Of a stretch of DNA of 64,000 nucleotides, positions 1 through 64,000 are shown in pieces. Source of the DNA: Acidihalobacter aeolianus (GTDB lineage Bacteria; Pseudomonadota; Gammaproteobacteria; DSM-5130; Acidihalobacteraceae). The stretch is taken from assembly GCF_001753165.1 (NCBI RefSeq), contig NZ_CP017448.1, forward strand, positions 248,001 through 312,000, given 5' to 3'. The translations under genes were made by a program, and so were the position numbers. The notes under the pieces were generated by a model that did no database searches, was not told the origin of the DNA, and saw only the letters and a list, made by a program, of their open reading frames with translations. How positions within the stretch are numbered: the first letter of the stretch is position 1; the number at the start of each line of letters is the position of its first letter.

Positions 1-1067
1 GACGCACACCGCTGGTCGAGCGCCGCAAGGCGCTCAAGGGCATGGTGTTCCAGAAGCAGTTGGGTACCCTGTACGACAAGAGCGAACGGCTGGCGACCCT
101 GGCCGGGGCGATCGCCAGCCGACTGGGCGCCGATCCCGAATGCGGCCGGCGCGCTGGCGAGCTGGCCAAGTGCGATCTCGTGACCGCCATGGTGTTCGAA
201 TTCACCGACCTGCAGGGCGTGATGGGACGCTACTACGCGCGCCACGACGGCGAGCTTCAGGTCGTAGCCGAGGCCATCGAGGATCAGTACCGCCCCGCGC
301 ACGCCGGCGACAGCCTGCCGGACGGCGCGATCGGCCAGGCCCTGTCGCTGGCCGAGAAGCTCGATACCCTGGTCGGGATCTTCGCGATCGGGCAGCGGCC
401 GACCGGCACCAAGGACCCCTTCGCCCTGCGTCGCGCCGCCTTCGGCGTGGTGCGCATTCTCATCGAGTGCGACCTTGAGCTAGATCTGTACGAGCTGCTT
501 ATGCTGGCTGCCGCTGGCCTGGCAGACCGGGTCGATTCGGGACCGGTGGTGGAGGAGGTGTTCGCCTACATCATGGATCGTCTGACCGCCTACTACGCCG
601 ACCGCGACATTCCGGCCGACGTGGTCGACGCCGTGCTGACCTGTCGGCCGACGCGTCTGGGCGACTTGGACCGCCGCGTGCTCGCCGTGCAGCAGTTCCG
701 TGCGCTGCCCGAGGCGGAGAGCCTGGCTGCGGCGAACAAGCGCATCCGCAACATCCTGCGACAGTCGGAAACGGAAGCGTCCGGCAAAGTTCGCGTCGAT
801 ATGCTCGTCGAGCCGGCCGAACGCGCCCTGCACGAAGCACTGACCGCGGCCGAAGCCGTCGTTGAACCGCTGTTCGCGGCTGGTCGCTATGCCCAGGCAT
901 TGACGCACCTGGCGTCACTGCGCGAACCGGTGGACGCCTTCTTCGACGGCGTCATGGTCATGGCCGAGGACGCCGAGGTACGGAACAACCGCATTGCCCT
1001 GCTCACGCGGTTGTACGATCTGTTCCTGCGCGCTGCCGACATCTCGCGGCTGCAGTCGGCGGGCTGA
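1..1067 (+). CDS. glyS: Glycine--tRNA ligase beta subunit, C-terminal part
   Basis: This is the C-terminal half of the beta subunit of the alpha2-beta2 glycyl-tRNA synthetase, which binds and helps charge tRNA-Gly in the cytoplasm. The reading frame is open from base 3 through the window edge, so the true start lies outside; about 354 of the usual ~690 residues are visible. The segment VGIFAIGQRPTGTKDPFALR (near base 372-431) is a strongly conserved signature of the family. The rest matches the helical tRNA-binding and anticodon-binding C-terminal region. It is followed after 4 bases by gmhB, the common gammaproteobacterial order glyQ-glyS-gmhB-plsC. The assignment rests on remembered family sequence and context and is nearly certain. 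Confidence 0.96.
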   Translation, partial: RTPLVERRKALKGMVFQKQLGTLYDKSERLATLAGAIASRLGADPECGRRAGELAKCDLVTAMVFEFTDLQGVMGRYYARHDGELQVVAEAIEDQYRPAHAGDSLPDGAIGQALSLAEKLDTLVGIFAIGQRPTGTKDPFALRRAAFGVVRILIECDLELDLYELLMLAAAGLADRVDSGPVVEEVFAYIMDRLTAYYADRDIPADVVDAVLTCRPTRLGDLDRRVLAVQQFRALPEAESLAAANKRIRNILRQSETEASGKVRVDMLVEPAERALHEALTAAEAVVEPLFAAGRYAQALTHLASLREPVDAFFDGVMVMAEDAEVRNNRIALLTRLYDLFLRAADISRLQSAG

Positions 1068-1071
1068 AGCG

Positions 1072-1620
1072 ATGAAACTGATCGTGCTCGACCGCGACGG
1101 CGTCATCAACAAGGACTCGGACGACTACGTGAAGTCACCGGATGAGTGGGTGCCGATTCCGGGTAGCCTGGAGGCCATCGCGAGGCTCAACCGTGCCGGC
1201 TATCAGGTGGTCGTCGCGACCAATCAATCCGGCATCGCACGCGGCCTGTTCGACGTCGAGACCCTCGCTGCGATGCACGAAAAGATGCACCGTCTGCTCG
1301 CCGCTCACGGCGGGCGCATCGACGCAGTGTTCTTCTGCCCCCACGGACCGGATCGCCGCTGCCGCTGCCGCAAGCCCTCGCCCGGTCTGTTCGAGGAAAT
1401 CGGTCGGCGATACGGCGCCGATCTCGGCGGTGTCCCGGCGGTGGGCGATTCGCTGCGCGACATCGAGGCCGCGCTTGCGGTCGGCGCACAGCCGATGCTG
1501 GTGCGTACCGGTAAGGGCGGGCGCACGATCGAGTCCGGCAAGCTGCCGGCGGACGTAGCGATCTTCGACGACCTCGCACAGGTCGCGGAAACCCTGGTCA
1601 GCACGGGAGCGGAGGCATGA
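1072..1620 (+). CDS. gmhB: D-glycero-beta-D-manno-heptose 1,7-bisphosphate 7-phosphatase
   Basis: HAD-superfamily phosphatase of 182 residues that removes the 7-phosphate from heptose bisphosphate during ADP-heptose synthesis for lipopolysaccharide core. Visible motifs are the nucleophile DRD (residues 7-9), motif II TNQSG (50-54), the zinc-binding set C89-P-H91 with C97-x-C99, and the Mg-binding GDSLRD (125-130). The zinc loop separates GmhB from histidinol phosphatase relatives. The start at 1072 was chosen because MKLIVLDRDG begins the fold; an upstream in-frame ATG at 994 lies inside glyS and adds no family sequence. The stop overlaps the plsC start by 4 bases (ATGA), indicating translational coupling. 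Confidence 0.95.
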   Translation: MKLIVLDRDGVINKDSDDYVKSPDEWVPIPGSLEAIARLNRAGYQVVVATNQSGIARGLFDVETLAAMHEKMHRLLAAHGGRIDAVFFCPHGPDRRCRCRKPSPGLFEEIGRRYGADLGGVPAVGDSLRDIEAALAVGAQPMLVRTGKGGRTIESGKLPADVAIFDDLAQVAETLVSTGAEA

Positions 1621-2363
1621 GCGCGACGGTCGGGCGCTGGCGTTCCTGGCTGTGGCTCGCCCTGGCGGCGCCGACCACGATCATTTTCTCGCTGCTGGGC
1701 ATGGCGCTGTATGCCGCGCCGTTCCAGGTGCGCTATGCGGTAATCACGCGCTGGACGCGTCTGGCGATCTGGTGGCTGCGCGTTACCTGCGGCATCGGTT
1801 TCGCCGTCGAGGGCCGCGAAAACCTGCCCGTAGAGGGTGCGGCCGTGATCCTGGCCAAGCATCAGTCTGCCTGGGAGACCATGGCCTTCCAGCTGATCTT
1901 TCCGCCCCAGGTCTGGGTGCTCAAGCAGGAATTGCTGCGCATACCGTTCTTCGGCTGGGGGCTGCGCATGCTCGAACCCATCGCCATCGACCGAGCGGCC
2001 GGGCGCAAGGCGGTGGTACAGCTGATCCGTCAGGGCACGGAGCGTCTGCAGCGCGGGATCTGGGTGGTGGTGTTCCCCGAGGGTACGCGTGTCGCTCCCG
2101 GTGAGCGCGGCAAATATCTCTCCGGCGGGGCGGCACTGGCGGTCAGTGCCAAGGCGCCGGTGGTTCCGGTGGCACACAATGCCGGTCTCTACTGGCCGCG
2201 CGAGGGCGGCAAGCATCCAGGTACTATCCGCGTGGTGATCGGCCCGCAGATCGCCACCGAGGGCCGCACGCCGGACGAGGTCAACGCCGAGGCCGAGGCC
2301 TGGATCGAGAACTGCATGCCGCACCTGCTCGGTGAGGCACCCAAGCATACGGAGGCCGCATGA
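1617..2363 (+). CDS. plsC: 1-acyl-sn-glycerol-3-phosphate acyltransferase
   Basis: Inner-membrane acyltransferase (248 residues) that acylates lysophosphatidic acid to phosphatidic acid in phospholipid synthesis. An N-terminal hydrophobic stretch (about residues 11-34) anchors it. The catalytic motif reads HQSAWE (82-87), an H-x4-E variant of the classical H-x4-D; the second block FPEGTR (153-158) is intact. The gene overlaps gmhB by 4 bases and the next gene by 4 bases (ATGA), so four genes probably share one transcript. The Glu-for-Asp exchange is seen in part of the family, so activity is expected. The exact acyl acceptor cannot be read from sequence. Confidence 0.9.
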   Translation: MSATVGRWRSWLWLALAAPTTIIFSLLGMALYAAPFQVRYAVITRWTRLAIWWLRVTCGIGFAVEGRENLPVEGAAVILAKHQSAWETMAFQLIFPPQVWVLKQELLRIPFFGWGLRMLEPIAIDRAAGRKAVVQLIRQGTERLQRGIWVVVFPEGTRVAPGERGKYLSGGAALAVSAKAPVVPVAHNAGLYWPREGGKHPGTIRVVIGPQIATEGRTPDEVNAEAEAWIENCMPHLLGEAPKHTEAA

Positions 2364-2986
2364 GCAGCCGGTTGCTACCGCTGGGCGAGTTTCCCGACCG
2401 CCGCGTTTACTGGCTTCGCGGCAGCACGCCCGCGGCGTACTTCATTGCCGACCGTCAGGCGCGAGGCATCCTGGTCAATGCGCCGCCGTTCGAGCCGGAT
2501 CTGTTGACCGAGCTGCAGGCGGAAAGCCCTCTGCGCTACATCTTCCTGCCCAGTCAGCGCGGCGCCGCGCATGCTGAAAGCTGGCGCAAGGCCAGCGGCG
2601 CGGAAGTGCTGGCCTTCGGCGTCGAGGCAGCGGCGATGCCGTTCAAGGTCGACATCGAACTCGACAACAAAAGTAGGCTCACGCGCACCATCGACTTCCT
2701 GCCGATGTCCGGGGTGACCGAAGGCACCTGCGCCATGCGTCTGAAGAACAAGCCGGGGGCGGTCTTCTTCGGTCCCGCGCTCAGTCCTGGTGCGGACGGC
2801 TGGCCGACGCTAGTGCTGTGGCCGGACGATCATTCGATGGAAAACCGTCTGTTCGGGGCGCTAGGGGTTCAGGACTTGGCGTTCGATTACGCCTTCACCG
2901 ACACCTTCGATCCGACGACGACGCGCTTCGGGCCGGGCGCAGGCGCGGCCGTGAAGGCGGCTATCGAACGCGCGCTCGAAGACTGA
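2360..2986 (+). CDS. Conserved hypothetical protein, 208 aa
   Basis: A soluble protein of 208 residues without signal peptide or membrane segment. The layout (short strands, YIFLPSQRGAAHAESW near 60, a late GPALSPG stretch) recalls a metallo-beta-lactamase-like fold with the HxHxDH zinc motif missing, but this resemblance is weak and I do not assign a function. It starts inside the plsC stop (ATGA overlap) and so is probably the last gene of the glyS-gmhB-plsC transcript. Base composition matches its neighbours. It ends 7 bases before the convergent gene at 2993. Confidence 0.8.
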   Translation: MSSRLLPLGEFPDRRVYWLRGSTPAAYFIADRQARGILVNAPPFEPDLLTELQAESPLRYIFLPSQRGAAHAESWRKASGAEVLAFGVEAAAMPFKVDIELDNKSRLTRTIDFLPMSGVTEGTCAMRLKNKPGAVFFGPALSPGADGWPTLVLWPDDHSMENRLFGALGVQDLAFDYAFTDTFDPTTTRFGPGAGAAVKAAIERALED

Positions 2987-2992
2987 AGGATC

Positions 2993-3778
2993 TCAGGCCT
3001 TCTTACTGTTACGTCCACGGCCCAGGACCACGCCGAGGAACAGGCCTAGCATCATCATGGCGAAGGTAAAGCTAACTCCGAAAATCCATGAAAAGTTGCT
3101 GGTGATATTCGAGATCCAGTGTTCGACATGTACCTCCGCAACATTGATGCTGCGGTGGTCAGTTGCGATAACTTGCCCGTTGCGCACCAGGTAAATGTCT
3201 ACTCCGTAGACGCCGAGCGGTAATTGGGCTGGGAGGCGGATAGTGGCGTAATAGAGCCGTTTCCCACTGATTTTTACCGCACTGCCATCGCTAATGTACT
3301 CGTGTTTTGCGGCTTTCAAGCTCAGGAGGGTTTGCCGTAGTTTGTCGGCATCCTCCGGCTTGGGAGAAATTTGTACGTGTGCCAGCGCATCGGTTATTGC
3401 GAGACCGTAACGTGTGCGTACAGCTGCGGAGGGCAGCAGTTGATCGAGTGGGGCCGAAGACAGCAGGTAGTAAAGGCCTGGGGTATTGGCGACATCGTAC
3501 TTGGCTACGTTGAGCCAGAATGGGCCTACCCGCCCTTTTTGCTTGATCGAAACGGGCTGTATGGGCGAAGTGATTTTCACCACCACCTGGGCAGGCGAGG
3601 TCATGGCACCAAATAAGGTGATTTCGTCCCCCTTATAGCGGGTGGAGATGTCTACGTGATCCCGGGTTAGCTCTGTAACCAGGCGCGGTGCAGATGATGA
3701 GGCTGCCGGCGCATTGGCGGCGAGTGCCAGTGCTGGCAACAGGCATAGCGCGGCGAGTGAAAATTTCATCATCTTCAT
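2993..3778 (-). CDS. TIGR02186-like membrane-anchored periplasmic protein
   Basis: A 261-residue protein with a signal peptide (residues 1-20, ending ALAAN) and one C-terminal membrane helix (about 228-250) followed by a short basic tail, so most of it should face the periplasm. Phrases such as ITLFGA and GVYGVDIYLVRNGQVI match what I recall of the TIGR02186 group, which is often found beside TauE/SafE exporters. The start at 3778 lies inside the stop of the exporter gene (ATGA overlap), so the two are coupled and likely work together. A longer in-frame ORF reaching back to 4771 overlaps the exporter gene and is rejected. The role, probably as an accessory part of the exporter, is inferred. 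Confidence 0.75.
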   Translation of the reverse strand: MKMMKFSLAALCLLPALALAANAPAASSSAPRLVTELTRDHVDISTRYKGDEITLFGAMTSPAQVVVKITSPIQPVSIKQKGRVGPFWLNVAKYDVANTPGLYYLLSSAPLDQLLPSAAVRTRYGLAITDALAHVQISPKPEDADKLRQTLLSLKAAKHEYISDGSAVKISGKRLYYATIRLPAQLPLGVYGVDIYLVRNGQVIATDHRSINVAEVHVEHWISNITSNFSWIFGVSFTFAMMMLGLFLGVVLGRGRNSKKA

Positions 3779-4701
3779 TGTGCGAGTACCAGGCTGTAGA
3801 CGTCGTGGGGCTTGATCAGGATGCCAAAGAGCATCTTCACCGCGACCGCCACCACCACCAGGGCAAGGATCAGGCGCAGCTGCTCGCCGGGAAGACGGGT
3901 GCCGAGCCTGGTGCCCCATTGCGTGCCGAGTGCCGAGCCGATCACCAGGACCAGGGCAAGGAATGGGTCGACCGCGTGGTTCACTCCGGCCTGCAGAATG
4001 CTGACCTCGGCGGTGGTGAACAGCAGCTGGAATAGCGAGGTGCCGACCACGACCTTGGTCGGCATGCGCAGCATGTAGATCATTACCGGCACCATGATGA
4101 AGCCGCCGCCGACGCCCATCAGCGAGGTCAGGATGCCAACGCCAAAACCGATTACCACCGGAACGATGAGTGACAGCTTGAGCTGCGATACGGGGAAGTT
4201 CATCTGAAGCGGCAAACGGGTCATCCAACCGCCATTGCCGGACGCTTCGGTTGTATCGGTTTTCCCCTGTTTGTTCCTGCGAGAACCGCGCAGGGCATTG
4301 ACCGATTCGATGAGCATACTGGCGCCGACAATGCCGAGCAGGCCGACATAAAGGAAGGTGACGATGGTGCCGAAGTCGCCGCCCGCCTGCAGTACCTTGG
4401 CGATGTGCACGCCGACGGCGCCCCCCGTCCAGCTGCCGACCAGGAGTACCAGGGCCATGCGGAAATCGACGTTGCCGAGACGCCAGTGGGCGTAGCTGCC
4501 GCTCGCCGAGGTGCCGACGATCTGTGCCGCGCCGCTGGCCACGGCGACCAGCGGTGGTACACCGATGAACAGTAGCAGCGGGGTGATCAGAAAGCCGCCG
4601 CCGACACCGACGAGGCCGGAAAGAAAGCCGACGATGCCCCCAAAGAACAGGATGACCAGGAGGTTGACGTCCATATGGGCGATGGGCAGGAAGATGTCCA
4701 T
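3775..4701 (-). CDS. Sulfite exporter TauE/SafE family permease
   Basis: Integral membrane protein of 308 residues of the TSUP family, which moves small sulfur anions such as sulfite or sulfoacetate across the inner membrane. It shows about eight hydrophobic segments in two halves, each opening with a glycine-rich motif: LVGVGGGFLITPLL near 30 and LMGVGGGFIMVPVM near 190. A hydrophilic basic loop (RGSRRNKQGK) separates the halves. It is translationally coupled to the downstream TIGR02186-like gene. In a sulfur-oxidising host sulfite removal would be plausible, but the substrate is not visible in the sequence. Confidence 0.87.
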   Translation of the reverse strand: MDIFLPIAHMDVNLLVILFFGGIVGFLSGLVGVGGGFLITPLLLFIGVPPLVAVASGAAQIVGTSASGSYAHWRLGNVDFRMALVLLVGSWTGGAVGVHIAKVLQAGGDFGTIVTFLYVGLLGIVGASMLIESVNALRGSRRNKQGKTDTTEASGNGGWMTRLPLQMNFPVSQLKLSLIVPVVIGFGVGILTSLMGVGGGFIMVPVMIYMLRMPTKVVVGTSLFQLLFTTAEVSILQAGVNHAVDPFLALVLVIGSALGTQWGTRLGTRLPGEQLRLILALVVVAVAVKMLFGILIKPHDVYSLVLAQ

Positions 4702-4868
4702 GCGTTACCTCGGTCGGTCTGCAGGGGCTTGAAGCGATATGTGGGTTCGATTGTGTTGAGGGTGCCCTCAAGGCGCGCGTAGCTTAGATGAATTGCCTGG
4801 ACGCTTCAAAGTGACTCAGCATTGGCGTCCATTGAATTAATTTATCGCTGTCTGCTTATTGGCTAGGT

Positions 4869-5633
4869 TTATCGTTTGGGCGCCTCGCTCTGGAGCAAGG
4901 CGCGGATCGCATGACCTGCCAGGGTGAAGCCGAACAGTGCGGGCATGTAGCTGATCGTCCCATTGACCGCGCGCGGTCGCCCGCTGGGTCCGTCTACGGG
5001 CTGGTGCGGCAGACCCTTGACCACCGGCGGTTCCTCTGAGAAGACCACGGGATAGTTGAGTCGGGCGCCGAGGTCCTTGAGCGTCTTGCGCATCTCACGT
5101 GCGAGGGCGCAGGTATGTGTCTGGTTGAGCGGTGCAATGCGGATGCGGGTGGGGTCCATGCGCCCGCCGGCACCCATGCTGGATGCGACCGGACGCCTAG
5201 CGCGCTGCGCGGCATCCACAAGTGCCGCCTTGCAGGCGATCGAGTCGATGCAGTCGAGTACATAATCGTAAGGCGCGCGCGCGATCAGCGCATCGGCATC
5301 CTCCGGGCGCAGGAATTCGGTCACCAGCTCGGTCTCGATTTCGGGGGCGATGTCGTGCAGGCGCTCGGCCATCAGTTCCGCCTTGGAACGTCCGAGGGTG
5401 GAGTTCAATGCGATGATCTGGCGGTTGAGGTTGGATGGTGCGACGGTGTCGTGGTCGAGCAGGGTGATGCGCCCGACGCCGGCGCGTCCGAGTGCCTCGG
5501 CCGCGGCTCCGCCGACCCCGCCGAGACCGGCGACCAGCACATGCGCGCCGTGCAGGCGGGCGAGCCCCTCCGCTCCGATCAGGATGGCGGTGCGCTCGTG
5601 GGCGGGCGGGACGGCGGCGGGTTCTGCGGTCAT
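4869..5633 (-). CDS. tcdA: tRNA threonylcarbamoyladenosine dehydratase (TcdA/CsdL)
   Basis: E1-like enzyme (254 residues) that cyclises the t6A modification at position 37 of ANN-decoding tRNAs to ct6A, using ATP. The nucleotide-binding motif GLGGVGG (36-42) and the NLNRQ block (68-72) typical of ThiF/MoeB-type adenylating enzymes are present. The YDYVLDCIDSIACK segment matches TcdA rather than ThiF or MoeB, and the CxxC zinc pairs of those enzymes are absent. The stop of the upstream tatD-like gene overlaps this start by 4 bases, so the pair forms an operon. About 170 bases separate it from the TSUP genes. Confidence 0.9.
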   Translation of the reverse strand: MTAEPAAVPPAHERTAILIGAEGLARLHGAHVLVAGLGGVGGAAAEALGRAGVGRITLLDHDTVAPSNLNRQIIALNSTLGRSKAELMAERLHDIAPEIETELVTEFLRPEDADALIARAPYDYVLDCIDSIACKAALVDAAQRARRPVASSMGAGGRMDPTRIRIAPLNQTHTCALAREMRKTLKDLGARLNYPVVFSEEPPVVKGLPHQPVDGPSGRPRAVNGTISYMPALFGFTLAGHAIRALLQSEAPKR

Positions 5634-6430
5634 GTCGTGGATCCGGCGATAGAGGCGTTTTCGGGCAGGGCGAACAGCCTGCGGGCGTTGGCCGTGGTGG
5701 CGGCCGCCATGGTAACCGAATCGATGCCGCGCAGCTCGGCCAGGACTGTCAGCACCTCGTCGAGGTACGCCGGTTCGTTGCGCTCGCCGCGATGCGTGAT
5801 GCCGGGCTGATCCGGGGCGTCGGTCTCAAGCAGCAACCCTTCGACCGGCAGGCTGGCCGCCACGCCTCGCAGGCGTTGCGCGCGCGGATAGGTCAGCGGG
5901 CCACCGAGTCCGATGCAGAAACCCATGGCGAGGAGCTGTTCGGCCTGTTGCAGGCTGCCGGAGAAGCTGTGCACCACGCCGCGCAGTCCGGGCTGGCGAC
6001 GCAGCTGCTTCATCACCTCGTCGAGGGCGCGGCGTGCGTGCAGGATCACAGGCAAATCGAACTCGCGAGCGAGGCGCAGCTGGGCGACGAGGTAATCGAC
6101 CTGGGCGGCACGATCCAGTCCCTCGACGTAGAAATCCAGTCCGCTCTCGCCCACGGCGACGGGGCGTTCGCGCGCGATCCATTCGCGCAGCCACTTGAGG
6201 TGCTCCGGGCGATGTTTCGGCTGATACATGGGGTGCAGGCCGTAGGCGGCATGCAGTCCTTGTTGCGGATCGGCAACCGCCTGCAGCTTCGGCCAGCTAG
6301 CCGCATCCACCGCAGGCAGGATCTGTGCGACCACACCGGCTGCGCGTGCGCGGCCCAGCGCGGAGGCGCGGTCGGCATCGAAGCTGGTGTCGTCGAAGTG
6401 GCAGTGGGTGTCAATGAGTTCCGCAGGCAT
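5630..6430 (-). CDS. TatD family metal-dependent hydrolase
   Basis: Amidohydrolase-fold DNase or hydrolase of 266 residues. Metal ligands are visible: the N-terminal DTHCH (residues 7-11), GESGLDFY (about 118-125), an ILHAR segment, HSFSG (about 168-172), and ETDAPDQP (about 220-227). These match the TatD/YcfH/YjjV group. The annotation as a 3'-5' exonuclease or D-aminoacyl-tRNA-related hydrolase differs between members, so I leave the substrate open. It is the first gene of a two-gene operon with tcdA and is divergent from the chemoreceptor gene at 6526. Confidence 0.88.
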   Translation of the reverse strand: MPAELIDTHCHFDDTSFDADRASALGRARAAGVVAQILPAVDAASWPKLQAVADPQQGLHAAYGLHPMYQPKHRPEHLKWLREWIARERPVAVGESGLDFYVEGLDRAAQVDYLVAQLRLAREFDLPVILHARRALDEVMKQLRRQPGLRGVVHSFSGSLQQAEQLLAMGFCIGLGGPLTYPRAQRLRGVAASLPVEGLLLETDAPDQPGITHRGERNEPAYLDEVLTVLAELRGIDSVTMAAATTANARRLFALPENASIAGSTT

Positions 6431-6446
6431 GCCGCACAGTATGCGC

Positions 6447-6473
6447 TAAAGTCCTGTCATGGCTCGCCGATAC
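6447..6473 (+). promoter_or_regulatory. Candidate FliA (sigma-28) promoter of the chemoreceptor gene
   Basis: TAAAGTCC, 11 bases, then GCCGATAC. The gammaproteobacterial sigma-28 consensus is TAAAGTTT-N11-GCCGATAA, so 13 of 16 defined bases match with the exact spacer. Transcription would begin near 6480, about 45 bases before the start codon at 6526. Chemoreceptor genes are classical FliA targets. Confidence 0.75.
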
Positions 6474-6525
6474 GCGCTAATGCAGACGAGTCGATAATAA
6501 TAATGCCATTACAGCAGGGAGCACG

Positions 6526-8547
6526 ATGATAAATAAGCTCAATAATTTGAAAATCAAGCATCGGATCTGGGGCGGCTTTGCGGTGTTGTTGTTGATACTG
6601 TTGATCGTTTCCTTGTCGGCGCTACGCAGCTTTTCAATCGCCGACCGGCATCTGCATGAGGTGCTGATACGCGATCAGCCGGCCATCCTGGCGGCGATGA
6701 AGGTGCGTCACAGCCTGGAACGGACCACGACGGAATTGGGATATTACCTGCTCAGCAAGGAAGCTGTGCATCGTAGCCGCTATCTTGCCGGTATCAGGCA
6801 GTTGCACGCCGATACGAACGAACTGCGCGGCACGGATCTCGTGAAAAGCAGTCCGCAGTATGCGAGCGAAGTGAAGACGGTGATCGAACAATTGAATGCA
6901 TTTGAGGCCTATCGCGAGCAGATGCTCCAGCTTGCCGTTGATCAACTGGCCAACATGCCGGCGGCCAAATACGCCAACGACCACGTGAATCCACTGGCCC
7001 GTCAGCTGCAGCAGGATGCCCAGGAGATGGTTACGGTCAACAACGCACCCGACGCGCAGCGTTTTGCCTTGCTCAAAAAGATGTACGAGCTGCGCTATGC
7101 CCTGCTCAACGTGATGAATCAGACGCGCTCGTATTTGGCCTTCCGCAATCAGAGCCAGGTCAGTGACCTAAAGCTCTTTACTGGGCAGATACAAAGCATC
7201 CTGGACGCGCTAGCCCCACAGGAGTCGACGATGTCGTTCGAGCAGTCAGCGGCGTTTGACGATTTCAGGCAGAACTACGGGATATTCAAGAAGCATCTCA
7301 ACGAGATGGTGCGCATCCAAAGCAGTCCGCAGTGGCGGACCGACGCGGACTTGATCCGTACGCGCATCGGACCTTTGCAGGACAAGATTTCTGTGGAACT
7401 GGGTGGGTTGATTACCTCGCTCAGCGGCCAGGCCAGCCAGGCCAGTGAGAGGCTAATTGATAATGTGGCCCAGACGCGCATCGCGATTTCCGTGCTACTG
7501 GCGATAGGGCTGCTTCTGGGGTTGGTAACCGCATGGGCCATCAGTCGCTCGATCACCCGTCCGCTGAACCGGACCGTCACGGCCATGCGTGATATTGCAG
7601 AGGGAGAAGGGAATCTCACCGCCCGTATCGAGGCACGCAGCAATGATGAAATCGGTGAACTGGCGCGTGCGTTCAACACCTTCGTGGGCAAGATTCAGAC
7701 ATTGGTTGCACAGGTGGCGAATTCCATGAGGGAACTCGGTACGGCGGCAAGGCGGATTGCGGAGATCACCACAGAAACCCATCGGGGTGCCGTCCGCCAG
7801 CAGAACGAGAGCGAGCAACTGGCCGCGGCCATCACCGAAATGGCTACAACCGCGGAACAGGTGGCCCAGCATGCTTCCGAGGCGGCGCATTCCGCCGGAC
7901 ATGCCGATGAGGCGGCCACAAACGGGCAGCACGTGGTGGGCGATACCACACGAGCCATCGACGAGCTCGCGAAGCGGGTCAGCGAAGCCAGCGGAGTGAT
8001 GGACCGGCTGGGCGAGGATAGTGAAAGGATCGGCGAAGTGCTCACGGTAATCCAGGGTATCGCCGAGCAGACGAATCTGTTGGCACTCAATGCGGCTATC
8101 GAGGCGGCGCGTGCCGGAGAACAGGGCCGCGGCTTCGCGGTGGTTGCCGACGAGGTGCGCAATCTAGCCGGCCGTGCGCAGGGGGCAACAGGCGAAATCC
8201 AGAGCATGGTGGAAAGGCTTCAGGCAGGTGCCAAGGATGCTGTGGCGGTCATCGGTAGAAGTGCCACCGAGGCACACGAGGTGGTGGAGCAAGCCTCTCA
8301 GGCACGCGGCTCGCTAGATAGCATTACGACTTCGGTCGCCAGCATCAGCGACATGAACACACATATCGCCACGGCTGCCACGCAGCAGCAGAGTGTGGCT
8401 CAGGAAATCGATCGCAATGTGGTGGCGATCAACGAGATCGCCGAGGAAACGGCAGCCGGGACTCAGCAGCTGGAATCCGCCAGCCGACAGCTGGCGGACA
8501 TTGCACAACGTCTGCAGGCTCAGATTGGGCATTTCCGCATTGCCTGA
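6526..8547 (+). CDS. Methyl-accepting chemotaxis protein
   Basis: Transmembrane chemoreceptor of 673 residues. Order: membrane helix 1 (about 14-36), a large periplasmic sensing region (about 37-315) that is mostly helical, membrane helix 2 (about 318-340), a HAMP linker (about 340-395), and a long cytoplasmic coiled coil. The signalling tip near 512-545 contains the nearly invariant [19 protein letters not shown] motif followed by [12 protein letters not shown], the CheA/CheW contact region. No C-terminal NWETF-type CheR tether is present. The ligand is unknown. A FliA-type promoter lies just upstream, which ties it to the flagellar regulon. Confidence 0.95.
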
Positions 8548-8555
8548 AGTGAAGG

Positions 8556-8580
8556 TACCGGCGTTTATCGCCGGTATTCC
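8556..8580 (+). terminator. Possible terminator after the chemoreceptor gene
   Basis: TACCGGCG (8556-8563) and CGCCGGTA (8569-8576) form an 8-bp perfect stem with a TTTAT loop. It starts 9 bases after the stop codon. The following ATTCC is a poor U tract, so termination may be weak. Confidence 0.45.
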
Positions 8581-8594
8581 AGCTTGCGAGCAAC

Positions 8595-9632
8595 TCAGGG
8601 ACAGGGATAGGGGTGCTGCTCGTGGATATGCTCGATCGCCGCCAGGGTTTCGTCGTCGAGCACCACGTCGGCGCTGGCGATGTCCTCGTCGAGCTGCTCC
8701 AGTGTGGTGGCGCCGATGATGTTGCTGGTGAGAAATCCGCGGCTGTTTACGTAGGCCAGAGCCAGGTGGGTGAGGCTCATGCCGTGCTCGGCGGCCAGCG
8801 CCGCATACTGGGCGACGATACCGTCCACATAGGGCGCGTTGTAACGCTGGAATCGTTCGAAAATGGTGATGCGCGCGCCCGCCGGGCGTTTGCCACCGAG
8901 GTATTTGCCACTCAACACGCCGAAGGCGAGCGGTGAATAGGCGAGCAGTCCAAGATGCTCGCGGTGGGCGATTTCGGCGAGGCCGGCCTCGAAGCTGCGG
9001 TTGAGCAGGCTGTAGGGGTTCTGGATGCTGACCGGCCGGGGCAGCCCGAGGGTCTCGGCCAGATGCAGGTAGCGCATTGCGCCCCAGGGCGTTTCGTTGG
9101 ACAGGCCGAAGTGGCGGATCTTGCCCTGCTCGACCAGCCGCGCCAGCGCGCTCAGCGTTTCCTCGATCAGGGTGGCGTTCTCGTCGTCCTTGTGGGTGTA
9201 GCCGAGCTGTCCGAAGAAGTTGGTATTGCGGTCCGGCCAGTGCACCTGATAGAGGTCGATGACGTCGGTGTTCAGGCGGCGCAGGCTGGTCTCGACGGCC
9301 TGCGAGATATGTTCGGCCGTCAGGCGCGGGCCGCCGCGCAGGTAACCGATGCCATTACCGGGGCCGGCCACCTTGCTCGCGAGCACGATCTCGTCGCGGC
9401 GCCCGGTCTTCTTCAGCCAGCTGCCGATATAGGCCTCGGTGAGGCCCTGGGTTTCGGCACGCGGCGGTACGGGGTACATCTCCGCGGTATCGACGAAGGT
9501 GATTCCGGCAGCCAGCGCGCGGTCGAGCTGGCTGTGCGCCTCGGCCTCGGTGTTCTGCTCTCCGAAGGTCATGGTGCCGAGGCAGATCAGACTGACCGAC
9601 AGGTCGGTCTGTCCCAGAGTGCGGTATTGCAT
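8595..9632 (-). CDS. Aldo/keto reductase, Tas-like
   Basis: NADPH-dependent oxidoreductase with a TIM-barrel fold, 345 residues. The catalytic set is visible: Asp in FVDTAEMY (near 45-52), the Tyr of the same segment, Lys in LASKVAG (near 82), and His in YQVHWPDR (near 125). The length and segments such as YPVPPRAETQGLTE are typical of the Tas/YghZ-like branch. The start at 9632 gives the canonical MQYRTLGQTDLSVS opening and has a GGAG sequence just upstream; an in-frame extension to 9755 lies in the neighbouring gene and is rejected. The physiological substrate cannot be told. Confidence 0.9.
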   Translation of the reverse strand: MQYRTLGQTDLSVSLICLGTMTFGEQNTEAEAHSQLDRALAAGITFVDTAEMYPVPPRAETQGLTEAYIGSWLKKTGRRDEIVLASKVAGPGNGIGYLRGGPRLTAEHISQAVETSLRRLNTDVIDLYQVHWPDRNTNFFGQLGYTHKDDENATLIEETLSALARLVEQGKIRHFGLSNETPWGAMRYLHLAETLGLPRPVSIQNPYSLLNRSFEAGLAEIAHREHLGLLAYSPLAFGVLSGKYLGGKRPAGARITIFERFQRYNAPYVDGIVAQYAALAAEHGMSLTHLALAYVNSRGFLTSNIIGATTLEQLDEDIASADVVLDDETLAAIEHIHEQHPYPCP

Positions 9633-9654
9633 GCGGGGTCTCCTGTGAGCGGTT

Positions 9655-10791
9655 TCAGAGGAAGAGGGTGAGTACGCCGGTGAAGCCGTAAAGCCGGTTG
9701 CGGAATATTTCGCCGTTGGCGAAGAAGCCGACCAGCGGCACGTCGCCGAGTGCATCCTGAATGATCTTGAGTTCGGCAGAGTCCTCGCCGAACTGGTAGC
9801 GTCCGCGGCCTACGCACGAGATGTAGACCGCACCGCGCGGGGTTCCGTTCATGCGTCCCTGCAGGTCGCCGAGCATGCGCAGCAGGTCGATACGCGCGGT
9901 GTTGCCGTCGCGCCGACAGAACATCAGCTCGCCGTCCTCCTCGGCGTAATCGCCGATAGCCACGATCTTGCGTCCCTGGTCGATGCCGACGATGTTGCGG
10001 ATCAGATAATCGTCATCGTCGCTGCCGGGGACTGGCAGGCCAGCGAAGATGTAGCCGCCGATGCGATTGAGGTCGCGCGCGAGCACCTCGCCGATGTCGG
10101 TCTTCATCACGTCGAGGGCCGGACGCTGGTCGAGTTCCAGCACCAGGTTGCGGTCGCCGCGGGTGATGCGGTGGCGCGGGCCGATGGGGGTGCAGCCCTG
10201 CGTGTGCGCGGTGACCAGTCCGACCTCGGGGCCGAAGATCACGCCCGAGAGCCCGCCGCGCACCACGAGGTCCGCGATCTGGCGATGTTCGCCTTGGCTC
10301 GAGGTGATGCCGCCGAACATGAACAGATTGGGCAGCGCTTCGGCGAGGGCGTTGAGCGTAGGCGGCGTGCGCGGGTTGGTCGGGTCGCCGTGCACCAGCG
10401 CCACCAGGGTCTCGTCCCGAGTCAGCCAGTCGCGGTGCAGGCCGACATAGGGGGCCGGGTTGCCGTCGATCAGCGGCATCATGCGAAAGCTGCCTGGCGG
10501 GAAGTCACCCACCAGGGCGACCAGCGCCGGCGAGTCGTAGTACTCGTGGCCGGTGGCGCAGACGGCGAGTCCGACCGTGCCCACCCAGTGTGGCACGCCG
10601 GTTGCCTCGCGTAGGCCGTCGACCAGTTCGTCCAGACGCGGTGCCAGGGCGTCGGTGAGGTAGAGGAAGCCTAGGCTGGCGGATTCCGGTAGCGGGCCGA
10701 GCTGGCGTGCGCAGTCGGCGATCAGGGTTTCGGTGTCGACACCGGTGGTATGGGCGAGTGTGAAGCGTTCCATGGGACTCGTATCGGGCAT
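9655..10791 (-). CDS. FIST-domain sensory protein
   Basis: A 378-residue soluble protein with an N-terminal FIST domain (about 20-215) and FIST_C domain (about 225-360). This pair is predicted to bind small ligands such as amino acids and usually sits in signalling contexts. Characteristic stretches are the GGITSSQGEHRQIADL region near 165 and GCTPIGPRHRITRGDRN near 210. No output domain is fused, so it probably acts through a partner. It lies 22 bases upstream of the aldo/keto reductase on the same strand and 8 bases downstream of the hypothetical gene at 10799, suggesting one operon. Confidence 0.82.
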   Translation of the reverse strand: MPDTSPMERFTLAHTTGVDTETLIADCARQLGPLPESASLGFLYLTDALAPRLDELVDGLREATGVPHWVGTVGLAVCATGHEYYDSPALVALVGDFPPGSFRMMPLIDGNPAPYVGLHRDWLTRDETLVALVHGDPTNPRTPPTLNALAEALPNLFMFGGITSSQGEHRQIADLVVRGGLSGVIFGPEVGLVTAHTQGCTPIGPRHRITRGDRNLVLELDQRPALDVMKTDIGEVLARDLNRIGGYIFAGLPVPGSDDDDYLIRNIVGIDQGRKIVAIGDYAEEDGELMFCRRDGNTARIDLLRMLGDLQGRMNGTPRGAVYISCVGRGRYQFGEDSAELKIIQDALGDVPLVGFFANGEIFRNRLYGFTGVLTLFL

Positions 10792-10798
10792 CCGCGCC

Positions 10799-11242
10799 CT
10801 ACAGGCTGTCGAGCATGGCGCGGGCTTCGTTGTCGGTCAACGGTATTCCTGTCAGGGTTTTAAACGTGCCGTCTTCCACACGCAGGTAGACGTGGTGGCG
10901 TTCGGCGATTTCCTCCAGGAACCAGTAGAGCTCGCTGGGATGTACGACCTGATTGCCGCGCAGCAAATGGCGCAGATACAGGTTGCCGTCGTTGTCGACC
11001 TTGATCAGCAAGGGGAGCGGCAGATCCAACGGTAGCACATGGCGTTGCAGCAGCCAGTCCACCGGAGTGGCTTCACCTTGATCGAGCTGACGTGCGTCAA
11101 TACGGAAGTGCCCGCCACCGCCGGGTTGCTTAAGCAGTTCATTCAGCCAGTCGGGTGGGAATCCACGATGGACAATCAGGGTCCGCCCGCGATAACGGGC
11201 GAGGAAGCGGGTCAGGGGGGAGCCGGCGCTGATGTGGGGCAT
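10799..11242 (-). CDS. Hypothetical protein, about 147 aa
   Basis: I do not recognise this family. The predicted product is soluble, without signal peptide, and contains a central RHVLPLDLPLPLLIKVDNDG stretch and the C-terminal phrase GTFKTLTGIPLTDNEARAML. The start at 11242 (MPHISAG) is preferred over the ATG at 11281 because a GGAG sequence lies a few bases before it. It is the first gene of a likely three-gene operon with the FIST protein and the aldo/keto reductase, which hints at a shared regulatory or redox theme but does not define a function. Confidence 0.7.
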   Translation of the reverse strand: MPHISAGSPLTRFLARYRGRTLIVHRGFPPDWLNELLKQPGGGGHFRIDARQLDQGEATPVDWLLQRHVLPLDLPLPLLIKVDNDGNLYLRHLLRGNQVVHPSELYWFLEEIAERHHVYLRVEDGTFKTLTGIPLTDNEARAMLDSL

Positions 11243-11321
11243 GAGTCTCCGGTTGGGTGTGACCTCGGGGCATGTTAGCACCCGAGGCCACGTTTCTCAG
11301 CCCGCGCGCTGGGCCGCGGAA

Positions 11322-12212
11322 TCAGCCGCGTTCGCGGAGCATGCGGTCAATAATCGGGCCAAGGATGATTTCCATCGCGAAGCCCATCTTGCCGCCAGGA
11401 ACGACCAGATCGTTGCGCCGCGACATGAACGAACCGTCCATCATTGCCAACAGATAGGGGAAATCGATTTCGAACTTGAGCGGGTCCTTGAACCGAATGA
11501 TGACCAGGCTTTCGTCCGGCGTCGGGATGTCGCGCGAGATGAACGGATTGGAAGTGTCCACCAAGGGGACGCGCTGGAAGTTGATGTCGGCGTGCGTGAA
11601 CTGCGGGGTGATGTAACGCACATAGTCCGGCATACGGCGCAGGATGGTCTCAACCGTGGCTTCGGGCGCGTAGCCGCGTTCGGCCTTGTCGCGGTGGATC
11701 TTCTGAATCCATTCGAGGTTGACGATGGGCACCACGCCGATCAGCAGGTCGACGAATTTCCCGACGTCGACGTCGCCATGGCGTACGCCGCCATGCAGGC
11801 CTTCGTAGAACAGCAGGTCGGAGTCGGCGGGAATGTCTTCCCAAGGGGTGAATTCACCGGGCTTGAGCGAGCTGCCCAGGCGGGCATTGTGTTCGGTCGC
11901 TTCCTCGTCGCTGTGCAGGTAGTAGCGCTTCTTGCCGGTGCCTGTTTCGCCGTAGGTGCGGAAGGTTTCTTCCAGCTTGTCGAACAGGTTCGCTTCGGGG
12001 CCGAAGTGGCTGAAGTGGTTGTTGCCCTCGTCCCCGGCCTGCTTCATCGCAGCCTTCATCTCGGTGCGGTTGTAGCGGTGATAGCTGTCGCCTTCGATGA
12101 TGACGGGTTTGATCGACTCGCGGTGGAAGATGTGCTCGAAGGCGCGCTTGACGGTGGACGTGCCCGCGCCGGATGAGCCGGTGACCGCGATGACGGGATG
12201 CCGCTTAGACAT
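11322..12212 (-). CDS. Phosphoribulokinase
   Basis: Bacterial (class I) phosphoribulokinase of 296 residues, which phosphorylates ribulose 5-phosphate to the RuBisCO substrate ribulose 1,5-bisphosphate in the Calvin cycle. The P-loop GSSGAGTST sits at residues 12-20. EGDSYHRYNRTEMK (about 40-53) and the FYEGLHGG segment (about 139-146) match the proteobacterial enzymes. The length fits the ~290-residue proteobacterial form and not the longer plant or cyanobacterial form. No other Calvin-cycle gene lies in this window, so it is a dispersed single gene. A non-autotrophic PrkB homologue is possible but the sequence reads as the CbbP type. Confidence 0.9.
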   Translation of the reverse strand: MSKRHPVIAVTGSSGAGTSTVKRAFEHIFHRESIKPVIIEGDSYHRYNRTEMKAAMKQAGDEGNNHFSHFGPEANLFDKLEETFRTYGETGTGKKRYYLHSDEEATEHNARLGSSLKPGEFTPWEDIPADSDLLFYEGLHGGVRHGDVDVGKFVDLLIGVVPIVNLEWIQKIHRDKAERGYAPEATVETILRRMPDYVRYITPQFTHADINFQRVPLVDTSNPFISRDIPTPDESLVIIRFKDPLKFEIDFPYLLAMMDGSFMSRRNDLVVPGGKMGFAMEIILGPIIDRMLRERG

Positions 12213-12711
12213 GGGTGACTCCTCTGCTCGTATGAAAATCCGTTGGTCGGGGTCGCCTTCGGGGGCGGCAGCCGATGGGCCTCGCCGCCGCGGTGACGCC
12301 GCGCAAAATCATCGCATTCTAGCGGGGATATGGCCTGGGTGCGAGCGGGCGCTTAGGGTGCCGGATTGAGTATGCGCGGCAGCATCATAAGAAACACGGG
12401 GTTCGGCATACCGCCGTCGCATGGGAATCCTTCACGTAAAACTGCCAGGTGGCTCATCAGGGCAACGGTCTGATGGATCATGGCGACGCGGAAACGCAAG
12501 TCGCAGGGGCGACGGGCAAGGTGAATGGGTGTGCTTCGTCAGCGTCATGCGCGTGATTGCATGGGTGCCTGCGAAGCTCCAAACGGGTATCACGCCATAT
12601 CCGGAGGATGCTATTGCCTTCAGACGTCTTACAGGGATGTGTGGCGTCCGCGGGAATGTTAGGCTCGGCGATTTGCCGCGCGCCTAAAGTCACGAGGGTG
12701 GGAAAGGAATC
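12213..12711. other. Intergenic region between phosphoribulokinase and nhaD genes
   Basis: About 500 bases separate two divergent genes. Short ORFs here have poor codon character and no family resemblance. A GGAAAGGAATC sequence just before 12712 is the likely ribosome binding site of nhaD. I looked for a sodium- or lithium-type riboswitch because of the downstream antiporter but could not recognise one by eye. Confidence 0.5.
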
Positions 12712-14145
12712 ATGAAGTCGGTGCCAGCCATTCGCAGAGGCGCGCTTGCCGTGGCCTGCCTGCTTGCTGCCCCAACGGCATGGGCTGCGGAAGGGCCGCC
12801 GGCTGCTTGGGACCTGACCGGCAGCTGGTACGGTGTGGTCGCGCTGATCGTCTTCGTGCTTGCTTACGTGCTGGTGGTGTCCGAGGAGGCGCTGCAGCTG
12901 CGCAAGTCCAAGCCGATGCTGATTGCCGCCGCGGTGATCTGGGTGATGGTGCCGCTTGCCTATGCAGCGCATGGCAATACCACCGTGCCGGAGGAGGCGA
13001 TCCGCAGCAACCTCATCGAATACGTCGAGCTGATGCTGTTCCTGCTCTCCGCGATGACCTACATCAACACCATGGAGGAACGCGGGGTGTTCGATGCCCT
13101 GCGGGCCTGGCTGGTCACGCGCGGCTACACGCTGCGCAGCGTGTTCTGGATCACCGGGCTGCTCGCCTTTTTCATCTCTCCGGTCGCCGACAATCTCACT
13201 ACCGCCCTGCTGATGGCCGCGGTAGTGATGGCTGTGGCCCGCGATACCCCGCGTTTCGTGGTGCTCGCCTGCATCAACATCGTGGTGGCTGCGAATGCCG
13301 GTGGTGCATTCAGCCCATTCGGCGACATCACCACATTGATGGTGTGGCAGCGGCACATGGTGAGCTTCACCCAGTTTTTCGACCTGTTCCTGCCCGCGGC
13401 GGTCAACTGGCTGGTGCCGGCCGCGATCATGTCCTTCGCGGTGCCGGCCGGAAGACCCAGGCCGCTGGAGACGACGGTGCGCATTCGCCGCGGCGGTCTG
13501 GTGGTGATCGTCCTGTTCTTCCTGACCATCGCCAGTGCGGTTGCCTTTCATCAGTTTCTGCATTTGCCGCCGATGCTGGGCATGATGGCCGGGCTCGGCC
13601 TGCTCAAGCTCTACGGTTACCGCCTCAAGATGCGCGAGCGCCGTGAGCTGGCCGGCCTGAACGGGCTCAATGGCCATGCAGCGCCCTTCGACGTGTTCGC
13701 TCAGCTGCAGCGCGCCGAGTGGGACACGCTGATGTTCTTCTACGGCGTGATCCTGTGCGTGGGCGGACTGGCCACGCTCGGCTACCTCGCGCTGGTGTCG
13801 CAGACGCTGTATGCCGGCCTGGGGCCGACCACGGCCAACGTCGCCGTAGGCCTGCTGTCGGCGGTAGTGGACAATATCCCGGTCATGTACGCGGTCCTGA
13901 CGATGCAGCCGGACATGTCGCACGGGCAGTGGCTTCTGGTGACGCTGACCGCGGGCGTCGGCGGGTCTCTGCTGTCGATTGGTTCCGCTGCGGGTGTCGG
14001 CCTGATGGGCCAGGCGCGCGGCGTCTATACCTTTTTCAGCCACCTGCGCTGGACCTGGGCGGTGGCGGTGGGTTATGCCGCCGCCATTGTGGTGCATTTG
14101 TGGCTCAATGCCGATCTGATGCATGTTCCGGTAGGTGGCGGTTGA
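12712..14145 (+). CDS. nhaD: Na+/H+ antiporter, NhaD type
   Basis: Inner-membrane antiporter of 477 residues of the ion transporter superfamily, exchanging Na+ or Li+ for protons. An N-terminal signal-like segment (residues 1-25, ending AWAAE) precedes about 12 hydrophobic helices. Family-typical stretches include SPVADNLTTALLMA near 158-171 and the ANAGGAFSPFGDITTLMVW segment near 195-213, followed late by a second SAVVDNIPVMYAV block near 383-395. Such antiporters suit a halotolerant or pH-stressed host. The downstream sensor gene begins within or just after this gene's stop codon, so the two may be cotranscribed. Confidence 0.93.
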   Translation: MKSVPAIRRGALAVACLLAAPTAWAAEGPPAAWDLTGSWYGVVALIVFVLAYVLVVSEEALQLRKSKPMLIAAAVIWVMVPLAYAAHGNTTVPEEAIRSNLIEYVELMLFLLSAMTYINTMEERGVFDALRAWLVTRGYTLRSVFWITGLLAFFISPVADNLTTALLMAAVVMAVARDTPRFVVLACINIVVAANAGGAFSPFGDITTLMVWQRHMVSFTQFFDLFLPAAVNWLVPAAIMSFAVPAGRPRPLETTVRIRRGGLVVIVLFFLTIASAVAFHQFLHLPPMLGMMAGLGLLKLYGYRLKMRERRELAGLNGLNGHAAPFDVFAQLQRAEWDTLMFFYGVILCVGGLATLGYLALVSQTLYAGLGPTTANVAVGLLSAVVDNIPVMYAVLTMQPDMSHGQWLLVTLTAGVGGSLLSIGSAAGVGLMGQARGVYTFFSHLRWTWAVAVGYAAAIVVHLWLNADLMHVPVGGG

Positions 14146-14179
14146 TGACGGGGAGGTTCGGCGTCTAGTGGGCGGCGGC

Positions 14180-16861
14180 ATGAGTATGGCGAACGACGAT
14201 TCACGCTGGCGCGACGTACTCGCCCGCGTACGCCGCTTCATCCGCTTGGATGATGCCTCGCTGGGATTGCTCGCACGCTATACAAACCATCTGACCGCGG
14301 ATGCCGATCGGCTTGCGCTGCGCTTCTACGACTACCTCCTGTCCTACCCGGAAACTTCGGCCATGTTCGGCAGCATGGGGAACGAACGCCTGCACGAGCT
14401 GGCCGCTATCCAGGCGGCTCATTTTCGCGGTCTGATCGAGAACTGGCCTGAAACCGCCTCACGTTCCGTGGGCCGGGTCGCACGGGCGCATTATGCGCAG
14501 AACGTCTCGCCGGTCTGGGTTGCCGGTGGCTACAGCCTTTATCTGGATCATCTGGAGGAACGCATCGGCTTGTTGCCCGAGGCCGAGCGCCCGGGACTGC
14601 GTTCGGCGACATTCCGCGTGATTCTCGCCGATATCATGCTGCAGTTTGCCGGCTTCGAGTCGATCCACAATGAGACCGGTGCCGAGCGGGCGATGATCTC
14701 GCAGGCATTGATCGAAACCACGCTCAAGCTGGCGGATCTCGCCGCACCCGAGGAGGTCCTGGGGAGTATATGTACCGAACTGGTGATGCGTTCGCGCCAT
14801 CTGCCGGCAGTCTGGTTCGGTCTGATCGAGGAGCCACATGCGCCGATCACGGCTTACGCCGGGGCCGGTCGTGAACAGCTGTGGAGTCCGATCGAGGTCA
14901 CCTACGATCCGGAAGATCCGCTGTGGCGGGCGTTGGAGCACAACCGCCTCCAGGTGCTCACACACCAGTCCGGCGGCCTGCCGGCATGGTGCGCGGGCCA
15001 ACAGGGCGTCGAGGCGGTGGCGATATTTCCCTTCGGTCGTGTCGGCGGGCTGCGTGGTGTGGGCGTGGTCTACTCCGACCGCAGCTGGTACTTCGACCAC
15101 ATCGACCTGACGCCATTCGGGGCCTTCGCCCGGCTGGGCCAGGTCCTCCTCGGGCTCAAGGAAAGCCACCTGCGCGACCCGCTCACCGGGCTGCCCAATC
15201 GTGGCCTCTTCATGGACCGACTGCGTCATTCCATGGTCCAGAATCTGCGTCGCGACCGTCTGCTCGGCGTCGGCATGATCGATCTCGACGGTTTCAAATC
15301 GGTCAACGACCGTATGGGGCATCCAAGCGGAGACGCACTGCTGCGCGAGGTCGCCACGCGCATCCAGAGCGCCCTACGCCAGGGCGATACGGTGGCGCGT
15401 TTCGGCGGCGACGAATTCGGGTTGCTGTTGCCGGATCTGCGCAACCTTGATGAGGCTGAGGTGGTGGTCGAGCGGGTGCGGCGCGCTTTCGACGGCAGCT
15501 TCGCAATCCAGGGTGAGCAGGTGCGGGTGGGGGCCAGTCTGGGCTTGACGGTGTACCCCCTGGACGATGTCGATGCCCAGGATCTGATCCGTCACGCCGA
15601 CATCGCGCTATATCAGGCCAAGGATGCCGGTCGCGGCGTACACCGTCTGTTCGAGCGCGACCGCGAGGAACAACTGCACCGCATCGACGAACTGCAGCGG
15701 GAGTTTCTCGATGCATTGGCCGACGACAGACTCGTACTGCACTACCAGCCCAAAGTCGACATGGCCACGGGTGTCGTCTGGGGAGCCGAAGCACTGGTGC
15801 GCTGGAATCGGCAGGGTTCCCTGGTCATGCCGTCGGATTTCATTGATGTGGTGGAGCAGCGCGCCCAGTTGATCCGGGGGCTGGGTCGCTACGTGCTTGA
15901 TGCGGCTGCACGACAGATCGGCCTCTGGCGAGAGCAAGGGCACGATTGGTACGTATCCGTGAATATTGGCGCGCAACACCTGCTGGATTCCGGTTTCGTT
16001 GAGGACATCGACGAAATCTTGCAGCGCTACCCTGGGGTGGCGAGCTGGTTGCAGATCGAGGTCACCGAGCAGGCGGCGCTGCGTGATCTTGAGAAAACGC
16101 GCACGGCATTGATGGCCTGCCGCACACGTGGGCTGGCCGTGGCGCTAGATGATTATGGTACCGGGCATGCTTCCCTGACCTACCTCCAGGAACTACCTGC
16201 CAATCAGATCAAGCTCGATCAGCACTTCGTTGGCCATCTGCTCACCGAGCCGAGAGCGCTGGCCATCATCGCAGGGACGTTGACCTCGGCGCGCCTGCTC
16301 AGCCTGGATGTGGTTGCGGAAGGTGTGGAGACGGTGCAGCAGGGGGAGTTGCTGCTGCAGCTCGGTTGCCGCGTCGCCCAGGGGTATCTGATCAGCCGGC
16401 CGATGGCGCCGGAGGCATTGCCGACCTGGGAGTCGCGTTGGCGACCGCCTGTACAGTGGACCCGGGTCGAACAGGGGGCGCGCCTGACCTATGAGGATCT
16501 GCCTCTGCTGATGGCCCGTACGGCGCATCGGTACAGCGTCATGACGCTGATAGACGCGCTAGCTGAGCCGCGCAGCGAGGTGCATCCGCACCTGGGCTCA
16601 CACGATTGTCCTGACGAAACCGGTTGCCCCTTGGGTCAGTGGCTGACGGAGGCGGACAATCGGCACGCAGAACAACCGGGCTTCGCCGCCTTACAGCGGC
16701 AGCACACCGCGCTGCATCGCAAGGCCGATGAGGCGATCGGCGCCTGGTATGGAGAAGACGCGGATGCGTTGGTCACCGCTATCGGTGAGTTTCAGCACGA
16801 GGCCGACGTGCTGGATGCGCTACTGCTCGAGTTCGTGCGCCGAGTGTCCAGCGAAGGCTAG
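14180..16861 (+). CDS. Globin-coupled GGDEF-EAL protein with C-terminal CZB domain
   Basis: A soluble 893-residue c-di-GMP signalling protein. Order: globin sensor (about 10-155) with the probable proximal heme His104 in ARAHYAQNVSPVW; a GAF-like region (about 165-320); GGDEF domain with an intact GGDEF motif at 409-413; EAL domain with EALVR at 537-541 and the DDYGTG loop near 657; and a C-terminal CZB-type zinc-binding region (about 775-890) with CPLGQW. Both catalytic motifs look intact, so it could make and break c-di-GMP. Oxygen and perhaps zinc or hypochlorite are the inferred inputs. The start is uncertain: GTG codons at 14135 and 14168 are in frame, the latter preceded by GGGGAGG. Confidence 0.88.
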   Translation: MSMANDDSRWRDVLARVRRFIRLDDASLGLLARYTNHLTADADRLALRFYDYLLSYPETSAMFGSMGNERLHELAAIQAAHFRGLIENWPETASRSVGRVARAHYAQNVSPVWVAGGYSLYLDHLEERIGLLPEAERPGLRSATFRVILADIMLQFAGFESIHNETGAERAMISQALIETTLKLADLAAPEEVLGSICTELVMRSRHLPAVWFGLIEEPHAPITAYAGAGREQLWSPIEVTYDPEDPLWRALEHNRLQVLTHQSGGLPAWCAGQQGVEAVAIFPFGRVGGLRGVGVVYSDRSWYFDHIDLTPFGAFARLGQVLLGLKESHLRDPLTGLPNRGLFMDRLRHSMVQNLRRDRLLGVGMIDLDGFKSVNDRMGHPSGDALLREVATRIQSALRQGDTVARFGGDEFGLLLPDLRNLDEAEVVVERVRRAFDGSFAIQGEQVRVGASLGLTVYPLDDVDAQDLIRHADIALYQAKDAGRGVHRLFERDREEQLHRIDELQREFLDALADDRLVLHYQPKVDMATGVVWGAEALVRWNRQGSLVMPSDFIDVVEQRAQLIRGLGRYVLDAAARQIGLWREQGHDWYVSVNIGAQHLLDSGFVEDIDEILQRYPGVASWLQIEVTEQAALRDLEKTRTALMACRTRGLAVALDDYGTGHASLTYLQELPANQIKLDQHFVGHLLTEPRALAIIAGTLTSARLLSLDVVAEGVETVQQGELLLQLGCRVAQGYLISRPMAPEALPTWESRWRPPVQWTRVEQGARLTYEDLPLLMARTAHRYSVMTLIDALAEPRSEVHPHLGSHDCPDETGCPLGQWLTEADNRHAEQPGFAALQRQHTALHRKADEAIGAWYGEDADALVTAIGEFQHEADVLDALLLEFVRRVSSEG

Positions 16862-16884
16862 CTCCAAGTCGAAGCATGGCTGCG

Positions 16885-17640
16885 TCAGGCCGCGCCTCTG
16901 CGTACGGCCAGGCGTGCTCCTGTCTGGGTGGACTGCATCGAGCCGTTGCGTTGTGGCACGGCCTGCACCAGCCGGTAACCATAACCCTTGACGTTGCGGA
17001 TCGTGATCGGCACGCCCTGGCGCTCCAGAGATGCGCGCAGATTGCGGATCTGCGAGGCAAGCCGTGCGCGTGCATTCGGCTTGCCCATCCACACCACGGC
17101 CTCCAACCGTTCATAGGAAACGGCTCGCGTGTTGCGATCGTGCAGGGCCTGCAGCAATTCGATTTCCTTGGCCCGCAGAGCGATGGGCCAGCCGTTGAGG
17201 TAGGCGCGGTGGGTGAGCGGGTCGAGGCCCAGTGGCCCGATATATCGGTGATTCGGATAGCCCGAGGCGCGTCTTAGCAGCGCGCGAATGCGCAGCAGTA
17301 TTTCCTCGCCTGTCGTTTGATCGTGCGTACAAAAGACAGGCGCCCAGTCGGTGTGTATTTCGTTGCATCGTTCCGCTGAATGCATCAACAGGATCGGCGG
17401 GCATTTGTGCGGCACAGGGAGAATCAATTCGATATCGTGCAGCCACTGAGAAAACGCATCGTGAGAATAACCGCGCATGATAATGACGGAAAAATCTCTG
17501 GTAGATAGCAATTCCTCAGTTTGTTCTAAATTTCTGGCATAAGCGACTCTGAAGCCATCCTGCGTGAGCAGTCGTCGCAGAGAAAATGCCTGCTCGTATT
17601 CTCCAGATATCAAAATCCATCGCATGGTAGATACCTTCAT
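16885..17640 (-). CDS. OmpR-type regulator with degenerate receiver (regulator 1)
   Basis: A 251-residue protein with a receiver-like N-terminal domain (about 6-125) and an OmpR/PhoB winged-helix DNA-binding domain (about 135-235, ending in the wing NVKGYGYRL). The receiver lacks the phosphoacceptor: where DLVILD is expected it reads FSVIIM, the acidic pair near the N terminus is replaced by GEY, and the conserved Lys is missing. It therefore probably works without classical phosphorylation. It is divergent from TonB receptor 1 and has no kinase beside it. Direct repeats at 17646-17673 lie immediately upstream. The start could also be 17625 (MRWILIS), which aligns with regulator 3. Confidence 0.85.
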   Translation of the reverse strand: MKVSTMRWILISGEYEQAFSLRRLLTQDGFRVAYARNLEQTEELLSTRDFSVIIMRGYSHDAFSQWLHDIELILPVPHKCPPILLMHSAERCNEIHTDWAPVFCTHDQTTGEEILLRIRALLRRASGYPNHRYIGPLGLDPLTHRAYLNGWPIALRAKEIELLQALHDRNTRAVSYERLEAVVWMGKPNARARLASQIRNLRASLERQGVPITIRNVKGYGYRLVQAVPQRNGSMQSTQTGARLAVRRGAA

Positions 17641-17645
17641 GGAAA

Positions 17646-17673
17646 TTTAACGCAAGTTTCACGGAGTTTTAAC
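17646..17673. promoter_or_regulatory. Three TTTMAC repeats in 11-bp phase, candidate operator
   Basis: TTTAAC at 17646, TTTCAC at 17657 and TTTAAC at 17668 start exactly 11 bases apart. OmpR/PhoB-type winged helices bind head-to-tail on such direct repeats. The site sits directly upstream of regulator 1 and about 270 bases from TonB receptor 1, so autoregulation of the regulator is the simplest reading. Confidence 0.5.
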
Positions 17674-17946
17674 AAAAATACTAACAGATTGTTTTTGCAA
17701 GAAAAAATTTTTGTTTCTGAAAAATGGTTTCAGGTAAATGAAAGACCTCTCTCAGGACGTTTACGCAGACTCCGCATGCCGGTCACGAGTCGCTATGACC
17801 GATCGTCTCGGTAAATGTTTCGATTCATTCATATAAACGATTGATAGATCAGGGATTGCCATCGTCACATGCCGGCAATTTCAACGGCTTGGCCACATGT
17901 CGATGCGACATGGCGATCATCGATCGTGCTTGCGAGGGAGTGTTCA
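17674..17946. other. Divergent intergenic region of regulator 1 and TonB receptor 1
   Basis: Together with the repeats just before it this makes a 306-base gap that is visibly richer in A and T than the genes. It should hold the promoters of both divergent genes. A GCGAGGGAG sequence just before 17947 is a likely ribosome binding site for the receptor. I see no recognisable riboswitch or clear Fur box. Confidence 0.5.
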
Positions 17947-20352
17947 ATGCGTTCGAAAAGATTTCAGTTGCATCCGCTTGCGGCGGCATTCGCTGCGGCA
18001 GGTGTGGCAATAACCCTGCCTAATCTTGTTTATGCGCAGACGGTAAAGTCCGACAAGCAAACGAAAATATCGGCATCCCGGGGCGATGCCACGAAGACGT
18101 TCAACGTAGGTGTGGTCACGAAAGAATTGAATCCACTGGACACCCTGGGTGGGATACCGACCAAAAAACATATTTTCGAATCGACCCAGTCGGTCAAGGT
18201 AATCGGAAAGAAGGAATTGGACACGGTTGGCCCGGCCATGGGTGCGGGGCAGGCGCTTGAGCAGGCACCGGGCGTGAACGTGCTTAACGACGGGCCCAGC
18301 GGAGCGCCTCGCGCCAGCATCAGCATCAACGGCATGAAGACGGGCTGGGGCAATATCGGCGGCAATGCCAACGACGGTATGGTGATGGTGACCTTCGACG
18401 GCGTGCCGATGATCGATCCAGCCTATGGTGTGTGGCAGGCATCGGAAGTACCGCAGGTATCAATGTTCCAGGGTATCGCGGTGACCTACGGCCCGGGATA
18501 TCCGGTGAATCGCTGGTACGACAATATCGGCGGCTCGGTTAATTTCGTGCCAATCCAACCGCGTGCCAAGGCCGGTCTAAAGATTGGCATGTTTGCCGGG
18601 AGCTTCGACACCCAGGGCGCGAATTTCAGCGCGCAGTCGGGTGATATTGACGGCTGGTCCACCGTGGTGGCCGGCGGTGTCGGCAGCAGCGGGAATTTCG
18701 TGAAGGGTTACGGTTTCAATAATCCCGCGAACAATTACGCTTATTATTTCAAGACGCGCAAGGATTTTTCCGGCGGGCATTTCAGCATAGGGGCCTATAC
18801 CTCGCATTCAGTTGCGTACCGTCCAGTACCGATACCCGTGAGTCCAAACGCCAATGTTACGATCTATGGCGTCAATCCGTATACCGGTAATCCTATTCCG
18901 GGTCCGGTCTACAGCCAGTCGACGACCGGATATTACACCTCATTGCCAAAATCCACGTACTGGAAGCGGGCATTCGTCAATACGACCCTGATTTATTCTA
19001 AATTCGAGGATGCATTGACCGAGCACGTGGCCCTGCACAACCTCCTGTTCTATCGTTACGGCAACCGCATTCATCTGCATTACAACAACCTGGGGCAATC
19101 TCCCAGCGTGCTTTATCAATATTACAACGCAACCAGCCATACCTATGGCGACAAGCTGTATCTGAGTTTTTCGCTCCCCTACCGGAACGAAATTTCGGTA
19201 GGTGGCTATGTAGTCAACAACCAATATTATTCTTTGCTGGATTTCTACAATCCTTCGCTGACGGCCACTGTGAATGGGCAGACGGTTTATCACAGCCTGT
19301 CACTGCCGCATCATTTTCATAGCTCATATCTCTACGAAACCGATCTTGCCGCCTTTGTGCAGGACGATTTCCAGGCGACCGATAATTTCCGCATCACACC
19401 CGGTATTCGCGTGGTGAATTTCAAGTCGAATTTCGTCAACAACGCCGCAGCCGCGTTCCCGATCAATGTGCAGTATTCGATCGGCAATAATGGTGATACC
19501 CAGCCCAATTCGGAAACCAGTTTTACCGAGGTCGAACCCTCGATCGGTGCCAACTGGAAGGTCACCAAGAAAATCGCGCTGTATGCCAACTATGCGACCG
19601 GCTACCGCTCGCCGGCGGGTGCCACCGGGACCTATGCGCATTTCCTGGTATCCACACTCAAACCGCAGAAGTCGACCCAGTATCAGATCGGTCTCAAGGC
19701 CTATCTCCCGCATGACGGCTATCTGCGCAACGCCTTGCTGAGCGTGAATTACTATCACCTCGACGACAGCAACGAGATCATTCCGATTCCGGTGGTGAGT
19801 CACGCCTACAGTCTATTCGCCTCGGGCTCGTCGACCTTCAGTGGCGTCAACCTGTCTTTCGTCGACAACCCTATCTACAGCTTGCATCTGTTCGCCAACC
19901 TCAGCGTCGAGCGCGCGATCTATTCGAACTATGTCAGCCCGAGTCACGGCTCGTACAACGGCAAGCCGATCTCCAATACGCCCGATCACACGGTCAATGC
20001 GGGCGTGTTCGACGAGTTCTATCGCGACGGCGTGGTGTTCAAGCCGCGGTTGTGGTGGAACTACACCGGTGCGCAGTACATATACAACAACAATACCGGC
20101 GCGCCGACCACACAGAAGCTGCCTGCCTTCGGCCTGTGGAACGCGGGTCTCAAGATCGCGCTCGGCCGTCAGGTTGCCTTTGCCGGCATGCAGGGGCTGA
20201 CGCTGAGCTTCGACGTCACCAACCTGCTGGACAAGAAGTACAACGCCTACGAGTACATCTCGGGCGGCGGTTACTACGGTGTCGCCGGCCAGCTGCTCGC
20301 CGAGCCCGGTGCTCCCCGCGCCTATTACGCGAGCGTGGAGGCGCGTTTCTGA
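17947..20352 (+). CDS. TonB-dependent receptor 1
   Basis: Outer-membrane receptor of 801 residues. A signal peptide (about 1-30, ending VYAQ) is followed by a short extension with a TonB-box-like FNVGVVTKE (near 53-61). The plug domain (about 70-210) contains ALEQAPGVNV, FDGVPM and RWYDNIGGSVNFVP. The remainder is a 22-strand barrel ending with the terminal aromatic ARF. Plug and barrel resemble Fe-siderophore or heme-type receptors, but the ligand cannot be inferred. The start at 17947 gives a proper signal peptide; an in-frame GTG/ATG extension to 17869 does not. It is the first of three receptor genes within 9 kb, and its sequence is clearly related to receptor 2. Confidence 0.92.
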   Translation: MRSKRFQLHPLAAAFAAAGVAITLPNLVYAQTVKSDKQTKISASRGDATKTFNVGVVTKELNPLDTLGGIPTKKHIFESTQSVKVIGKKELDTVGPAMGAGQALEQAPGVNVLNDGPSGAPRASISINGMKTGWGNIGGNANDGMVMVTFDGVPMIDPAYGVWQASEVPQVSMFQGIAVTYGPGYPVNRWYDNIGGSVNFVPIQPRAKAGLKIGMFAGSFDTQGANFSAQSGDIDGWSTVVAGGVGSSGNFVKGYGFNNPANNYAYYFKTRKDFSGGHFSIGAYTSHSVAYRPVPIPVSPNANVTIYGVNPYTGNPIPGPVYSQSTTGYYTSLPKSTYWKRAFVNTTLIYSKFEDALTEHVALHNLLFYRYGNRIHLHYNNLGQSPSVLYQYYNATSHTYGDKLYLSFSLPYRNEISVGGYVVNNQYYSLLDFYNPSLTATVNGQTVYHSLSLPHHFHSSYLYETDLAAFVQDDFQATDNFRITPGIRVVNFKSNFVNNAAAAFPINVQYSIGNNGDTQPNSETSFTEVEPSIGANWKVTKKIALYANYATGYRSPAGATGTYAHFLVSTLKPQKSTQYQIGLKAYLPHDGYLRNALLSVNYYHLDDSNEIIPIPVVSHAYSLFASGSSTFSGVNLSFVDNPIYSLHLFANLSVERAIYSNYVSPSHGSYNGKPISNTPDHTVNAGVFDEFYRDGVVFKPRLWWNYTGAQYIYNNNTGAPTTQKLPAFGLWNAGLKIALGRQVAFAGMQGLTLSFDVTNLLDKKYNAYEYISGGGYYGVAGQLLAEPGAPRAYYASVEARF

Positions 20353-20358
20353 TCCCTG

Positions 20359-20394
20359 TCATGCGGGCGCGTTTCGATGGGCGCGCCCGCATGA
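20359..20394 (+). terminator. Strong hairpin after TonB receptor 1
   Basis: A perfect 13-bp stem (20359-20371 pairs with 20382-20394, TCATGCGGGCGCG and its complement) with a 10-base loop begins 7 bases after the stop codon. The bases after it, GCGGGTCATATTTT, give only a delayed T tract, so it may act as a terminator or an mRNA-stabilising hairpin. Confidence 0.55.
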
Positions 20395-20632
20395 GCGGGT
20401 CATATTTTCTACACCGAAAATTCACGATTTGTCATAAACCCTGTTTTTTACTTGTGAATCAGATGTGTGTGGATTCGCGTGCAATCGGGTTTAAGAATTC
20501 CGCAAGGTTTGGACGTCGCCGCCTGCGCAGACTCTGCCCGCCTCGCTCAGCTCGGAGCGCAGGCGACGTGGTGAGGGGCGGCGACGACCGCCCCCACTTC
20601 CGAAAACGATCTCGTTGTGGAGGAGAATGTTC

Positions 20633-23053
20633 ATGAGAGGTGGGAACCCGAAGGCGGTTCGGTTCACACGGCTAGTGCGGCATGCGGGGCATGCGATGGT
20701 GCTGGTCGGCATCGTGGCGCCGGGTATCGCGATGGCCGCCGGTAGCGAAACGGTATCGGCCAAGGACAAGACGCATCAGGCGATCAACCTGGGCGATGTG
20801 ACGGCCAACGCGAAGGCGACGAAAACCGGAGGCGTGCTGACGCCGAAGAGGATATTCCAGTCCGACGAGACGCGGCAGGTAGTCACCAAGCATCAGATCA
20901 AGGCAGTCGGCCCGACCGGTGGCTCCGCGCAGGCCCTGAGCCTGGCACCTGGCGTCACCGTGCGCGGCTACGGCGGCAGCAGCGGTACCGCACGCTACGA
21001 GGTCACCATGCGCGGCATGAAGGTCGGCTGGTCCAGCGTCAACGGCGACGTGGAGCGCAACGGCATTACCGTGCTGTTCGACGGGGTGCCAATGAACGAC
21101 CTCATCGCGCACAACGGCCAGTGGGACTCCAACGAAATTCCGATCCTGTCGATGATCGACGGCATCAACTTCATCTACGGACCCGGCAATCCGGCGAGCC
21201 GCTGGTTCGACAGCCTGGGTGGCACCATCAATTTCGTGCCGTTGCAGCCGAGCAAGCACGCCAAGGCCGATCTTGGTACCTTCTGGGGCAGCTATGGCAC
21301 GCACGGCGTGAATCTGTCGCTCGATTCGGGCGAGCATGACGGCTGGTCCGCGGTGCTGGCCGGCGGTTACACCAAGAACAACACCTTCCGCAGCGGTTCG
21401 TTCAAGGCGCCGAGCCGTTCGTACGCCTACTATGGCAATATCCGCAAGGCGTTTTCCACGGGCGTGTGGTCGGTTGGCGGCTACTGGGACAACACCGAGG
21501 AGTGGCGCCCCAACTTCATTCCGCTCAAGCCGATTCCCGGTGTGACCACCGAAGGTCTGAACGCCAACGCGCCGTTGTACAGCCAGCCCACCAGCGGCTA
21601 CTACGCCTCGTTACCGTACGCTGCGTGGCACAAGCAGCTCACCGTGCGCGACTGGATGCTCTACACCAAGCTTAGCCTGGCACTGGAGCGTAACCTGCGT
21701 CTGCACGCGCTGATGTGGTACCGCCACGGTCACCGCATCCACGCGCGCGTCAATCAGTATCTGCCGCTGCCCGGCAACTTCCCGAACGCGGAATACTATT
21801 TCCCGACATCGAACACCTTCGGCAACAAACTCTGGCTGAGCTGGCATCTACCGTACAACACGGTGAAGTTCGGCGGTTACTGGATCCAGCAGAAGTACCG
21901 CACACCCTACGTGGGCTACGACGTGGGCTACGATCCGACCACCGGCACCACCTACGGGCCGTGGATCGACTACAACGCACCCAGCATCCAGTACAACAGC
22001 GACTACCTCTACAACACTTATCTGAGCGCCTTCCTGCAGGACCGCATCGAGCCCCTTCACGGTTTCTCGGTCACTCCGGGGCTGGCCGCAGTGGAGTACC
22101 AGACGCAGTTCTACAACAGCGGTAACGCCGATTTCCCGCAGGCGGCGGCCAACACCACGGCGCAGAACGTGACCAGCGCGCAGGATTCCTCGCGCACCTT
22201 CTACCGCGTCGAGCCCTCGCTGGGGTTGCGTCTGCAGGCGACGCACTGGTCCTCGTACTACGCCAACTATTCGGTCAGCTACCAGAATCCGACCGACAAC
22301 ACCTTCGGTGCGTATAACAGCACCACCAACCTAGGCGTGCTCAAGCCGATCCGCAGCACCGACTACGAGGCCGGTGCCAAGTTCATGTTCCACGACTTGG
22401 GCTGGCTGCGCGCGCTGGACTTCAACCTGGCGCTGTATCAGGACAAGCTCAACAACGAGACGGTGGCGACCTACCTGACCAACATCACGCTGTCCAAGTT
22501 CGCCTCGGCGAGTGCGGTGTACCAGGGCGTGGATCTGGCGTTTACCGCGCAGACGCACTCCGAGTTGGGCGCCTTCGGCAACCTCGCCTTCCAGCACGCG
22601 CACTACACCCGCTACGTGGTGCCGGTGAACGGCAGCAACCAATCCTTCTCTGGCTACCCGGTGTCTTACAATCCGAAGGTCACCGCCACGCTGGGCGTCG
22701 ACGGCAAGTTCTACCAGAGCGGCTTCATCCTCGAACCGCGTCTGTGGGACCAGTACACCGGCACCCAGTACCTGTTCAGCAACGTCACCGGCGCGCCGAC
22801 GCGTCAGACCATGCCCGCCTTCAACGTGCTCAACGTCGCGCTCGACGTGACCACGGTCGCGTTCAATCACTATGTGCCCTATCTGCACGGCGTGAAGCTG
22901 ACCCTCGGGGTGAACAATGTGCTTGACACCCGGTACAACCCGATCGAGTACATCACCAGCGGCGGTTACTTCGGCGGCAACAGCGCCGGTGCGATCCTGG
23001 CCGATCCGGGTGCGCCGAGCGAGTGGTACGTGTCGGCCAATTACAGTTTCTAG
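20633..23053 (+). CDS. TonB-dependent receptor 2
   Basis: Outer-membrane receptor of 806 residues and a paralogue of receptor 1. A signal peptide (about 1-36, ending AMAAG) is followed by INLGDVTANAK, again a TonB-box-like stretch. The plug contains ALSLAPGVTV, FDGVPMND and RWFDSLGGTINFVP, nearly superimposable on the same blocks of receptor 1, and the barrel ends in an aromatic residue (NYSF). The start at 20633 was chosen because GGAGGA lies 8 bases before it; the ATG at 20627 is too close to that site. The ligand is unknown. A strong terminator follows. Confidence 0.92.
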   Translation: MRGGNPKAVRFTRLVRHAGHAMVLVGIVAPGIAMAAGSETVSAKDKTHQAINLGDVTANAKATKTGGVLTPKRIFQSDETRQVVTKHQIKAVGPTGGSAQALSLAPGVTVRGYGGSSGTARYEVTMRGMKVGWSSVNGDVERNGITVLFDGVPMNDLIAHNGQWDSNEIPILSMIDGINFIYGPGNPASRWFDSLGGTINFVPLQPSKHAKADLGTFWGSYGTHGVNLSLDSGEHDGWSAVLAGGYTKNNTFRSGSFKAPSRSYAYYGNIRKAFSTGVWSVGGYWDNTEEWRPNFIPLKPIPGVTTEGLNANAPLYSQPTSGYYASLPYAAWHKQLTVRDWMLYTKLSLALERNLRLHALMWYRHGHRIHARVNQYLPLPGNFPNAEYYFPTSNTFGNKLWLSWHLPYNTVKFGGYWIQQKYRTPYVGYDVGYDPTTGTTYGPWIDYNAPSIQYNSDYLYNTYLSAFLQDRIEPLHGFSVTPGLAAVEYQTQFYNSGNADFPQAAANTTAQNVTSAQDSSRTFYRVEPSLGLRLQATHWSSYYANYSVSYQNPTDNTFGAYNSTTNLGVLKPIRSTDYEAGAKFMFHDLGWLRALDFNLALYQDKLNNETVATYLTNITLSKFASASAVYQGVDLAFTAQTHSELGAFGNLAFQHAHYTRYVVPVNGSNQSFSGYPVSYNPKVTATLGVDGKFYQSGFILEPRLWDQYTGTQYLFSNVTGAPTRQTMPAFNVLNVALDVTTVAFNHYVPYLHGVKLTLGVNNVLDTRYNPIEYITSGGYFGGNSAGAILADPGAPSEWYVSANYSF

Positions 23054-23079
23054 GCCATGACTCCGTGAAGACGGGGATT

Positions 23080-23112
23080 CACGGGTCGCGCAGTGCGCGC
23101 GACCCGTGTTCT
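23080..23112 (+). terminator. Terminator after TonB receptor 2
   Basis: CACGGGTCGCGC (23080-23091) pairs perfectly with GCGCGACCCGTG (23097-23108) around a 5-base loop and is followed by TTCTTT. It lies between the convergent receptor 2 and regulator 2 genes and may serve both directions. Confidence 0.7.
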
Positions 23113-23141
23113 TTGCGGGAAGCGTTAATCAGATACGCGAT

Positions 23142-23816
23142 TCAGTCGTCCGCCAGGCGGTAGCCGATGCCGCGTACGGTCTGGATCAGAGGCTTGGGGA
23201 AAGGTTTGTCCATCTTGCCGCGCAGGCGGTGGACGTAGACATCGAGCACATTGTCGTTGGGGTCGGCTTCGGTGCCCCACACGCGTTCGACCAGCTCGCC
23301 ACGGCTGATCGTACGGTCGGCGTTGAGTGCGAGCAGGCGCAGCAGTTGGTATTCGCGCACGCCGAGGTTCAGATGGCGCCCGTCGCGCCACACGTCGACG
23401 GAGGATAGGCCGACGCGCAGGTCGCCGACCACGCAGTGGCCGTCGTGCAGCGCCGTCGGCGACACCGCCTGCAGGGCGAGCAGGCGCTGGTGCAGCTGCT
23501 GGCCATGCACATCGTCGGGTAGGCAGTCGTCGGCGCCATGCTCCAGGGCGGCTAGCCGTCCTGCATGGCTGAGTGGCGCGACCACGACCAGTGCCGCCTT
23601 GCCGATGCGCGCGCGCGTGGTGGCGACGCAGGCGACCACGCGGTCGTCGCGTCCACACAGGATGGCCGCCTCCGTAGCTGGCCATTCGGTCCCGTCATCG
23701 GCCTGTGGCCAGGGAAATTCGTGCACCGACTCGCTACGGCTGCGTAGTGAGGTTTGCAGCCGCGCTGCGGGTTGATTGGGTTCAGAGAGCAGGAGCAGTT
23801 GCATGGAGGATTCCAT
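23142..23816 (-). CDS. OmpR-type regulator with degenerate receiver (regulator 2)
   Basis: A 224-residue response-regulator-like protein: receiver-like domain (about 5-115) and winged-helix DNA-binding domain (about 130-222) ending in the canonical wing TVRGIGYRL. The receiver lacks key residues: the phosphoacceptor position in EAAILCG is Cys, and GADDCLPDD ends in Asp where DDYLTKP carries the conserved Lys. Its DNA-binding domain is closer to ordinary OmpR/PhoB proteins than those of regulators 1 and 3. The start overlaps the end of regulator 3 by 35 bases, so both are one transcript. No histidine kinase gene is nearby. Confidence 0.85.
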   Translation of the reverse strand: MESSMQLLLLSEPNQPAARLQTSLRSRSESVHEFPWPQADDGTEWPATEAAILCGRDDRVVACVATTRARIGKAALVVVAPLSHAGRLAALEHGADDCLPDDVHGQQLHQRLLALQAVSPTALHDGHCVVGDLRVGLSSVDVWRDGRHLNLGVREYQLLRLLALNADRTISRGELVERVWGTEADPNDNVLDVYVHRLRGKMDKPFPKPLIQTVRGIGYRLADD

Positions 23817-24498
23817 TGACGGACGGGGTACGGCGGATACTCAGGGCATAGCCCCGGTCGTCGACGCGCTGGATGCGTACGGCAGCGCGGCGACCGCCGA
23901 GGCGGCGTCGCAGGTTGTGCAGGTGCACGGCCAGCCGTTCGCGACGATAGGGCTTGTCGGGCCACAGCCGGTCGGCCAGTGCCACCGCGGGCAGCGGGCT
24001 TCCCTGTGCTTCGATGAGCAGGCCGAGCAGGTTGAATTCGGTAGGTCTCAGGGTCAGGGGCCGGCCTTCGAGACTGGCGCGACCGCGTCCCGGGTCGAGG
24101 CCCAGTGCGCCGAAACGGTGGTGTCGCGGGTAGCCCTGCGTGCGCCGCAGCACGGCGCGCAGATGCGCCAGCAGCGTGGCGTCGTCGGTGTCCGTGTCGT
24201 GTGCAAACACCGGCAGGGCGCCGGTCAGAGGCGATGGCAGTTTGCCGTCGCTCAGCGTGAGCAGGGGCGGCAGCGCGAAGCCGCGCGCATCGAGCAGGCG
24301 GCGTGCGGCGGTGGCGAAGCCCTGCAGCGCCATCTGCGGCCAGGACAGAATCACCGCGCCGTCGTGGTGACGCGCGGCCAGCGCGTCCAGGGCCTGACGT
24401 TCCGCCGTTGCGCGGCTGATGCGGAAGTCCTCCTGTCGCAGCCGGGCGGCAAAGGCTTCGGTACGGTGGTCGGAACCGGCTACCAGGATCCAATTCAT
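23782..24498 (-). CDS. OmpR-type regulator with degenerate receiver (regulator 3)
   Basis: A 238-residue paralogue of regulator 1. They share the opening M-x-WIL-x-x-G, the linker with LRAVLRR-x-x-GYP-x-H, and a DNA-binding domain opening G-x-LGLDP. The receiver is degenerate: the phosphoacceptor position in DGAVILS is Ser and the conserved Lys is absent. The DNA-binding wing reads RVDDRGYALS. The gene is divergent from TonB receptor 3 and upstream of the overlapping regulator 2. A 10-bp inverted repeat lies between it and the receptor. It probably controls the receptor by phosphorylation-independent or partner-driven binding, which is inference. Confidence 0.85.
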   Translation of the reverse strand: MNWILVAGSDHRTEAFAARLRQEDFRISRATAERQALDALAARHHDGAVILSWPQMALQGFATAARRLLDARGFALPPLLTLSDGKLPSPLTGALPVFAHDTDTDDATLLAHLRAVLRRTQGYPRHHRFGALGLDPGRGRASLEGRPLTLRPTEFNLLGLLIEAQGSPLPAVALADRLWPDKPYRRERLAVHLHNLRRRLGGRRAAVRIQRVDDRGYALSIRRTPSVNGILHATAPAL

Positions 24499-24528
24499 GC
24501 CTCACCTGAAACGAAACGTGCACAAATA

Positions 24529-24565
24529 ATTCATCGACGCGCAATAAGCTGCTAAGTCGATGAAT
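24529..24565. promoter_or_regulatory. Inverted repeat between regulator 3 and TonB receptor 3
   Basis: ATTCATCGAC (24529-24538) and GTCGATGAAT (24556-24565) are a perfect 10-bp inverted repeat with 17 bases between. The centres of the arms are 27 bases apart, between two and three helical turns. It lies in the 190-base divergent promoter region and is a candidate operator. Confidence 0.45.
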
Positions 24566-24688
24566 CCTAACTCAGAGATAAGACAAGTTAATTTTTGTAA
24601 AGGTTCCTGTCAGGTTTGCGCCTACGACGGTTCAGAGACTTGCGCACCCGTCTTCACCCGCATCGACTTGATTACAGGAGCGCAACTC

Positions 24689-26905
24689 ATGAAGTTACGA
24701 CGCAAACACTTGGCCCACATGATCCACCTTGCCGCCGTCGGCGGCCTTTGCCTGGGCGGCGGACTGTCCGTAGCGCAGGCCGGCCCGCTCAACCTGGGTA
24801 CGGTGAGCGCGACCAACGGCAGTTCCAAGGAACAGCAGAAGTCCGCCGTGCACCAGGCACCGAGCAAGGCCCCGCTGAAGGCCACTCAGCCCACCGCGGT
24901 GATTTCCCGGCACTACATCAAGCACAACGTCCAGCTGAGCGAGAACTACAGCTCCATCGTGCAGGTGTCGCCGAGCGTGGCGACCACCGATCCCAACGGT
25001 CCCGGCCTGATGGAAACCCAGTTCCTGAGCATGCGCGGCCTGCAGAACGGCCAGTACAACCTGTGGATCGACGGCATTCCCTGGGGCGATTCCAACGATT
25101 TCACCCACCATTCGACCAGCTATCTGATGGCCAATGACATCGGTCAGATCGACGTCGACCGCGGCCCGGGTTCGGCGAGCACGATCGGCGACGCCACCTT
25201 CGGCGGCACCATCGCGATCCTCACCAAGAACCCCAGCATGACGCCGGGAATCACCGCCACGCTCGCCGGCGGCAGTTTCAACACCCAGGTCGAGGGCGTG
25301 CAGTTCGACACCGGCAACATGCAGAACTATCACGACACCCGCGCCTTCCTCGACATCCAGAACCTGTCGAGCGATGGCTACCTCACCTACTCCGCACTGA
25401 AGCGTCAGAACTACTTCTTCAAGGTGCTGCGTCCGATCAACGACCACACCATGCTGAGCTTCGTGGCGATGTTCAACAAGATCCACCAGAACGTGCCGAT
25501 CGGCGCCACCATGGCGGAGATTCAGAAGTACGGCTGGAACTACGGCCTGAGCAACGACCCAACCCAGCAGAACTACTACGGCTACAATTACGACGACATC
25601 GAGACCAACATGGCCTACATCGGCCTCAAGACCCGGTTCTCGAACGGCATCCGCCTGGACAACAAGCTGTATACCTACGGCTACAATCACCACGGTTACA
25701 ACGGCGCCGACCCGAACGGCGAGACGCCCAACGGTACGAACATCGGCAACGCGCTCGACGCGCAATATGGCACTACGCAGTACGCCAACGACGTACCTGG
25801 TCAGCGCATGACCATGATCTACCAGAGCGTCGGGGATCTGCTGCGCGTGGTGCAGCCCATCGCCATCGGCGACCTCAAGTACGGCTTCTGGTACGACCAT
25901 CAGTGGAACACCCGCAGCCAGTACGAGATCGACTGGACCCTGGGCGGTGCCCTGAACATCGGCGCGGGCAAGGCCGGGGCGTTCGGCGCGACCGATCGTC
26001 TGATGTACGACACCCTGGATTCGGCCCAGCCCTACGTCGAACTGGACTGGCACATCACCCCGCGCATGACGCTGACTCCCGGCGTGCGCTACGCCTGGTT
26101 CAAGCGCGATCTGAACGCGACGGTCAACCAGGGTCCCAGCACCGCGCCGGTGGTGGTTTCCAAGACCTGGTCGAGCGCGATTCCGTCGATCGCGCTGCAC
26201 TACAAGCTGGCCTCTGACTGGACGGCGTATGCGCAGGCCGCCGAGGGTTATCTGGCACCTAACCTGAACCTGTTCTATACCGCCGACCCGAGCACCAGCG
26301 TCAACAGCGTGAAGCCGGAGACCACCACGAACTTCCAGGTGGGCACGTCTTACCAGACCCACAAGCTCGCGCTTTCCGGTGACTTTTATTACATCAACTT
26401 CAACAACCAGGTGGGCAGCCGCACGATTGCGGGCAACAAGGTCTTCTTCAACCAGGGCGGCGTGATTTACCAAGGTGTCGAAGGCAGTGCGACGGTCTAC
26501 GTCGGCAGCGGCTTCAGCGGCTACGTCAACGGCAGCATCAACAGCGCCAAGACCAAGGACACCCACCAGTGGGTGCCCAATGCACCTAAGGCCACGGCCG
26601 TGATCGGCGTGATCTACAACCGCGGTCCGGCCTACGGTTCGCTGCTCGACAAGTACGTGGGTTCGAGCTATGGCGACACCGGCGAAACCCAGCCGATCAA
26701 CGCCTACTCGGTGGCCAGCTTGGCACTGGGCTACAAGCTGAATGCCGGTCTTGCGCATCCGGTCGATGTCAGCCTGAAGGTCGACAATCTGCTGGACAAG
26801 AAGACCATCATCAACCTGGCCGGCTACACCGGCGGGGCCAACACCCCGCTGTACTGGACATTGGCCTCGCGCAGCCTCGAGGTGAGCGTTTCCAGCAAGT
26901 TCTGA
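24689..26905 (+). CDS. TonB-dependent receptor 3
   Basis: Outer-membrane receptor of 738 residues. Signal peptide about 1-31 (ending AQAGP), then LNLGTVSATNG, resembling the TonB-box-like segments of receptors 1 and 2. The plug contains IVQVSPSVATTDPNG, MRGLQNGQYNLWIDGIPWGD and DRGPGSASTIGDATFGG; the barrel ends SVSSKF. It is more distant from receptors 1 and 2 than they are from each other and resembles the branch that includes ferric-siderophore receptors. The start at 24689 has a good ACAGGAG site; an in-frame upstream ATG at 24560 does not yield a signal peptide. It is followed by a terminator and then the ABC transporter genes. Confidence 0.92.
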   Translation: MKLRRKHLAHMIHLAAVGGLCLGGGLSVAQAGPLNLGTVSATNGSSKEQQKSAVHQAPSKAPLKATQPTAVISRHYIKHNVQLSENYSSIVQVSPSVATTDPNGPGLMETQFLSMRGLQNGQYNLWIDGIPWGDSNDFTHHSTSYLMANDIGQIDVDRGPGSASTIGDATFGGTIAILTKNPSMTPGITATLAGGSFNTQVEGVQFDTGNMQNYHDTRAFLDIQNLSSDGYLTYSALKRQNYFFKVLRPINDHTMLSFVAMFNKIHQNVPIGATMAEIQKYGWNYGLSNDPTQQNYYGYNYDDIETNMAYIGLKTRFSNGIRLDNKLYTYGYNHHGYNGADPNGETPNGTNIGNALDAQYGTTQYANDVPGQRMTMIYQSVGDLLRVVQPIAIGDLKYGFWYDHQWNTRSQYEIDWTLGGALNIGAGKAGAFGATDRLMYDTLDSAQPYVELDWHITPRMTLTPGVRYAWFKRDLNATVNQGPSTAPVVVSKTWSSAIPSIALHYKLASDWTAYAQAAEGYLAPNLNLFYTADPSTSVNSVKPETTTNFQVGTSYQTHKLALSGDFYYINFNNQVGSRTIAGNKVFFNQGGVIYQGVEGSATVYVGSGFSGYVNGSINSAKTKDTHQWVPNAPKATAVIGVIYNRGPAYGSLLDKYVGSSYGDTGETQPINAYSVASLALGYKLNAGLAHPVDVSLKVDNLLDKKTIINLAGYTGGANTPLYWTLASRSLEVSVSSKF

Positions 26906-26932
26906 CTTCGACAGAAGAAGCATGACTCCATT

Positions 26933-26961
26933 GGGGCACAGGGATGTGTCCCGTTCTTTTT
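26933..26961 (+). terminator. Intrinsic terminator after TonB receptor 3
   Basis: GGGGCACA (26933-26940) pairs with TGTGTCCC (26945-26952, one G-T pair) around GGGA, followed by GTTCTTTTT. It separates receptor 3 from the ABC operon. Confidence 0.75.
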
Positions 26962-27112
26962 GAGGGGCGTCAGGGAAGATCGGCCCAAAGCGAATCATCG
27001 CCGTCGACGCGTGCGCGTCGGCGGCATTCCGTTCCGGCCGCGGGTGCGGCGGATACGGAGGCAGCAGAATTTGGCGCGATGTGCGTCGTGAAGCGATGAA
27101 GAGGTACAAGGC

Positions 27113-28123
27113 ATGCGCAAGTTGGTGCTGATCGTGGTCGTGGCCGTGGTGGCGGCCGCCGTGTGGATACTCTGGCCGCAGTCCCGCCAGACTCTGGTGT
27201 TGTACAACGCCGTGGACTACGGTCCCGCGGTGGCCAGGGCCTTCACCAAGAAGACCGGCATTCAGGTCACCGTGATCACCACCTCCACCGGGCCGTTGAT
27301 CGCGCGCGTTTCCGCCGAGGCCGCCCGTCCGCAGTGGACGCTGGCCTGGTTCGACGGTGCCACTGCCGCCGCCGGCCTCGACAAGGCCGGTCTGGTGGCC
27401 GAGGGCGTCCTGCCGAAGGTGTCGTGGAACAGCGAAGGCCGCAAGCTGCTGCCGAGCAACGGCGCCTACGTGCCCACCGGCTACACCCTGTCCGGCGTGT
27501 TCGCCTACCGCCGCGACGGCCTCGCCCCGCCGGCGAACTGGCAGGGCCTGCTGACCCCGGCCTACCGCAACGCGGTGGGCATGAACAATCCGGCCGTTTC
27601 CGGGCCCACCTATCCGCTGCTTGCGGGCATGCTGCAGACCGCCGGCGGCTGGCCGCAGGGTCAGAAGTTCATGCTGGCGCTCAAGCAGAACGGCCTGCAG
27701 GTCTACCGCACCAACAGCACCACGCTCGCGGCGCTCAAGAGCGGCGAGATCAAGATCGCCATGGTGCAGTCCTCGGCCGCCTACTATCTGGCCGACAAGC
27801 CCGGTTCCGACATCGCGGTCAGCGTGCCCGATCCGGCCTTCATCCTGCCGCGCGTGATGATCGAGGCGCCGCATCTGTCGTCCGCGGCCAAGCGCGCGGC
27901 CGCCGCCTTCATCCGTTTCGTCATGAGCCCCGAGGGACAGGCGCTGGCGATGAGCGACAAGGGTTCCGACGGCCTGTATTGGCCGGTGATCAACGACGTG
28001 CCAGCGGACAAGCGCATTCCAGACCCGGCCACGCTGCACCTCGAAAGCGTGCCGCCGTCGCAGTGGGGCCCGCTCGAATCGACCATCAATCAGTGGTTCA
28101 CGCGCACGGTGCTCGGTCAGTGA
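27113..28123 (+). CDS. ABC transporter substrate-binding protein, ferric-iron type
   Basis: Periplasmic binding protein of 336 residues, extracellular solute-binding family 1/FbpA-like. The N terminus has an uncleaved-looking hydrophobic helix (residues 3-20) rather than a lipobox. The mature part opens QTLVLYNAVDYGPAVARAF, the usual start of ferric-binding proteins (LVVYSA-type), and later has a GLL-x-PAYRNAVGM block and a SSAAYYLA segment. The stop overlaps the permease start (GTGA). With the FbpB-like permease, the ATPase and an FTR1-like protein, the context favours iron, but the ligand tyrosines were not verified; thiamine or phosphonate type binding proteins are related. Confidence 0.85.
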   Translation: MRKLVLIVVVAVVAAAVWILWPQSRQTLVLYNAVDYGPAVARAFTKKTGIQVTVITTSTGPLIARVSAEAARPQWTLAWFDGATAAAGLDKAGLVAEGVLPKVSWNSEGRKLLPSNGAYVPTGYTLSGVFAYRRDGLAPPANWQGLLTPAYRNAVGMNNPAVSGPTYPLLAGMLQTAGGWPQGQKFMLALKQNGLQVYRTNSTTLAALKSGEIKIAMVQSSAAYYLADKPGSDIAVSVPDPAFILPRVMIEAPHLSSAAKRAAAAFIRFVMSPEGQALAMSDKGSDGLYWPVINDVPADKRIPDPATLHLESVPPSQWGPLESTINQWFTRTVLGQ

Positions 28124-29697
28124 CGACGATCTGGTCGCGCCGGATTGCCGGCCTGCTGCTGGTCGCGCTGCTGGCGCTGTTCTTCGCCTACCCGCTGCTG
28201 CGTTTTCTAGCCCTGCCGTTCGCGACCGCATCGGCGTCGGATCACGGGTGGCTGAACGGCCTGCTGGTGGCCGTGCGCAACACCGCGCTGCTCGCGCTGG
28301 GCGCGGCCTGCATCGCGGCGCCGCTCGGCGCGGCCATCGCGTGGCTGCTGGAGCGGCGCGCTTCGCCGCTGAACCACGCCATGACGTCCGCGCTGTGGCT
28401 GATCTTCCTGGCCCCGAGCTACCTGCTCACCACCGGCTGGCAGATCGTGTTTCGTGAACCGGGTTTGCGGCATGGCCTGGCTGCGGCGCTGTTCTTCAGC
28501 CCGTTCGGCATCGTCGCCCTGCTCGCGCTCAAGGCCCTGCCGTTCTGCGCCTTCGTGGTGCGCCCGACCTGGGCGGGCATGGGTCGCGAGCTGGAGGAGG
28601 CGATGCGCGTGCATGCCCTGTCGCTTGCCCGGCGGGCAGGTCTGACCCTGCGCCTGGCGCTGCCGGCCGCGGCCGCCGGCTTCGTCATCGCCTTCATCGA
28701 GAGCGTGCAGGAGTTCGGCATCCCGGCCACGCTCGGCGCACATCTGCGCATGCCCATCCTGACCTACGCGATCTACGAACACCTGAGCACCTCGCCGCTC
28801 GACTTCGCTGGCGCCGCGCGGCTGAGCTGGGTGGTGGTGGCGATGGCCGCCGGTGGCGCGCTGCTGCACCTTTCCCTGCATCACCGCCACAGCGCGGTGC
28901 TGGTGCACGGGCGCGCGCGGCATGCCGCGCCGCCACCGCCGGGACGTGTCCTGCACGGGGCGATCCTGCTCCTGGCCGGAGTGTTGTGGGGGCTGGGCCT
29001 GCTGACGCCGGGTTTCGCCCTGGTTGCCTCGGCGCTCGCCGGACACGACTGGGCTGGCGACTACGCCAGTCTGTTCAACTCCACCGGTTTCGCCGTGCTC
29101 GCGGCAACCGCGAGTCTGGCCCTGGCCGTGACCCTGGCGCGCGCGTCCAACCGCAGCGGGCAGGGACTGGCGGTGGGCATCGAGCTGTTCACCCTGAGCA
29201 ACATGGCGATTCCGGGGCTGGTGCTCGGCGCGGCCTACCTGATGGCCTTCAACACGCCCTGGCTGCCGCTCTACGGCACCTCGCTGCTGCTGATCCTCGG
29301 CTACACCGCGGGTTACGCACCCATGCTCACGCGCCTGCTGCAGTCGCCGGTGGCGCAGATCGACCGTCGTCTCGGCGAGGCCGCGCGCCTGCACGCCCTG
29401 CCGTGGGCCGCGCGCGTGCTCGACATCGAGGCCGTGCTGCTCGCCGCGCCGCTGCTGCGCGGCTGGCTGCTGGCCTTCGGCTTCATCCTGTTCGAGCTTC
29501 CGGTGTCTGAACTGCTCTACCCGCCCGGTCGCGAACCGCTGGGCGTGGCCATCGTCCGTCTCAATCAGACCCTGCATTTCCACGCCGCGGCGCGGCTCGC
29601 GCTCAGCGGCTTCGCGCTGACCGCCGCCGTGGTCGCGCTCGCCGGGGGCGTCGCCTATCTGCTGCTGCCCGTCGGGGCGCGGAGGGGTACCGCATGA
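28120..29697 (+). CDS. ABC transporter permease, FbpB-like
   Basis: Inner-membrane permease of 525 residues made of two similar halves with about 12 hydrophobic helices, the single-chain double-permease layout of FbpB. Each half carries an EAA-type cytoplasmic loop: LEEAMRVHALSLARRAGLTL near 157-176 and LGEAARLHALPWAARVLDIE near 418-437. The GTG start at 28120 overlaps the preceding stop by 4 bases; a longer reading frame extending back to 27163 is the shadow frame of the binding-protein gene. The next gene, the ATPase, overlaps its end by 4 bases, so the three transporter genes are tightly coupled. Confidence 0.9.
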   Translation: MTTIWSRRIAGLLLVALLALFFAYPLLRFLALPFATASASDHGWLNGLLVAVRNTALLALGAACIAAPLGAAIAWLLERRASPLNHAMTSALWLIFLAPSYLLTTGWQIVFREPGLRHGLAAALFFSPFGIVALLALKALPFCAFVVRPTWAGMGRELEEAMRVHALSLARRAGLTLRLALPAAAAGFVIAFIESVQEFGIPATLGAHLRMPILTYAIYEHLSTSPLDFAGAARLSWVVVAMAAGGALLHLSLHHRHSAVLVHGRARHAAPPPPGRVLHGAILLLAGVLWGLGLLTPGFALVASALAGHDWAGDYASLFNSTGFAVLAATASLALAVTLARASNRSGQGLAVGIELFTLSNMAIPGLVLGAAYLMAFNTPWLPLYGTSLLLILGYTAGYAPMLTRLLQSPVAQIDRRLGEAARLHALPWAARVLDIEAVLLAAPLLRGWLLAFGFILFELPVSELLYPPGREPLGVAIVRLNQTLHFHAAARLALSGFALTAAVVALAGGVAYLLLPVGARRGTA

Positions 29698-30752
29698 ACG
29701 CATCGGTCAAAATCGAAGGCCTGTCCAAGTCGCTGGGCGGACATGCCGTGCTGCACGACGTGAATCTCGATATGGCGCCCGGCGAGTTCGTCGTGCTGAT
29801 CGGCGCCTCGGGTTCGGGCAAGACCACGCTGCTGCGCCTGGTCGGCGGACTGGAGCGCGCCGACGCGGGGCGCATCGAGATCGACGGCAATTGCGTGGAC
29901 GCTCCGGCCGAGCGCCGCTTCGTCGTGCCCGAACGCCGCGGTCTCGGCATGGTGTTCCAGGAATACGCGCTATGGCCGCATCTGAGCTGCCTCGAGAACG
30001 TGACCGCCGCCATCCCGCGCGGGGAAAAGCGGCGCGAGGAACGTGCCCGCGAGCTGCTCGAAAGCGTCGGTGTGGCGCATGCCGCCGGCAAGCGTCCGCA
30101 TCAGCTTTCCGGCGGCCAGCAGCAGCGCGTCGGCCTGGCCCGCGCGCTGGCGGTGCGCCCGCGGCTGCTGCTGCTCGACGAACCGTTGTCCAGTCTGGAC
30201 GTGGACACCCGCGACCAGTTGCGGATGGAGATCCGCCGGGTGGTGCGCGAGGCCGGGGTCGCCGCGCTATTCGTCAGCCACGATCCGGCGGACGCCTGGC
30301 GGCTGGCCGACCGGGTGGCCGTGCTCGAAGGCGGCCGGCTGGTGCAGTTCGACACGCCGGAGGCGCTGTACCGTGCACCGGCCACGCCCGGTGTGGCGCG
30401 TTTCACCGGCGCCCAGGGCGGCTTCGAGGGCGATCTGCGCGGGCCCGGCATCGTGCTGGCCGGAGTCGATGTGGCGGCACACCATCGCCAGTCCGGGCTC
30501 AACGGCCATGGCGCGCTGTACGTGCGACCGCAGGGCGTGCGTGCCAACGGCGCGGCCGACGGGCTGCCGGCAGAGTGCTTGCATGCCGTGTTCGAGGCGG
30601 GTCGCTACCGCGTCTACTGGCGCGTGCCCGGCGTGGATCAGCCGCTGGTCAGCCTGGAGGACGCGCCGCCGTCGGCGCAGGCGCGGTTGCGCATCGAGCC
30701 GGAGCAGGCCTTCATCTTTGCGCCCGCACTGGCTCGTCGAACTACCGATTGA
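29694..30752 (+). CDS. ABC transporter ATP-binding protein, FbpC-like
   Basis: ATPase subunit of 352 residues. Walker A GASGSGKTT at 37-45, signature LSGGQQQRVGLARAL (about 138-152), Walker B LLLLDEP (about 158-164), and the switch His in LFVSHDPADA. A C-terminal TOBE-like region (about 240-345) places it in the CUT1/FbpC/PotA group with regulatory extensions. It completes the transporter with the two upstream genes. The following FTR1-like gene starts 25 bases after it with its own AAGGAG site, so it is probably on the same transcript. Confidence 0.93.
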   Translation: MNASVKIEGLSKSLGGHAVLHDVNLDMAPGEFVVLIGASGSGKTTLLRLVGGLERADAGRIEIDGNCVDAPAERRFVVPERRGLGMVFQEYALWPHLSCLENVTAAIPRGEKRREERARELLESVGVAHAAGKRPHQLSGGQQQRVGLARALAVRPRLLLLDEPLSSLDVDTRDQLRMEIRRVVREAGVAALFVSHDPADAWRLADRVAVLEGGRLVQFDTPEALYRAPATPGVARFTGAQGGFEGDLRGPGIVLAGVDVAAHHRQSGLNGHGALYVRPQGVRANGAADGLPAECLHAVFEAGRYRVYWRVPGVDQPLVSLEDAPPSAQARLRIEPEQAFIFAPALARRTTD

Positions 30753-30777
30753 TACGAAAAACACGCAAGGAGAAATC

Positions 30778-31503
30778 ATGTCGTTCTGGGGAGTTGTCAT
30801 TGCCACCTGGCTGGCCGCCACGGTCGAATGGGTGGAAGCCTTTACCATCGTGCTCGCGGTGGCCCTGAGCATTGGCTGGCGCAGCGCTCTCGGCGCGGCG
30901 GCGGCGGCACTGCTGCTGCTGACGGCGATGACCGCGGTGACCGGCGGCGCTTTGCACGCGGGGCTGGAACTGCCCTGGCTGCAGGGTGTGATCGGGGTGT
31001 TTCTGCTGCTGTTTGGCATTCGCTGGCTGGGCAAGGCGATCGCCCGCGGCGCCGGGCTCAAGGCGCTGCACGACGAGGACAAGGCCTTCGCCAAGGCGCA
31101 GACGAAGCTGGCCGAGGACAGCCCGCGCGGCGCCTGGCTGGTGGCCTTCAAGGCAGTGCTGCTGGAGGGGCTGGAGGTTTGGCTGATCGTGGTCGCGCTC
31201 GGCGCGCCGACGCACCGCACCCTGCTCGCCGCCGCTGCAGCCGTGGTCGCGCTGCTCGGCGTGGCACTGCTCGGCCTGTTCATCCACCGGCCTCTGCGCC
31301 GCGTGCCCGAGAACACCATGAAGTTCGTGGTCGGCGGCATGATCACCGCCTTCGGCAGCTTCTGGACCCTGGAGTCGCTGGGCTACGCGTGGCCGCTGGG
31401 CGATGCCAGCCTGCTGCTGCTGGTGGCCTTCTACCTGGGCGGCGGGTGGCTGCTCACCCGCCTGCTGCGCCGCGACCCGACCGCCGTCGGAGGTGCCGCA
31501 TGA
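30778..31503 (+). CDS. FTR1-like integral membrane protein (COG4280 type)
   Basis: A 241-residue membrane protein with about seven helices. Two helices carry acidic motifs in repeat-like positions: TVEWVEAFTIVLAVA (15-29, Glu17 and Glu20) and VLLEGLEVWLIVVALG (127-142, Glu130 and Glu133). The second closely resembles the REGLE iron-binding motif of FTR1/EfeU permeases, and the first resembles its N-terminal copy. This is why I propose metal handling; the overall family is usually listed only as an uncharacterised membrane protein. A hydrophilic loop (about 90-118) separates the halves. The gene follows the ferric-type ABC genes and overlaps the next small gene by 4 bases. Confidence 0.7.
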   Translation: MSFWGVVIATWLAATVEWVEAFTIVLAVALSIGWRSALGAAAAALLLLTAMTAVTGGALHAGLELPWLQGVIGVFLLLFGIRWLGKAIARGAGLKALHDEDKAFAKAQTKLAEDSPRGAWLVAFKAVLLEGLEVWLIVVALGAPTHRTLLAAAAAVVALLGVALLGLFIHRPLRRVPENTMKFVVGGMITAFGSFWTLESLGYAWPLGDASLLLLVAFYLGGGWLLTRLLRRDPTAVGGAA

Positions 31504-31667
31504 AGGCCCTGTTCAAGACCCTGTTCGGCGACTGGCGCACCCTGACCGTGGTCGGCGCCAGCCTGGCCGTGAGCTGGCCGCTGCTGCACAGCCCCTGGGC
31601 TGGGCTCGCGGGCTATGTATTGCCGCTGTGCCTGCTCGCCGGTGCGGCCTGGCTCGCGCGTCACTGA
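31500..31667 (+). CDS. Small membrane protein, 55 aa
   Basis: A short gene starting in the stop codon of the FTR1-like gene (ATGA overlap). The product begins MKALFKTLFGDWRTL, has two hydrophobic stretches (about 16-32 and 37-53) and ends ARH. Coupled translation, conserved-looking N terminus and lack of any competing plus-strand gene support it. It may be a small accessory subunit of the FTR1-like protein; no family is recognised. It overlaps the end of the convergent cytochrome gene by 7 bases. Confidence 0.6.
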   Translation: MKALFKTLFGDWRTLTVVGASLAVSWPLLHSPWAGLAGYVLPLCLLAGAAWLARH

Positions 31668-32227
31668 GGTCGATGCTGTCGTAGCGGCGTGCTCAGACCC
31701 ATTGCGCCAAGCACATGATCGTGCAGGCGGAAGCGGTGGTAGAGCGCGGCGGCTGCATGGCCAATGACCAGCGAGCCAAGCAGCAGCCCTAGGTTGCGTT
31801 CCCAGGCAAGCAGGGCCAGCCCCAGACCGATGTGCGGGCCGGCAAAGGCTGGCAGGTTCAACCCGAATACCTGCACGGGGCTGCCGACCAGGGTCAGCCC
31901 GGAGAAGCCCAGCGCACCTTCAACGCCGATCAGGACGAGCAGGGTGGCGTGCATGCCGACGGCGGCCGGCGCCATCCAGGTCCCGGCGTCCCGTTGTAGC
32001 GTCACTCGCCAGCCGCGGCGGATGATCCACCAGATCGCGAGCGTGAGTGCGCACAGCAAGGTGAGTGCGCCCAGGCTGGCATGCACGCCCATGGCGAAGG
32101 CCTTCGCGCCCAGCAAGGCCTGATCATGTACGAACAGCCAGCCGTCCGTCAGCTGGGCGAAGACCAGTGCAGCCATGAGCCAATGCAGCAGGCGATACAT
32201 CAAGGGGCGTTGGCATTCCGTGTTCAT
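31661..32227 (-). CDS. Cytochrome b561-like membrane protein
   Basis: A 188-residue protein with four hydrophobic helices and histidines placed to bind two b hemes: YRLLHWLMAALVF (near 10-22), GVHASLGALTLL (near 46), GMHATLLVLIGVEGALGF (near 90) and PHIGLGLALL (near 129), followed by VIGHAAAALYHRF (near 155). This fits the bacterial cytochrome b561 family, which passes electrons between quinone and a periplasmic partner. The start at 32227 overlaps the cupredoxin stop (ATGA), so the cupredoxin is its likely partner. Longer in-frame starts to 32332 fall in the cupredoxin gene. Confidence 0.82.
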   Translation of the reverse strand: MNTECQRPLMYRLLHWLMAALVFAQLTDGWLFVHDQALLGAKAFAMGVHASLGALTLLCALTLAIWWIIRRGWRVTLQRDAGTWMAPAAVGMHATLLVLIGVEGALGFSGLTLVGSPVQVFGLNLPAFAGPHIGLGLALLAWERNLGLLLGSLVIGHAAAALYHRFRLHDHVLGAMGLSTPLRQHRPQ

Positions 32228-33129
32228 GCTGCCGGCTCCACCAGGATGATGGCGTCCATCACGTAGGGAAACCCACCGTAGAAGTGATGCGAGCGGTAGG
32301 TGTGGCGCCACGGGTAGGAATGGATGGTGCACAGGATGTGGTGCAGGCCGGGGCGGTAGAACGTGATCTCGGCCTTGCCGCCGTTCTTGTGCATGGTGAT
32401 GCCGCGGAAGGCGTCGTGGTAGAAGCGGATCTGGCCATGGTCGTCGAACATCACCGGGTAGTCGCCGGGATAGAACGAGTGGTCCATGCCGTCGTTGTCG
32501 GTCAGGTGGATCGTCTGTCCCGCCTTGACCACCAGCACGAAGGGTACGTAGGTCATGGTACCGCCCGGCACGGTCATGTCGGGTTTGGCGCTCAGCGGTA
32601 CGCCGCCTCCGGTCGCGTCGGTCACTGCAACCACGCCGTAGGCCGGGGCAGGAAAGTTTGGCGCGCCCTTGGCCGCGACCACCTGCTGTACCTGGGCCGA
32701 ACCGGAGCCGGGCACGTGGAAGGTTCCGAACTGTGTGGCTTGCGCGTCGTAATACTCATAGATGCCGTCCTGCGTGGGCTTCCAGTCGGCGCTTCCTCCG
32801 GCCGGGATCTTCAGCGTCGCAGCCTTCTCGCCTTGCCATGTGACGATGGCGAGGTCGAGCGGCTGACTGGTTGGATTGGAGAAATGCAGGGTACTGCCCA
32901 GGACCAACTGCACGTTCATTTCGCTGAAGCCGGTTTTTTCGAAACGGATGTCCCCGTTCCATTGCATGTCCTTGCCGCCGGTCCAGAAGGGCTGCTTGGG
33001 AAGCGGCGGCACACGGCTGCTCAGGGTGTAGTAGGTCCATGCGATGGCAATAGCAGCGACGATGACCACAAGTAAGGTGATCATGGGCCATGGGTCGCGG
33101 GTTTTCTGAGTTTTTACGTTATCGATCAT
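32224..33129 (-). CDS. Membrane-anchored cupredoxin-domain protein
   Basis: A 301-residue protein with one N-terminal helix (about 16-36) and a large periplasmic part. The C-terminal half is cupredoxin-like: His217 in DGMDHSFYPGD, Cys267 and His270 in HHILCTIHSYPWRH, and several further His residues (HTYRSHHFY, 276-284). The H...C-x2-H spacing suggests a type 1 copper site, or with the extra histidines a modified metal site. The N-terminal half (about 55-140) looks like a second, metal-free beta domain. It lies between a porin gene and a cytochrome b561 gene, so an electron-transfer or metal-oxidation role is inferred. Confidence 0.75.
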   Translation of the reverse strand: MIDNVKTQKTRDPWPMITLLVVIVAAIAIAWTYYTLSSRVPPLPKQPFWTGGKDMQWNGDIRFEKTGFSEMNVQLVLGSTLHFSNPTSQPLDLAIVTWQGEKAATLKIPAGGSADWKPTQDGIYEYYDAQATQFGTFHVPGSGSAQVQQVVAAKGAPNFPAPAYGVVAVTDATGGGVPLSAKPDMTVPGGTMTYVPFVLVVKAGQTIHLTDNDGMDHSFYPGDYPVMFDDHGQIRFYHDAFRGITMHKNGGKAEITFYRPGLHHILCTIHSYPWRHTYRSHHFYGGFPYVMDAIILVEPAA

Positions 33130-33205
33130 GGCGTCATCCTCGGGTTAGCTTTGAGTGCCGAAATCGACGGGCGTTCCCAAAGCCGCGTAGTTGTAGGCTT
33201 CTGGG

Positions 33206-34381
33206 TCAAAACTCAAGACCCACGCGCACGCCTTCGATCCATTGCCCGTGCTGACCGGGCAGGAACTGGGTGTGTCGAATCCATTGCACGTCCGGGCTGA
33301 TGTACAGCGATCGCACCAGACGTGTGCGTACATAGGCCTCGACCTGGATCAGTGGCGCGGTCGGGCCGATGGCATCCGGCGAGGCGCCGGTGCGAGAGAT
33401 GCCCGCGGCGACGGTCAGTTTGCGGCCGCCCGCCAGCAGCGACGTGGCGAAGGTGTCGTTAGCCTGGATCGACACGAAGCTACTGGCCAGCGAGGCCTTC
33501 GGGTTGGCCCAGCCGGCACGCAGATCCCACTGCACGCCGGTGCCGGGCACGCTGCCGCCAAAATTGCCGTAAACGCCCCAGGCACTGTGCCGGGTGAAGT
33601 TCTGAGTGGGGGCCGGGATCACATCGGTGGCGAGCGGCGGCGCGGTGATGTCGTGGTCCGTGTTGGTCCAGGCGCCGAAATTCCCCTGCAGATTGCCCTG
33701 CTGCCAGTCGAGCTCCAGGTCGCCGAAGCTGCCGCGGTCGCTCGCGCCGCTGTCGAGCAGGTTGGGATAGTTGTGCCCGTACAGGTCGCGTGTGCTGGCG
33801 AGCATGGCGAGCACATTGAACGTGCGGTTCAGCGGGTGGCTGTAGGTGCCGCCGAGCACGTAGACCGGCATCTGGATGGTCGGGTCGTTGACGAAGGTCA
33901 GGCCCATGAACTGGTGGTATTCGTCGTCGGCCACGGGGTTGGTGTCGATGTAGTTCGCCGGGAAGATCAGGCCCGCATTGAGCTCGCCGCCACCGGCGCC
34001 GATGGCGTAATAGATCTGGGTGATCGCCAGCCGCCCGTGACCATTGGGGCTCGTGGTCTCGCCAGCCAGAGCATTGGCCTCGGGATAGTTGGCGGTGACA
34101 CCGTCGGACAGCGGCGTGCTGCCGGCCTTGAGTTCGTACTGCAACTGTCCGGGGCCGGCGTCGAAGTACCCCAGCAGATCAAGCTGGGCGTTGAATGAAT
34201 CGCGCGTGCCGGAGGTGTGCTGGTAGGTTCCGGCGAGTATCGAGCTGGAGGCAATGTGGTCGAAGCCGGTGTCGGCGTGGGCGGAGCCGATGGTACACAA
34301 AGAGGCAAGCGTGAAGGGAACGAGCAAGGCGCGCATACGGTGGGTTTTGGACGCCAGTGCACGGTGAATCGGGTCCAGCAT
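33206..34381 (-). CDS. Outer-membrane porin-like beta-barrel protein
   Basis: A 391-residue protein with a basic start, a hydrophobic signal segment (about 17-35, ending AHADT) and alternating beta-strand pattern ending in a terminal Phe (VRVGLEF), the hallmark of outer-membrane barrels. The first ATG in frame is 34381; MRALLVPFTLASLC at residue 16 is an equally good start. It resembles the OprB/alginate-type porins loosely, and I do not assign a substrate. It is the first gene of a likely operon with the cupredoxin (77 bases downstream) and the cytochrome b561. Confidence 0.75.
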   Translation of the reverse strand: MLDPIHRALASKTHRMRALLVPFTLASLCTIGSAHADTGFDHIASSSILAGTYQHTSGTRDSFNAQLDLLGYFDAGPGQLQYELKAGSTPLSDGVTANYPEANALAGETTSPNGHGRLAITQIYYAIGAGGGELNAGLIFPANYIDTNPVADDEYHQFMGLTFVNDPTIQMPVYVLGGTYSHPLNRTFNVLAMLASTRDLYGHNYPNLLDSGASDRGSFGDLELDWQQGNLQGNFGAWTNTDHDITAPPLATDVIPAPTQNFTRHSAWGVYGNFGGSVPGTGVQWDLRAGWANPKASLASSFVSIQANDTFATSLLAGGRKLTVAAGISRTGASPDAIGPTAPLIQVEAYVRTRLVRSLYISPDVQWIRHTQFLPGQHGQWIEGVRVGLEF

Positions 34382-34721
34382 GACGCGGATTACCTCTGGG
34401 TCGGATGTGTAGGGCCAACAAATTCGCAGAATTCCCGACCGTCCGACAGTGACATTTTGTCGCGCTAGAAATACTTATTTTGTTTGGCTTATTTTCATAT
34501 GTTGTTTCGAGATTGGATGCGAACCATCACCGTTGTACACGCGGCGCATCGCATGCGGGCGTGTCATACCTGCTCGCACTAAATTAGGGCGGCTTGTGTA
34601 CGGTTTCCACGAATCCGACGTTGCGGCGGCGCGAACCAATGTGGTTGGCGCATAGCTTGCTTCCTCCAGCGCTTGGGTTTACAGGCGCATCGAGCGCCGC
34701 AGACAGAGAGGAAACGACGAC
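34382..34721. other. Divergent intergenic region, porin-like gene / binding-protein gene
   Basis: About 340 bases that should hold both promoters. GAGAGGAAACGACGAC just before 34722 is the binding-protein ribosome site. The stretch 34450-34520 is AT-rich. Short ORFs here look like chance. No RNA element recognised. Confidence 0.45.
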
Positions 34722-36002
34722 ATGAAGCAAGACAAGCATGGACGCAGCGCACGCAGCACCGCCTTCGCTGGCGGACTCGCACTGCTGTTGGCCGCGGGGG
34801 CGAGCCAGGCCGCCTGCAAGGTGAATATCGGCGTGCTGCTGGCGCTGACCGGTTCGATGGCCGAGATCGGGCAGGACAATCTGCGTTCGGCCCAGCTCGC
34901 GATCAAGGGCGTCAACGCCGCCGGAGGCGTCGGCGGCTGCACGGTGGATCCGATCGTCTACGACAGCCAGACCGAACCGACGGTGGCGGTCAACCAGGCC
35001 AAGGCCCTGGTCGATCTCAAGGGTGTGCGCGTGATCTTCGGCTCGAATTCGAGCGGGACCACCATCGCCGAACTGCGCAGCGTCACCGCGCCCGCCAAGG
35101 TGCTGCTGGTATCCCCCAGCGCGGCCTCGACCTCCTTCACCAAGCTGGCCAAGGAGGGCTACACCAAGGGCCTGTTCTACCGCGGGGTGATGTCCGTGGG
35201 TGGCGAGGGCCCGGTGGTCGCCTACGTCGCACGCCACATGGCAGGTTGGAAACACGTCGCCATCGTCTACGTGAACAACGCCTTCGGCGTGACTTACGCC
35301 AAGGAAACGATCAAGGCCTTCGAGGCGATGGGCGGCAAGGCCCGGCTGATTCCGTATAACAGCGATCAGCCTGATTATCAGTCCATCGTCACCGACGCCC
35401 TGAAGGACAAGCCCGAGGCACTGGTGTTGCTGGCGCATCCCAAGGGCGGCCAGGCCATCCTGCGCGACTGGCTGCAGTCAGGCGGCCCGCAGCACGTGTT
35501 GCTTGCCGACTCCGTGGCCACGCAGCAGTTCGTGGACAAGTCCGGCGGTAAACTGCTCGACGGCGGCTGGTCGATCAAGGATGCGGCGGTTAAATCGCCC
35601 TGGTACGAGCTGTACCGCAAGAATTTCATGGCAGCCTACAAGCGCACGCCGCATATTCCCTATGACACCAATTCCTACGACGCGATGGCGATCACCCTCC
35701 TCGCTATGGACAAGGCAGGCACCCAGGACGCGCGCAAGATCTTCGCCGCCGCACGTGAGATAACCGCGCCAGGCGGGCTAGTCGTGCATCCGACGCCGGC
35801 CGGGTTCAAGGCCGCGTTGGAAGCGATTGCCAAGGGCAAGAAGATTCACTACGTCGGCGTGACTGGCGCGCTACGCATCAACGAGTATGGCGACGTCAGC
35901 AATCCGGTGGTGGTTGGGCGCATCAAGGACGGGAAGCTCGACTACTACAAGACCCTCGGCGTGGATGAGGTCGACAGCATCGTCAAGCACCACAAGCTTT
36001 AA
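34722..36002 (+). CDS. Branched-chain amino acid type ABC substrate-binding protein
   Basis: Periplasmic binding protein of 426 residues, type 1 fold, Leu/Ile/Val/urea/amide family. Signal peptide about 1-28 (ending SQAAC). The mature part starts VNIGVLLALTGSMAEIGQ, the usual opening of the LivJ-like group, and continues with INPAG-like GVNAAGGVGGC and a VIFGSNSSG ligand-site segment near 106-114. No permease or ATPase genes are adjacent, so it is an orphan binding protein or serves a distant transporter or sensor. A strong intrinsic terminator follows directly. Confidence 0.88.
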   Translation: MKQDKHGRSARSTAFAGGLALLLAAGASQAACKVNIGVLLALTGSMAEIGQDNLRSAQLAIKGVNAAGGVGGCTVDPIVYDSQTEPTVAVNQAKALVDLKGVRVIFGSNSSGTTIAELRSVTAPAKVLLVSPSAASTSFTKLAKEGYTKGLFYRGVMSVGGEGPVVAYVARHMAGWKHVAIVYVNNAFGVTYAKETIKAFEAMGGKARLIPYNSDQPDYQSIVTDALKDKPEALVLLAHPKGGQAILRDWLQSGGPQHVLLADSVATQQFVDKSGGKLLDGGWSIKDAAVKSPWYELYRKNFMAAYKRTPHIPYDTNSYDAMAITLLAMDKAGTQDARKIFAAAREITAPGGLVVHPTPAGFKAALEAIAKGKKIHYVGVTGALRINEYGDVSNPVVVGRIKDGKLDYYKTLGVDEVDSIVKHHKL

Positions 36003-36021
36003 GATCGGGGAGGCGGGCGAA

Positions 36022-36057
36022 ACGCCGGGCGGCTCTGGGCCGTCCGGCGTTTTTTTG
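36022..36057 (+). terminator. Intrinsic terminator after the binding-protein gene
   Basis: ACGCCGGGCGGC and GCCGTCCGGCGT form a 12-bp stem (one G-T pair) with a TCTGG loop, followed by seven T residues. A textbook intrinsic terminator 20 bases after the stop. Confidence 0.92.
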
Positions 36058-36143
36058 CGTTAGAATTTGTAATCGCCAATGTTGTAAAACATAGTGGTAG
36101 TTTTGATCGTTGATGCGTCCTGGTAACTATTCGAGGAAAGTAG

Positions 36144-37058
36144 GTGCCTATTCCTGATTATCAAACTGTGATGCTTCCTTTGTTGCGATTGGCGTCTGAT
36201 GGCCGGGAACATAAATTTTCAGATTCAATTGATGTTTTGGCTGCGGAGTTTCGCCTCTCCGATGAGGAGCGCAACGAACTTCTTCCAAGTGGAACTCAGG
36301 CTGTGTTTGACAATCGGGTCGGCTGGGCCCGGTCATATTTGAAACAAGCCGCGCTCTTGGATTCTCCAAGACGTGGGTACTTCGCTATCTCGCAACGAGG
36401 TCGTGATTTACTGAAAAAAGACCCAGATCGGATTGATATTGGTCTTCTCGCACAATATCCAGAATTCATCGAGTTTAGGAATCGAAAAAATATTAAAAAG
36501 AATCGTGGTCCTGAGCAGTTTAATGCTGCCCAAGAAATGGCGTCTGAAACCCCTGAAGATACTATGGCAGCGGCATACAGCGAACTTCGAGAGTCTCTTG
36601 AGGTGGAGGTTTTAGAGACGATTATGGGAGTCTCTCCTCCCTTTTTTGAACGCATTGTTGTTGATCTCCTAGTGAAGATGGGATATGGGGGGAGTCGGGT
36701 GGATGCGGGTCGGGCTCTTGGTAAAAGCGGCGATGGAGGGATTGATGGGATCATTAATGAAGATCAGCTGGGCTTGGATGTAATTTATATTCAGGCTAAG
36801 CGCTGGGAAGGTAATGTCGGTCGACCGGAAATTCAGAAATTCGCTGGAGCACTGCAAGGGCAGCGTGCGAAAAAAGGTGTTTTTATTACCACCTCGGGAT
36901 TTACGCGCGAAGCGATGGAGTATGCCTCTTTAATTGATTCCCGTATAATTTTGATAGATGGTGTGCGTCTAGGTAAGTTGCTGGTTGATCATGGTGTTGG
37001 GGTTTCAACGGCAGGTGTATACGAAGTAAAAAAATTGGATTCAGACTATTTTGAGTGA
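36144..37058 (+). CDS. Mrr-type restriction endonuclease
   Basis: A 304-residue protein: an N-terminal winged-helix Mrr_N-like domain (about 5-92), a linker, and a C-terminal PD-(D/E)xK nuclease domain (about 160-290). The active site is visible as GDGGIDG (197-203, Asp201) and YIQAKRW (215-221, Q-x-K with Lys219), followed by FITTSGFT. Mrr proteins cut DNA with foreign methylation. The GTG start has a good GAGGAAAG site. The gene is markedly richer in A and T than the flanking genes and has no partner methylase, so it is a likely horizontally acquired type IV defence gene. Confidence 0.88.
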   Translation: MPIPDYQTVMLPLLRLASDGREHKFSDSIDVLAAEFRLSDEERNELLPSGTQAVFDNRVGWARSYLKQAALLDSPRRGYFAISQRGRDLLKKDPDRIDIGLLAQYPEFIEFRNRKNIKKNRGPEQFNAAQEMASETPEDTMAAAYSELRESLEVEVLETIMGVSPPFFERIVVDLLVKMGYGGSRVDAGRALGKSGDGGIDGIINEDQLGLDVIYIQAKRWEGNVGRPEIQKFAGALQGQRAKKGVFITTSGFTREAMEYASLIDSRIILIDGVRLGKLLVDHGVGVSTAGVYEVKKLDSDYFE

Positions 37059-37837
37059 TTGAGGTTTGTGCGAGCGTGCGCGAATATGGGGTAGCTTACG
37101 CATTGTAAGGTATTGATGTGAACTCCTTAGCATTTGCTGCATTGAGCCAGCACCGCTTGCCTGCCAGGGAAATTCTTAGCCCAACAACAGCTTGCAATCG
37201 AGCCAGGCGCCAGCTAGTTATTAATCTTCTGCATAGTGTTTCGGACGCGAATCAGTCTTTTCGTGTTTGATCTCGCATAACGACGCGCTCGAGTCCATTT
37301 CTTTATTCGCGTAAAGAAATGGACGAAAGAAACGCGCCCGAAACGCCTTGCCCCTGCGGGTAAACCGCGCCCGCACGCGCCGACGAGGGGCACAACAGGC
37401 ATTCGCCGTCCGGACGAAGCCTGCTCGGGCGGCGTCCTGCTGCCCGACCCCACGTCGGCGTCGGCGCACACGGGCGAGGCAAGGCGTAACGGGAACTCAA
37501 GTCAAAAGACTTTCCGTTACGCGTCTGCACACGCTTCTCGGTTTTCTATTCCCTTATTGCCTTGCTCTTGCTTCGCGGGTCGCGGGTCGCGGGGATGCGG
37601 CTGGGCGGGGCGAATTTCTTTGGTGACCTTTGCTCGTCCAAAGAGAAAATCGCCGGGAGCGGTAATCGCGCGAGCCCCAGTAAGGCCAAGGCGCAGGGGG
37701 TGTGCCGTATAAAATTCACTCACGCGCCTGCGCCGAAGCAATGAAAGGGGCTGACGCTGAAGGCGTGCGAAATCATGCCACCACTTGTTGACCAGGGAGA
37801 AACGGGTTGGGTGCCGGTCGTTATTCCCGGTGCTCGC
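37059..37837. other. Non-coding, repeat-like block with hairpins
   Basis: About 780 bases between the Mrr gene and the acetyltransferase gene. ORFs on both strands are short, mutually overlapping and Arg/Ala-rich, as expected for chance frames in GC-rich DNA. A perfect hairpin occupies 37293-37324 (separate entry). Near 37614-37650, TTCTTTGG and CCAAAGAGAA face each other around a 14-base gap. The layout resembles interspersed repeats found between genes of some proteobacteria, but a copy elsewhere in the genome would be needed to call it a repeat. Confidence 0.45.
37293..37324. repeat. Perfect 13-bp inverted repeat
   Basis: GTCCATTTCTTTA and TAAAGAAATGGAC flank the 6-base loop TTCGCG with no mismatch. 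It has no T tract on either side and is not next to a gene end, so it is not an ordinary terminator. Confidence 0.7.
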
Positions 37838-38323
37838 TCAACACGGCAGCTTCTTTTCCCAGAACTGCGCGCGTCCCATGCTCGGATCGAGCTGATAGCC
37901 GGCGAAGCCGAATTTGCGGTAGCTGGCCTTGGCCGGTTCGTTGCCTTCCAGCACTTCCAGCGTGAGCTTGCAGCAGCCGAGCCGGCGGGCGATGGTTTCG
38001 GCGCCGGCGAGCAGGCGGGTGGAAAGGCCGCGGCCGCGGTAGGGCGCGTCGACCATGACGTCGTGGATGTTGAGCAGCGGGCGGCACTGGAAGGTGGAGA
38101 AGCCCTCGAAGGCGATCAGCAGGCCGGCGGGCTGGCCGTCGACGTAGGCGATGAGCGCGTGGCTGCCGGGGCGTTCGCGCAGGGTCGGGACCAGTTCGGC
38201 GCGGGTGCGTTCGGGCAGCGGTTCGCCACCGCCCATGGGGTCTTCGGCGTAGCGCGCGAGCAGGGTGACGAGGGTCTCGGCGTGGTCGGGCGAGGCGAAG
38301 TCGGCCTCGACGATTTCGATCAT
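37838..38323 (-). CDS. GNAT family N-acetyltransferase
   Basis: A 161-residue acetyltransferase. The acetyl-CoA site is visible in VMVDAPYRGRGLSTRLLAGAE (about 87-107; the R-G-x-G-L motif), with a preceding ALIAYVDGQPAGLLIAFEG strand pair and a C-terminal ASYRKFGFAGY block (about 131-141). The start at 38323 (MIEIVEAD) opens the GNAT fold; longer in-frame starts run into the promoter region of the deaminase gene. The acetyl acceptor is unknown; small-molecule amines or antibiotics are possible. It is 59 bases downstream of the deaminase gene on the same strand. Confidence 0.85.
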   Translation of the reverse strand: MIEIVEADFASPDHAETLVTLLARYAEDPMGGGEPLPERTRAELVPTLRERPGSHALIAYVDGQPAGLLIAFEGFSTFQCRPLLNIHDVMVDAPYRGRGLSTRLLAGAETIARRLGCCKLTLEVLEGNEPAKASYRKFGFAGYQLDPSMGRAQFWEKKLPC

Positions 38324-38382
38324 ATCTGTCTCCGGTCTTGCGGGGCCGTTGGGGCGCCAAGCTATCATCCGAACCGGCAATG

Positions 38383-38877
38383 TCAATGTTCGTTGCCGGC
38401 TGTGTCCCAGAAGCCGAGGTGGCTGTTCTCCGCTTCGTCTTCCAGCAGCGGGCCGAGCACGGCCACGCTGCGCTGTCCTGCGGCGAAGACCGTGCGGCAG
38501 GGCAGATCCAGGGTGAGGTTGTCGGGATGCGGGCCGATCAGTGCCTTGAGATGCCGTTCCCCGAGGCCGTAAACAACCCTGCCGATGCCCGCCCAGTAGG
38601 CCGTACCGGCGCACATGGCGCAGGGCTCTGCGCTGGAGTAGAGCGTGCAGCCGGCAAGAAAGTCGGGGGTGTAATGACGTGCTGCCTCGATCATCAGTGT
38701 GCGCTCGGCGTGGGCCGTGCGATCGCCGAGGGTGCCCGAGGCATTCATCGCCTCCAGTAATATGTGGCCTTCGGCGTCAGCGAGCAGCGCACCGAAGGGA
38801 TGGTCTCCGCGTTCGCGGGACTGCGCTGCGAGATGGATGGCTCGCCGTAGCAGGCGCAGATCGGTGTTGTCGGGCAT
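38383..38877 (-). CDS. Nucleoside/guanine deaminase family protein
   Basis: Zinc-dependent cytidine-deaminase-fold enzyme of 164 residues. The zinc and proton-shuttle motif HAERTLMIEA (His and Glu near 55-57) and PCAMCAGTAYW (PC-x2-C, near 86-91) are intact. The sequence HPFGALLAD and the spacing are like guanine deaminase GuaD or other small purine or base deaminases, rather than the tRNA enzyme TadA, whose RNA-binding residues are not evident. The start at 38877 (MPDNTDLRLLRRAI) is chosen by fold; a longer in-frame start at 39045 overlaps the divergent hydrolase gene. Confidence 0.82.
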   Translation of the reverse strand: MPDNTDLRLLRRAIHLAAQSRERGDHPFGALLADAEGHILLEAMNASGTLGDRTAHAERTLMIEAARHYTPDFLAGCTLYSSAEPCAMCAGTAYWAGIGRVVYGLGERHLKALIGPHPDNLTLDLPCRTVFAAGQRSVAVLGPLLEDEAENSHLGFWDTAGNEH

Positions 38878-38997
38878 GGGTGTTTCGAGTGTCACGTGTT
38901 GACCTATACGTCCCGACCATAAGCCAATCGGGCGCAAAATACATCCTGGGCCCACGTATATACTGCGGGCTTTCGTCCGCCGCCCGGAGATGCCCGT

Positions 38998-39942
38998 TTG
39001 CCCGACTCCGTTCGCCCTCGCTCGGTCAGACGCTTCCTGCCGCATGTAGTTTGGGTCTTGCTGGCGCTAGCGCTTGTTTTTTTCGTGGCGACGGGGAGCG
39101 TCGCCTATGACGTGGTCTGGAAGCTGATCCACCCCAGCAGAATTGCGCTGGTCGAAACCCCGGCGAAGTTCGGTCTTGCCTTCCGCAACATTGAATTCCC
39201 GTCGGCGGTTGATAGGGTGCGCCTGTCGGGCTGGTTGATCCCCGCGGCGGAGCCCGCCGGCGGATTAGTGATCGAGGCTCATGGCTATCATCAGAACCGT
39301 GCCTCGGACGTACCGGCCCTACCTGTTGCCGCCGCGTTGCACCGAGCCGGTATCGCCGTGCTGATGTTCGATTTCCGCGGGGAGGGGCGTTCGCAGGGTG
39401 ATGAGGTGACGGTGGGGTTGTACGAGCAGCGAGACCTGCTCGGTGCGATCGATTACGCGCGTCGGCTCGGCTATCGCCGCATCGGCGTGATCGGCTATTC
39501 GATGGGGGCCTCGACGGCGCTGGAAGTGGCGGCGAAGGATCGCGCCGTGCGCGCGGTGGTGGCCGACAGTCCGTTCGCCGATCTGTACAGCTACCTGAGT
39601 GCGAACATGCCGGAGTGGACACATCTGCCCAATTGGCCATTCACGCCCGAGATTTTTCTCGAGCTGCGCCTGATAAACGGCCTGGATGTGTGCAAGGTGG
39701 ATCCGTTGCGTGACGTTGCCGCGATGCGTCAACGCCGGGTGCTGCTGATCGCCGGAACCGCCGATCACGTCGTACCGATGAGCAACAGCGAGGCGCTCTA
39801 CCGTGCGCTGCATCGAGACGCGGCCGCCAGCCTTTGGATCGTGCCGGGGGCGAAACACGTGGGTGCCTACACGGTCGAGCCTGAGGCCTATCTGGCTCGT
39901 GTGAGTGGTTTCTTTCACGAGGCACTGGGCGCAGGCCGATAA
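38998..39942 (+). CDS. Membrane-anchored alpha/beta hydrolase
   Basis: A 314-residue protein with one N-terminal membrane helix (about 15-34) and an alpha/beta-hydrolase domain. Catalytic features: oxyanion HGYHQNR (near 93), FDFRGEGRSQG (near 124-134), nucleophile elbow GYSMGAS (Ser near 167), acid in GTADHVVPM (near 257) and His in GAKHVGAY (near 287). It belongs to the broad YqkD/FrsA-like lipase-esterase group; substrate unknown. The start is a TTG at 38998 behind CCCGGAGA; the nearby ATG at 38990 is out of frame. Confidence 0.82.
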   Translation: MPDSVRPRSVRRFLPHVVWVLLALALVFFVATGSVAYDVVWKLIHPSRIALVETPAKFGLAFRNIEFPSAVDRVRLSGWLIPAAEPAGGLVIEAHGYHQNRASDVPALPVAAALHRAGIAVLMFDFRGEGRSQGDEVTVGLYEQRDLLGAIDYARRLGYRRIGVIGYSMGASTALEVAAKDRAVRAVVADSPFADLYSYLSANMPEWTHLPNWPFTPEIFLELRLINGLDVCKVDPLRDVAAMRQRRVLLIAGTADHVVPMSNSEALYRALHRDAAASLWIVPGAKHVGAYTVEPEAYLARVSGFFHEALGAGR

Positions 39943-40102
39943 CCTGCCTGCAATCCAACTGCGCGACTCTTTTGTGGTCATAAGATAAAGCGCTTGCCGT
40001 GGGCGTTGAACTATCGATCCGGGTCTTTCAAGCTGTCGCCTATCCGGGCTTGCCTCGGTACGCCAACGGGAAGATATCGTCCAACAAACAGGAGTGGTGT
40101 AG

Positions 40103-41944
40103 ATGGGCAAGCTGATGGGGTTGTTGCGCTGGATCGACCGGGTGTTGCACGGCATCCGCCGCGGCTTGCTCAATTTGATTACGCTCTTCGTTCTGCTGGT
40201 GATCGCGTTTGCCCTATTCCATGCCGCAAAGTCTCCCAGGGTGCAGCACGAGTCGGTCCTGGTGGTCGCCCCCGAGGGGCATCTGGTTTACAGCTATACC
40301 GATAGCGATTGGCAGCGCGCGATCAACGTCATGCTGGACCAGCCCCGGGACGAGGTGCTGATCCGTAGCCTCACCGACGCCATCGATCACGCCGCCAGCG
40401 ACCCGCGTATCAAGGTGATGGAGTTAAACCTGAACCGGTTCGAGGGGGGCAGCATCACCCAGCTAGAAACCGTGGCCGATGCGCTGGCGCGTTTCCGCAA
40501 GGCGGGCAAACCTATCTTCGCCTATGCCGGCAGCTACTCGCAGGGTAGCTACCTGCTCGCGGCCGAGGCCAATCATGTCTACATGAATCCGCTGGGCGCG
40601 GTCATGATAGCCGGATACGGCGCCTACCAACCCTACTTCAAGACCCTGCTCGACCGCATCGGCGTGACGATGTACGCCTTCCGCAAAGGCAAGTACAAAT
40701 CCGCAGTCGAACCCATGACGCGCACAGATATGTCGCCCGCTGCGCGCGAGGAAAACGCTGCCTGGCTGCAGACCTGGTGGAGCAGCTATACGGCCCGGGT
40801 CGCCGCTGCGCGCGGGCTCCAGCCCGCGCAGATCGAGCATTACGCCAGTCAGCTGCCGCATCTCGTCGACGCCGCTCAGGGCAATACCGCCAAGCTCGCC
40901 AAGCAACAGGGCCTGGTCAATGTGATCGGGAGCTGGCGCGAGTTCCAGAAAGCGGTATCCGAAGCTGACGTGCGACCTCTGAAAGATACACCCAGGATCA
41001 ACTATCTCGCCTACGACGAGGCCACTCACAAGCGAGCAGCTCAGTCCGCCGCCGTCGCTGTGGTGCCCCTCGACGGCATGATCGTCAGTGGTGACAAGGC
41101 CGTTCCGGGTACCGTTGCCTCCGGTCCTACCGTGGAGCAGCTGGACCGTCTGCTACACGATGCCGCCGTGCATGCCGTGGTGCTGCAGGTCGACTCGCCC
41201 GGGGGAAGCGTGGATGCTTCCGAGGATATCCGTTCCGCCGTGCTGCGCCTGCGCGCCGCAGGCAAGCCGGTGGTGGTGTCGATGGGCACGCTGGCCGCTT
41301 CCGGCGCCTATATGATTTCCAGTGCCGCGCAGACGCTGTATGCAGAACCCACGACGATCACTGCCGATATCGGCGTATTCGCCCTGGTGCCTAATGTCTC
41401 GGCAGCGCTCGGCAAGCTCGGCATCGACGTCAACGGCATCGGCACCACGCCCAGCGTGGGTTCGGAATCGCCGCTGATGCCGCTCAAACCCGACGTGGCC
41501 ACGGCTATGCAGAGCCATGTCGACTATCTCTACCATCGCTTCGTTTCGCAGGTCGCGCAGGGGCGCAAGCTCGGCTATGAACAGGTCGACGCCGTGGCTC
41601 AGGGACGTGCCTGGAGCGGCGAGGCGGCGTTGCGCCTCAAGCTGATCGACCATCTCGGCGGTATTGGCGACGCCATTGCGGATGCCGCGCGTTTGGCGCA
41701 CCTCAAGCCTGGCGGTTATCGCGTCGACTATCTTCCGCGCGCCGGGCAAAAGAAGGGGTTCGGAGCGCTGAGCCAGACCATGGGGCTGATGGCGCAATCA
41801 TCCCTCGGTGGGCAGGGAGCTATTGCCGCGCTGGCGCGTTTCCTCGACCTTCCTGCACGTGAACTGCAGGATACTGCACTGCTTCTGCACAGTGCTCGAC
41901 CCTACGGGTATTTTGCCTACGACCCAGTGACGTGGATGCATTGA
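40103..41944 (+). CDS. sppA: Signal peptide peptidase SppA, 67-kDa type
   Basis: Inner-membrane serine protease of 613 residues that degrades cleaved signal peptides. An N-terminal anchor (about 24-45) precedes two tandem S49 domains. The catalytic Lys is in FRKGKYKSAVEP (near 196-207) in the first domain and the catalytic Ser is in MGTLAASGAYMIS (near 394-406) in the second, exactly the split dyad of E. coli SppA. The length matches the long form. An AACAGGAGTGG sequence lies before the start. It appears monocistronic. Confidence 0.94.
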   Translation: MGKLMGLLRWIDRVLHGIRRGLLNLITLFVLLVIAFALFHAAKSPRVQHESVLVVAPEGHLVYSYTDSDWQRAINVMLDQPRDEVLIRSLTDAIDHAASDPRIKVMELNLNRFEGGSITQLETVADALARFRKAGKPIFAYAGSYSQGSYLLAAEANHVYMNPLGAVMIAGYGAYQPYFKTLLDRIGVTMYAFRKGKYKSAVEPMTRTDMSPAAREENAAWLQTWWSSYTARVAAARGLQPAQIEHYASQLPHLVDAAQGNTAKLAKQQGLVNVIGSWREFQKAVSEADVRPLKDTPRINYLAYDEATHKRAAQSAAVAVVPLDGMIVSGDKAVPGTVASGPTVEQLDRLLHDAAVHAVVLQVDSPGGSVDASEDIRSAVLRLRAAGKPVVVSMGTLAASGAYMISSAAQTLYAEPTTITADIGVFALVPNVSAALGKLGIDVNGIGTTPSVGSESPLMPLKPDVATAMQSHVDYLYHRFVSQVAQGRKLGYEQVDAVAQGRAWSGEAALRLKLIDHLGGIGDAIADAARLAHLKPGGYRVDYLPRAGQKKGFGALSQTMGLMAQSSLGGQGAIAALARFLDLPARELQDTALLLHSARPYGYFAYDPVTWMH

Positions 41945-42180
41945 ACAACCGGTGGGAAAAGTTTCGCCAGGAGAATTGTCCTGCGGTGGTATTGTCGGAT
42001 TACATAAAATCTGACGACGCTAGAGGCGTGGCCCGCGGTATTGAATGCGCGTCAAACGGCAAGTGCATCATATGCTTCCGATTGAGCTATAACGTAAGCA
42101 GTAGCTACTAAAAAAACGAACAGAGAAATACCCTGGAACCAGGGTGGTTCTGCAGATTGTGTGCGACAAAGCGAGGGTCA

Positions 42181-43311
42181 GTGAACCAAAAGAATCAGCC
42201 TCTCGGGCAGAGGTGGTTATCCCGTATGTTCGATGCCGTAGCCGGCGAGCGAGCGCTCACCAGCACCATTGCTCCCGACGTTTATTATTGGTTCGTCTAC
42301 CCACCGCGCGCGCTGGGCATGGGGTTGGCGGGGTTGTCGGCGGGTAGTGTGCTGTATGAGCTTCATGCGTCGCTGTGGGCATGGATATTCCTGCTTTTCA
42401 CCGCATTCGTGTGGCCGCATATAGCGTATTTGCATTCCCGGTCTAGTCAGGACACAGTCGCGGCCGAGAAGCAAAACCTGTTTCTGGATTCGATTTTTAT
42501 CGGCTTGTGGCTGCCGTTGATGCATTTCAGCCCATTACCCAGTGTGGTTATCCCGATGATCACCACATTGGATAAAAGTTACACCGTGTATCCCAGGCTT
42601 TGGTTGCATTCCTTATTAGCACTGCTCGGGTCGGCATTGCTATTTGGAAGCGTACTCATGGCGCCACCGAAATTCGAGACTTCCACCCTGGTGGTGCTTT
42701 GCACGATACCGCTCATGTTTTTTTATACCTGGTTCAACTCATACCGTGGGGCGCGCCTACTCAGCGTCGTTACACGTCAGAATTGGGCGTTTGACCAGCA
42801 GCGCCGGACGGATCCGCAAAGCGGGCTCAGTGCCCGCGCTCACTGGATGGAATGCGCCGAGGAAATATTCAAGCGAGCGTTTGTTTCCGGAAAACCGCCT
42901 TGCTTGTTATTGATAGACGTTGACCGTTTTAAATCGATCAACGACACCTACGGTCATACCGTGGGTGACGAAGTGATCTGCGAGGTCGGCAGAGTTGTTC
43001 ATGAGTGTGTTCGTCAGGGAGATATCGCCGGGCGCTTTGGCGGTGACGAATTCGTTGTGATTGTGGAGCATGCCGGCTATGAGGAAGCTTACGATATTGC
43101 CGAACGGATCAGAAATGATATTGCGAATCTCCGCCTGATCAGCGCGGAGACGTTACAGGTTACTGGCAGTATCGGCCTTGCGCTTGTTTCCGATCGGCAT
43201 GCGAACTTGAGGGCATGGATTGAGGAAGCCGATGCTGCACTCTATCGAGCCAAGCACACCGGGCGGAATCGCGTTTCGCTGGCGAATGATGAAAATCGCT
43301 CTTTGACCTGA
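42181..43311 (+). CDS. Diguanylate cyclase with N-terminal MASE2 membrane domain
   Basis: Membrane-bound c-di-GMP synthase of about 376 residues. The N-terminal region (about 25-190) begins YPPRALGMGLAGLS, typical of MASE2, and contains several helices. The GGDEF domain (about 215-370) has LIDVDRFKSINDTYGHTVGD and an intact RFGGDEF motif near 295-301. There is no clear RxxD inhibitory site upstream of it. This resembles AdrA/DgcC. The start is not certain: TTG at 42157, GTG at 42181 (behind GCGAGGG) and ATG at 42226 are in frame, and I chose 42181. It stands alone. Confidence 0.85.
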   Translation: MNQKNQPLGQRWLSRMFDAVAGERALTSTIAPDVYYWFVYPPRALGMGLAGLSAGSVLYELHASLWAWIFLLFTAFVWPHIAYLHSRSSQDTVAAEKQNLFLDSIFIGLWLPLMHFSPLPSVVIPMITTLDKSYTVYPRLWLHSLLALLGSALLFGSVLMAPPKFETSTLVVLCTIPLMFFYTWFNSYRGARLLSVVTRQNWAFDQQRRTDPQSGLSARAHWMECAEEIFKRAFVSGKPPCLLLIDVDRFKSINDTYGHTVGDEVICEVGRVVHECVRQGDIAGRFGGDEFVVIVEHAGYEEAYDIAERIRNDIANLRLISAETLQVTGSIGLALVSDRHANLRAWIEEADAALYRAKHTGRNRVSLANDENRSLT

Positions 43312-43450
43312 GAGCCATTTGCGATCCGGAACCTACCAATTCTTCGGGTGCTGTTTTTACAATTATTAATACCTATGATTTCTTGCCTCTATTTATTGGG
43401 GGATAAGTTGTGCTATACGTGGCGGTAGGAACTCCCCCGGAGGCATCCTC

Positions 43451-43837
43451 ATGAGCAATTCACACGCCAGACGCAAGACAGGTCCCGTCAAGCTGACAAG
43501 GGATCAGCAGCACAAAATTGACGAAATCCTGAATAACCTGATGGACCCGGAGGCCGACAAACGGGGTACGTTTGCCATGAGTTGGGGGGGGATTCACCCC
43601 GAACAGCCGGATTATGCACCAACGATCAGGGCCCATTTGGGCACGCTCGATGGGCATGTGTTCACCCTGGTTACCCAGACCGTGCTGCGCATCGGAACCC
43701 TGGCCACTCTGCATTATTGGGATACCGTAACCGGTGAATGGCGGCATTGTGTGGGTGCCATCACGCGCTGGAGGACAGGGCTTAGACAGGAAGATGAAGC
43801 TGGCGCGGTCTACGTTTCTCAGTTCGTCCAGTCCTAA
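43451..43837 (+). CDS. Hypothetical protein, 128 aa
   Basis: Unknown family. The product is soluble and basic at the N terminus (SNSHARRKTGPVKLTRDQQHK, here shown only in part by position 2-21), with a Trp- and Gly-rich middle and a C-terminal WRHCVGAITRWRTGL segment. CCCGGAGGCATCCTC before the ATG gives a credible ribosome site. Codon use fits the host. No partner gene is evident; the next genes are convergent. Confidence 0.6.
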   Translation: MSNSHARRKTGPVKLTRDQQHKIDEILNNLMDPEADKRGTFAMSWGGIHPEQPDYAPTIRAHLGTLDGHVFTLVTQTVLRIGTLATLHYWDTVTGEWRHCVGAITRWRTGLRQEDEAGAVYVSQFVQS

Positions 43838-44002
43838 GCGCCTGCCTACGCGTTGGAATCCTGCCGGTTATGGCGACATTCCCGCCATTAATTTTTCGGG
43901 CGGTTGGGTATGGGAAGCGGTTGATAGGGGAAACCAACCGGCCTGGAGTGCGATCGGTGAATCGCTCCTCTAGGTGCCGGCGGTTGCAGTCAGTTTGTAT
44001 CT

Positions 44003-44341
44003 TCAGGCAGCGTTGACGCTGGCTGTATCAGCGGACTCTTCATAGTGTACGCGCTCACCGTCGAGGGTGTAGACCTCCAGGTGATTGCTGGCGATAAACT
44101 CGATCACTTGCTTGTAAACGTAATCGCGGTCGGCGCGCATGGCGTCGAAATCCACCTCGATACAGTGGCCGTAGCCTTCGAGGTAGGCGGGTTGCAGATA
44201 GTCCGCATAGACCAGGCGATGCTGCTGGTTATATTGCGCGGCCATGTCGCTCAACATTTCAGACCATGCCGAGGGGCGGAATTTGGTGCCGTCCCGGTAG
44301 GCTGAAATGATGCACTTGCCGTGTAGCTCAATGTTGTTCAT
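44003..44341 (-). CDS. DUF3579-like protein, 112 aa
   Basis: A small soluble protein. The segment DGTKFRPSAWSEMLSDM (near 18-34) matches what I recall of the DUF3579 family (FRPSDWAERL), and the C-terminal VYKQVIEFIASNHLEVY part fits too. The function of the family is not established. The start at 44341 follows GGAGCGTTATAC; an in-frame extension to 44599 is unlikely because it lacks a site and has poor composition. Confidence 0.7.
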   Translation of the reverse strand: MNNIELHGKCIISAYRDGTKFRPSAWSEMLSDMAAQYNQQHRLVYADYLQPAYLEGYGHCIEVDFDAMRADRDYVYKQVIEFIASNHLEVYTLDGERVHYEESADTASVNAA

Positions 44342-44769
44342 GTATAACGCTCCTTCGTGGGGTAGTTTGAAGGACTTCTCGCGGAAGGCGGTTCGCGCCT
44401 GCCGCTGAACGCGCAACGTCTGTTTAACGCTTTTGCGCGGATGCGGCCATGGGTCCCATCGCGGCCGACATCTCGTCAAGACAGTGGCTGGGTAAGCCGT
44501 GATCGACTGAAAGAGATTTCCAATGCAGCGAGCACAATCTATCCCGACGTGTGGATTTTGAACTATTTTCGCCGATAGCGACATAGCTAGGATGACCAAG
44601 GCAGCACTTTGGCTGATAAAGGGTAGGTTAATTAAAGGCCGCGCAGTATGGGGCGCATGGTCACCGAGGTCGCTTCAAGGTTTGACGCCCTGCGTCGAGA
44701 AGGGCGCCAGAGTGTCAGATTGAGTGTGGATGTTGTGCATTTCTGAGGTCACGGAAAATTAATGCCCGA

Positions 44770-46542
44770 TCAATACCCTGCCGCAAGTGCGGCAGGGCGG
44801 CGGCGGTCTGCTGCGCCCTCGTAGAGCCCCGTTTGCGGATTCGCGAGAATGGCCATCGCAGCGCCCCAGGCGTTGCCGTAAGTAAAGCGGTAGCCCATTT
44901 TTTCGAGCGCCTGCCGAGTGGCCGGGGTGAGCAGGCCGGGTTCGATCATGACGGTGGACGGCTGCCACTGTTCGTGGAAGCGCGGAGCGTCGACGGCCTG
45001 CTGCATGTTCATGTCGAAGTCGATTACGTTGAGGATGGTTTCTAGGGTGGTGGAGATGATGGTGGAGCCACCGGGGCTACCGGTGACCATGAACAGCCGT
45101 CCCTGGTGCAACACGATGGTCGGTGACATGGAGCTCAAGGGGCGCTTGCCCGGCTCGATCTGGTTCACGCTGCCCTGCACTAGGCCGAAGCTGTTGGGCA
45201 CGCCGGGCTTGGCGGTGAAGTCATCCATTTCGTTGTTGAGGAAAAAGCCGGTGTTGCCGGCGATCTGACCGAGCCCGAACAGGTAGTTGATCGTGTAGGT
45301 CACGCTGACCGCGTTGCCGTTCGCGTCGACCACGGAAAATTGCGTGGTGTTGGTGCCCTCCGCCGGCCCCAGGCTACCTCTGACCTCGCTTGAGGGCGTG
45401 GCGGCGTCGGGGCGGATCTGTGCGCGAATCCTGACGGCGTGCGCGGGAGAAAGCAGCGCGCGGATGGGGTTGTGTACGAAGGCGGGATCGCCGAGGTAGG
45501 TGTTGCGGTCGGCGAAGGCGTGGCGCTCGGCCTCGATCAGGTAGTGCAAGCTCTTGACCGAGGCGTAACCCCAGTCGGCGAGCGGATAGGGTTTGACGAT
45601 CTGCAGGATCTCGCAGATCGTGGTGCCGCCCGAGCTGGGCGGCGGGTCGGAGACGATGGTGTAGCCGCGGTACTCGCATTCGACCGGCTTGCCCCAGACG
45701 ACGCTGTAGTCGGCGAAATCCTTGAGCGTGAGGATGCCGTGGTGTCGCACGCTGGCGGCGACCACCGCGCGCGCGATCGATCCCCTGTAGAAGGCGCGGG
45801 TGCCGCCCTGAGCGATGCGTTCGAGGGTGCGCGCGAGCTGCGGCTGGCGCAGGCGTTCGCCCGCGCGCCAGGGGCGGCCGTGATTGAGGAAGATCGCGGC
45901 GACGTTGGGGTACTTGCGAAAGTCGCCTGCGCGGCCGTCAAGGATGTGCGCGTCGCCGGTTTCGAGGATGTAGCCCTTGCGCGCCAGTGCGATGGCCGGA
46001 GCCATAACGGTCTTGAGCGGCATCGTGCCGTAGCGGGCCAGCGCCGTGTCGAGGCCCATCACCGTGCCGGGTACGCCGACGGCGAGATAGCTGTGCGTGC
46101 TCAGGCCGGGCACGACCTCGCCCTGCGCGTTCTGGAACAGCTTCGGATAGGCCTTGAGTGGCGCCTTCTCGCGGAAATCGAGGAAGCGGTTCTGCCCATC
46201 TGCGAGATGGATCACCATGAATCCGCCGCCGCCGATGTTGCCGCAACAGGGATGCACTACCGCGAGCGCGTAGCCGATGGCCACCGCCGCGTCGATCGCG
46301 TTGCCGCCCTCGCGCAGGATGCGCACGCCGATCCGCGTGGCCAGATGTTGTGCGGTCACGACCATCGCGTGCTTTGCCTCGACCGGGCGCAGGCCTGCGA
46401 GGCTCGCAAGCGGTGAGACATTGCTGCCGTAATCCAGAGCCTGGGCGGAGATCGCGGACGATGTGTTGTCGGCGGCCAGCGCGGGCATACACGTTGCGGA
46501 GTATGCCAAGCAAAGCGTGGCCAGACTGATCATGATGCGCAT
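44770..46542 (-). CDS. ggt: Gamma-glutamyltransferase
   Basis: Periplasmic N-terminal nucleophile hydrolase of 590 residues that cleaves gamma-glutamyl bonds of glutathione and transfers the glutamyl group. A signal peptide (about 1-23, ending ALAAD) is present. The precursor is cut before a Thr in the motif NTTQFSVVDANGNAVS (near 397-412), giving large and small subunits. Substrate-site motifs GGGFMVIHL (near 105), GSPGGSTI (near 493-500) and SSGGTT are intact. It is flanked by non-coding DNA and appears to be a single transcription unit. Confidence 0.95.
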   Translation of the reverse strand: MRIMISLATLCLAYSATCMPALAADNTSSAISAQALDYGSNVSPLASLAGLRPVEAKHAMVVTAQHLATRIGVRILREGGNAIDAAVAIGYALAVVHPCCGNIGGGGFMVIHLADGQNRFLDFREKAPLKAYPKLFQNAQGEVVPGLSTHSYLAVGVPGTVMGLDTALARYGTMPLKTVMAPAIALARKGYILETGDAHILDGRAGDFRKYPNVAAIFLNHGRPWRAGERLRQPQLARTLERIAQGGTRAFYRGSIARAVVAASVRHHGILTLKDFADYSVVWGKPVECEYRGYTIVSDPPPSSGGTTICEILQIVKPYPLADWGYASVKSLHYLIEAERHAFADRNTYLGDPAFVHNPIRALLSPAHAVRIRAQIRPDAATPSSEVRGSLGPAEGTNTTQFSVVDANGNAVSVTYTINYLFGLGQIAGNTGFFLNNEMDDFTAKPGVPNSFGLVQGSVNQIEPGKRPLSSMSPTIVLHQGRLFMVTGSPGGSTIISTTLETILNVIDFDMNMQQAVDAPRFHEQWQPSTVMIEPGLLTPATRQALEKMGYRFTYGNAWGAAMAILANPQTGLYEGAADRRRPAALAAGY

Positions 46543-46900
46543 GATGTATCCCCCTAGCCCAGGTGAATGATTATCTTTCTTAATCTAAGGGTTGCGATGC
46601 AAAAAGGTACTGGACGTTTGTGAATGATGTCTCGATGAGTCGGTGTCACGAGCATCAGTTAACTTTTTACGTTAGAACATATCCGGCGCGATTTGCTGTG
46701 ACGCTGCTAAGCGATCGATATGGAAGTCTATAGGGACGTTACGTATTTCATAGGTCCGAAGTGCCTACCTTACCGGGGAAAGTCCAGGGGGAATTAGGTC
46801 TGAGCTTGCATTGTTAGATATTAGTGAGATCCATTGAAGGTTCAGTTCGAGGGTTGAATTGGTATCTGGGATCCACTGGTTGCTTGGCTGTCTTGTGAGT
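46543..46900. other. Intergenic region upstream of ggt
   Basis: About 360 bases, richer in A and T than the genes. It should contain the ggt promoter. The segment near 46566-46585 (GATTATCTTTCTTAATC) is weakly reminiscent of a Fur box but too poor to call. Nothing else recognised. Confidence 0.4.
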
Positions 46901-47401
46901 CTACTGTGTGCCAACCCGGAGGTGGCCGGTACGCACGATACGTGCGTTCAATACAGTCCGGTTGTCAGAGGCTAAATCGCAAGCATATACCACATTTACA
47001 TACGCGCCGTATTTGTCTTCAAATTCCACTCTGTCGCCAAGATATTCGATGGCCCCATGACCGTCTGAGAGCCAGTGTGCTTGGCTAAACATCGGATGCG
47101 ATGAGTTGTATGTCCATCTCACATCGTAGGAGTTGAGTCTTTCTATGGGGCGAGCACAGTGCGCGGCTGCGCTGTCGTATCCGCCACCTTGGTTAATCAG
47201 ACAGTTCAGATCATCAGGCTGGCATGTCTGCGACTTGGGGAAATTATTTGTATAAGAGTCGTTATATAGTTCTGCGTACGAGCTATTGTCCGAAAGCCTG
47301 TTAGACGAGGGTTTGTGTGAGTCCAGAAAGACTGCATAAACGGTTACGAAAGCGAGAATAATAACTAGACCTATGGCGTTCCATCTCATATCCCTACACA
47401 T
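46901..47401 (-). CDS. Hypothetical membrane-anchored protein, about 162-166 aa
   Basis: No family recognised. The N terminus has one hydrophobic helix (about 8-26) that could be a signal anchor; the rest is polar, Asn/Tyr/Ser-rich and contains Cys pairs (SQTCQPDDLNCL and AAHCARP, later VVYACDL) that could form disulfides, consistent with a periplasmic location. MRWNAIG at 47389 is an alternative start. Codon use is less GC-biased than in the core genes, and the gene lies next to an IS630 element, so it may be acquired. Confidence 0.55.
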   Translation of the reverse strand: MCRDMRWNAIGLVIILAFVTVYAVFLDSHKPSSNRLSDNSSYAELYNDSYTNNFPKSQTCQPDDLNCLINQGGGYDSAAAHCARPIERLNSYDVRWTYNSSHPMFSQAHWLSDGHGAIEYLGDRVEFEDKYGAYVNVVYACDLASDNRTVLNARIVRTGHLRVGTQ

Positions 47402-47838
47402 GCCTCCTCAGGGATTTAGCAAAAGTCGAAAATGCATATGCGGCGAGAACATTTGAATGTTTTGTTGCTTATGCTGATTCCGCATTTTAGCGCTGAGTGT
47501 AACAGTTGCATTGAACTTCTTTATACCGAGTGATTGATGGTCGTGCGCCGTACTAACTAGACTGGTAGTTTATATCGTATTTTGAAATTTAATGCCTTGT
47601 TGTACATTTGGATTGGCCGCTTAGAATTTGCTCGATTCAGCGGCATCATTTGCCCATGCGGCAAACTGCGCTCGAACACATGGATTGCACTCTGCGTTGA
47701 ATTCGGTGGCTTGGCGCCGCATGATTGCAAGGCGCACGGATCAATGGTGAGGGGGTTTATCTCCAAACTTGTTCATGGCTGAACTAAGCCAACTTGGTTA
47801 TCTGATATGCCACGGTGCTACATAGTCGATATTGGTCT
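47402..47838. other. Intergenic region left of the IS630 element
   Basis: About 440 bases of moderately AT-rich DNA. Two overlapping small ORFs on opposite strands (near 47557-47782) have no ribosome site or family resemblance. I see no RNA or repeat here. Confidence 0.4.
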
Positions 47839-48937
47839 TACTAAGCAGTACATTGATAACCCGACATGATATGATTTAGGGATGGAGAAATTAGACGGAC
47901 GCAAGCTTGATCGCAGCACGCTGGAAGCCATTCGCATTCGAGCCGTGATGAGGGTCGAGGCCGGCGAAAGCCCCGAAGTCGTGATCCAGGCCTTGGGCTT
48001 TCATCGTAGCCAGATTTACGCCTGGTTGGCGGCGTACCGCGAGGGCGGTCTTGAGGCGCTTCGCCAGCGCAAGGCCAAGGGTCGGGAGCCGAAGCTCAGG
48101 GGCGGGCAGCTGGATCGGCTCTACCGGCTCATCACCGAGCACAACCCCACGCAATTGAAGTTCGAGTTCGCTCTGTGGACGCGTGCGATGGTCCGCGAAC
48201 TCATCCGCCGCGAGTTTAAGGTACGCCTCAGCGAGGTGTCGGTGGGCCGTCTGCTGCGTACGCTGGGGCTGTCGCCACAGCGTCCTTTGCACCGGGCCTA
48301 TCAACGTGACGAGGCAGCGGTCGAGCATGGGCAGGCCGTGGCCTACCCCGAGATACGTCGGCTGGCCAAGCGCGAGAAGGCCACGATCTACTTCGGTGAT
48401 GAGGCCAGCGTGCGTTCGGATCACCACAGCGGCACCTCCTGGGCACCGATCGGTCAGACGCCGGTCATTGAGACCACCGGCGCTCGATTTGGCGTGAACA
48501 TGATCTCGGCCGTCAGCCCCCGAGGCGGGCTGCGCTTTATGACCTTCACCGGCACCCTGACGGCGCCTATGTTCATCGACTTTCTGGGACGGCTGATCGA
48601 GGGGGCTACCACCCCGGTCTTTCTGATTGTCGACGGACACCCGGTGCACCGCTCACGCAAAGTCAGGGACTTCGTTGACGGCACCGCGGGTCGGCTCCGA
48701 CTCTTTATCCTGCCGGCGTACTCACCTCATCTGAACCCGGACGAATGGGTATGGAACTGGCTCAAGCGGCACCACCTGGGCAAGGTCCGCCACAGTGGCC
48801 CGGATCAGCTTCGCCAAACGGTCACGCGATTTCTGCGCAGGCTGCAGCGGCTCACTCACATCGTCAAAGGCTTTTTCCAGGATAAAAACCTCGCCTACAT
48901 CCACAATAATGTCGGGTAATTAACGTGCTGCTTAGTA
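47839..48937 (+). mobile_element. Complete IS630-family insertion sequence
   Basis: The transposase gene is flanked by inverted repeats at 47839-47867 and 48909-48937 that match at 25 of 29 positions and both start with TACTAAGCAG read inward. IS630 elements insert at TA and duplicate it, and a TA is present at each outer edge (47839-47840 and 48936-48937). The element is about 1.1 kb and looks intact, so it may still be mobile. Confidence 0.93.
47882..48919 (+). CDS. IS630-family transposase
   Basis: A 345-residue DDE transposase. The N-terminal half (about 15-150) holds helix-turn-helix motifs (SPEVVIQALGFHRSQIYAWL near 30-49 and a second before 130). Catalytic residues lie in YFGDEASV (near 170), LIVDGHPVHRS (near 253) and SPHLNPDEWVW (near 285-295). 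It is a single uninterrupted frame, without the frameshift seen in some IS630 members. The start lies 14 bases inside the left inverted repeat end. Confidence 0.94.
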   Translation: MEKLDGRKLDRSTLEAIRIRAVMRVEAGESPEVVIQALGFHRSQIYAWLAAYREGGLEALRQRKAKGREPKLRGGQLDRLYRLITEHNPTQLKFEFALWTRAMVRELIRREFKVRLSEVSVGRLLRTLGLSPQRPLHRAYQRDEAAVEHGQAVAYPEIRRLAKREKATIYFGDEASVRSDHHSGTSWAPIGQTPVIETTGARFGVNMISAVSPRGGLRFMTFTGTLTAPMFIDFLGRLIEGATTPVFLIVDGHPVHRSRKVRDFVDGTAGRLRLFILPAYSPHLNPDEWVWNWLKRHHLGKVRHSGPDQLRQTVTRFLRRLQRLTHIVKGFFQDKNLAYIHNNVG

Positions 48938-49080
48938 TTTCTTGACCCACGTGGATTTCTCCTGGCGCCCACACATGGTGCGGTCTGGCTATGAGGATAG
49001 GTGTTTGATCTTGCTGGTTTGAGTAATGGCTTTAACTACTGGTAGGCATATATAAGTCTTTACCTGAAATGATAATCGTC

Positions 49081-49350
49081 TCAATTATTGTTGAGAATCC
49101 CATCCAGGTCAGAATTTATCGACCTAACCATACTTCGGTTTCTCTCCAGTACTTCTCTTGCTTGAGCGGAGTAGCACACTGCGGAGTCGTCTGTGTGGCA
49201 ATTTGAGCATAGGTGAGAATAACTCGAATTTCCGCATTCAAGACATAGCCATCGAGTATCGGGGAGTGCTTGTACAGCTTCATCAGTAGCATCTCTGACT
49301 CGTTCGACAATATCGCGAATGATCTCTCGCCTAACTGGTTTCAGATCCAT
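49081..49350 (-). CDS. Small zinc-ribbon-like protein, 89 aa
   Basis: A small ORF with a Cys pattern typical of a zinc ribbon: CLECG and CSNC (near 36-52), preceded by a helical basic segment (DLKPVRREIIRDIVERVRD, within 2-20). A CAGGAAGGCACCC sequence precedes the ATG. The Cys spacing and lack of a better frame support it, but no family is recognised and it lies in mixed accessory DNA, so it may be a remnant or chance ORF. Confidence 0.5.
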   Translation of the reverse strand: MDLKPVRREIIRDIVERVRDATDEAVQALPDTRWLCLECGNSSYSHLCSNCHTDDSAVCYSAQAREVLERNRSMVRSINSDLDGILNNN

Positions 49351-49753
49351 GGGTGCCTTCCTGTTTTAGTGAATAACGCCGCCTATGCATAGGCGGCCGT
49401 GCATAGCTTGGCCGTTCGAAGATCTTATGTGCGTTGTTTTTCGCTGTTGCAGGGCAATGGTCGACGAATACCAGAATCCCCGGATAACAAATATAACCGC
49501 GTGCTCTAAGAATGTGGAAATGCGCTTTCAATTGAATCCGCAAACACTGCCTAAGGGGCGCTGCCCCTCGCGCCGGTCAAGGGTAAAGCTCCGCTTTGCT
49601 TCGCCCTCCGGGCCGGCCCGTGTCCTCGCTACGCTGTGGGCCGCTCCAGCCGGCCCTCCCGGCCCTTGACCTTTGCTACCCCCGCGCTTCGCCAGCGTGG
49701 CAGAGGCCATGCGCGGCATGACCCCATGCCCGATCAAAGGCGAGGCACAGGCA
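49351..49753. other. GC-skewed non-coding block before radC remnant
   Basis: About 400 bases with no supported gene. GGTCAAGGG (near 49577) and CCCTTGACC (near 49663) face each other, enclosing a very GC-rich tract made of GCCGGCCC- and CGCTTCGC-like words. I recall similar GC-rich tracts next to radC in integrative elements, so this is probably debris of an older mobile element. Confidence 0.4.
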
Positions 49754-50261
49754 ATGAACCAGCAAGCGATCGACTTCGGCGGTTTTGTTCAGGACGCAGC
49801 GGGCAAGTATCAGATGGCGCGAGCCGTCAGCCCGGACGAGATCATCCACCAGGCGCGGCAGATTCTGGCGGAGCGTGTGAAACGAGAAAACGTCATCGAC
49901 TGTCCCCAGACAGCACGAGACTTCGTGACCATGAGCCTGGAGGCCGTCATCCGAGGCCTTTTGCGTGCTCTGGCTGGATAACCGGCACCGTGTCATCGCC
50001 TTTGAAGAGCTGTTCCAGGGAACGATCGATGGATGCTCGGTCTACCCCCGCGAAGTTGTTCGTAAGGCACTGGAGCACAACGCTGCGGCCTGCATCCTGG
50101 CACACAACCACCCCTCGGGCGTAACCGAACCCAGCCGGGCCGACCAGAGCATTACCGACAAGCTCAAGCAAGCGTTGGGACAGATCGATGTGCGGGTACT
50201 TGATCACTTGATCATCGGTGGCGCCGAGGTCACAAGCATGGCTGAGCGGGGAATGCTGTAA
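49754..50261 (+). pseudogene. radC-like gene with frameshift
   Basis: RadC/JAB-type metal-site protein of mobile elements, split over two frames. The first part (49754-49954, MNQQAIDFGGFVQDAAGKYQ start) runs to SLEAVIR and then leaves the family; the second part in another frame resumes at 49953 as [20 protein letters not shown] and continues through the JAB motif [12 protein letters not shown] to the stop at 50261. The simplest explanation is loss of one CG from CGCGAG near 49952. All JAB metal residues (His, His, Asp) are still in the second part, so the damage is recent or this is a sequencing error. Confidence 0.8.
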
Positions 50262-50366
50262 GGTCTTTCACTATATCATTATAACACATTGATAGTATTG
50301 ATAAATAATCAGATTTAGCGCGGCTTTTCGAGTATAATGAATGCTGCATTCAGAGGAGAACGAATC

Positions 50367-50561
50367 ATGTTTGAATCGACAGATTTTGAGAACTTAGTCA
50401 ATGGCGAAATAGGCTGCCCGGCAGCGCTAGCTGAGCGTTTGTATCCGGGGCTGGATCGGAAAAATAAGGCTTTGCTTATCGCGGCGATGATCTGCGGTGA
50501 AGCGGAGGTCGACGATTTCAGCGTTCAGCGATGGCTGACGCTCAAGTGCTTGAGAACCTGA
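50367..50561 (+). CDS. Hypothetical protein, 64 aa
   Basis: A short acidic product (MFESTDFENLVNGEIG start) behind a clear AGAGGAGAACGAATC ribosome site. A TATAAT at 50333-50338 could be its -10 box. It ends inside the next small gene (31-base overlap). No family recognised. Both genes resemble small plasmid or prophage genes and sit between the radC remnant and the toxin-antitoxin pair. Confidence 0.5.
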   Translation: MFESTDFENLVNGEIGCPAALAERLYPGLDRKNKALLIAAMICGEAEVDDFSVQRWLTLKCLRT

Positions 50562-50734
50562 TCGAAGACCTGGCGGGTGAGCGAGACGGTAAGTGCGGCG
50601 TTCTACTGAATCAGGACGAAATCGAGAAGATTGTGGATGTGGTTGATGACCCCGAACAGACGGTTAAGCCTGCGATTTACGTCGATGGTGAACCGCGCTG
50701 GCTGCGCGATGAGTTGAAATCACTACAGCGCTGA
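50531..50734 (+). CDS. Hypothetical protein, 67 aa
   Basis: Small acidic product (MADAQVLENLIEDLAGERD start) overlapping the previous ORF by 31 bases, followed by an intrinsic terminator. The overlap and terminator suggest a two-gene unit. No family or function recognised. Confidence 0.5.
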   Translation: MADAQVLENLIEDLAGERDGKCGVLLNQDEIEKIVDVVDDPEQTVKPAIYVDGEPRWLRDELKSLQR

Positions 50735-50766
50735 ATTGAGAACCGTGTAAACGAGCTATTCAAAAC

Positions 50767-50788
50767 GCCCGGCTTGAGCCGGGCTTTT
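50767..50788 (+). terminator. Intrinsic terminator
   Basis: GCCCGGC (50767-50773), TTGA loop and GCCGGGC (50778-50784) followed by TTTT close the small-gene unit and isolate it from the toxin-antitoxin pair. Confidence 0.8.
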
Positions 50789-50799
50789 CATATCAACAG

Positions 50800-51183
50800 A
50801 TGATACAATTGGCTATGCGACGCGACTACGGATTAGACACTCTGCTTGGTCTTGATCAAGTCATCATTGCTCAAGATTGCGGGTATTGGGTCAAGTTCGA
50901 AGTGAGTTTGGTTGAGGTTACTAATGAGAGGCCGCACGGCATTAAATATTCGCTGACCCTGCATGACCGCTACAGCAAGCGTGTGATGGGTTATGACAAT
51001 GCCCATGCGGTGCGGTTACCGCGTAAGCACAAGTATGCTGGCCAGCGCGCCCGTCCGCATGACCATAAGCATCAGCACTCTCTAGATAAAGGAGTGCCAT
51101 ACGAGTTTCAAGATGCCGATCAGTTGCTAGTGGATTTTTGGTCGGATGTCGATCGTGTATTGAAAGAGGTTTGTAACAAATGA
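50800..51183 (+). CDS. TumE/DUF6516-family toxin
   Basis: A 127-residue protein of the TumE (formerly DUF6516) family, the toxin of a two-gene addiction module. Family-like segments are YWVKFEVSLVEVTNERPHGIKYSLTLHDRY (positions 29-58) and DNAHAV near 66-71, followed by a His/Lys-rich stretch (RPHDHKHQHSL). The mode of action is not established from sequence. The stop overlaps the start of the downstream HTH gene by 4 bases, the usual arrangement. MRRDYG at 50815 is an alternative start. Confidence 0.78.
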   Translation: MIQLAMRRDYGLDTLLGLDQVIIAQDCGYWVKFEVSLVEVTNERPHGIKYSLTLHDRYSKRVMGYDNAHAVRLPRKHKYAGQRARPHDHKHQHSLDKGVPYEFQDADQLLVDFWSDVDRVLKEVCNK

Positions 51184-51533
51184 AGACCATCGTTATTGGT
51201 GTCATGCCGCAAGAGAAGATTCGCGAGCGAATGATGGCTATTGCTCGTGGTGAGTACAAACCAAAGGCCAGTGATCCGAAAGTCTGGTTTCCGTCCATGC
51301 GCTCATTGGCAGAAGTTCTAAGCGACGAGAATCAAGCTTTGCTGACTGCCATCAAAGAGAGTCGGCCAAAGTCGATTACTGAACTTGCGGTGAAGGTTGG
51401 TCGGAAACCAGGTAATTTATCTAGGACGCTTAAGACGCTTTCGCAGTATGGGCTTGTTGAGTTGCAGCGAGAAGATGGGCGGGCTCGCCCAGTCGTGCAT
51501 GCAAAAAACCTTGAGTTTCGGATATCGGTATAG
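51180..51533 (+). CDS. TumA-type winged-helix antitoxin
   Basis: A 117-residue DNA-binding protein. The C-terminal part is a MarR-like winged helix: SITELAVKVGRKPGNLSRTLKTL (about 61-83, helix-turn-helix) and YGLVELQREDGRARP (about 86-100, wing). It overlaps the toxin gene (ATGA) and is expected to neutralise it and to repress the operon. The pairing is the basis for the call. Confidence 0.78.
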   Translation: MKTIVIGVMPQEKIRERMMAIARGEYKPKASDPKVWFPSMRSLAEVLSDENQALLTAIKESRPKSITELAVKVGRKPGNLSRTLKTLSQYGLVELQREDGRARPVVHAKNLEFRISV

Positions 51534-51546
51534 AGGGGGGCTATAT

Positions 51547-51906
51547 ATGGAAAGTTGTGTATATGGGTCGATCCATGATCAGTTAGACCATGCTGGAGAG
51601 ATGGCGAGATCCAAAAGCGATGTAGAAATGATAAGTCGCTTAAGAAGTCGGGTTTCGGAAGTTAGAGGGGCGGGGCTCAGAGCTCAATTCGCACGCATGA
51701 TATGGAAACGGGGTGCGTCAATCGTGAGCTCATTCTGCTTTCCTCGGATATCGAGTCGTTTATTAACAAGCTGCAAGCAAGGCAGCCTCTGGCCTGCTGA
51801 ATCGTTTTGTGGACAAAGCGTGGACAGACGCAGCGGCACAAACTGGTACAACGTGGACACTCTGTGGACAGTGAAGTGTCCACGAGGGGTGAAAATGATC
51901 AAATAA
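51547..51906 (+). CDS. Doubtful ORF, 119 aa
   Basis: An ORF starting behind a GGGGGG run 14 bases after the antitoxin stop. Its first 60 residues look protein-like but the last 45 coincide with phased GTGGACA repeats and read like non-coding sequence. It could be a gene truncated when older mobile DNA was lost. No family recognised. Confidence 0.25.
   Translation: MESCVYGSIHDQLDHAGEMARSKSDVEMISRLRSRVSEVRGAGLRAQFARMIWKRGASIVSSFCFPRISSRLLTSCKQGSLWPAESFCGQSVDRRSGTNWYNVDTLWTVKCPRGVKMIK
51809..51883. repeat. Phased GTGGACA repeats near the island end
   Basis: GTGGACA occurs at 51809, 51820, 51853 and 51864, that is with offsets of 11, 33 and 11 bases, all on one helical face, and once inverted (TGTCCAC at 51877). 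Such phasing suggests a protein-binding array, for instance iterons, an operator or recombination-accessory sites. Confidence 0.5.
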
Positions 51907-51961
51907 TGACCATGTATTCTAGTCGGTAAATTTCTCTAACTTATTGGTTTTTAAGAATAAA

Positions 51962-52008
51962 AATGGCGCGCCCGAGAGGATTCGAACCTCTGACCTCTGC
52001 CTCCGGAG
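51962..52008 (-). repeat. Attachment-site repeat: 3' fragment of tRNA-Arg(CCG)
   Basis: These 47 bases are identical to 61722-61768, which covers the 3' part of the intact tRNA-Arg gene from the anticodon loop to the CCA. The match stops after CTCCGGAG. This is the standard footprint of tyrosine-recombinase integration into a tRNA 3' end, and marks the distal island boundary. Confidence 0.95.
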
Positions 52009-52210
52009 CGCGCCCGGGCCGCCTTTGTTGCTTACGCCGAACACAAGAAACACAAATATAATCAATGAACTAATAGGAATCAATAGGAAAGTAGAGGAAA
52101 CGAAATGAAGGTGTGACAGGGGGAAAATTGACGCAAAACCATGCTCAGAGCATGGTTCCTCTCGTTTCTTTCAGTTTCTGTTGAAAGTATGCGCGTTTCT
52201 GTCAAATCAG

Positions 52211-52220
52211 TAGCTATACG
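52211..52220 (+). promoter_or_regulatory. Island motif copy 1 (TAGCTATACG)
   Basis: One mismatch from TCGCTATACG, ending 25 bases before the AlpA-like start codon. The TATACG part could serve as a -10 box. See the other copies at 53681, 54456 and 61601. Confidence 0.55.
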
Positions 52221-52245
52221 TCACTCCCAATAAAAGGAGTGATCA

Positions 52246-52428
52246 ATGGAACTAATGACAAAGGCAGATGTGGCTTCGTATCTCGGCGTCACGATACGTA
52301 CGGTTGATAACCTTGTGCTTCGCGGCGAACTGCCCGGACCTCAGCATATCGGTAGAAGGGTGTATTGGCTCAAAGAGGAGTTTGACAATCACATTCGTGA
52401 TTGCTTGCGCGGCATACAACACAAGTAG
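52246..52428 (+). CDS. AlpA/MerR-like helix-turn-helix regulator, 60 aa
   Basis: A small DNA-binding protein of the AlpA/excisionase type: TKADVASYLGVTIRTVDNLVLRGELP (positions 5-30) is a winged helix-turn-helix, followed by GRRVYWLKEEFDNHI (37-51). Such proteins activate integrase genes or act as directionality factors in islands. It follows a GGAG site and is preceded by one copy of the island motif, so it may regulate itself and the integrase. Confidence 0.85.
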   Translation: MELMTKADVASYLGVTIRTVDNLVLRGELPGPQHIGRRVYWLKEEFDNHIRDCLRGIQHK

Positions 52429-52430
52429 AG

Positions 52431-52456
52431 GTACCCCACCTTTTCAGGTGGGGTAC
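52431..52456. terminator. Perfect 10-bp hairpin, possible two-way terminator
   Basis: GTACCCCACC, TTTTCA loop, GGTGGGGTAC. It starts 3 bases after the AlpA-like stop codon and lies at the 3' side of the structured non-coding region when that is read on the minus strand. It lacks a T tract on either strand, so it may be an RNA end-protecting hairpin rather than a true intrinsic terminator. Confidence 0.5.
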
Positions 52457-52459
52457 AAA

Positions 52460-53560
52460 CGGGCTGGCAAGACCCAATCATGCCACTCAATCAAATGTCC
52501 TAAGTAGTTATCTGACCTCCTTTCATCGTCAAAGTTGAACGTTGTTCGTGAGATGCCAGGTACCACCCTGGCTTGCGATCTCGCTGCGGCACCACCCGTA
52601 CAGCTGCATCGCGCTCATCACCATTTGGGCTACCACGCCCAGTCACATTTCGCATACGCATGATGCTTTCGACATCGAGACATCACTCCCGATTGGCTTG
52701 CGCCTCCCCAAGTCGCTTCGACTGAATCGCTTTTGGGTTTGTCGTCTACTCACATCGCTCCCAGCCATAGGACTATTCCGGCACCACCCGGTGTACGTCC
52801 CTTAGGCCTTCCCGCGTTAGCACACAGATGTCGATCCGCTAGCCAGCGCCTCCCATCAAAAACGTCGCATTCGCGTCACCCATTGGGTTTTCAGTCCGGC
52901 GAGATTCCAAAGCCCGTGACTTACCGTTCAAGATGGTTCCAGCTTCAGTCATCCACCTACTTCTGAGGTGAATACTGGCTTCACTTCACTGACCCGACAG
53001 CGACCTCGAGGGCCGCCGTTACAGGCTTGAGCTATGCATCGATCCAGCGAAGTTGCCTCCGTTGGTACCAGTCGTTCCAGATTTCTCCTTACGACCTCAT
53101 GCAGGTTTCCCTGCATACGTGAAGCCCGCCTGTCGGGGCCGAGTTGCACCGTTTCCAGCACCCCTCGGCGAGGATTTACACCTCTTCATCTGCGGCAGGG
53201 TTCCTTTGGTTTTAGCGTTTCCGCATCCTCCATCGGCCCGTTTCCGCGTCGCCCAAGCTCGCCTATCGGCGGATTGGGTCGAACAGGGCATTACAGCCCT
53301 GAGCGCCCGTCGCAGCCGTACGAGCCCCATTACGGGCATACGGCTACAGCGCATGCTCAGCCAGAGTTGATTGACTCTGGCCTAGCCGGATTGGTGATCC
53401 GGCTTCGGTCCTTGCGGACCTGTGACAATGATGTTCGGGGGCTGGTGAGGCCCCCACAGATGGTGTGAGTCAAGCCCCCGATGGTGTTCGTCTTGCGACG
53501 TCAACACATCGGTGTCCTGCCTCGTATAGGGAATGAGAACGCCGTTTCCGGCGTTCTTCT
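52460..53560 (-). ncRNA. Candidate large structured non-coding RNA
   Basis: No ORF in this 1.1-kb stretch looks like protein, but short perfect hairpins are dense. Read on the minus strand, four are closed by GNRA loops: GAAA at 53545-53548, GCAA at 53412-53415, GATA at 53264-53267 and GAAA at 53106-53109. On the plus strand these loops would be TTTC, TTGC, TATC and TTTC, which fixes the likely strand. Other stems: 53384-53404 (8 bp), 53360-53381 (8 bp), 53284-53301 (6 bp), 53437-53455 (6 bp). Four hairpins share the loop GUGGUR (52778-52791, 52626-52641, 52587-52598, 52556-52571). Size and style recall giant RNAs such as GOLLD or ROOL of mobile elements, but I cannot align it to either. Ends are approximate. 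Confidence 0.6.
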
Positions 53561-53680
53561 AGGAATCTCTTGTAGTTGTCTGTGAATCCACCTTCGGTGT
53601 TTTCACAGGTTGTTGTTGGATCAAACACTTACAACCCTTCGCCGCTTTGCCCATCTTTGGCGCAAACCTGCCTTCTCGGT

Positions 53681-53690
53681 CGCTATACGT
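53681..53690 (+). promoter_or_regulatory. Island motif copy 2 (TCGCTATACG)
   Basis: Exact copy, ending 25 bases before the start codon at 53716. A partial CTATACG on the minus strand at 53523-53529 lies in front of most of the structured RNA region and could be related. Confidence 0.6.
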
Positions 53691-53715
53691 GTAAACCCAC
53701 ACACGTAAGAAAGCG

Positions 53716-54417
53716 ATGTTCGATCCACCTGTTCACATACACAAAACCGTCTTCATGCAGCGCGTACTCGATGCCGTCTCGCACGGCTATCACTGGCACA
53801 CCAGCGGCACCGTGCCCCTCAACAAGGCGCAACGTCTTGCTGCCAAGTTCGGCGAGCACTACGCGATACATCGCAACGAGAACCAGCGCGCCTACGCCAA
53901 GCGCAAACGCGAATGCAATGCGAGGCTGTTCCTGTACGCACCGCCCCAGGCCAAGGTCTTAGCTTGGTTTCTGCTCGCTACCGATGGAGATGGACGCATA
54001 CACGAGGAGGAGCGGCTCAGACACGCCCAAGATGTCCTAGGGCGTATACGTCTGGATGACGACTATGAGCTGATACGTCGCACCCGCAAAAGCGATAAAG
54101 GCGGGGGTACCGTGTGGAGTTGGCGCATGACAAAAGACTGCGAGCGACGTTGGCGCGAACGGATCATCTCAGCGTGCCGACAGTCGCATGCGCTCGCGAT
54201 CACTCAGGCGATCGGTTCGCTCTACCGCGTGCCGGGTTTTTCAGGCATCCGCGAACAAACCGGAGCCTTGATTGCTTTGGCGCGCGCCGAATGGAGGCGC
54301 AGGCATGGCACGCTCGATGCGTTGATCCTGCCCCCTAAGCTGCCCTATATCGAGAGGCTCCCTGATACCTCGCTGGCACTCTCACAGGTGATCCGACAGG
54401 GTCGCGTAGAGACCTAA
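53716..54417 (+). CDS. Hypothetical island protein, 233 aa
   Basis: Unrecognised soluble basic protein. The C-terminal half contains a GFSGIREQTGALIALARAEWRRRHG block (within 174-198), and the middle an ARLFLYAPPQAKVLAWFLLATDGDGRI region (68-94) that reads like a plasmid or integrative-element protein. AAGAAAGCG before the ATG is a modest ribosome site. It sits between the structured RNA and the KfrA-like gene and is preceded by the island motif, so replication, mobilisation or control of the element is possible but not shown. Confidence 0.7.
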   Translation: MFDPPVHIHKTVFMQRVLDAVSHGYHWHTSGTVPLNKAQRLAAKFGEHYAIHRNENQRAYAKRKRECNARLFLYAPPQAKVLAWFLLATDGDGRIHEEERLRHAQDVLGRIRLDDDYELIRRTRKSDKGGGTVWSWRMTKDCERRWRERIISACRQSHALAITQAIGSLYRVPGFSGIREQTGALIALARAEWRRRHGTLDALILPPKLPYIERLPDTSLALSQVIRQGRVET

Positions 54418-54455
54418 GAAAAATAATCATCAATTGTCATTTTTTGCACTTCGAC

Positions 54456-54465
54456 TCGCTATACG
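54456..54465 (+). promoter_or_regulatory. Island motif copy 3 (TCGCTATACG)
   Basis: Exact copy, 52 bases before the KfrA-like start codon. Upstream, TTGTCA at 54435-54440 is 17 bases from GCTATA, fitting a -35/-10 pair. Confidence 0.6.
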
Positions 54466-54517
54466 GGGGGCCAACGCCGGGTTGGCGTCAAATCACACCC
54501 GATTAAGGAGTCAGAAG

Positions 54518-55114
54518 ATGGGAAATAAAGGTATTACGTTTGAAGATGTCGAGCGTGCCGCAGCAGCACTGAAAGCCCAGGGTCAGCGGGCAACGAATAT
54601 GGCAGTACGCTACTACCTGGGAACAGGTTCGATGAAGACAATCAATAATCACATGAAGGTCATCAATGCACGGGCTTTCGAGCGAAGCGCTCAGCAGAAA
54701 GACATACCTGCCGAGGTCGAAGCTGTTCTGCACCAAACGATAGCGTCTGTCTGGACGCAGGCGCAGTCCCTTGCAACGCAAGACATCGAAGCGATTAGAT
54801 CGCTCGCCCGTGAGCGGATTGAGCGCTCAGAAGCGGAGTTGGAAGAGCTGAACGAGGCGTTTGACGCGAAGGTGGAGGAGTTAGCCGCGCTACAAGTGAA
54901 ATATGGACAATTGGAAGCAAAGGTGGAAACACTCAGGACAGAAGCGGCGGTATCGCTAGGACAACGCCAAGCCCTGGAACAACAAATCAAAGACCTGATT
55001 GTCGAGTTTAGACCGAAGCGTAAGCCAAGCGAGACGAGAGGTAAGCGTAAGGCTGATGAGAGTGCGCTGCATGCATCGGGAGTAGAAACACCCAGCGACG
55101 TCGAAAACGGCTAG
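54518..55114 (+). CDS. KfrA-like coiled-coil DNA-binding protein
   Basis: A 198-residue protein with an N-terminal DNA-binding domain (about 5-60; ITFEDVERAAAALKAQG and TGSMKTINNHMKVINA) typical of KfrA_N, then a long heptad-type coiled coil (about 65-165, Glu/Leu/Ala-rich) and a basic C-terminal tail (about 167-185). KfrA proteins are plasmid-borne autoregulators that assist partition; in islands they may organise or regulate the element. AAGGAG lies 11 bases before the start. An in-frame extension to 54434 adds nothing. Confidence 0.85.
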   Translation: MGNKGITFEDVERAAAALKAQGQRATNMAVRYYLGTGSMKTINNHMKVINARAFERSAQQKDIPAEVEAVLHQTIASVWTQAQSLATQDIEAIRSLARERIERSEAELEELNEAFDAKVEELAALQVKYGQLEAKVETLRTEAAVSLGQRQALEQQIKDLIVEFRPKRKPSETRGKRKADESALHASGVETPSDVENG

Positions 55115-55337
55115 GCAAAGAAAGAGTAATCTTAAAATGAGAGAGGTGTACTGATTGTGGCTACGGGGACTCTGTAATGGAGTCGTTTTGGTGGCGTGTA
55201 TTACGTAACATGTAGTACGCGTTACAGTTGGTTCAGTTGATTGGCAATATTTGCCATACATCGAAGCGGTGGAGGTCAACTCAAGCCATTCGCTCTGGAT
55301 GGAGTTAAGCCCCTGGCCTGCAATTTCTCACTAAGGT

Positions 55338-57782
55338 TTAGTCCATTGCTTCAGATAACTGTCGGCGCTCCCAATACCCAAGATTCATGATGCCTGTAGT
55401 TAGCCTATTTGCGACAAGTTCATCCAGATCATTTTCATCACCGTTTAAGTCATAAAGTAAATTTTTGCGGGCACTTATAGCCGTATCACGTGGAACGCCT
55501 TTTTCAAGGAGGTGTCTGGTAACTGGGTGGAACGAACCCCATTCAATAGAGGCAAGCATTGGTGCGCCTTGATTTAGTATGTCAGCATACGGCTTAAGTA
55601 ATGAAGGAATACCATAAACAACTTTATTCATTAGGAGGGTAATTTGTTCATCAATTTTATCGTCGATATTCTCTATAAAATGTCGCTGATCAAGAATATC
55701 CCGAAGTGATACTTCGCGAGCCCACTTTTCCACCGATAAGCACATTGCCCACACAAATCGGTCTTCGGTGCTCTCGCCAATGTATCGTTGATAATAATAA
55801 TTTAATTGATCCGCATGAAATTCTATTATGTCGTGAAGCGTTTTTGCGACGTCTCTATCCCAAACGCTACTAGGAAGTGACGGTAAATTATTATGTTCCG
55901 AAAGGCGATATATGATGTCTAAATCAAATGGGTCCCAGTAGCGATGAGATAGTGCTTTTGCTTTAGGGATTTTAAGATTATTAAGTGCATTGAGCGTGTT
56001 GCTAATTTCATCATTAGACAGCAGTATTCCGACTTCGCGGAGTCGATTGGTTCCAGGTAAGCCGAGTCGAAGTAGTGTTTGCCTTATGTAGATAACAAGG
56101 AACTTATGAGGTCCTCCCGAAGCCGGTTCTGGATGATCTAAATTTTCTACCACTTCGCGGCGATGCTGATCGAACGCTTCATGATAACCGGGTGACAAAT
56201 CTTTATATTCGTCTTTAAATAAATCATCTTGTGTGTCCTCTTCTACGAAGGCGCTTGCATCAAGAACGACTGACCGTCCCACAAAATCCTTAAGAAGCCT
56301 GCCTGCTCGTCCGCGTAAATTGGCGAATTCGTAAGGTGACAGCTTGGCAGCGCCATATTTGCTCCGCTTAATGAATAAATTTGGATTTCTTACGATTACA
56401 GTCGTAGCAGGAAGATTAACACCTTGCATAAGAGAGGTTGTGCAAACCAGGTCTTTAATGACTCCAAGTCGGAAGGCGTCCTCAATGGCTGCGCGAGCAT
56501 GCATGGGAACCCTTCCTGAGTGATAACCAACCCCCATTTTTACAGTCTCTGCGAGCTTGTATGATGGGTGCACCGTCTCTTTAAGGTATTCGGCAAGAGA
56601 TATAGTTCGCTCGTCGACATCGTCGATGACTAACTTGGCAGCGAGTGCGCGGGCGGTGTTCCTGGCTTGGGCAGCAGTTGGGGAAAAAATTATGTTATGT
56701 GATTTTGGGCCCAAACTGGATACTAAATAAGCAAGATAATCCAAGAACTGATCTGTGTAAAGAGATTGACCATATCCAGCAATGCGGCCCTGCTCGGTGA
56801 TCGATATTGAATTCGGCGCTTCTAGTGTATCCACATACTGATTAAGCCAGTATCGCCCTTTGTGTTGCTCGATGGCATATGTGATGTTAACCACCGGCGC
56901 TAATTGGCTCTCTTGCTCGTCAGACGGCTCACCAAATATCTCAAAGCCCACGTTTCCAATGTTGCTTAGTCTCGGACCACTAAGGACAATTTTTTCAAGC
57001 CGACCACTATCTTTTAATTCTTTTAATAGATCGAATAGGATTTTCGCGCGTTGGTCGCTATCCTGAGCTACTCGTTCAAGATTCTGTACTTCATCTACAA
57101 CCAAGAATCCTTTCTCCGGCAAGCTTGACCCGTCAATCGCTCCCATAGCTCGTTCTTGTGTAAGCACGAAGATCGATTTTTCGTCGGTCGGATGATACGT
57201 TGTGAAAATACGGACGTGATCGGTTTCTGTTTTTCGAGTTAGTTCTCTTAGATCACGCGATACCTGGCTAACCAAACTCAATGTCGGTACAACGTATATC
57301 ACCGACGCAGTGCTTTGCTGAAGGTGTCGAATTATAGTGAGGTATATTGCAAACGATTTGCCCGCTGATGTTGGCGCGGAGATTCCAACTAGGCGGTGTC
57401 TTTCTATGGCATTGAGCACACCCAATTGAAACTCTGTTAGCAGAAATATTGAACTGGAAATGCGAATTTCATTTGAAGATTGTAATGCTGCTATCTGAAG
57501 CTCTGTCAAAAAGCTATTTGTCGGGCGATACTGCCCCGTAATTGCAAAATCATGATCTATCATCCCCGTTGAAGGCGCTATTCCTAAACGGGAAAGTGAC
57601 ACGATGAAAAAATCACTCAGGGATTCTCTTTGTTTTGAGGATGAGTGTTCCCAGGTTAGTGCTATTAACAATGTTGCCAAGCGTCGTGAGAATATATCCT
57701 TCTTCCATCGCAGTTCATCGATGGCATAAATGGCTTTCTTTAGTAATTTGTCGTCTATAACCTGCTCATCGCCGCGCACCAA
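55338..57782 (-). CDS. hamB: HamB, DEAD/DEAH-box helicase of Hachiman defence
   Basis: A superfamily 2 helicase of 814 residues. Walker A SAPTSAGKS at 135-143, DEVQ Walker B at 230-233 (LVVDEVQNL), SGPRLSN motif III region near 265, and motifs V/VI CTTSLMQGVNLPA and NLRGRAGR in the second core domain. Ski2-like in style with a long C-terminal extension. The HamA nuclease gene lies upstream on the same strand, which defines the pair as Hachiman: HamB senses invading or damaged DNA and releases HamA. The GTG start at 57782 has no evident ribosome site, and an in-frame TAG lies 30 bases before it, so coupling to HamA may have been normal before the IS insertion. Confidence 0.88.
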   Translation of the reverse strand: MVRGDEQVIDDKLLKKAIYAIDELRWKKDIFSRRLATLLIALTWEHSSSKQRESLSDFFIVSLSRLGIAPSTGMIDHDFAITGQYRPTNSFLTELQIAALQSSNEIRISSSIFLLTEFQLGVLNAIERHRLVGISAPTSAGKSFAIYLTIIRHLQQSTASVIYVVPTLSLVSQVSRDLRELTRKTETDHVRIFTTYHPTDEKSIFVLTQERAMGAIDGSSLPEKGFLVVDEVQNLERVAQDSDQRAKILFDLLKELKDSGRLEKIVLSGPRLSNIGNVGFEIFGEPSDEQESQLAPVVNITYAIEQHKGRYWLNQYVDTLEAPNSISITEQGRIAGYGQSLYTDQFLDYLAYLVSSLGPKSHNIIFSPTAAQARNTARALAAKLVIDDVDERTISLAEYLKETVHPSYKLAETVKMGVGYHSGRVPMHARAAIEDAFRLGVIKDLVCTTSLMQGVNLPATTVIVRNPNLFIKRSKYGAAKLSPYEFANLRGRAGRLLKDFVGRSVVLDASAFVEEDTQDDLFKDEYKDLSPGYHEAFDQHRREVVENLDHPEPASGGPHKFLVIYIRQTLLRLGLPGTNRLREVGILLSNDEISNTLNALNNLKIPKAKALSHRYWDPFDLDIIYRLSEHNNLPSLPSSVWDRDVAKTLHDIIEFHADQLNYYYQRYIGESTEDRFVWAMCLSVEKWAREVSLRDILDQRHFIENIDDKIDEQITLLMNKVVYGIPSLLKPYADILNQGAPMLASIEWGSFHPVTRHLLEKGVPRDTAISARKNLLYDLNGDENDLDELVANRLTTGIMNLGYWERRQLSEAMD

Positions 57783-57811
57783 GCCAAGCTTGAGGGCGTA
57801 GTTTTTGTGCT

Positions 57812-59117
57812 CTAGCAGGCTGTTGAAAATTCCCCCGATTTAGCGGTTATCATGTTGATCAGGGTCCATTGGCGACGTGCCCCTTCGGATCTGGGGCCTG
57901 ATTTTTCCCGAAAACAGCCCAAATCCCGATCTCTGGGCGCACCGATCCCTTGATGTGTGCCTTCAACATGCTGCCAGTCCCAGATTGCGCATCCGCACCA
58001 GGTTGTAGGCCGCCGCGCTGAGCACAAACTGGAAATCCAGTTTCTCGCGTCCGACAAACCGACTTTTGCGCAGACCCGCAATGGTCTTGAGCCAACCGAA
58101 GCATTCTTCGATCCGCTTGCGGATCGTCAGGCTGGTTCGGTAACCGGGATGGCCGATGGTGCGCCCGTCGATGGCCGAGCGGCGCCCGGCCGTGTTCTGA
58201 GCCACATGCGGCGTGACGTTTCGTCCACGCATCGCCGCCACAAAGCCTTGCGTGTCATAGTTCTTGTCCGCGCCCAGCGTGATCCGGTGGCTCCCGCCGA
58301 GCGCGTCGACAAGCTCGACACCGGCCTCGCGCTCGGCCGTGCCGGTGGCCTGGCTCGTCTGCGACTCGACGATCAGGCCGTGGCGGTTTTCCATCAGCAG
58401 GTGTCCGAGGTAGCTGAGCTTGGCGGTCGTGCCTTCGCTCTTGCGATACAGCAAGGCATCCGGGTCGGTCCTGGAGACGTGCGTTTCCCGACACCGCTTC
58501 TGCCCGCGAAAGTCCACCGTGGGATTGCGCCCGCCACCGCTCGGCGGCGCGTCCTCGTCCCGGGGCCGGTAGCTCTTGTGCGAGGCCAGCGCTTCGATCA
58601 ACGTGCCATCGACGCTGAAGTGTTCGCTAGACAGCAGATCGGCCGCACGGGCCTGATCCAGCACCCGGGCGAAGAAGGTGCGGGCCACATCGCCTGCAAG
58701 CAGGCGGTCACGGTTCTTGGTAAACGTGGAGTGGTGCCAGACCGGATCGTCCATGGAAAAGCCCACAAACCAGCGAAACAGCAGGTTGTAGTCGATCTGT
58801 TCGACCAACAGGCGTTCGCTGCGGATGGTGTAGAACGCCATCAACAGTTGCGCGCGCAGCAGCTTCTCCGGCGGGATCGAGTCACGGCCCATATGGGCAT
58901 ACAGCGCATCGAAGTCAGCGTCGAGTTCTTTGAGCGCTTGATCGACCATCCGCCGGATCGGGCGCAGAGGATGGTCCTTCGGCACCCGTTGCTCCGGGCT
59001 GACCGTGCTGAACAGCCCATCCTGATGTATGTCGGCACCGCGCATCGGCCACAACCCTCACTCAACAATACAAAACCAATCTTCCGGGTTTACAGGACTT
59101 TTTCAACAGCCTGCTAG
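57812..59117 (-). mobile_element. IS5-family insertion sequence between hamA and hamB
   Basis: The element spans 57816-59113 (about 1.3 kb). Its ends are inverted repeats beginning CAGGCTGTTGAAAA read inward on both sides. It is flanked by a 4-base duplication CTAG (57812-57815 and 59114-59117), matching the YTAR target of the IS5 group. Removing it and one CTAG joins hamA to hamB with about 85 bases between the stop and the GTG start. The insertion leaves both coding regions whole. Confidence 0.93.
57963..59054 (-). CDS. IS5-family transposase
   Basis: A 363-residue DDE transposase. N-terminal DUF772-like region (about 15-100, with PEKLLRAQLLMAFYTIRSERLLVEQI, at 62-87), then the catalytic part: HFSVDGTLIEA (first Asp near 147), LGADKNYDT (second Asp near 252) and RKRIEECFGWLK (Glu near 321). 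The frame is intact, so the element may be active. It is transcribed in the same direction as hamA and hamB, so it could block or replace the hamB promoter supply. Confidence 0.93.
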   Translation of the reverse strand: MWPMRGADIHQDGLFSTVSPEQRVPKDHPLRPIRRMVDQALKELDADFDALYAHMGRDSIPPEKLLRAQLLMAFYTIRSERLLVEQIDYNLLFRWFVGFSMDDPVWHHSTFTKNRDRLLAGDVARTFFARVLDQARAADLLSSEHFSVDGTLIEALASHKSYRPRDEDAPPSGGGRNPTVDFRGQKRCRETHVSRTDPDALLYRKSEGTTAKLSYLGHLLMENRHGLIVESQTSQATGTAEREAGVELVDALGGSHRITLGADKNYDTQGFVAAMRGRNVTPHVAQNTAGRRSAIDGRTIGHPGYRTSLTIRKRIEECFGWLKTIAGLRKSRFVGREKLDFQFVLSAAAYNLVRMRNLGLAAC

Positions 59118-59170
59118 TTCTAGCAAGCTTTGGGTGGTGTCTTTTATTGTCATAATTTAGCCCTTGGTAC

Positions 59171-60067
59171 TTAGTGGCTGTCAAAGTCTGAAAGGATTAC
59201 ATCGAGGTTCCAAACGGGGAAAATTATGTAATGTATTCTATTGATTAGTGCTGAAGATAAACCGCTCAGTGCGCTAGTGTCGGCGTTACGTAGACGATCA
59301 GATATTATGGATTCGATTTTTTTCTTTATGGCTGTTTCGTCTTCGGCTTCTTTATCTTTGGTTTCTGAGTAGCAAATTACACATACCAGTTCATATCGTG
59401 TATTTGGCAAATCACCATCCTTCAAGAGGCGGGCGACTTCTCGCAGTGGCTCTTCGATGAAATCGTCATATACATATAATGATAGTTCCTCATCTATGTT
59501 ATTATATGAATTGAGAATACTTATAAGTGCATCTGAAAACGCAGAATTGAATTTATAGTTAGATTTGTATGTTTTCGCTTCGCCGAGATATATTATGTTT
59601 GAATCTCCTGTCGCCGTGTAATGGATGGCGTCCGACCCGTGCCGCTCAATAGCGGTATTTGTTGTGATTGGCATTTTTCTCAATATTGGTGGCGCTGAAA
59701 AAAAGTATTGTAAGAAATTAAATAATAATAGTTCACCAAACTGACCTTGTGGGTGTCCCCGGCGGAACTTGCTTCTTGCAAGTGAATCTATGTGAGATGC
59801 TGCATTTTGAATGTCGTGCCCCCGTGCTATTAGTGCGCGATCGAATAGATCTCTGTATGTGGCTTTCGAGTACACCCAGTTGCAGACGGTATTGCGTAGC
59901 TCCCGAAGAAAATCGTCTCTTTTTTCAGCCAGGTCCACGGTGTTGATTGTTACGCCGTATGCACTAGCTCCAGGCGGGGGAGGTAATTGATGTGAAAAGT
60001 GATGTACGTGTCGGATAAAGGCTGTTGTATCAGCTAGAAGTGCTTGTATTTCTGATGTTGGCAACAT
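59171..60067 (-). CDS. hamA: HamA, DUF1837 nuclease effector of Hachiman defence
   Basis: A 298-residue protein with a PD-(D/E)xK-like nuclease core. The putative active site is spread over GQFGELLLFNFLQ (108-120; Glu112), HGSDAIHY (143-150; Asp146) and YLGEAKTYKSN (160-170; E-x-K at 163-165). This arrangement matches DUF1837/HamA. The gene is AT-rich and upstream of the helicase gene. In Hachiman, HamA is held inactive by HamB and cuts DNA after activation, killing or stalling the infected cell; that is known of the family, not shown here. Confidence 0.87.
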   Translation of the reverse strand: MLPTSEIQALLADTTAFIRHVHHFSHQLPPPPGASAYGVTINTVDLAEKRDDFLRELRNTVCNWVYSKATYRDLFDRALIARGHDIQNAASHIDSLARSKFRRGHPQGQFGELLLFNFLQYFFSAPPILRKMPITTNTAIERHGSDAIHYTATGDSNIIYLGEAKTYKSNYKFNSAFSDALISILNSYNNIDEELSLYVYDDFIEEPLREVARLLKDGDLPNTRYELVCVICYSETKDKEAEDETAIKKKIESIISDRLRNADTSALSGLSSALINRIHYIIFPVWNLDVILSDFDSH

Positions 60068-60459
60068 ATTACATCCTATGTAATCGGTGTTCCGCTGTAA
60101 GTCTAGTGTAATGGATCTTCTGCTAAATGTCGGTGTCGTTAGTTTTTAACTATTGGGCTCAGAAATCTATCAGCTAATTGCTGTATACCCGAGAATATTG
60201 ATATGGAATTACCTTGCTGAGGAGATTTTCGTCATAGCTACTGCGTTAGTCATTCAATTAGCATTTTAGATGCCCTTGAGGTTGGCGTCACTTATCCTGA
60301 GCAGGCATTTGTCACGGGATGGCAATTACTCTGACTGCGCACTAACTACCGTATTTCTGAAGTGCTTCCCATGCCTGCCTCTGACGGTTTCCTCTATTTC
60401 TGATGGCCCACACTCCATGCCGTCTTAACCAGCCTGATTTCGCGTCAGATTGCTAGCTG
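60068..60459. other. Intergenic region between hamA and the integrase gene
   Basis: About 390 AT-rich bases containing the probable hamA promoter. No copy of the TCGCTATACG motif is present, so hamA seems to be under different control from the other island genes. No ORF or RNA recognised. Confidence 0.45.
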
Positions 60460-61572
60460 TTACAAGTCTTTGCTCTTGGTGACGGTCTTTTGTGACCTTA
60501 GTTTAGCTTTTGCAATATCAATTTCGTTGGCAAGCCCATCTGGTCGGAGATGCGTGTAGCGCTCCAAACTACGCCAATCCCGATGTCCTGTGATCTTTGC
60601 CACCTTCATATCATCCAAACCCATCTCAAAAAAGCGAGAGGCGGCTTCATGGCGCAAATCATGGAATCGCAGATCGTCGATAGCGGCTTTTTCGCGCGCT
60701 CTTATGAACGCCTGAGTGATTGAGTCTGCCCGCAGGGGGAACACATAACCCGACTCGGGTATGCTTTCTAGGCTGTCTAGCTGACGCAGCAAGATCTCGA
60801 CCGCTTCTTGCGACAACGGGATGGTACGAGGACGCCCGGTTTTCGTTTTGGGTATGTGAAGTTGTCGGGTTGAGAGTTTGACATCTTGCCATTGGATGTT
60901 TGCGATCTCTCCTCGACGCATGGCGGTCTCGACAGCTAAATGGCAAATGTCCGCGAGGTGAGGCGAGTCGGAGTGCTCGATAAGCCGTTCGAGTTCCGCC
61001 TCGCTGGGGCGTCTTTCACGGCTCGGCTCTTTCTTGGGGCGTTTCACGACGCTGACCGGATTGCCGTGCGGTAAGAAGATGCCCCACTCAGACATACCGT
61101 GCTTGACCGCCGCAGACAGAATGTTCATTTCTCGGGTCACGGATGCGGGGCCTACTCGTTTCTCCTTAATATTCTGCCGCTCTATGGCCTTTTGCGTTGC
61201 CTTGCTCGCATCCTCGGGAATGGCGCATCGCAATCGATCATTACGGAAGGTCGCGACACACTCCGATGTCAGATTGATGAGCGGAAGGTCTTTAAAGTAG
61301 CGGCAAAGGTTCGCGATCCGCGATGGATCGGATGAGTAGTTCTCGCGCTGAGTGACCACTTCGCGCTGGTAGCGCTCAAGGAGTTCGGAAACGCTAGTGG
61401 ATTCGGCCTTTGAAGTATCCAGATAGACCTTGCGGACCATCTGCGATTCGATTGACTGCGCCCAAAGCTCCGCTTGCTGCTTGGTCGGGAAGGTTGCGCT
61501 CTTGTCCGGGTAGCCCTTTCGGCGAATACGGGCTTCCCACTGCCTTTCACCGCGCTTTCTGTATGTAGCCAT
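60460..61572 (-). CDS. Tyrosine integrase
   Basis: Site-specific recombinase of 370 residues that inserts and excises the island at tRNA-Arg. N-terminal AP2-like arm-binding region (about 1-50), core-binding domain (about 58-170) and catalytic domain (about 185-350). Catalytic residues: Arg in ETAMRRGEI (219 or 220), Lys near 243, His304 and Arg307 in FHDLRHEAA, His330 in TGHRDWRS and Tyr339 in LERYTHL. The gene sits about 150 bases from the tRNA and reads away from it. The start MATYRKRGERQW is standard for this group, and the island motif is 28 bases upstream. Confidence 0.95.
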   Translation of the reverse strand: MATYRKRGERQWEARIRRKGYPDKSATFPTKQQAELWAQSIESQMVRKVYLDTSKAESTSVSELLERYQREVVTQRENYSSDPSRIANLCRYFKDLPLINLTSECVATFRNDRLRCAIPEDASKATQKAIERQNIKEKRVGPASVTREMNILSAAVKHGMSEWGIFLPHGNPVSVVKRPKKEPSRERRPSEAELERLIEHSDSPHLADICHLAVETAMRRGEIANIQWQDVKLSTRQLHIPKTKTGRPRTIPLSQEAVEILLRQLDSLESIPESGYVFPLRADSITQAFIRAREKAAIDDLRFHDLRHEAASRFFEMGLDDMKVAKITGHRDWRSLERYTHLRPDGLANEIDIAKAKLRSQKTVTKSKDL

Positions 61573-61600
61573 TTGTCGTCCTTACGTAGATTAGGGACGG

Positions 61601-61610
61601 CGTATAGCGA
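61601..61610 (-). promoter_or_regulatory. Island motif copy 4 (TCGCTATACG, minus strand)
   Basis: Exact copy read on the minus strand, ending 28 bases before the integrase start codon. The same placement before the AlpA-like gene and the gene at 53716 suggests common control of the island. Confidence 0.6.
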
Positions 61611-61721
61611 CAAAAGTGGCGATTTCAGGACGCGGTCTGCTTCGGATGCCCCTGTCAATTGACGCAAAATTGGGGCAATGGCCCGAAGCCGGGCGTGCGA
61701 ATGACGCTAAGTCATTGATTT

Positions 61722-61800
<79 letters not shown>

Positions 61801-61846
61801 GGGGTGTGAAAGGATACTGTGTCACCACGGTTCCGTCCATCGCAGA

Positions 61847-62485
61847 TTAGGCGAGACCTGGGAGCAAGCCGCGGATACCTAGAGCCATGAATTGCACTGC
61901 GATGGCGGCGAGCAAGAGCCCGAGTACGCGAGTAGCGATACGAATGCCTGTCTCGCCTAGGCGAACGGACAGCGGTACCGCCATGCGCAAGGTTACATAG
62001 ACCACGCCTGCTACGATCAAGATACTTAGTAATAGTGCGATGTAACCGAACCAGCCGACAGCATTTTGTGCGGTGATTATCACGGTGGAAATGCTGCCGG
62101 GACCTGCCAGTAAAGGGATGGCCAGCGGCACTACGGCGACCTCATCCTTGGCTACGCCCTCCTGGGTTTCCTCCGGAGTGTTGCGCGCGCGGTTCGGGCT
62201 GCCCTGGAGCATATGTATAGCCATCAACAGGATCAGTAGCCCGCCGCCGACTCGGAAGGCATCGAGGTCGATGCCGAAGAAACGCAAGATGGCCTGGCCG
62301 GCAAACGCGGAGGCGAGCAGGGTGATGCCGACCGCGATCGCCGTAGTGCGCGAAGTCCGTACACGGTCTGAAGCGGTCTGGTCGCTGGTGACGGCGACGA
62401 AGATAGGTACGGCACCGATCGGGTTCACAATGGCCAGCAGTGCGACGAGTGCACGCAAGGAATCGGTCAGCGGGTAGGCAGACAT
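61847..62485 (-). CDS. MarC family membrane protein
   Basis: A 212-residue protein with six hydrophobic helices, of the MarC/YchE/YhgN family (UPF0056). Family-typical segments are LLAIVNPIGAVPIFVAVT (16-33) and LAIPLLAGPGSISTVI (121-136). The N-P-x-G and A-G-P-G motifs in the two halves are the hallmark of this group, which is distantly related to amino acid exporters. The earlier link to multiple antibiotic resistance has not held up, so no function is assigned. It is divergent from the porin gene. Confidence 0.9.
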   Translation of the reverse strand: MSAYPLTDSLRALVALLAIVNPIGAVPIFVAVTSDQTASDRVRTSRTTAIAVGITLLASAFAGQAILRFFGIDLDAFRVGGGLLILLMAIHMLQGSPNRARNTPEETQEGVAKDEVAVVPLAIPLLAGPGSISTVIITAQNAVGWFGYIALLLSILIVAGVVYVTLRMAVPLSVRLGETGIRIATRVLGLLLAAIAVQFMALGIRGLLPGLA

Positions 62486-62720
62486 GCGGCGTTAGTCCTT
62501 GCGGGTCATTTGCCGATGGCACATTACGCCCACGAGTACGGCTTGGCAAACCACTTGAGTGACGTTAAAACGATACACTGTATGAGCTTCGTCTCTTACG
62601 AACGCACCACGATAAGACGGATTTTGGCGCAGATAAGGCGCAAGGCGGTTGCGTCCGCTCTGCTGTGAGGCACAGAATTGCCTTGCAGGCCTAACGATTT
62701 GGTGCAAGAAGCGCTGCTTA

Positions 62721-62737
62721 TGCACTATCTTGGTGCG
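62721..62737 (+). promoter_or_regulatory. NtrC-type enhancer site
   Basis: TGCACTATCTTGGTGCG matches the NtrC consensus TGCACYANNNTGGTGCA at every defined position except the last. A half-site TTGGTGCA lies about 23 bases further upstream. The centre is about 100 bases before the predicted transcription start, the usual enhancer distance. Confidence 0.7.
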
Positions 62738-62801
62738 AACTACGAAAAGATCAGGGCCGTGGCGTGGCTGCAACCGCTTGAATTGTCTGCTTTGTGCGAC
62801 A

Positions 62802-62817
62802 TGGCACAAATTGTGCT
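62802..62817 (+). promoter_or_regulatory. Sigma-54 promoter of the porin gene
   Basis: TGGCACAAATTGTGCT fits TGGCACR-N4-TTGCW with one mismatch, with the essential GG (62803-62804) and GC (62815-62816) at correct spacing. Transcription would begin near 62828, leaving a leader of about 90 bases. Confidence 0.75.
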
Positions 62818-62919
62818 CGTTGTCGGCCATGCGCCCTGCGCGCATTACTTGGCTGCGAATGGCTCCAACTTGCGTTTTTTGTCAACTGTTCAGCAACTTG
62901 CTAGGGGGAATCCTACGTG

Positions 62920-64000
62920 ATGAATGTGAAGAATGTGTTTAAACCGAAGGTCGCCGCTTTGGCTGCCGCCATGGGCCTGGCTTTCGCCGGCACGGCTGCG
63001 CATGCCGCTCCGACCGCCAGCCTGTTCGGTGCGATTGGTATTGTTGGTGCGTACGACAGCCCCTATACGCAGGGTGGTCAGAATTCGTGGTACGTATCCA
63101 ACGACGCCTCACGCCTCGGCGTTAAGGGTAACCTCGGTACTTACGACGGCACGACCTACATCTACAACTACACTTCGAATATCGACCCGGTGAATGAGAG
63201 CGGCGGGTTAAGCACCTACATCGGGTATCTGGGTGCCAAGGGTGCTTGGGGTACCTTCAAGTTCGGTCGCCCGCTCAATCCGTTCTACAACGCCATCGGC
63301 GCCACGTTCAACCCGTTCTGGTGGTTCTTCACGGACAACACCGGTACCCGTGGCACGGATAACTCGATCATCTACACGACTCCGACGATGAGTGGATTCC
63401 AGGCATCGATCGGCATTGAGCACATCGGCAAGGGTAGCAGTAGTGGCGACAAGAGCACGGCTGATACCACCCTCGCTGCCACCTACGCCACCGGACCTTT
63501 CAGTTTTGCTGCAGCGTTTGCCAGCTACTCGAAGTATGCCGACGGCTCGACTGCATATAGTTCGGCCGCCGACTACAACGTGTACGGAACAGGCGCTAGC
63601 AATACTTACTCCGGTGAAGTGCTGAAGAGTAAGGCGGCGGTTAGCGGTACCTACAGCCAGGGGCCGTTCTCGGTGTCGCTCGGCTTCTTCTCGTACAAGC
63701 CCTACAACAGCGGTACTCAGAACGAGAAGGACATCACCTCCGTCAACATCCTGGGAAGCTACAACTTCATGCCGAAGTGGACGGTCATGGCAGACTTCTC
63801 GACGACGAGTCAGAGCAGTTCCAGCTATGGCATCGCTCACAAGGGTTCGTTCACGACTCTGAGCCTTGCCTACACCCCAGTCGATCCGGTCGGTCTGTTC
63901 GTCGAGTATCAGTACGCCGACAAGAAGGCCGTTCAGTCGCAGCTTGATGGTATCTACTACGGTAATGCCACCAAGGCTTTCGGCGAGTTGGCGATTGGCG
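62920..64000 (+). CDS. Gram-negative porin, partial at window end
   Basis: Outer-membrane trimeric-type porin, 360 residues visible and open at the right edge. Signal peptide about 1-30 (AFAGTAAHAAP), first strand ASLFGAIGIVGAYDS, then DASRLGVKGN and LSTYIGYLGAKGAWGTFKFGRPLNPFYN, which match the Gram-negative porin family common in beta- and gammaproteobacteria. The aromatic girdle pattern continues to the end of the window. The ATG at 62920 follows AGGGGGAA; a GTG at 62917 directly before it is in frame. The predicted NtrC/sigma-54 control suggests uptake of a nitrogen-containing solute. Confidence 0.9.
   Translation, partial: MNVKNVFKPKVAALAAAMGLAFAGTAAHAAPTASLFGAIGIVGAYDSPYTQGGQNSWYVSNDASRLGVKGNLGTYDGTTYIYNYTSNIDPVNESGGLSTYIGYLGAKGAWGTFKFGRPLNPFYNAIGATFNPFWWFFTDNTGTRGTDNSIIYTTPTMSGFQASIGIEHIGKGSSSGDKSTADTTLAATYATGPFSFAAAFASYSKYADGSTAYSSAADYNVYGTGASNTYSGEVLKSKAAVSGTYSQGPFSVSLGFFSYKPYNSGTQNEKDITSVNILGSYNFMPKWTVMADFSTTSQSSSSYGIAHKGSFTTLSLAYTPVDPVGLFVEYQYADKKAVQSQLDGIYYGNATKAFGELAIG

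Follow-up and report, generated by a model that had tools for sequence, protein, structure and literature searches.

The window analysed here, a 64,000-nucleotide stretch of Acidihalobacter aeolianus DNA, contains about 1.1 kb (positions 52460–53560) that had been singled out from the letters as a candidate for a large structured noncoding RNA of a mobile element, possibly a new class or a divergent member of the GOLLD or ROOL families. Which RNA does this locus encode, and what might it do on the element that carries it?

A folded minus-strand RNA on a tRNA-Arg island

The locus is part of an island of 9.8 kb that has inserted at the 3′ terminus of tRNA-Arg(CCG) and is delimited by the following features:

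51962–52011, no strand assigned: att direct repeat, 50 bp, matching the 3′ end of the tRNA-Arg gene at 98%
60460–61572, minus strand: island tyrosine integrase (PF00589), beside the tRNA
61722–61771, no strand assigned: att repeat at the other island boundary, the 3′ end of tRNA-Arg(CCG)

The island encodes an AlpA-like helix-turn-helix (HTH) protein (52246–52428), followed by the noncoding stretch, acpG, a KfrA-like protein and the Hachiman proteins HamB and HamA. The Hachiman genes hamB (55338–57782) and hamA (59171–60067) are split by a DDE transposase gene (57963–59054). Just outside the island, at 50800–51533, a TumE-like toxin gene adjoins a gene for a MarR/HVO_A0114-type HTH protein, and the two likely form a toxin–antitoxin pair. 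Elsewhere in this genome, a VirB10-type type IV secretion system (T4SS) gene is present on the second contig (C2, 108362–108973), and two group II intron maturases are encoded on contig C1 (507728 and 2975965).

The minus strand of the noncoding stretch carries four hairpins with a perfect stem and a GNRA loop:

53548, 53496, 53415 and 53109, minus strand: hairpins with the loops GAAA, GCAA, GCAA and GAAA, respectively

No such hairpin was found on the plus strand of 52460–53560. Shuffled sequences contained a mean of 0.19, and four were reached in 0 of 300 shuffles. The original prediction had correctly taken this orientation bias as the sign of a real RNA and had counted four minus-strand loops; one of those it listed, GATA, is not a GNRA loop because its third base is T, and the second GCAA makes up the fourth. 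For 53410–52650, the minimum free energy was −331 on the minus strand and −280 on the plus strand; mononucleotide shuffles gave −278 ± 7, which corresponds to a minus-strand z of −7.5. Together, the hairpins and the folding energy bear out the prediction of a large folded minus-strand RNA on a mobile element. The stretch was said to lack a credible open reading frame; frames of up to 144 amino acids are present, but it is the RNA structure that homologues keep. The boundaries differ from those first given: the conserved RNA begins with P1 at about 53410 and extends to about 52650, and just past the right edge of the region first delimited lies an element of functional importance, comprising a site (53562–53569) and a hairpin (53580–53608).

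A circularly permuted group II ribozyme and its partner protein

An Rfam scan returned nothing at gathering thresholds, and neither GOLLD nor ROOL gave a match there or at E ≤ 5. OLE and raiA were discarded after negative or subthreshold scans. At a relaxed E-value, the Intron_gpII model produced a weak D5 match (26.6 bits; 53273–53348, minus strand), which served as a clue; a canonical group II intron (RF00029) was rejected because this score stays below the gathering threshold of 40 and because D5 is positioned 5′ of the other domains. Blastn located the core, which is not annotated there, on plasmids both small and large from Escherichia coli, Azotobacter, Halomonas, Gluconacetobacter, Komagataeibacter, Paraburkholderia and Acinetobacter, the E. 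coli matches being on plasmids with no E. coli chromosome among them. In the alignment of the homologues, a sharp 5′ edge is followed by D5 and by a D6 that bears a bulged A; CAAU^ comes next, and the short linker after it leads to ^GGGCG and a long part resembling D1. When bacterial genome contigs were searched with a pattern built from both splice sites, 86 stretches were recovered, and an RNA profile confirmed every one of them, in most cases across some 600 nt. The same pattern had no match in 2.9 million viral contigs, and a phage association was rejected on this result and on a blastn search in phages that was likewise without match.

Some of these loci have unusual arrangements. The ribozyme of Pandoraea pPO70-4 (L016, 11911–14024) is interrupted by IS256 near the D6–D1 linker, and Thiothrix pTunz1 (L019) carries two ribozyme copies on one plasmid (17087–17750 and 32484–33141). 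On Halomonas pHaKG2_3 (L005, 2384–3208), an annotated "hypothetical protein" antisense to the ribozyme is probably spurious. Loci L030, L035, L060, L063, L068 and L107, several of them from Paraburkholderia, have a ribozyme with neither acpG nor an external site nearby and are perhaps domesticated or decayed. Gluconobacter and Novacetimonas plasmids (L020, L023) carry acpG, and the RNA profile found no ribozyme on them, which may be very divergent or absent.

The check on homologues that the original prediction had proposed revealed extensive covariation. Among 81 non-redundant homologues, 101 of the top 260 column pairs were base pairs, against a background of 7%; these fall into about 24 helices and support D5, D6 and D1. 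The ribozyme was delineated as follows:

52650–53410, minus strand: circularly permuted (CP) group II ribozyme gene, P1–P2–D5–D6–linker–D1 to D4, about 760 nt (nhmmer profile and 81-sequence alignment)
53384–53404, minus strand: P1 hairpin, AGCCGGAT-CACCA-ATCCGGCT (sequence; aligned hairpin in homologues)
53360–53381, minus strand: P2 hairpin, whose loop (53371–53368) pairs with 52786–52783
53353–53352/52655–52656, minus strand: ribozyme closing helix (covariation)
53312–53347, minus strand: D5-like catalytic hairpin with an AGC triad (Rfam, 26.6 bits; covariation, 76–81 of 81 paired)
53276–53307, minus strand: D6 (alignment and covariation)
53255–53272, minus strand: linker from the CAAU^ 3′ splice site to the ^GGGCG 5′ splice site, 18 nt, with an internal IBS1
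52894–52920, minus strand: EBS1 hairpin, whose loop GGAAUCUC (52908–52901) consists of the delta G and EBS1

The RNA of the window shares its order of domains, both splice sites, the EBS1/IBS1 pair, the pseudoknot of P2 and the partner gene with a published class (PMC8637638) and is thus a CP group II ribozyme, a member of that class rather than of a new one. D5 (53347–53312) and D6 (53307–53276) precede the 5′ splice site at 53254, which is followed by D1. Roth et al. 2021 (PMC8637638), whose class is also known as "T-large" RNA, described reversed splice sites (NU at the 3′ and GGGCG at the 5′ splice site) around a linker of 15–86 nt. They reported self-processing to a small circle and a branched RNA and catalytic activity of five representatives; processed RNA was not seen in the single host tested. 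The features shared with their class are the D5–D6–linker–D1 order, the GGGCG and NU splice sites, the EBS1–IBS1 pairing, P1 and P2 with the loop pseudoknot, the occurrence on both plasmids and chromosomes, and a divergent acpG. A new class or a divergent GOLLD or ROOL, as originally suggested from the size of the RNA and its mobile-element setting, is not supported and has a negligible probability, given the absence of an Rfam match to either family, the group II D5–D6–D1 anatomy and the failure to find a viral homologue.

Details of the window sequence agree with this assignment. The P2 pseudoknot has the consensus GCCA/UGGC, in which the window has a compensatory A–U pair, and its 53371/52783 pair is formed in 79 of the 81 homologues. 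By analogy with the published class (PMC8637638), the bulged A at 53279, 7 nt ahead of the 3′ splice site, would be the branch point. The linker, which measures 13–47 nt in homologues (median 22), is predicted to be released as an 18-nt RNA circle, CCGCCGAUAGGCGAGCUU, containing the internal IBS1. The EBS1 hairpin covaries both with this linker IBS1 and with an external site. In 76 sequences, position −3 of the EBS1–IBS1 pairing was paired in 93%, compared with 72% after permutation (0 of 5000 permutations), position −4 also covaried (p 0.0002), and delta–delta′ was G–C in 74. In the window, five of the six EBS1–linker IBS1 positions are paired, with a C·U mismatch at −3.

The gene that diverges from the ribozyme encodes AcpG, the known, published partner of the CP group II class:

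53716–54417, plus strand: acpG, 233 amino acids, predicted reverse transcriptase (RT)-derived, maturase-like fold without YxDD

Within the stretches fetched, acpG was present at 67 of the 86 loci and divergent at 60, with a median of 350 nt between the 5′ ends. Sequence searches with AcpG (Pfam, PADLOC, NCBIfam and the PDB by sequence) gave nothing significant, NCBIfam assigned no relaxase family to the window protein, and Pfam on 55 AcpG members yielded one chance-level Replic_Relax match (E 0.17). No intron-encoded protein (IEP) family was found among the window proteins scanned; a profile–profile comparison of AcpG with the IEP family (hhalign) was not significant (E 0.09), its best local piece falling on the thumb. 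Foldseek likewise found no significant match in the PDB or among viral structures. An AlphaFold2 model of AcpG from a 55-sequence alignment reached a pLDDT of 95.5. With a second aligner, the top four matches of this model were group II intron RNP proteins aligned over 177–186 residues at 3.1–3.7 Å (8t2r and 8t2s, Z 9.3 each; 6me0, 8.8; 8fli, 8.2), although Z-scores close to this range of 8–9 can also arise from common arrangements. The aligned range covers palm and thumb, and the next-best matches include Prp8 and the group II-like RT G2L4. An Acinetobacter relative with about 20% identity, modelled at a pLDDT of 74.6, had group II maturases as its top six matches (Z 8.7–7.6); across both models, the best PDB matches lay at 3.1–5.1 Å. 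These models suggest that AcpG is likely an RT-derived, group II maturase-like protein. The window protein has no YxDD motif, and AcpG differs from Prp8 and the group II-like RTs in its size of about 230 amino acids and in being encoded apart from its RNA.

An external site complementary to the EBS1 loop

In the aligned upstream regions, we noticed the site GAGATTCC as an island of identity about 220 nt 5′ of D5. The elements upstream of the ribozyme in the window are as follows:

53562–53569, minus strand: external target site GAGATT^CC, complementary to the EBS1/delta loop at every position
53580–53608, no strand assigned: inverted repeat CTGTGAATCCACC/GGTGTTTTCACAG, 11 nt 5′ of the site in the minus-strand sense
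53524–53529, minus strand: CTATAC box, a possible −10 element, between the site and the RNA

An exact complement of the 8-nt loop was found in the upstream 900 nt on the sense strand in 63 of 76 homologues, compared with 2 of 76 on the antisense strand and 0.75 in shuffled sequence. Loop and site change together, with pairings such as GGAATCTC/GAGATTCC and GGAACATC/GATGTTCC: the site was of the type expected from the loop in 26 of 28 homologues with GGAACATC, 20 of 27 with GGAATCTC, 5 of 12 with GGAACCTC and all 5 with GGAATCTT, with one off-diagonal case. On an RNA tree built without the loop columns, at least 15 changes of EBS type were counted, and all independent pairs were concordant (5/5, 4/4, 4/4 and 2/2). 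The site is also linked to acpG. It was found in all 49 divergent-acpG loci analysed, mostly between acpG and the RNA, and in 52 of 56 loci with acpG compared with 2 of 9 without (Fisher p 1.5e-5). In another phylum, inspection of Thermus pTT8 revealed the loop GGAACCTC, the site GAGGTTCC at 6063–6056 and an acpG start at 6164; on Deinococcus pRadio4, no EBS-matching site was found. The internal IBS1 is fully Watson–Crick (6/6) with EBS1 in only 10 of 76 homologues, so the external site would be a better substrate than the linker. We had also considered the exact sequence of the circle junction (internal IBS plus circle start) as a DNA target at another place on the plasmid; it performed no better than shuffled sequence, and the target matches EBS1 instead. 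From the base pairing, a nick is predicted between 53564 and 53563.

Stems of at least 8 bp located 3–14 nt before the site were found in 17 of 58 homologues, compared with 3.3 at random positions; the hairpin is clear at these 17 of 58 loci only, and the folding energy of the 44 nt 5′ of the site was no lower than that of random upstream windows (p 0.6). The CTATAC box occurs at 27 of 63 loci, compared with 1.9 in shuffles, and a scan for sigma-70 consensus promoters found none. The DNA target of group IIC introns consists of a hairpin, a spacer, IBS1 and one further nucleotide (PMC10190682). The present module shares with the group IIC RNP the hairpin–spacer–IBS1 order and the single IBS3/delta′ nucleotide read by the EBS loops (PMC10190682), as well as, according to the AcpG model, a protein with RT palm and thumb. 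It differs in that its domains are permuted, its RNA has no open reading frame and its target lies beside the gene rather than being an insertion site; AcpG is shorter than the group IIC maturase, without fingers and without YADD.

Plasmid context and a possible role in conjugation

MOB-suite typed all 28 AcpG plasmids as non-mobilizable and without a relaxase; a relaxase is present in 91% of the best 5000 VirB4 plasmids. Among 17–18 carrier plasmids, profiles for PF03432, TrwC, MobA_MobL and TraI_2 found no match and the MobC profile found one, which was weak; these five relaxase families are otherwise absent from the carriers. In control plasmids known to have them, MobC and TrwC were detected. 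Relaxases were also found in host genomes of T4SS-linked loci, where they may belong to the same element as the locus or to a different one. The "non-mobilizable" call of MOB-suite misses a divergent MobC on Providencia pYPR25-2 (L113), a cfr plasmid with a T4SS.

A T4SS is present on 5 of 17 carriers and absent from 12, and about three independent lineages of T4SS plasmids were examined. Across the T4SS, the coupling protein and the accessory genes, E. coli pEc631_3 and Klebsiella pIIIF7SW-P1_1 are orthologous. In the latter, a MobC-family gene stands directly before VirB11 and adjoins a 1-kb gap that is probably the oriT; in pEc631_3, which has no MobC, the RNA and AcpG occupy the slot of the gap and MobC. 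Contigs from other genera again show the coupling protein, the RNA, AcpG and VirB11 in this order. In one E. coli strain, a 3-kb RepL plasmid without acpG has a loop and site identical to those of a co-resident 34-kb T4SS plasmid, as expected for a satellite that needs cis elements only, and co-residence of small and large carriers in E. coli (1 of 7; chance p about 0.02) is only suggestive. The module thus resembles relaxase–oriT modules (MOBC of the CloDF13 type, MOBF) in its slot by the coupling protein and VirB11, in its inverted repeat and nick-like site, and in the cis-only small plasmids beside helpers; it differs in that no relaxase protein was found and that specificity would sit in RNA base pairing.

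We therefore consider it probable that an RNP of the CP ribozyme and AcpG nicks the external site as an RNA-guided relaxase, where the DNA substrate, the nicking, the covalent intermediate and the transfer are all steps that we infer. The fuller reading, to which we assign a probability of roughly 0.55, is that the RNA and its dead-RT maturase AcpG start conjugation at an RNA-specified oriT nick and replace relaxases on plasmids and islands in at least two phyla. Roth et al. already pointed out that the reversed reaction would cut a DNA strand, and they found no target (PMC8637638). In the proposed mechanism, the RNP would consist of the ribozyme and the trans-encoded maturase AcpG, and its EBS1/delta loop would read the conserved DNA site beside the ribozyme gene, which is composed of hairpin, spacer and IBS1^C. 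AcpG and the branched RNA would bind this site while it is single-stranded or folded as a hairpin, and the first reverse-splicing step would cut it, leaving a free DNA 3′-OH. The 3′ end of the RNA at D6 would become joined to the cut strand at its 5′ end, and this RNA-capped 5′ end would correspond to relaxase-like chemistry. The strand would next be moved by a T4SS and coupling protein encoded either on this element or on a helper, after which attack of the DNA 3′-OH on the RNA–DNA junction, equivalent to the exon-ligation step, would reclose it. The module would serve as an RNA-guided substitute for relaxase and oriT, and the 9.8-kb tRNA-Arg island would be a mobilisable element with Hachiman as cargo. 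Several observations weigh against this explanation: 12 of the 17 carriers have no T4SS and one gave the weak MobC match, MOB-suite typing can overlook a divergent MobC, the T4SS context comes from about three lineages, the hairpin is clear at a minority of loci, pRadio4 showed no matching site, sequence methods did not bear out the maturase link, and Roth et al. saw no processed RNA in their host.

Cutting of the same DNA site by the RNP could instead serve replication or maintenance (rolling-circle priming, copy control or dimer resolution). Small plasmids lacking a T4SS are frequent among the carriers, a nick with a 3′-OH would prime replication equally well, and the RNA lies near the origin on pPNAP05 (PMC8637638). 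We nevertheless regard this as unlikely, since the Rep proteins of the carriers are ordinary and diverse (RepL, TrfA, RepA and RepC), and the module also resides on integrated islands and fills the relaxase slot by the coupling protein and VirB11. In addition, pTT8 still replicates after deletion of the ribozyme, as far as the work of Aoki and Itoh is cited in PMC8637638, and such dispensability fits a role in transfer.

Slightly less probable still is an action of the site in RNA, as a 5′ leader of the ribozyme transcript that is reopened or spliced for autoregulation. Group II RNAs are able to reopen spliced exons in RNA, and the site always lies upstream on the ribozyme sense strand (63 versus 2), where a long transcript would include it. 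If the CTATAC box (27 of 63 loci) acts as the −10-like element that it resembles, however, the site would fall outside the transcript, although the sigma-70 consensus scan found no promoter. The distance between site and RNA, which varies from about 150 to 900 nt, also speaks against this explanation, which leaves the link with acpG and the loss of relaxases unaccounted for.

The group IIC-like layout of the site (PMC10190682) could finally be a residue of group II biology, that is, a leftover insertion target or ancestral exon junction beside a broken intron, with no present function. This is very improbable: the EBS and the site have changed in concert many times and the site is a better fit to EBS1 than the internal splice site, both of which would require ongoing selection, and the five representatives studied are catalytically active (PMC8637638). 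RNA-guided nicking for conjugation remains our preferred reading.

The class was published in 2021 with its function listed as unknown, without a DNA target and with a partner protein that had no relatives (PMC8637638). In the text of that paper we found neither an external site complementary to EBS1, nor a maturase-like fold for AcpG, nor a context of relaxase replacement, and as far as the searchable literature shows, target site, fold and relaxase replacement are new. The present analysis offers specific candidates for a target site, a maturase-like partner (from structural models) and a conjugation context. Because Rfam is without the CP group II class, genomes carry these RNAs unannotated. 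If the proposed function is confirmed, the module would be a new kind of system: catalytic RNA could start conjugation, relaxase-based typing of mobile plasmids would miss a whole mode of transfer, and nature would possess an RNA-guided DNA-strand processing activity whose specificity is changed via base pairing.
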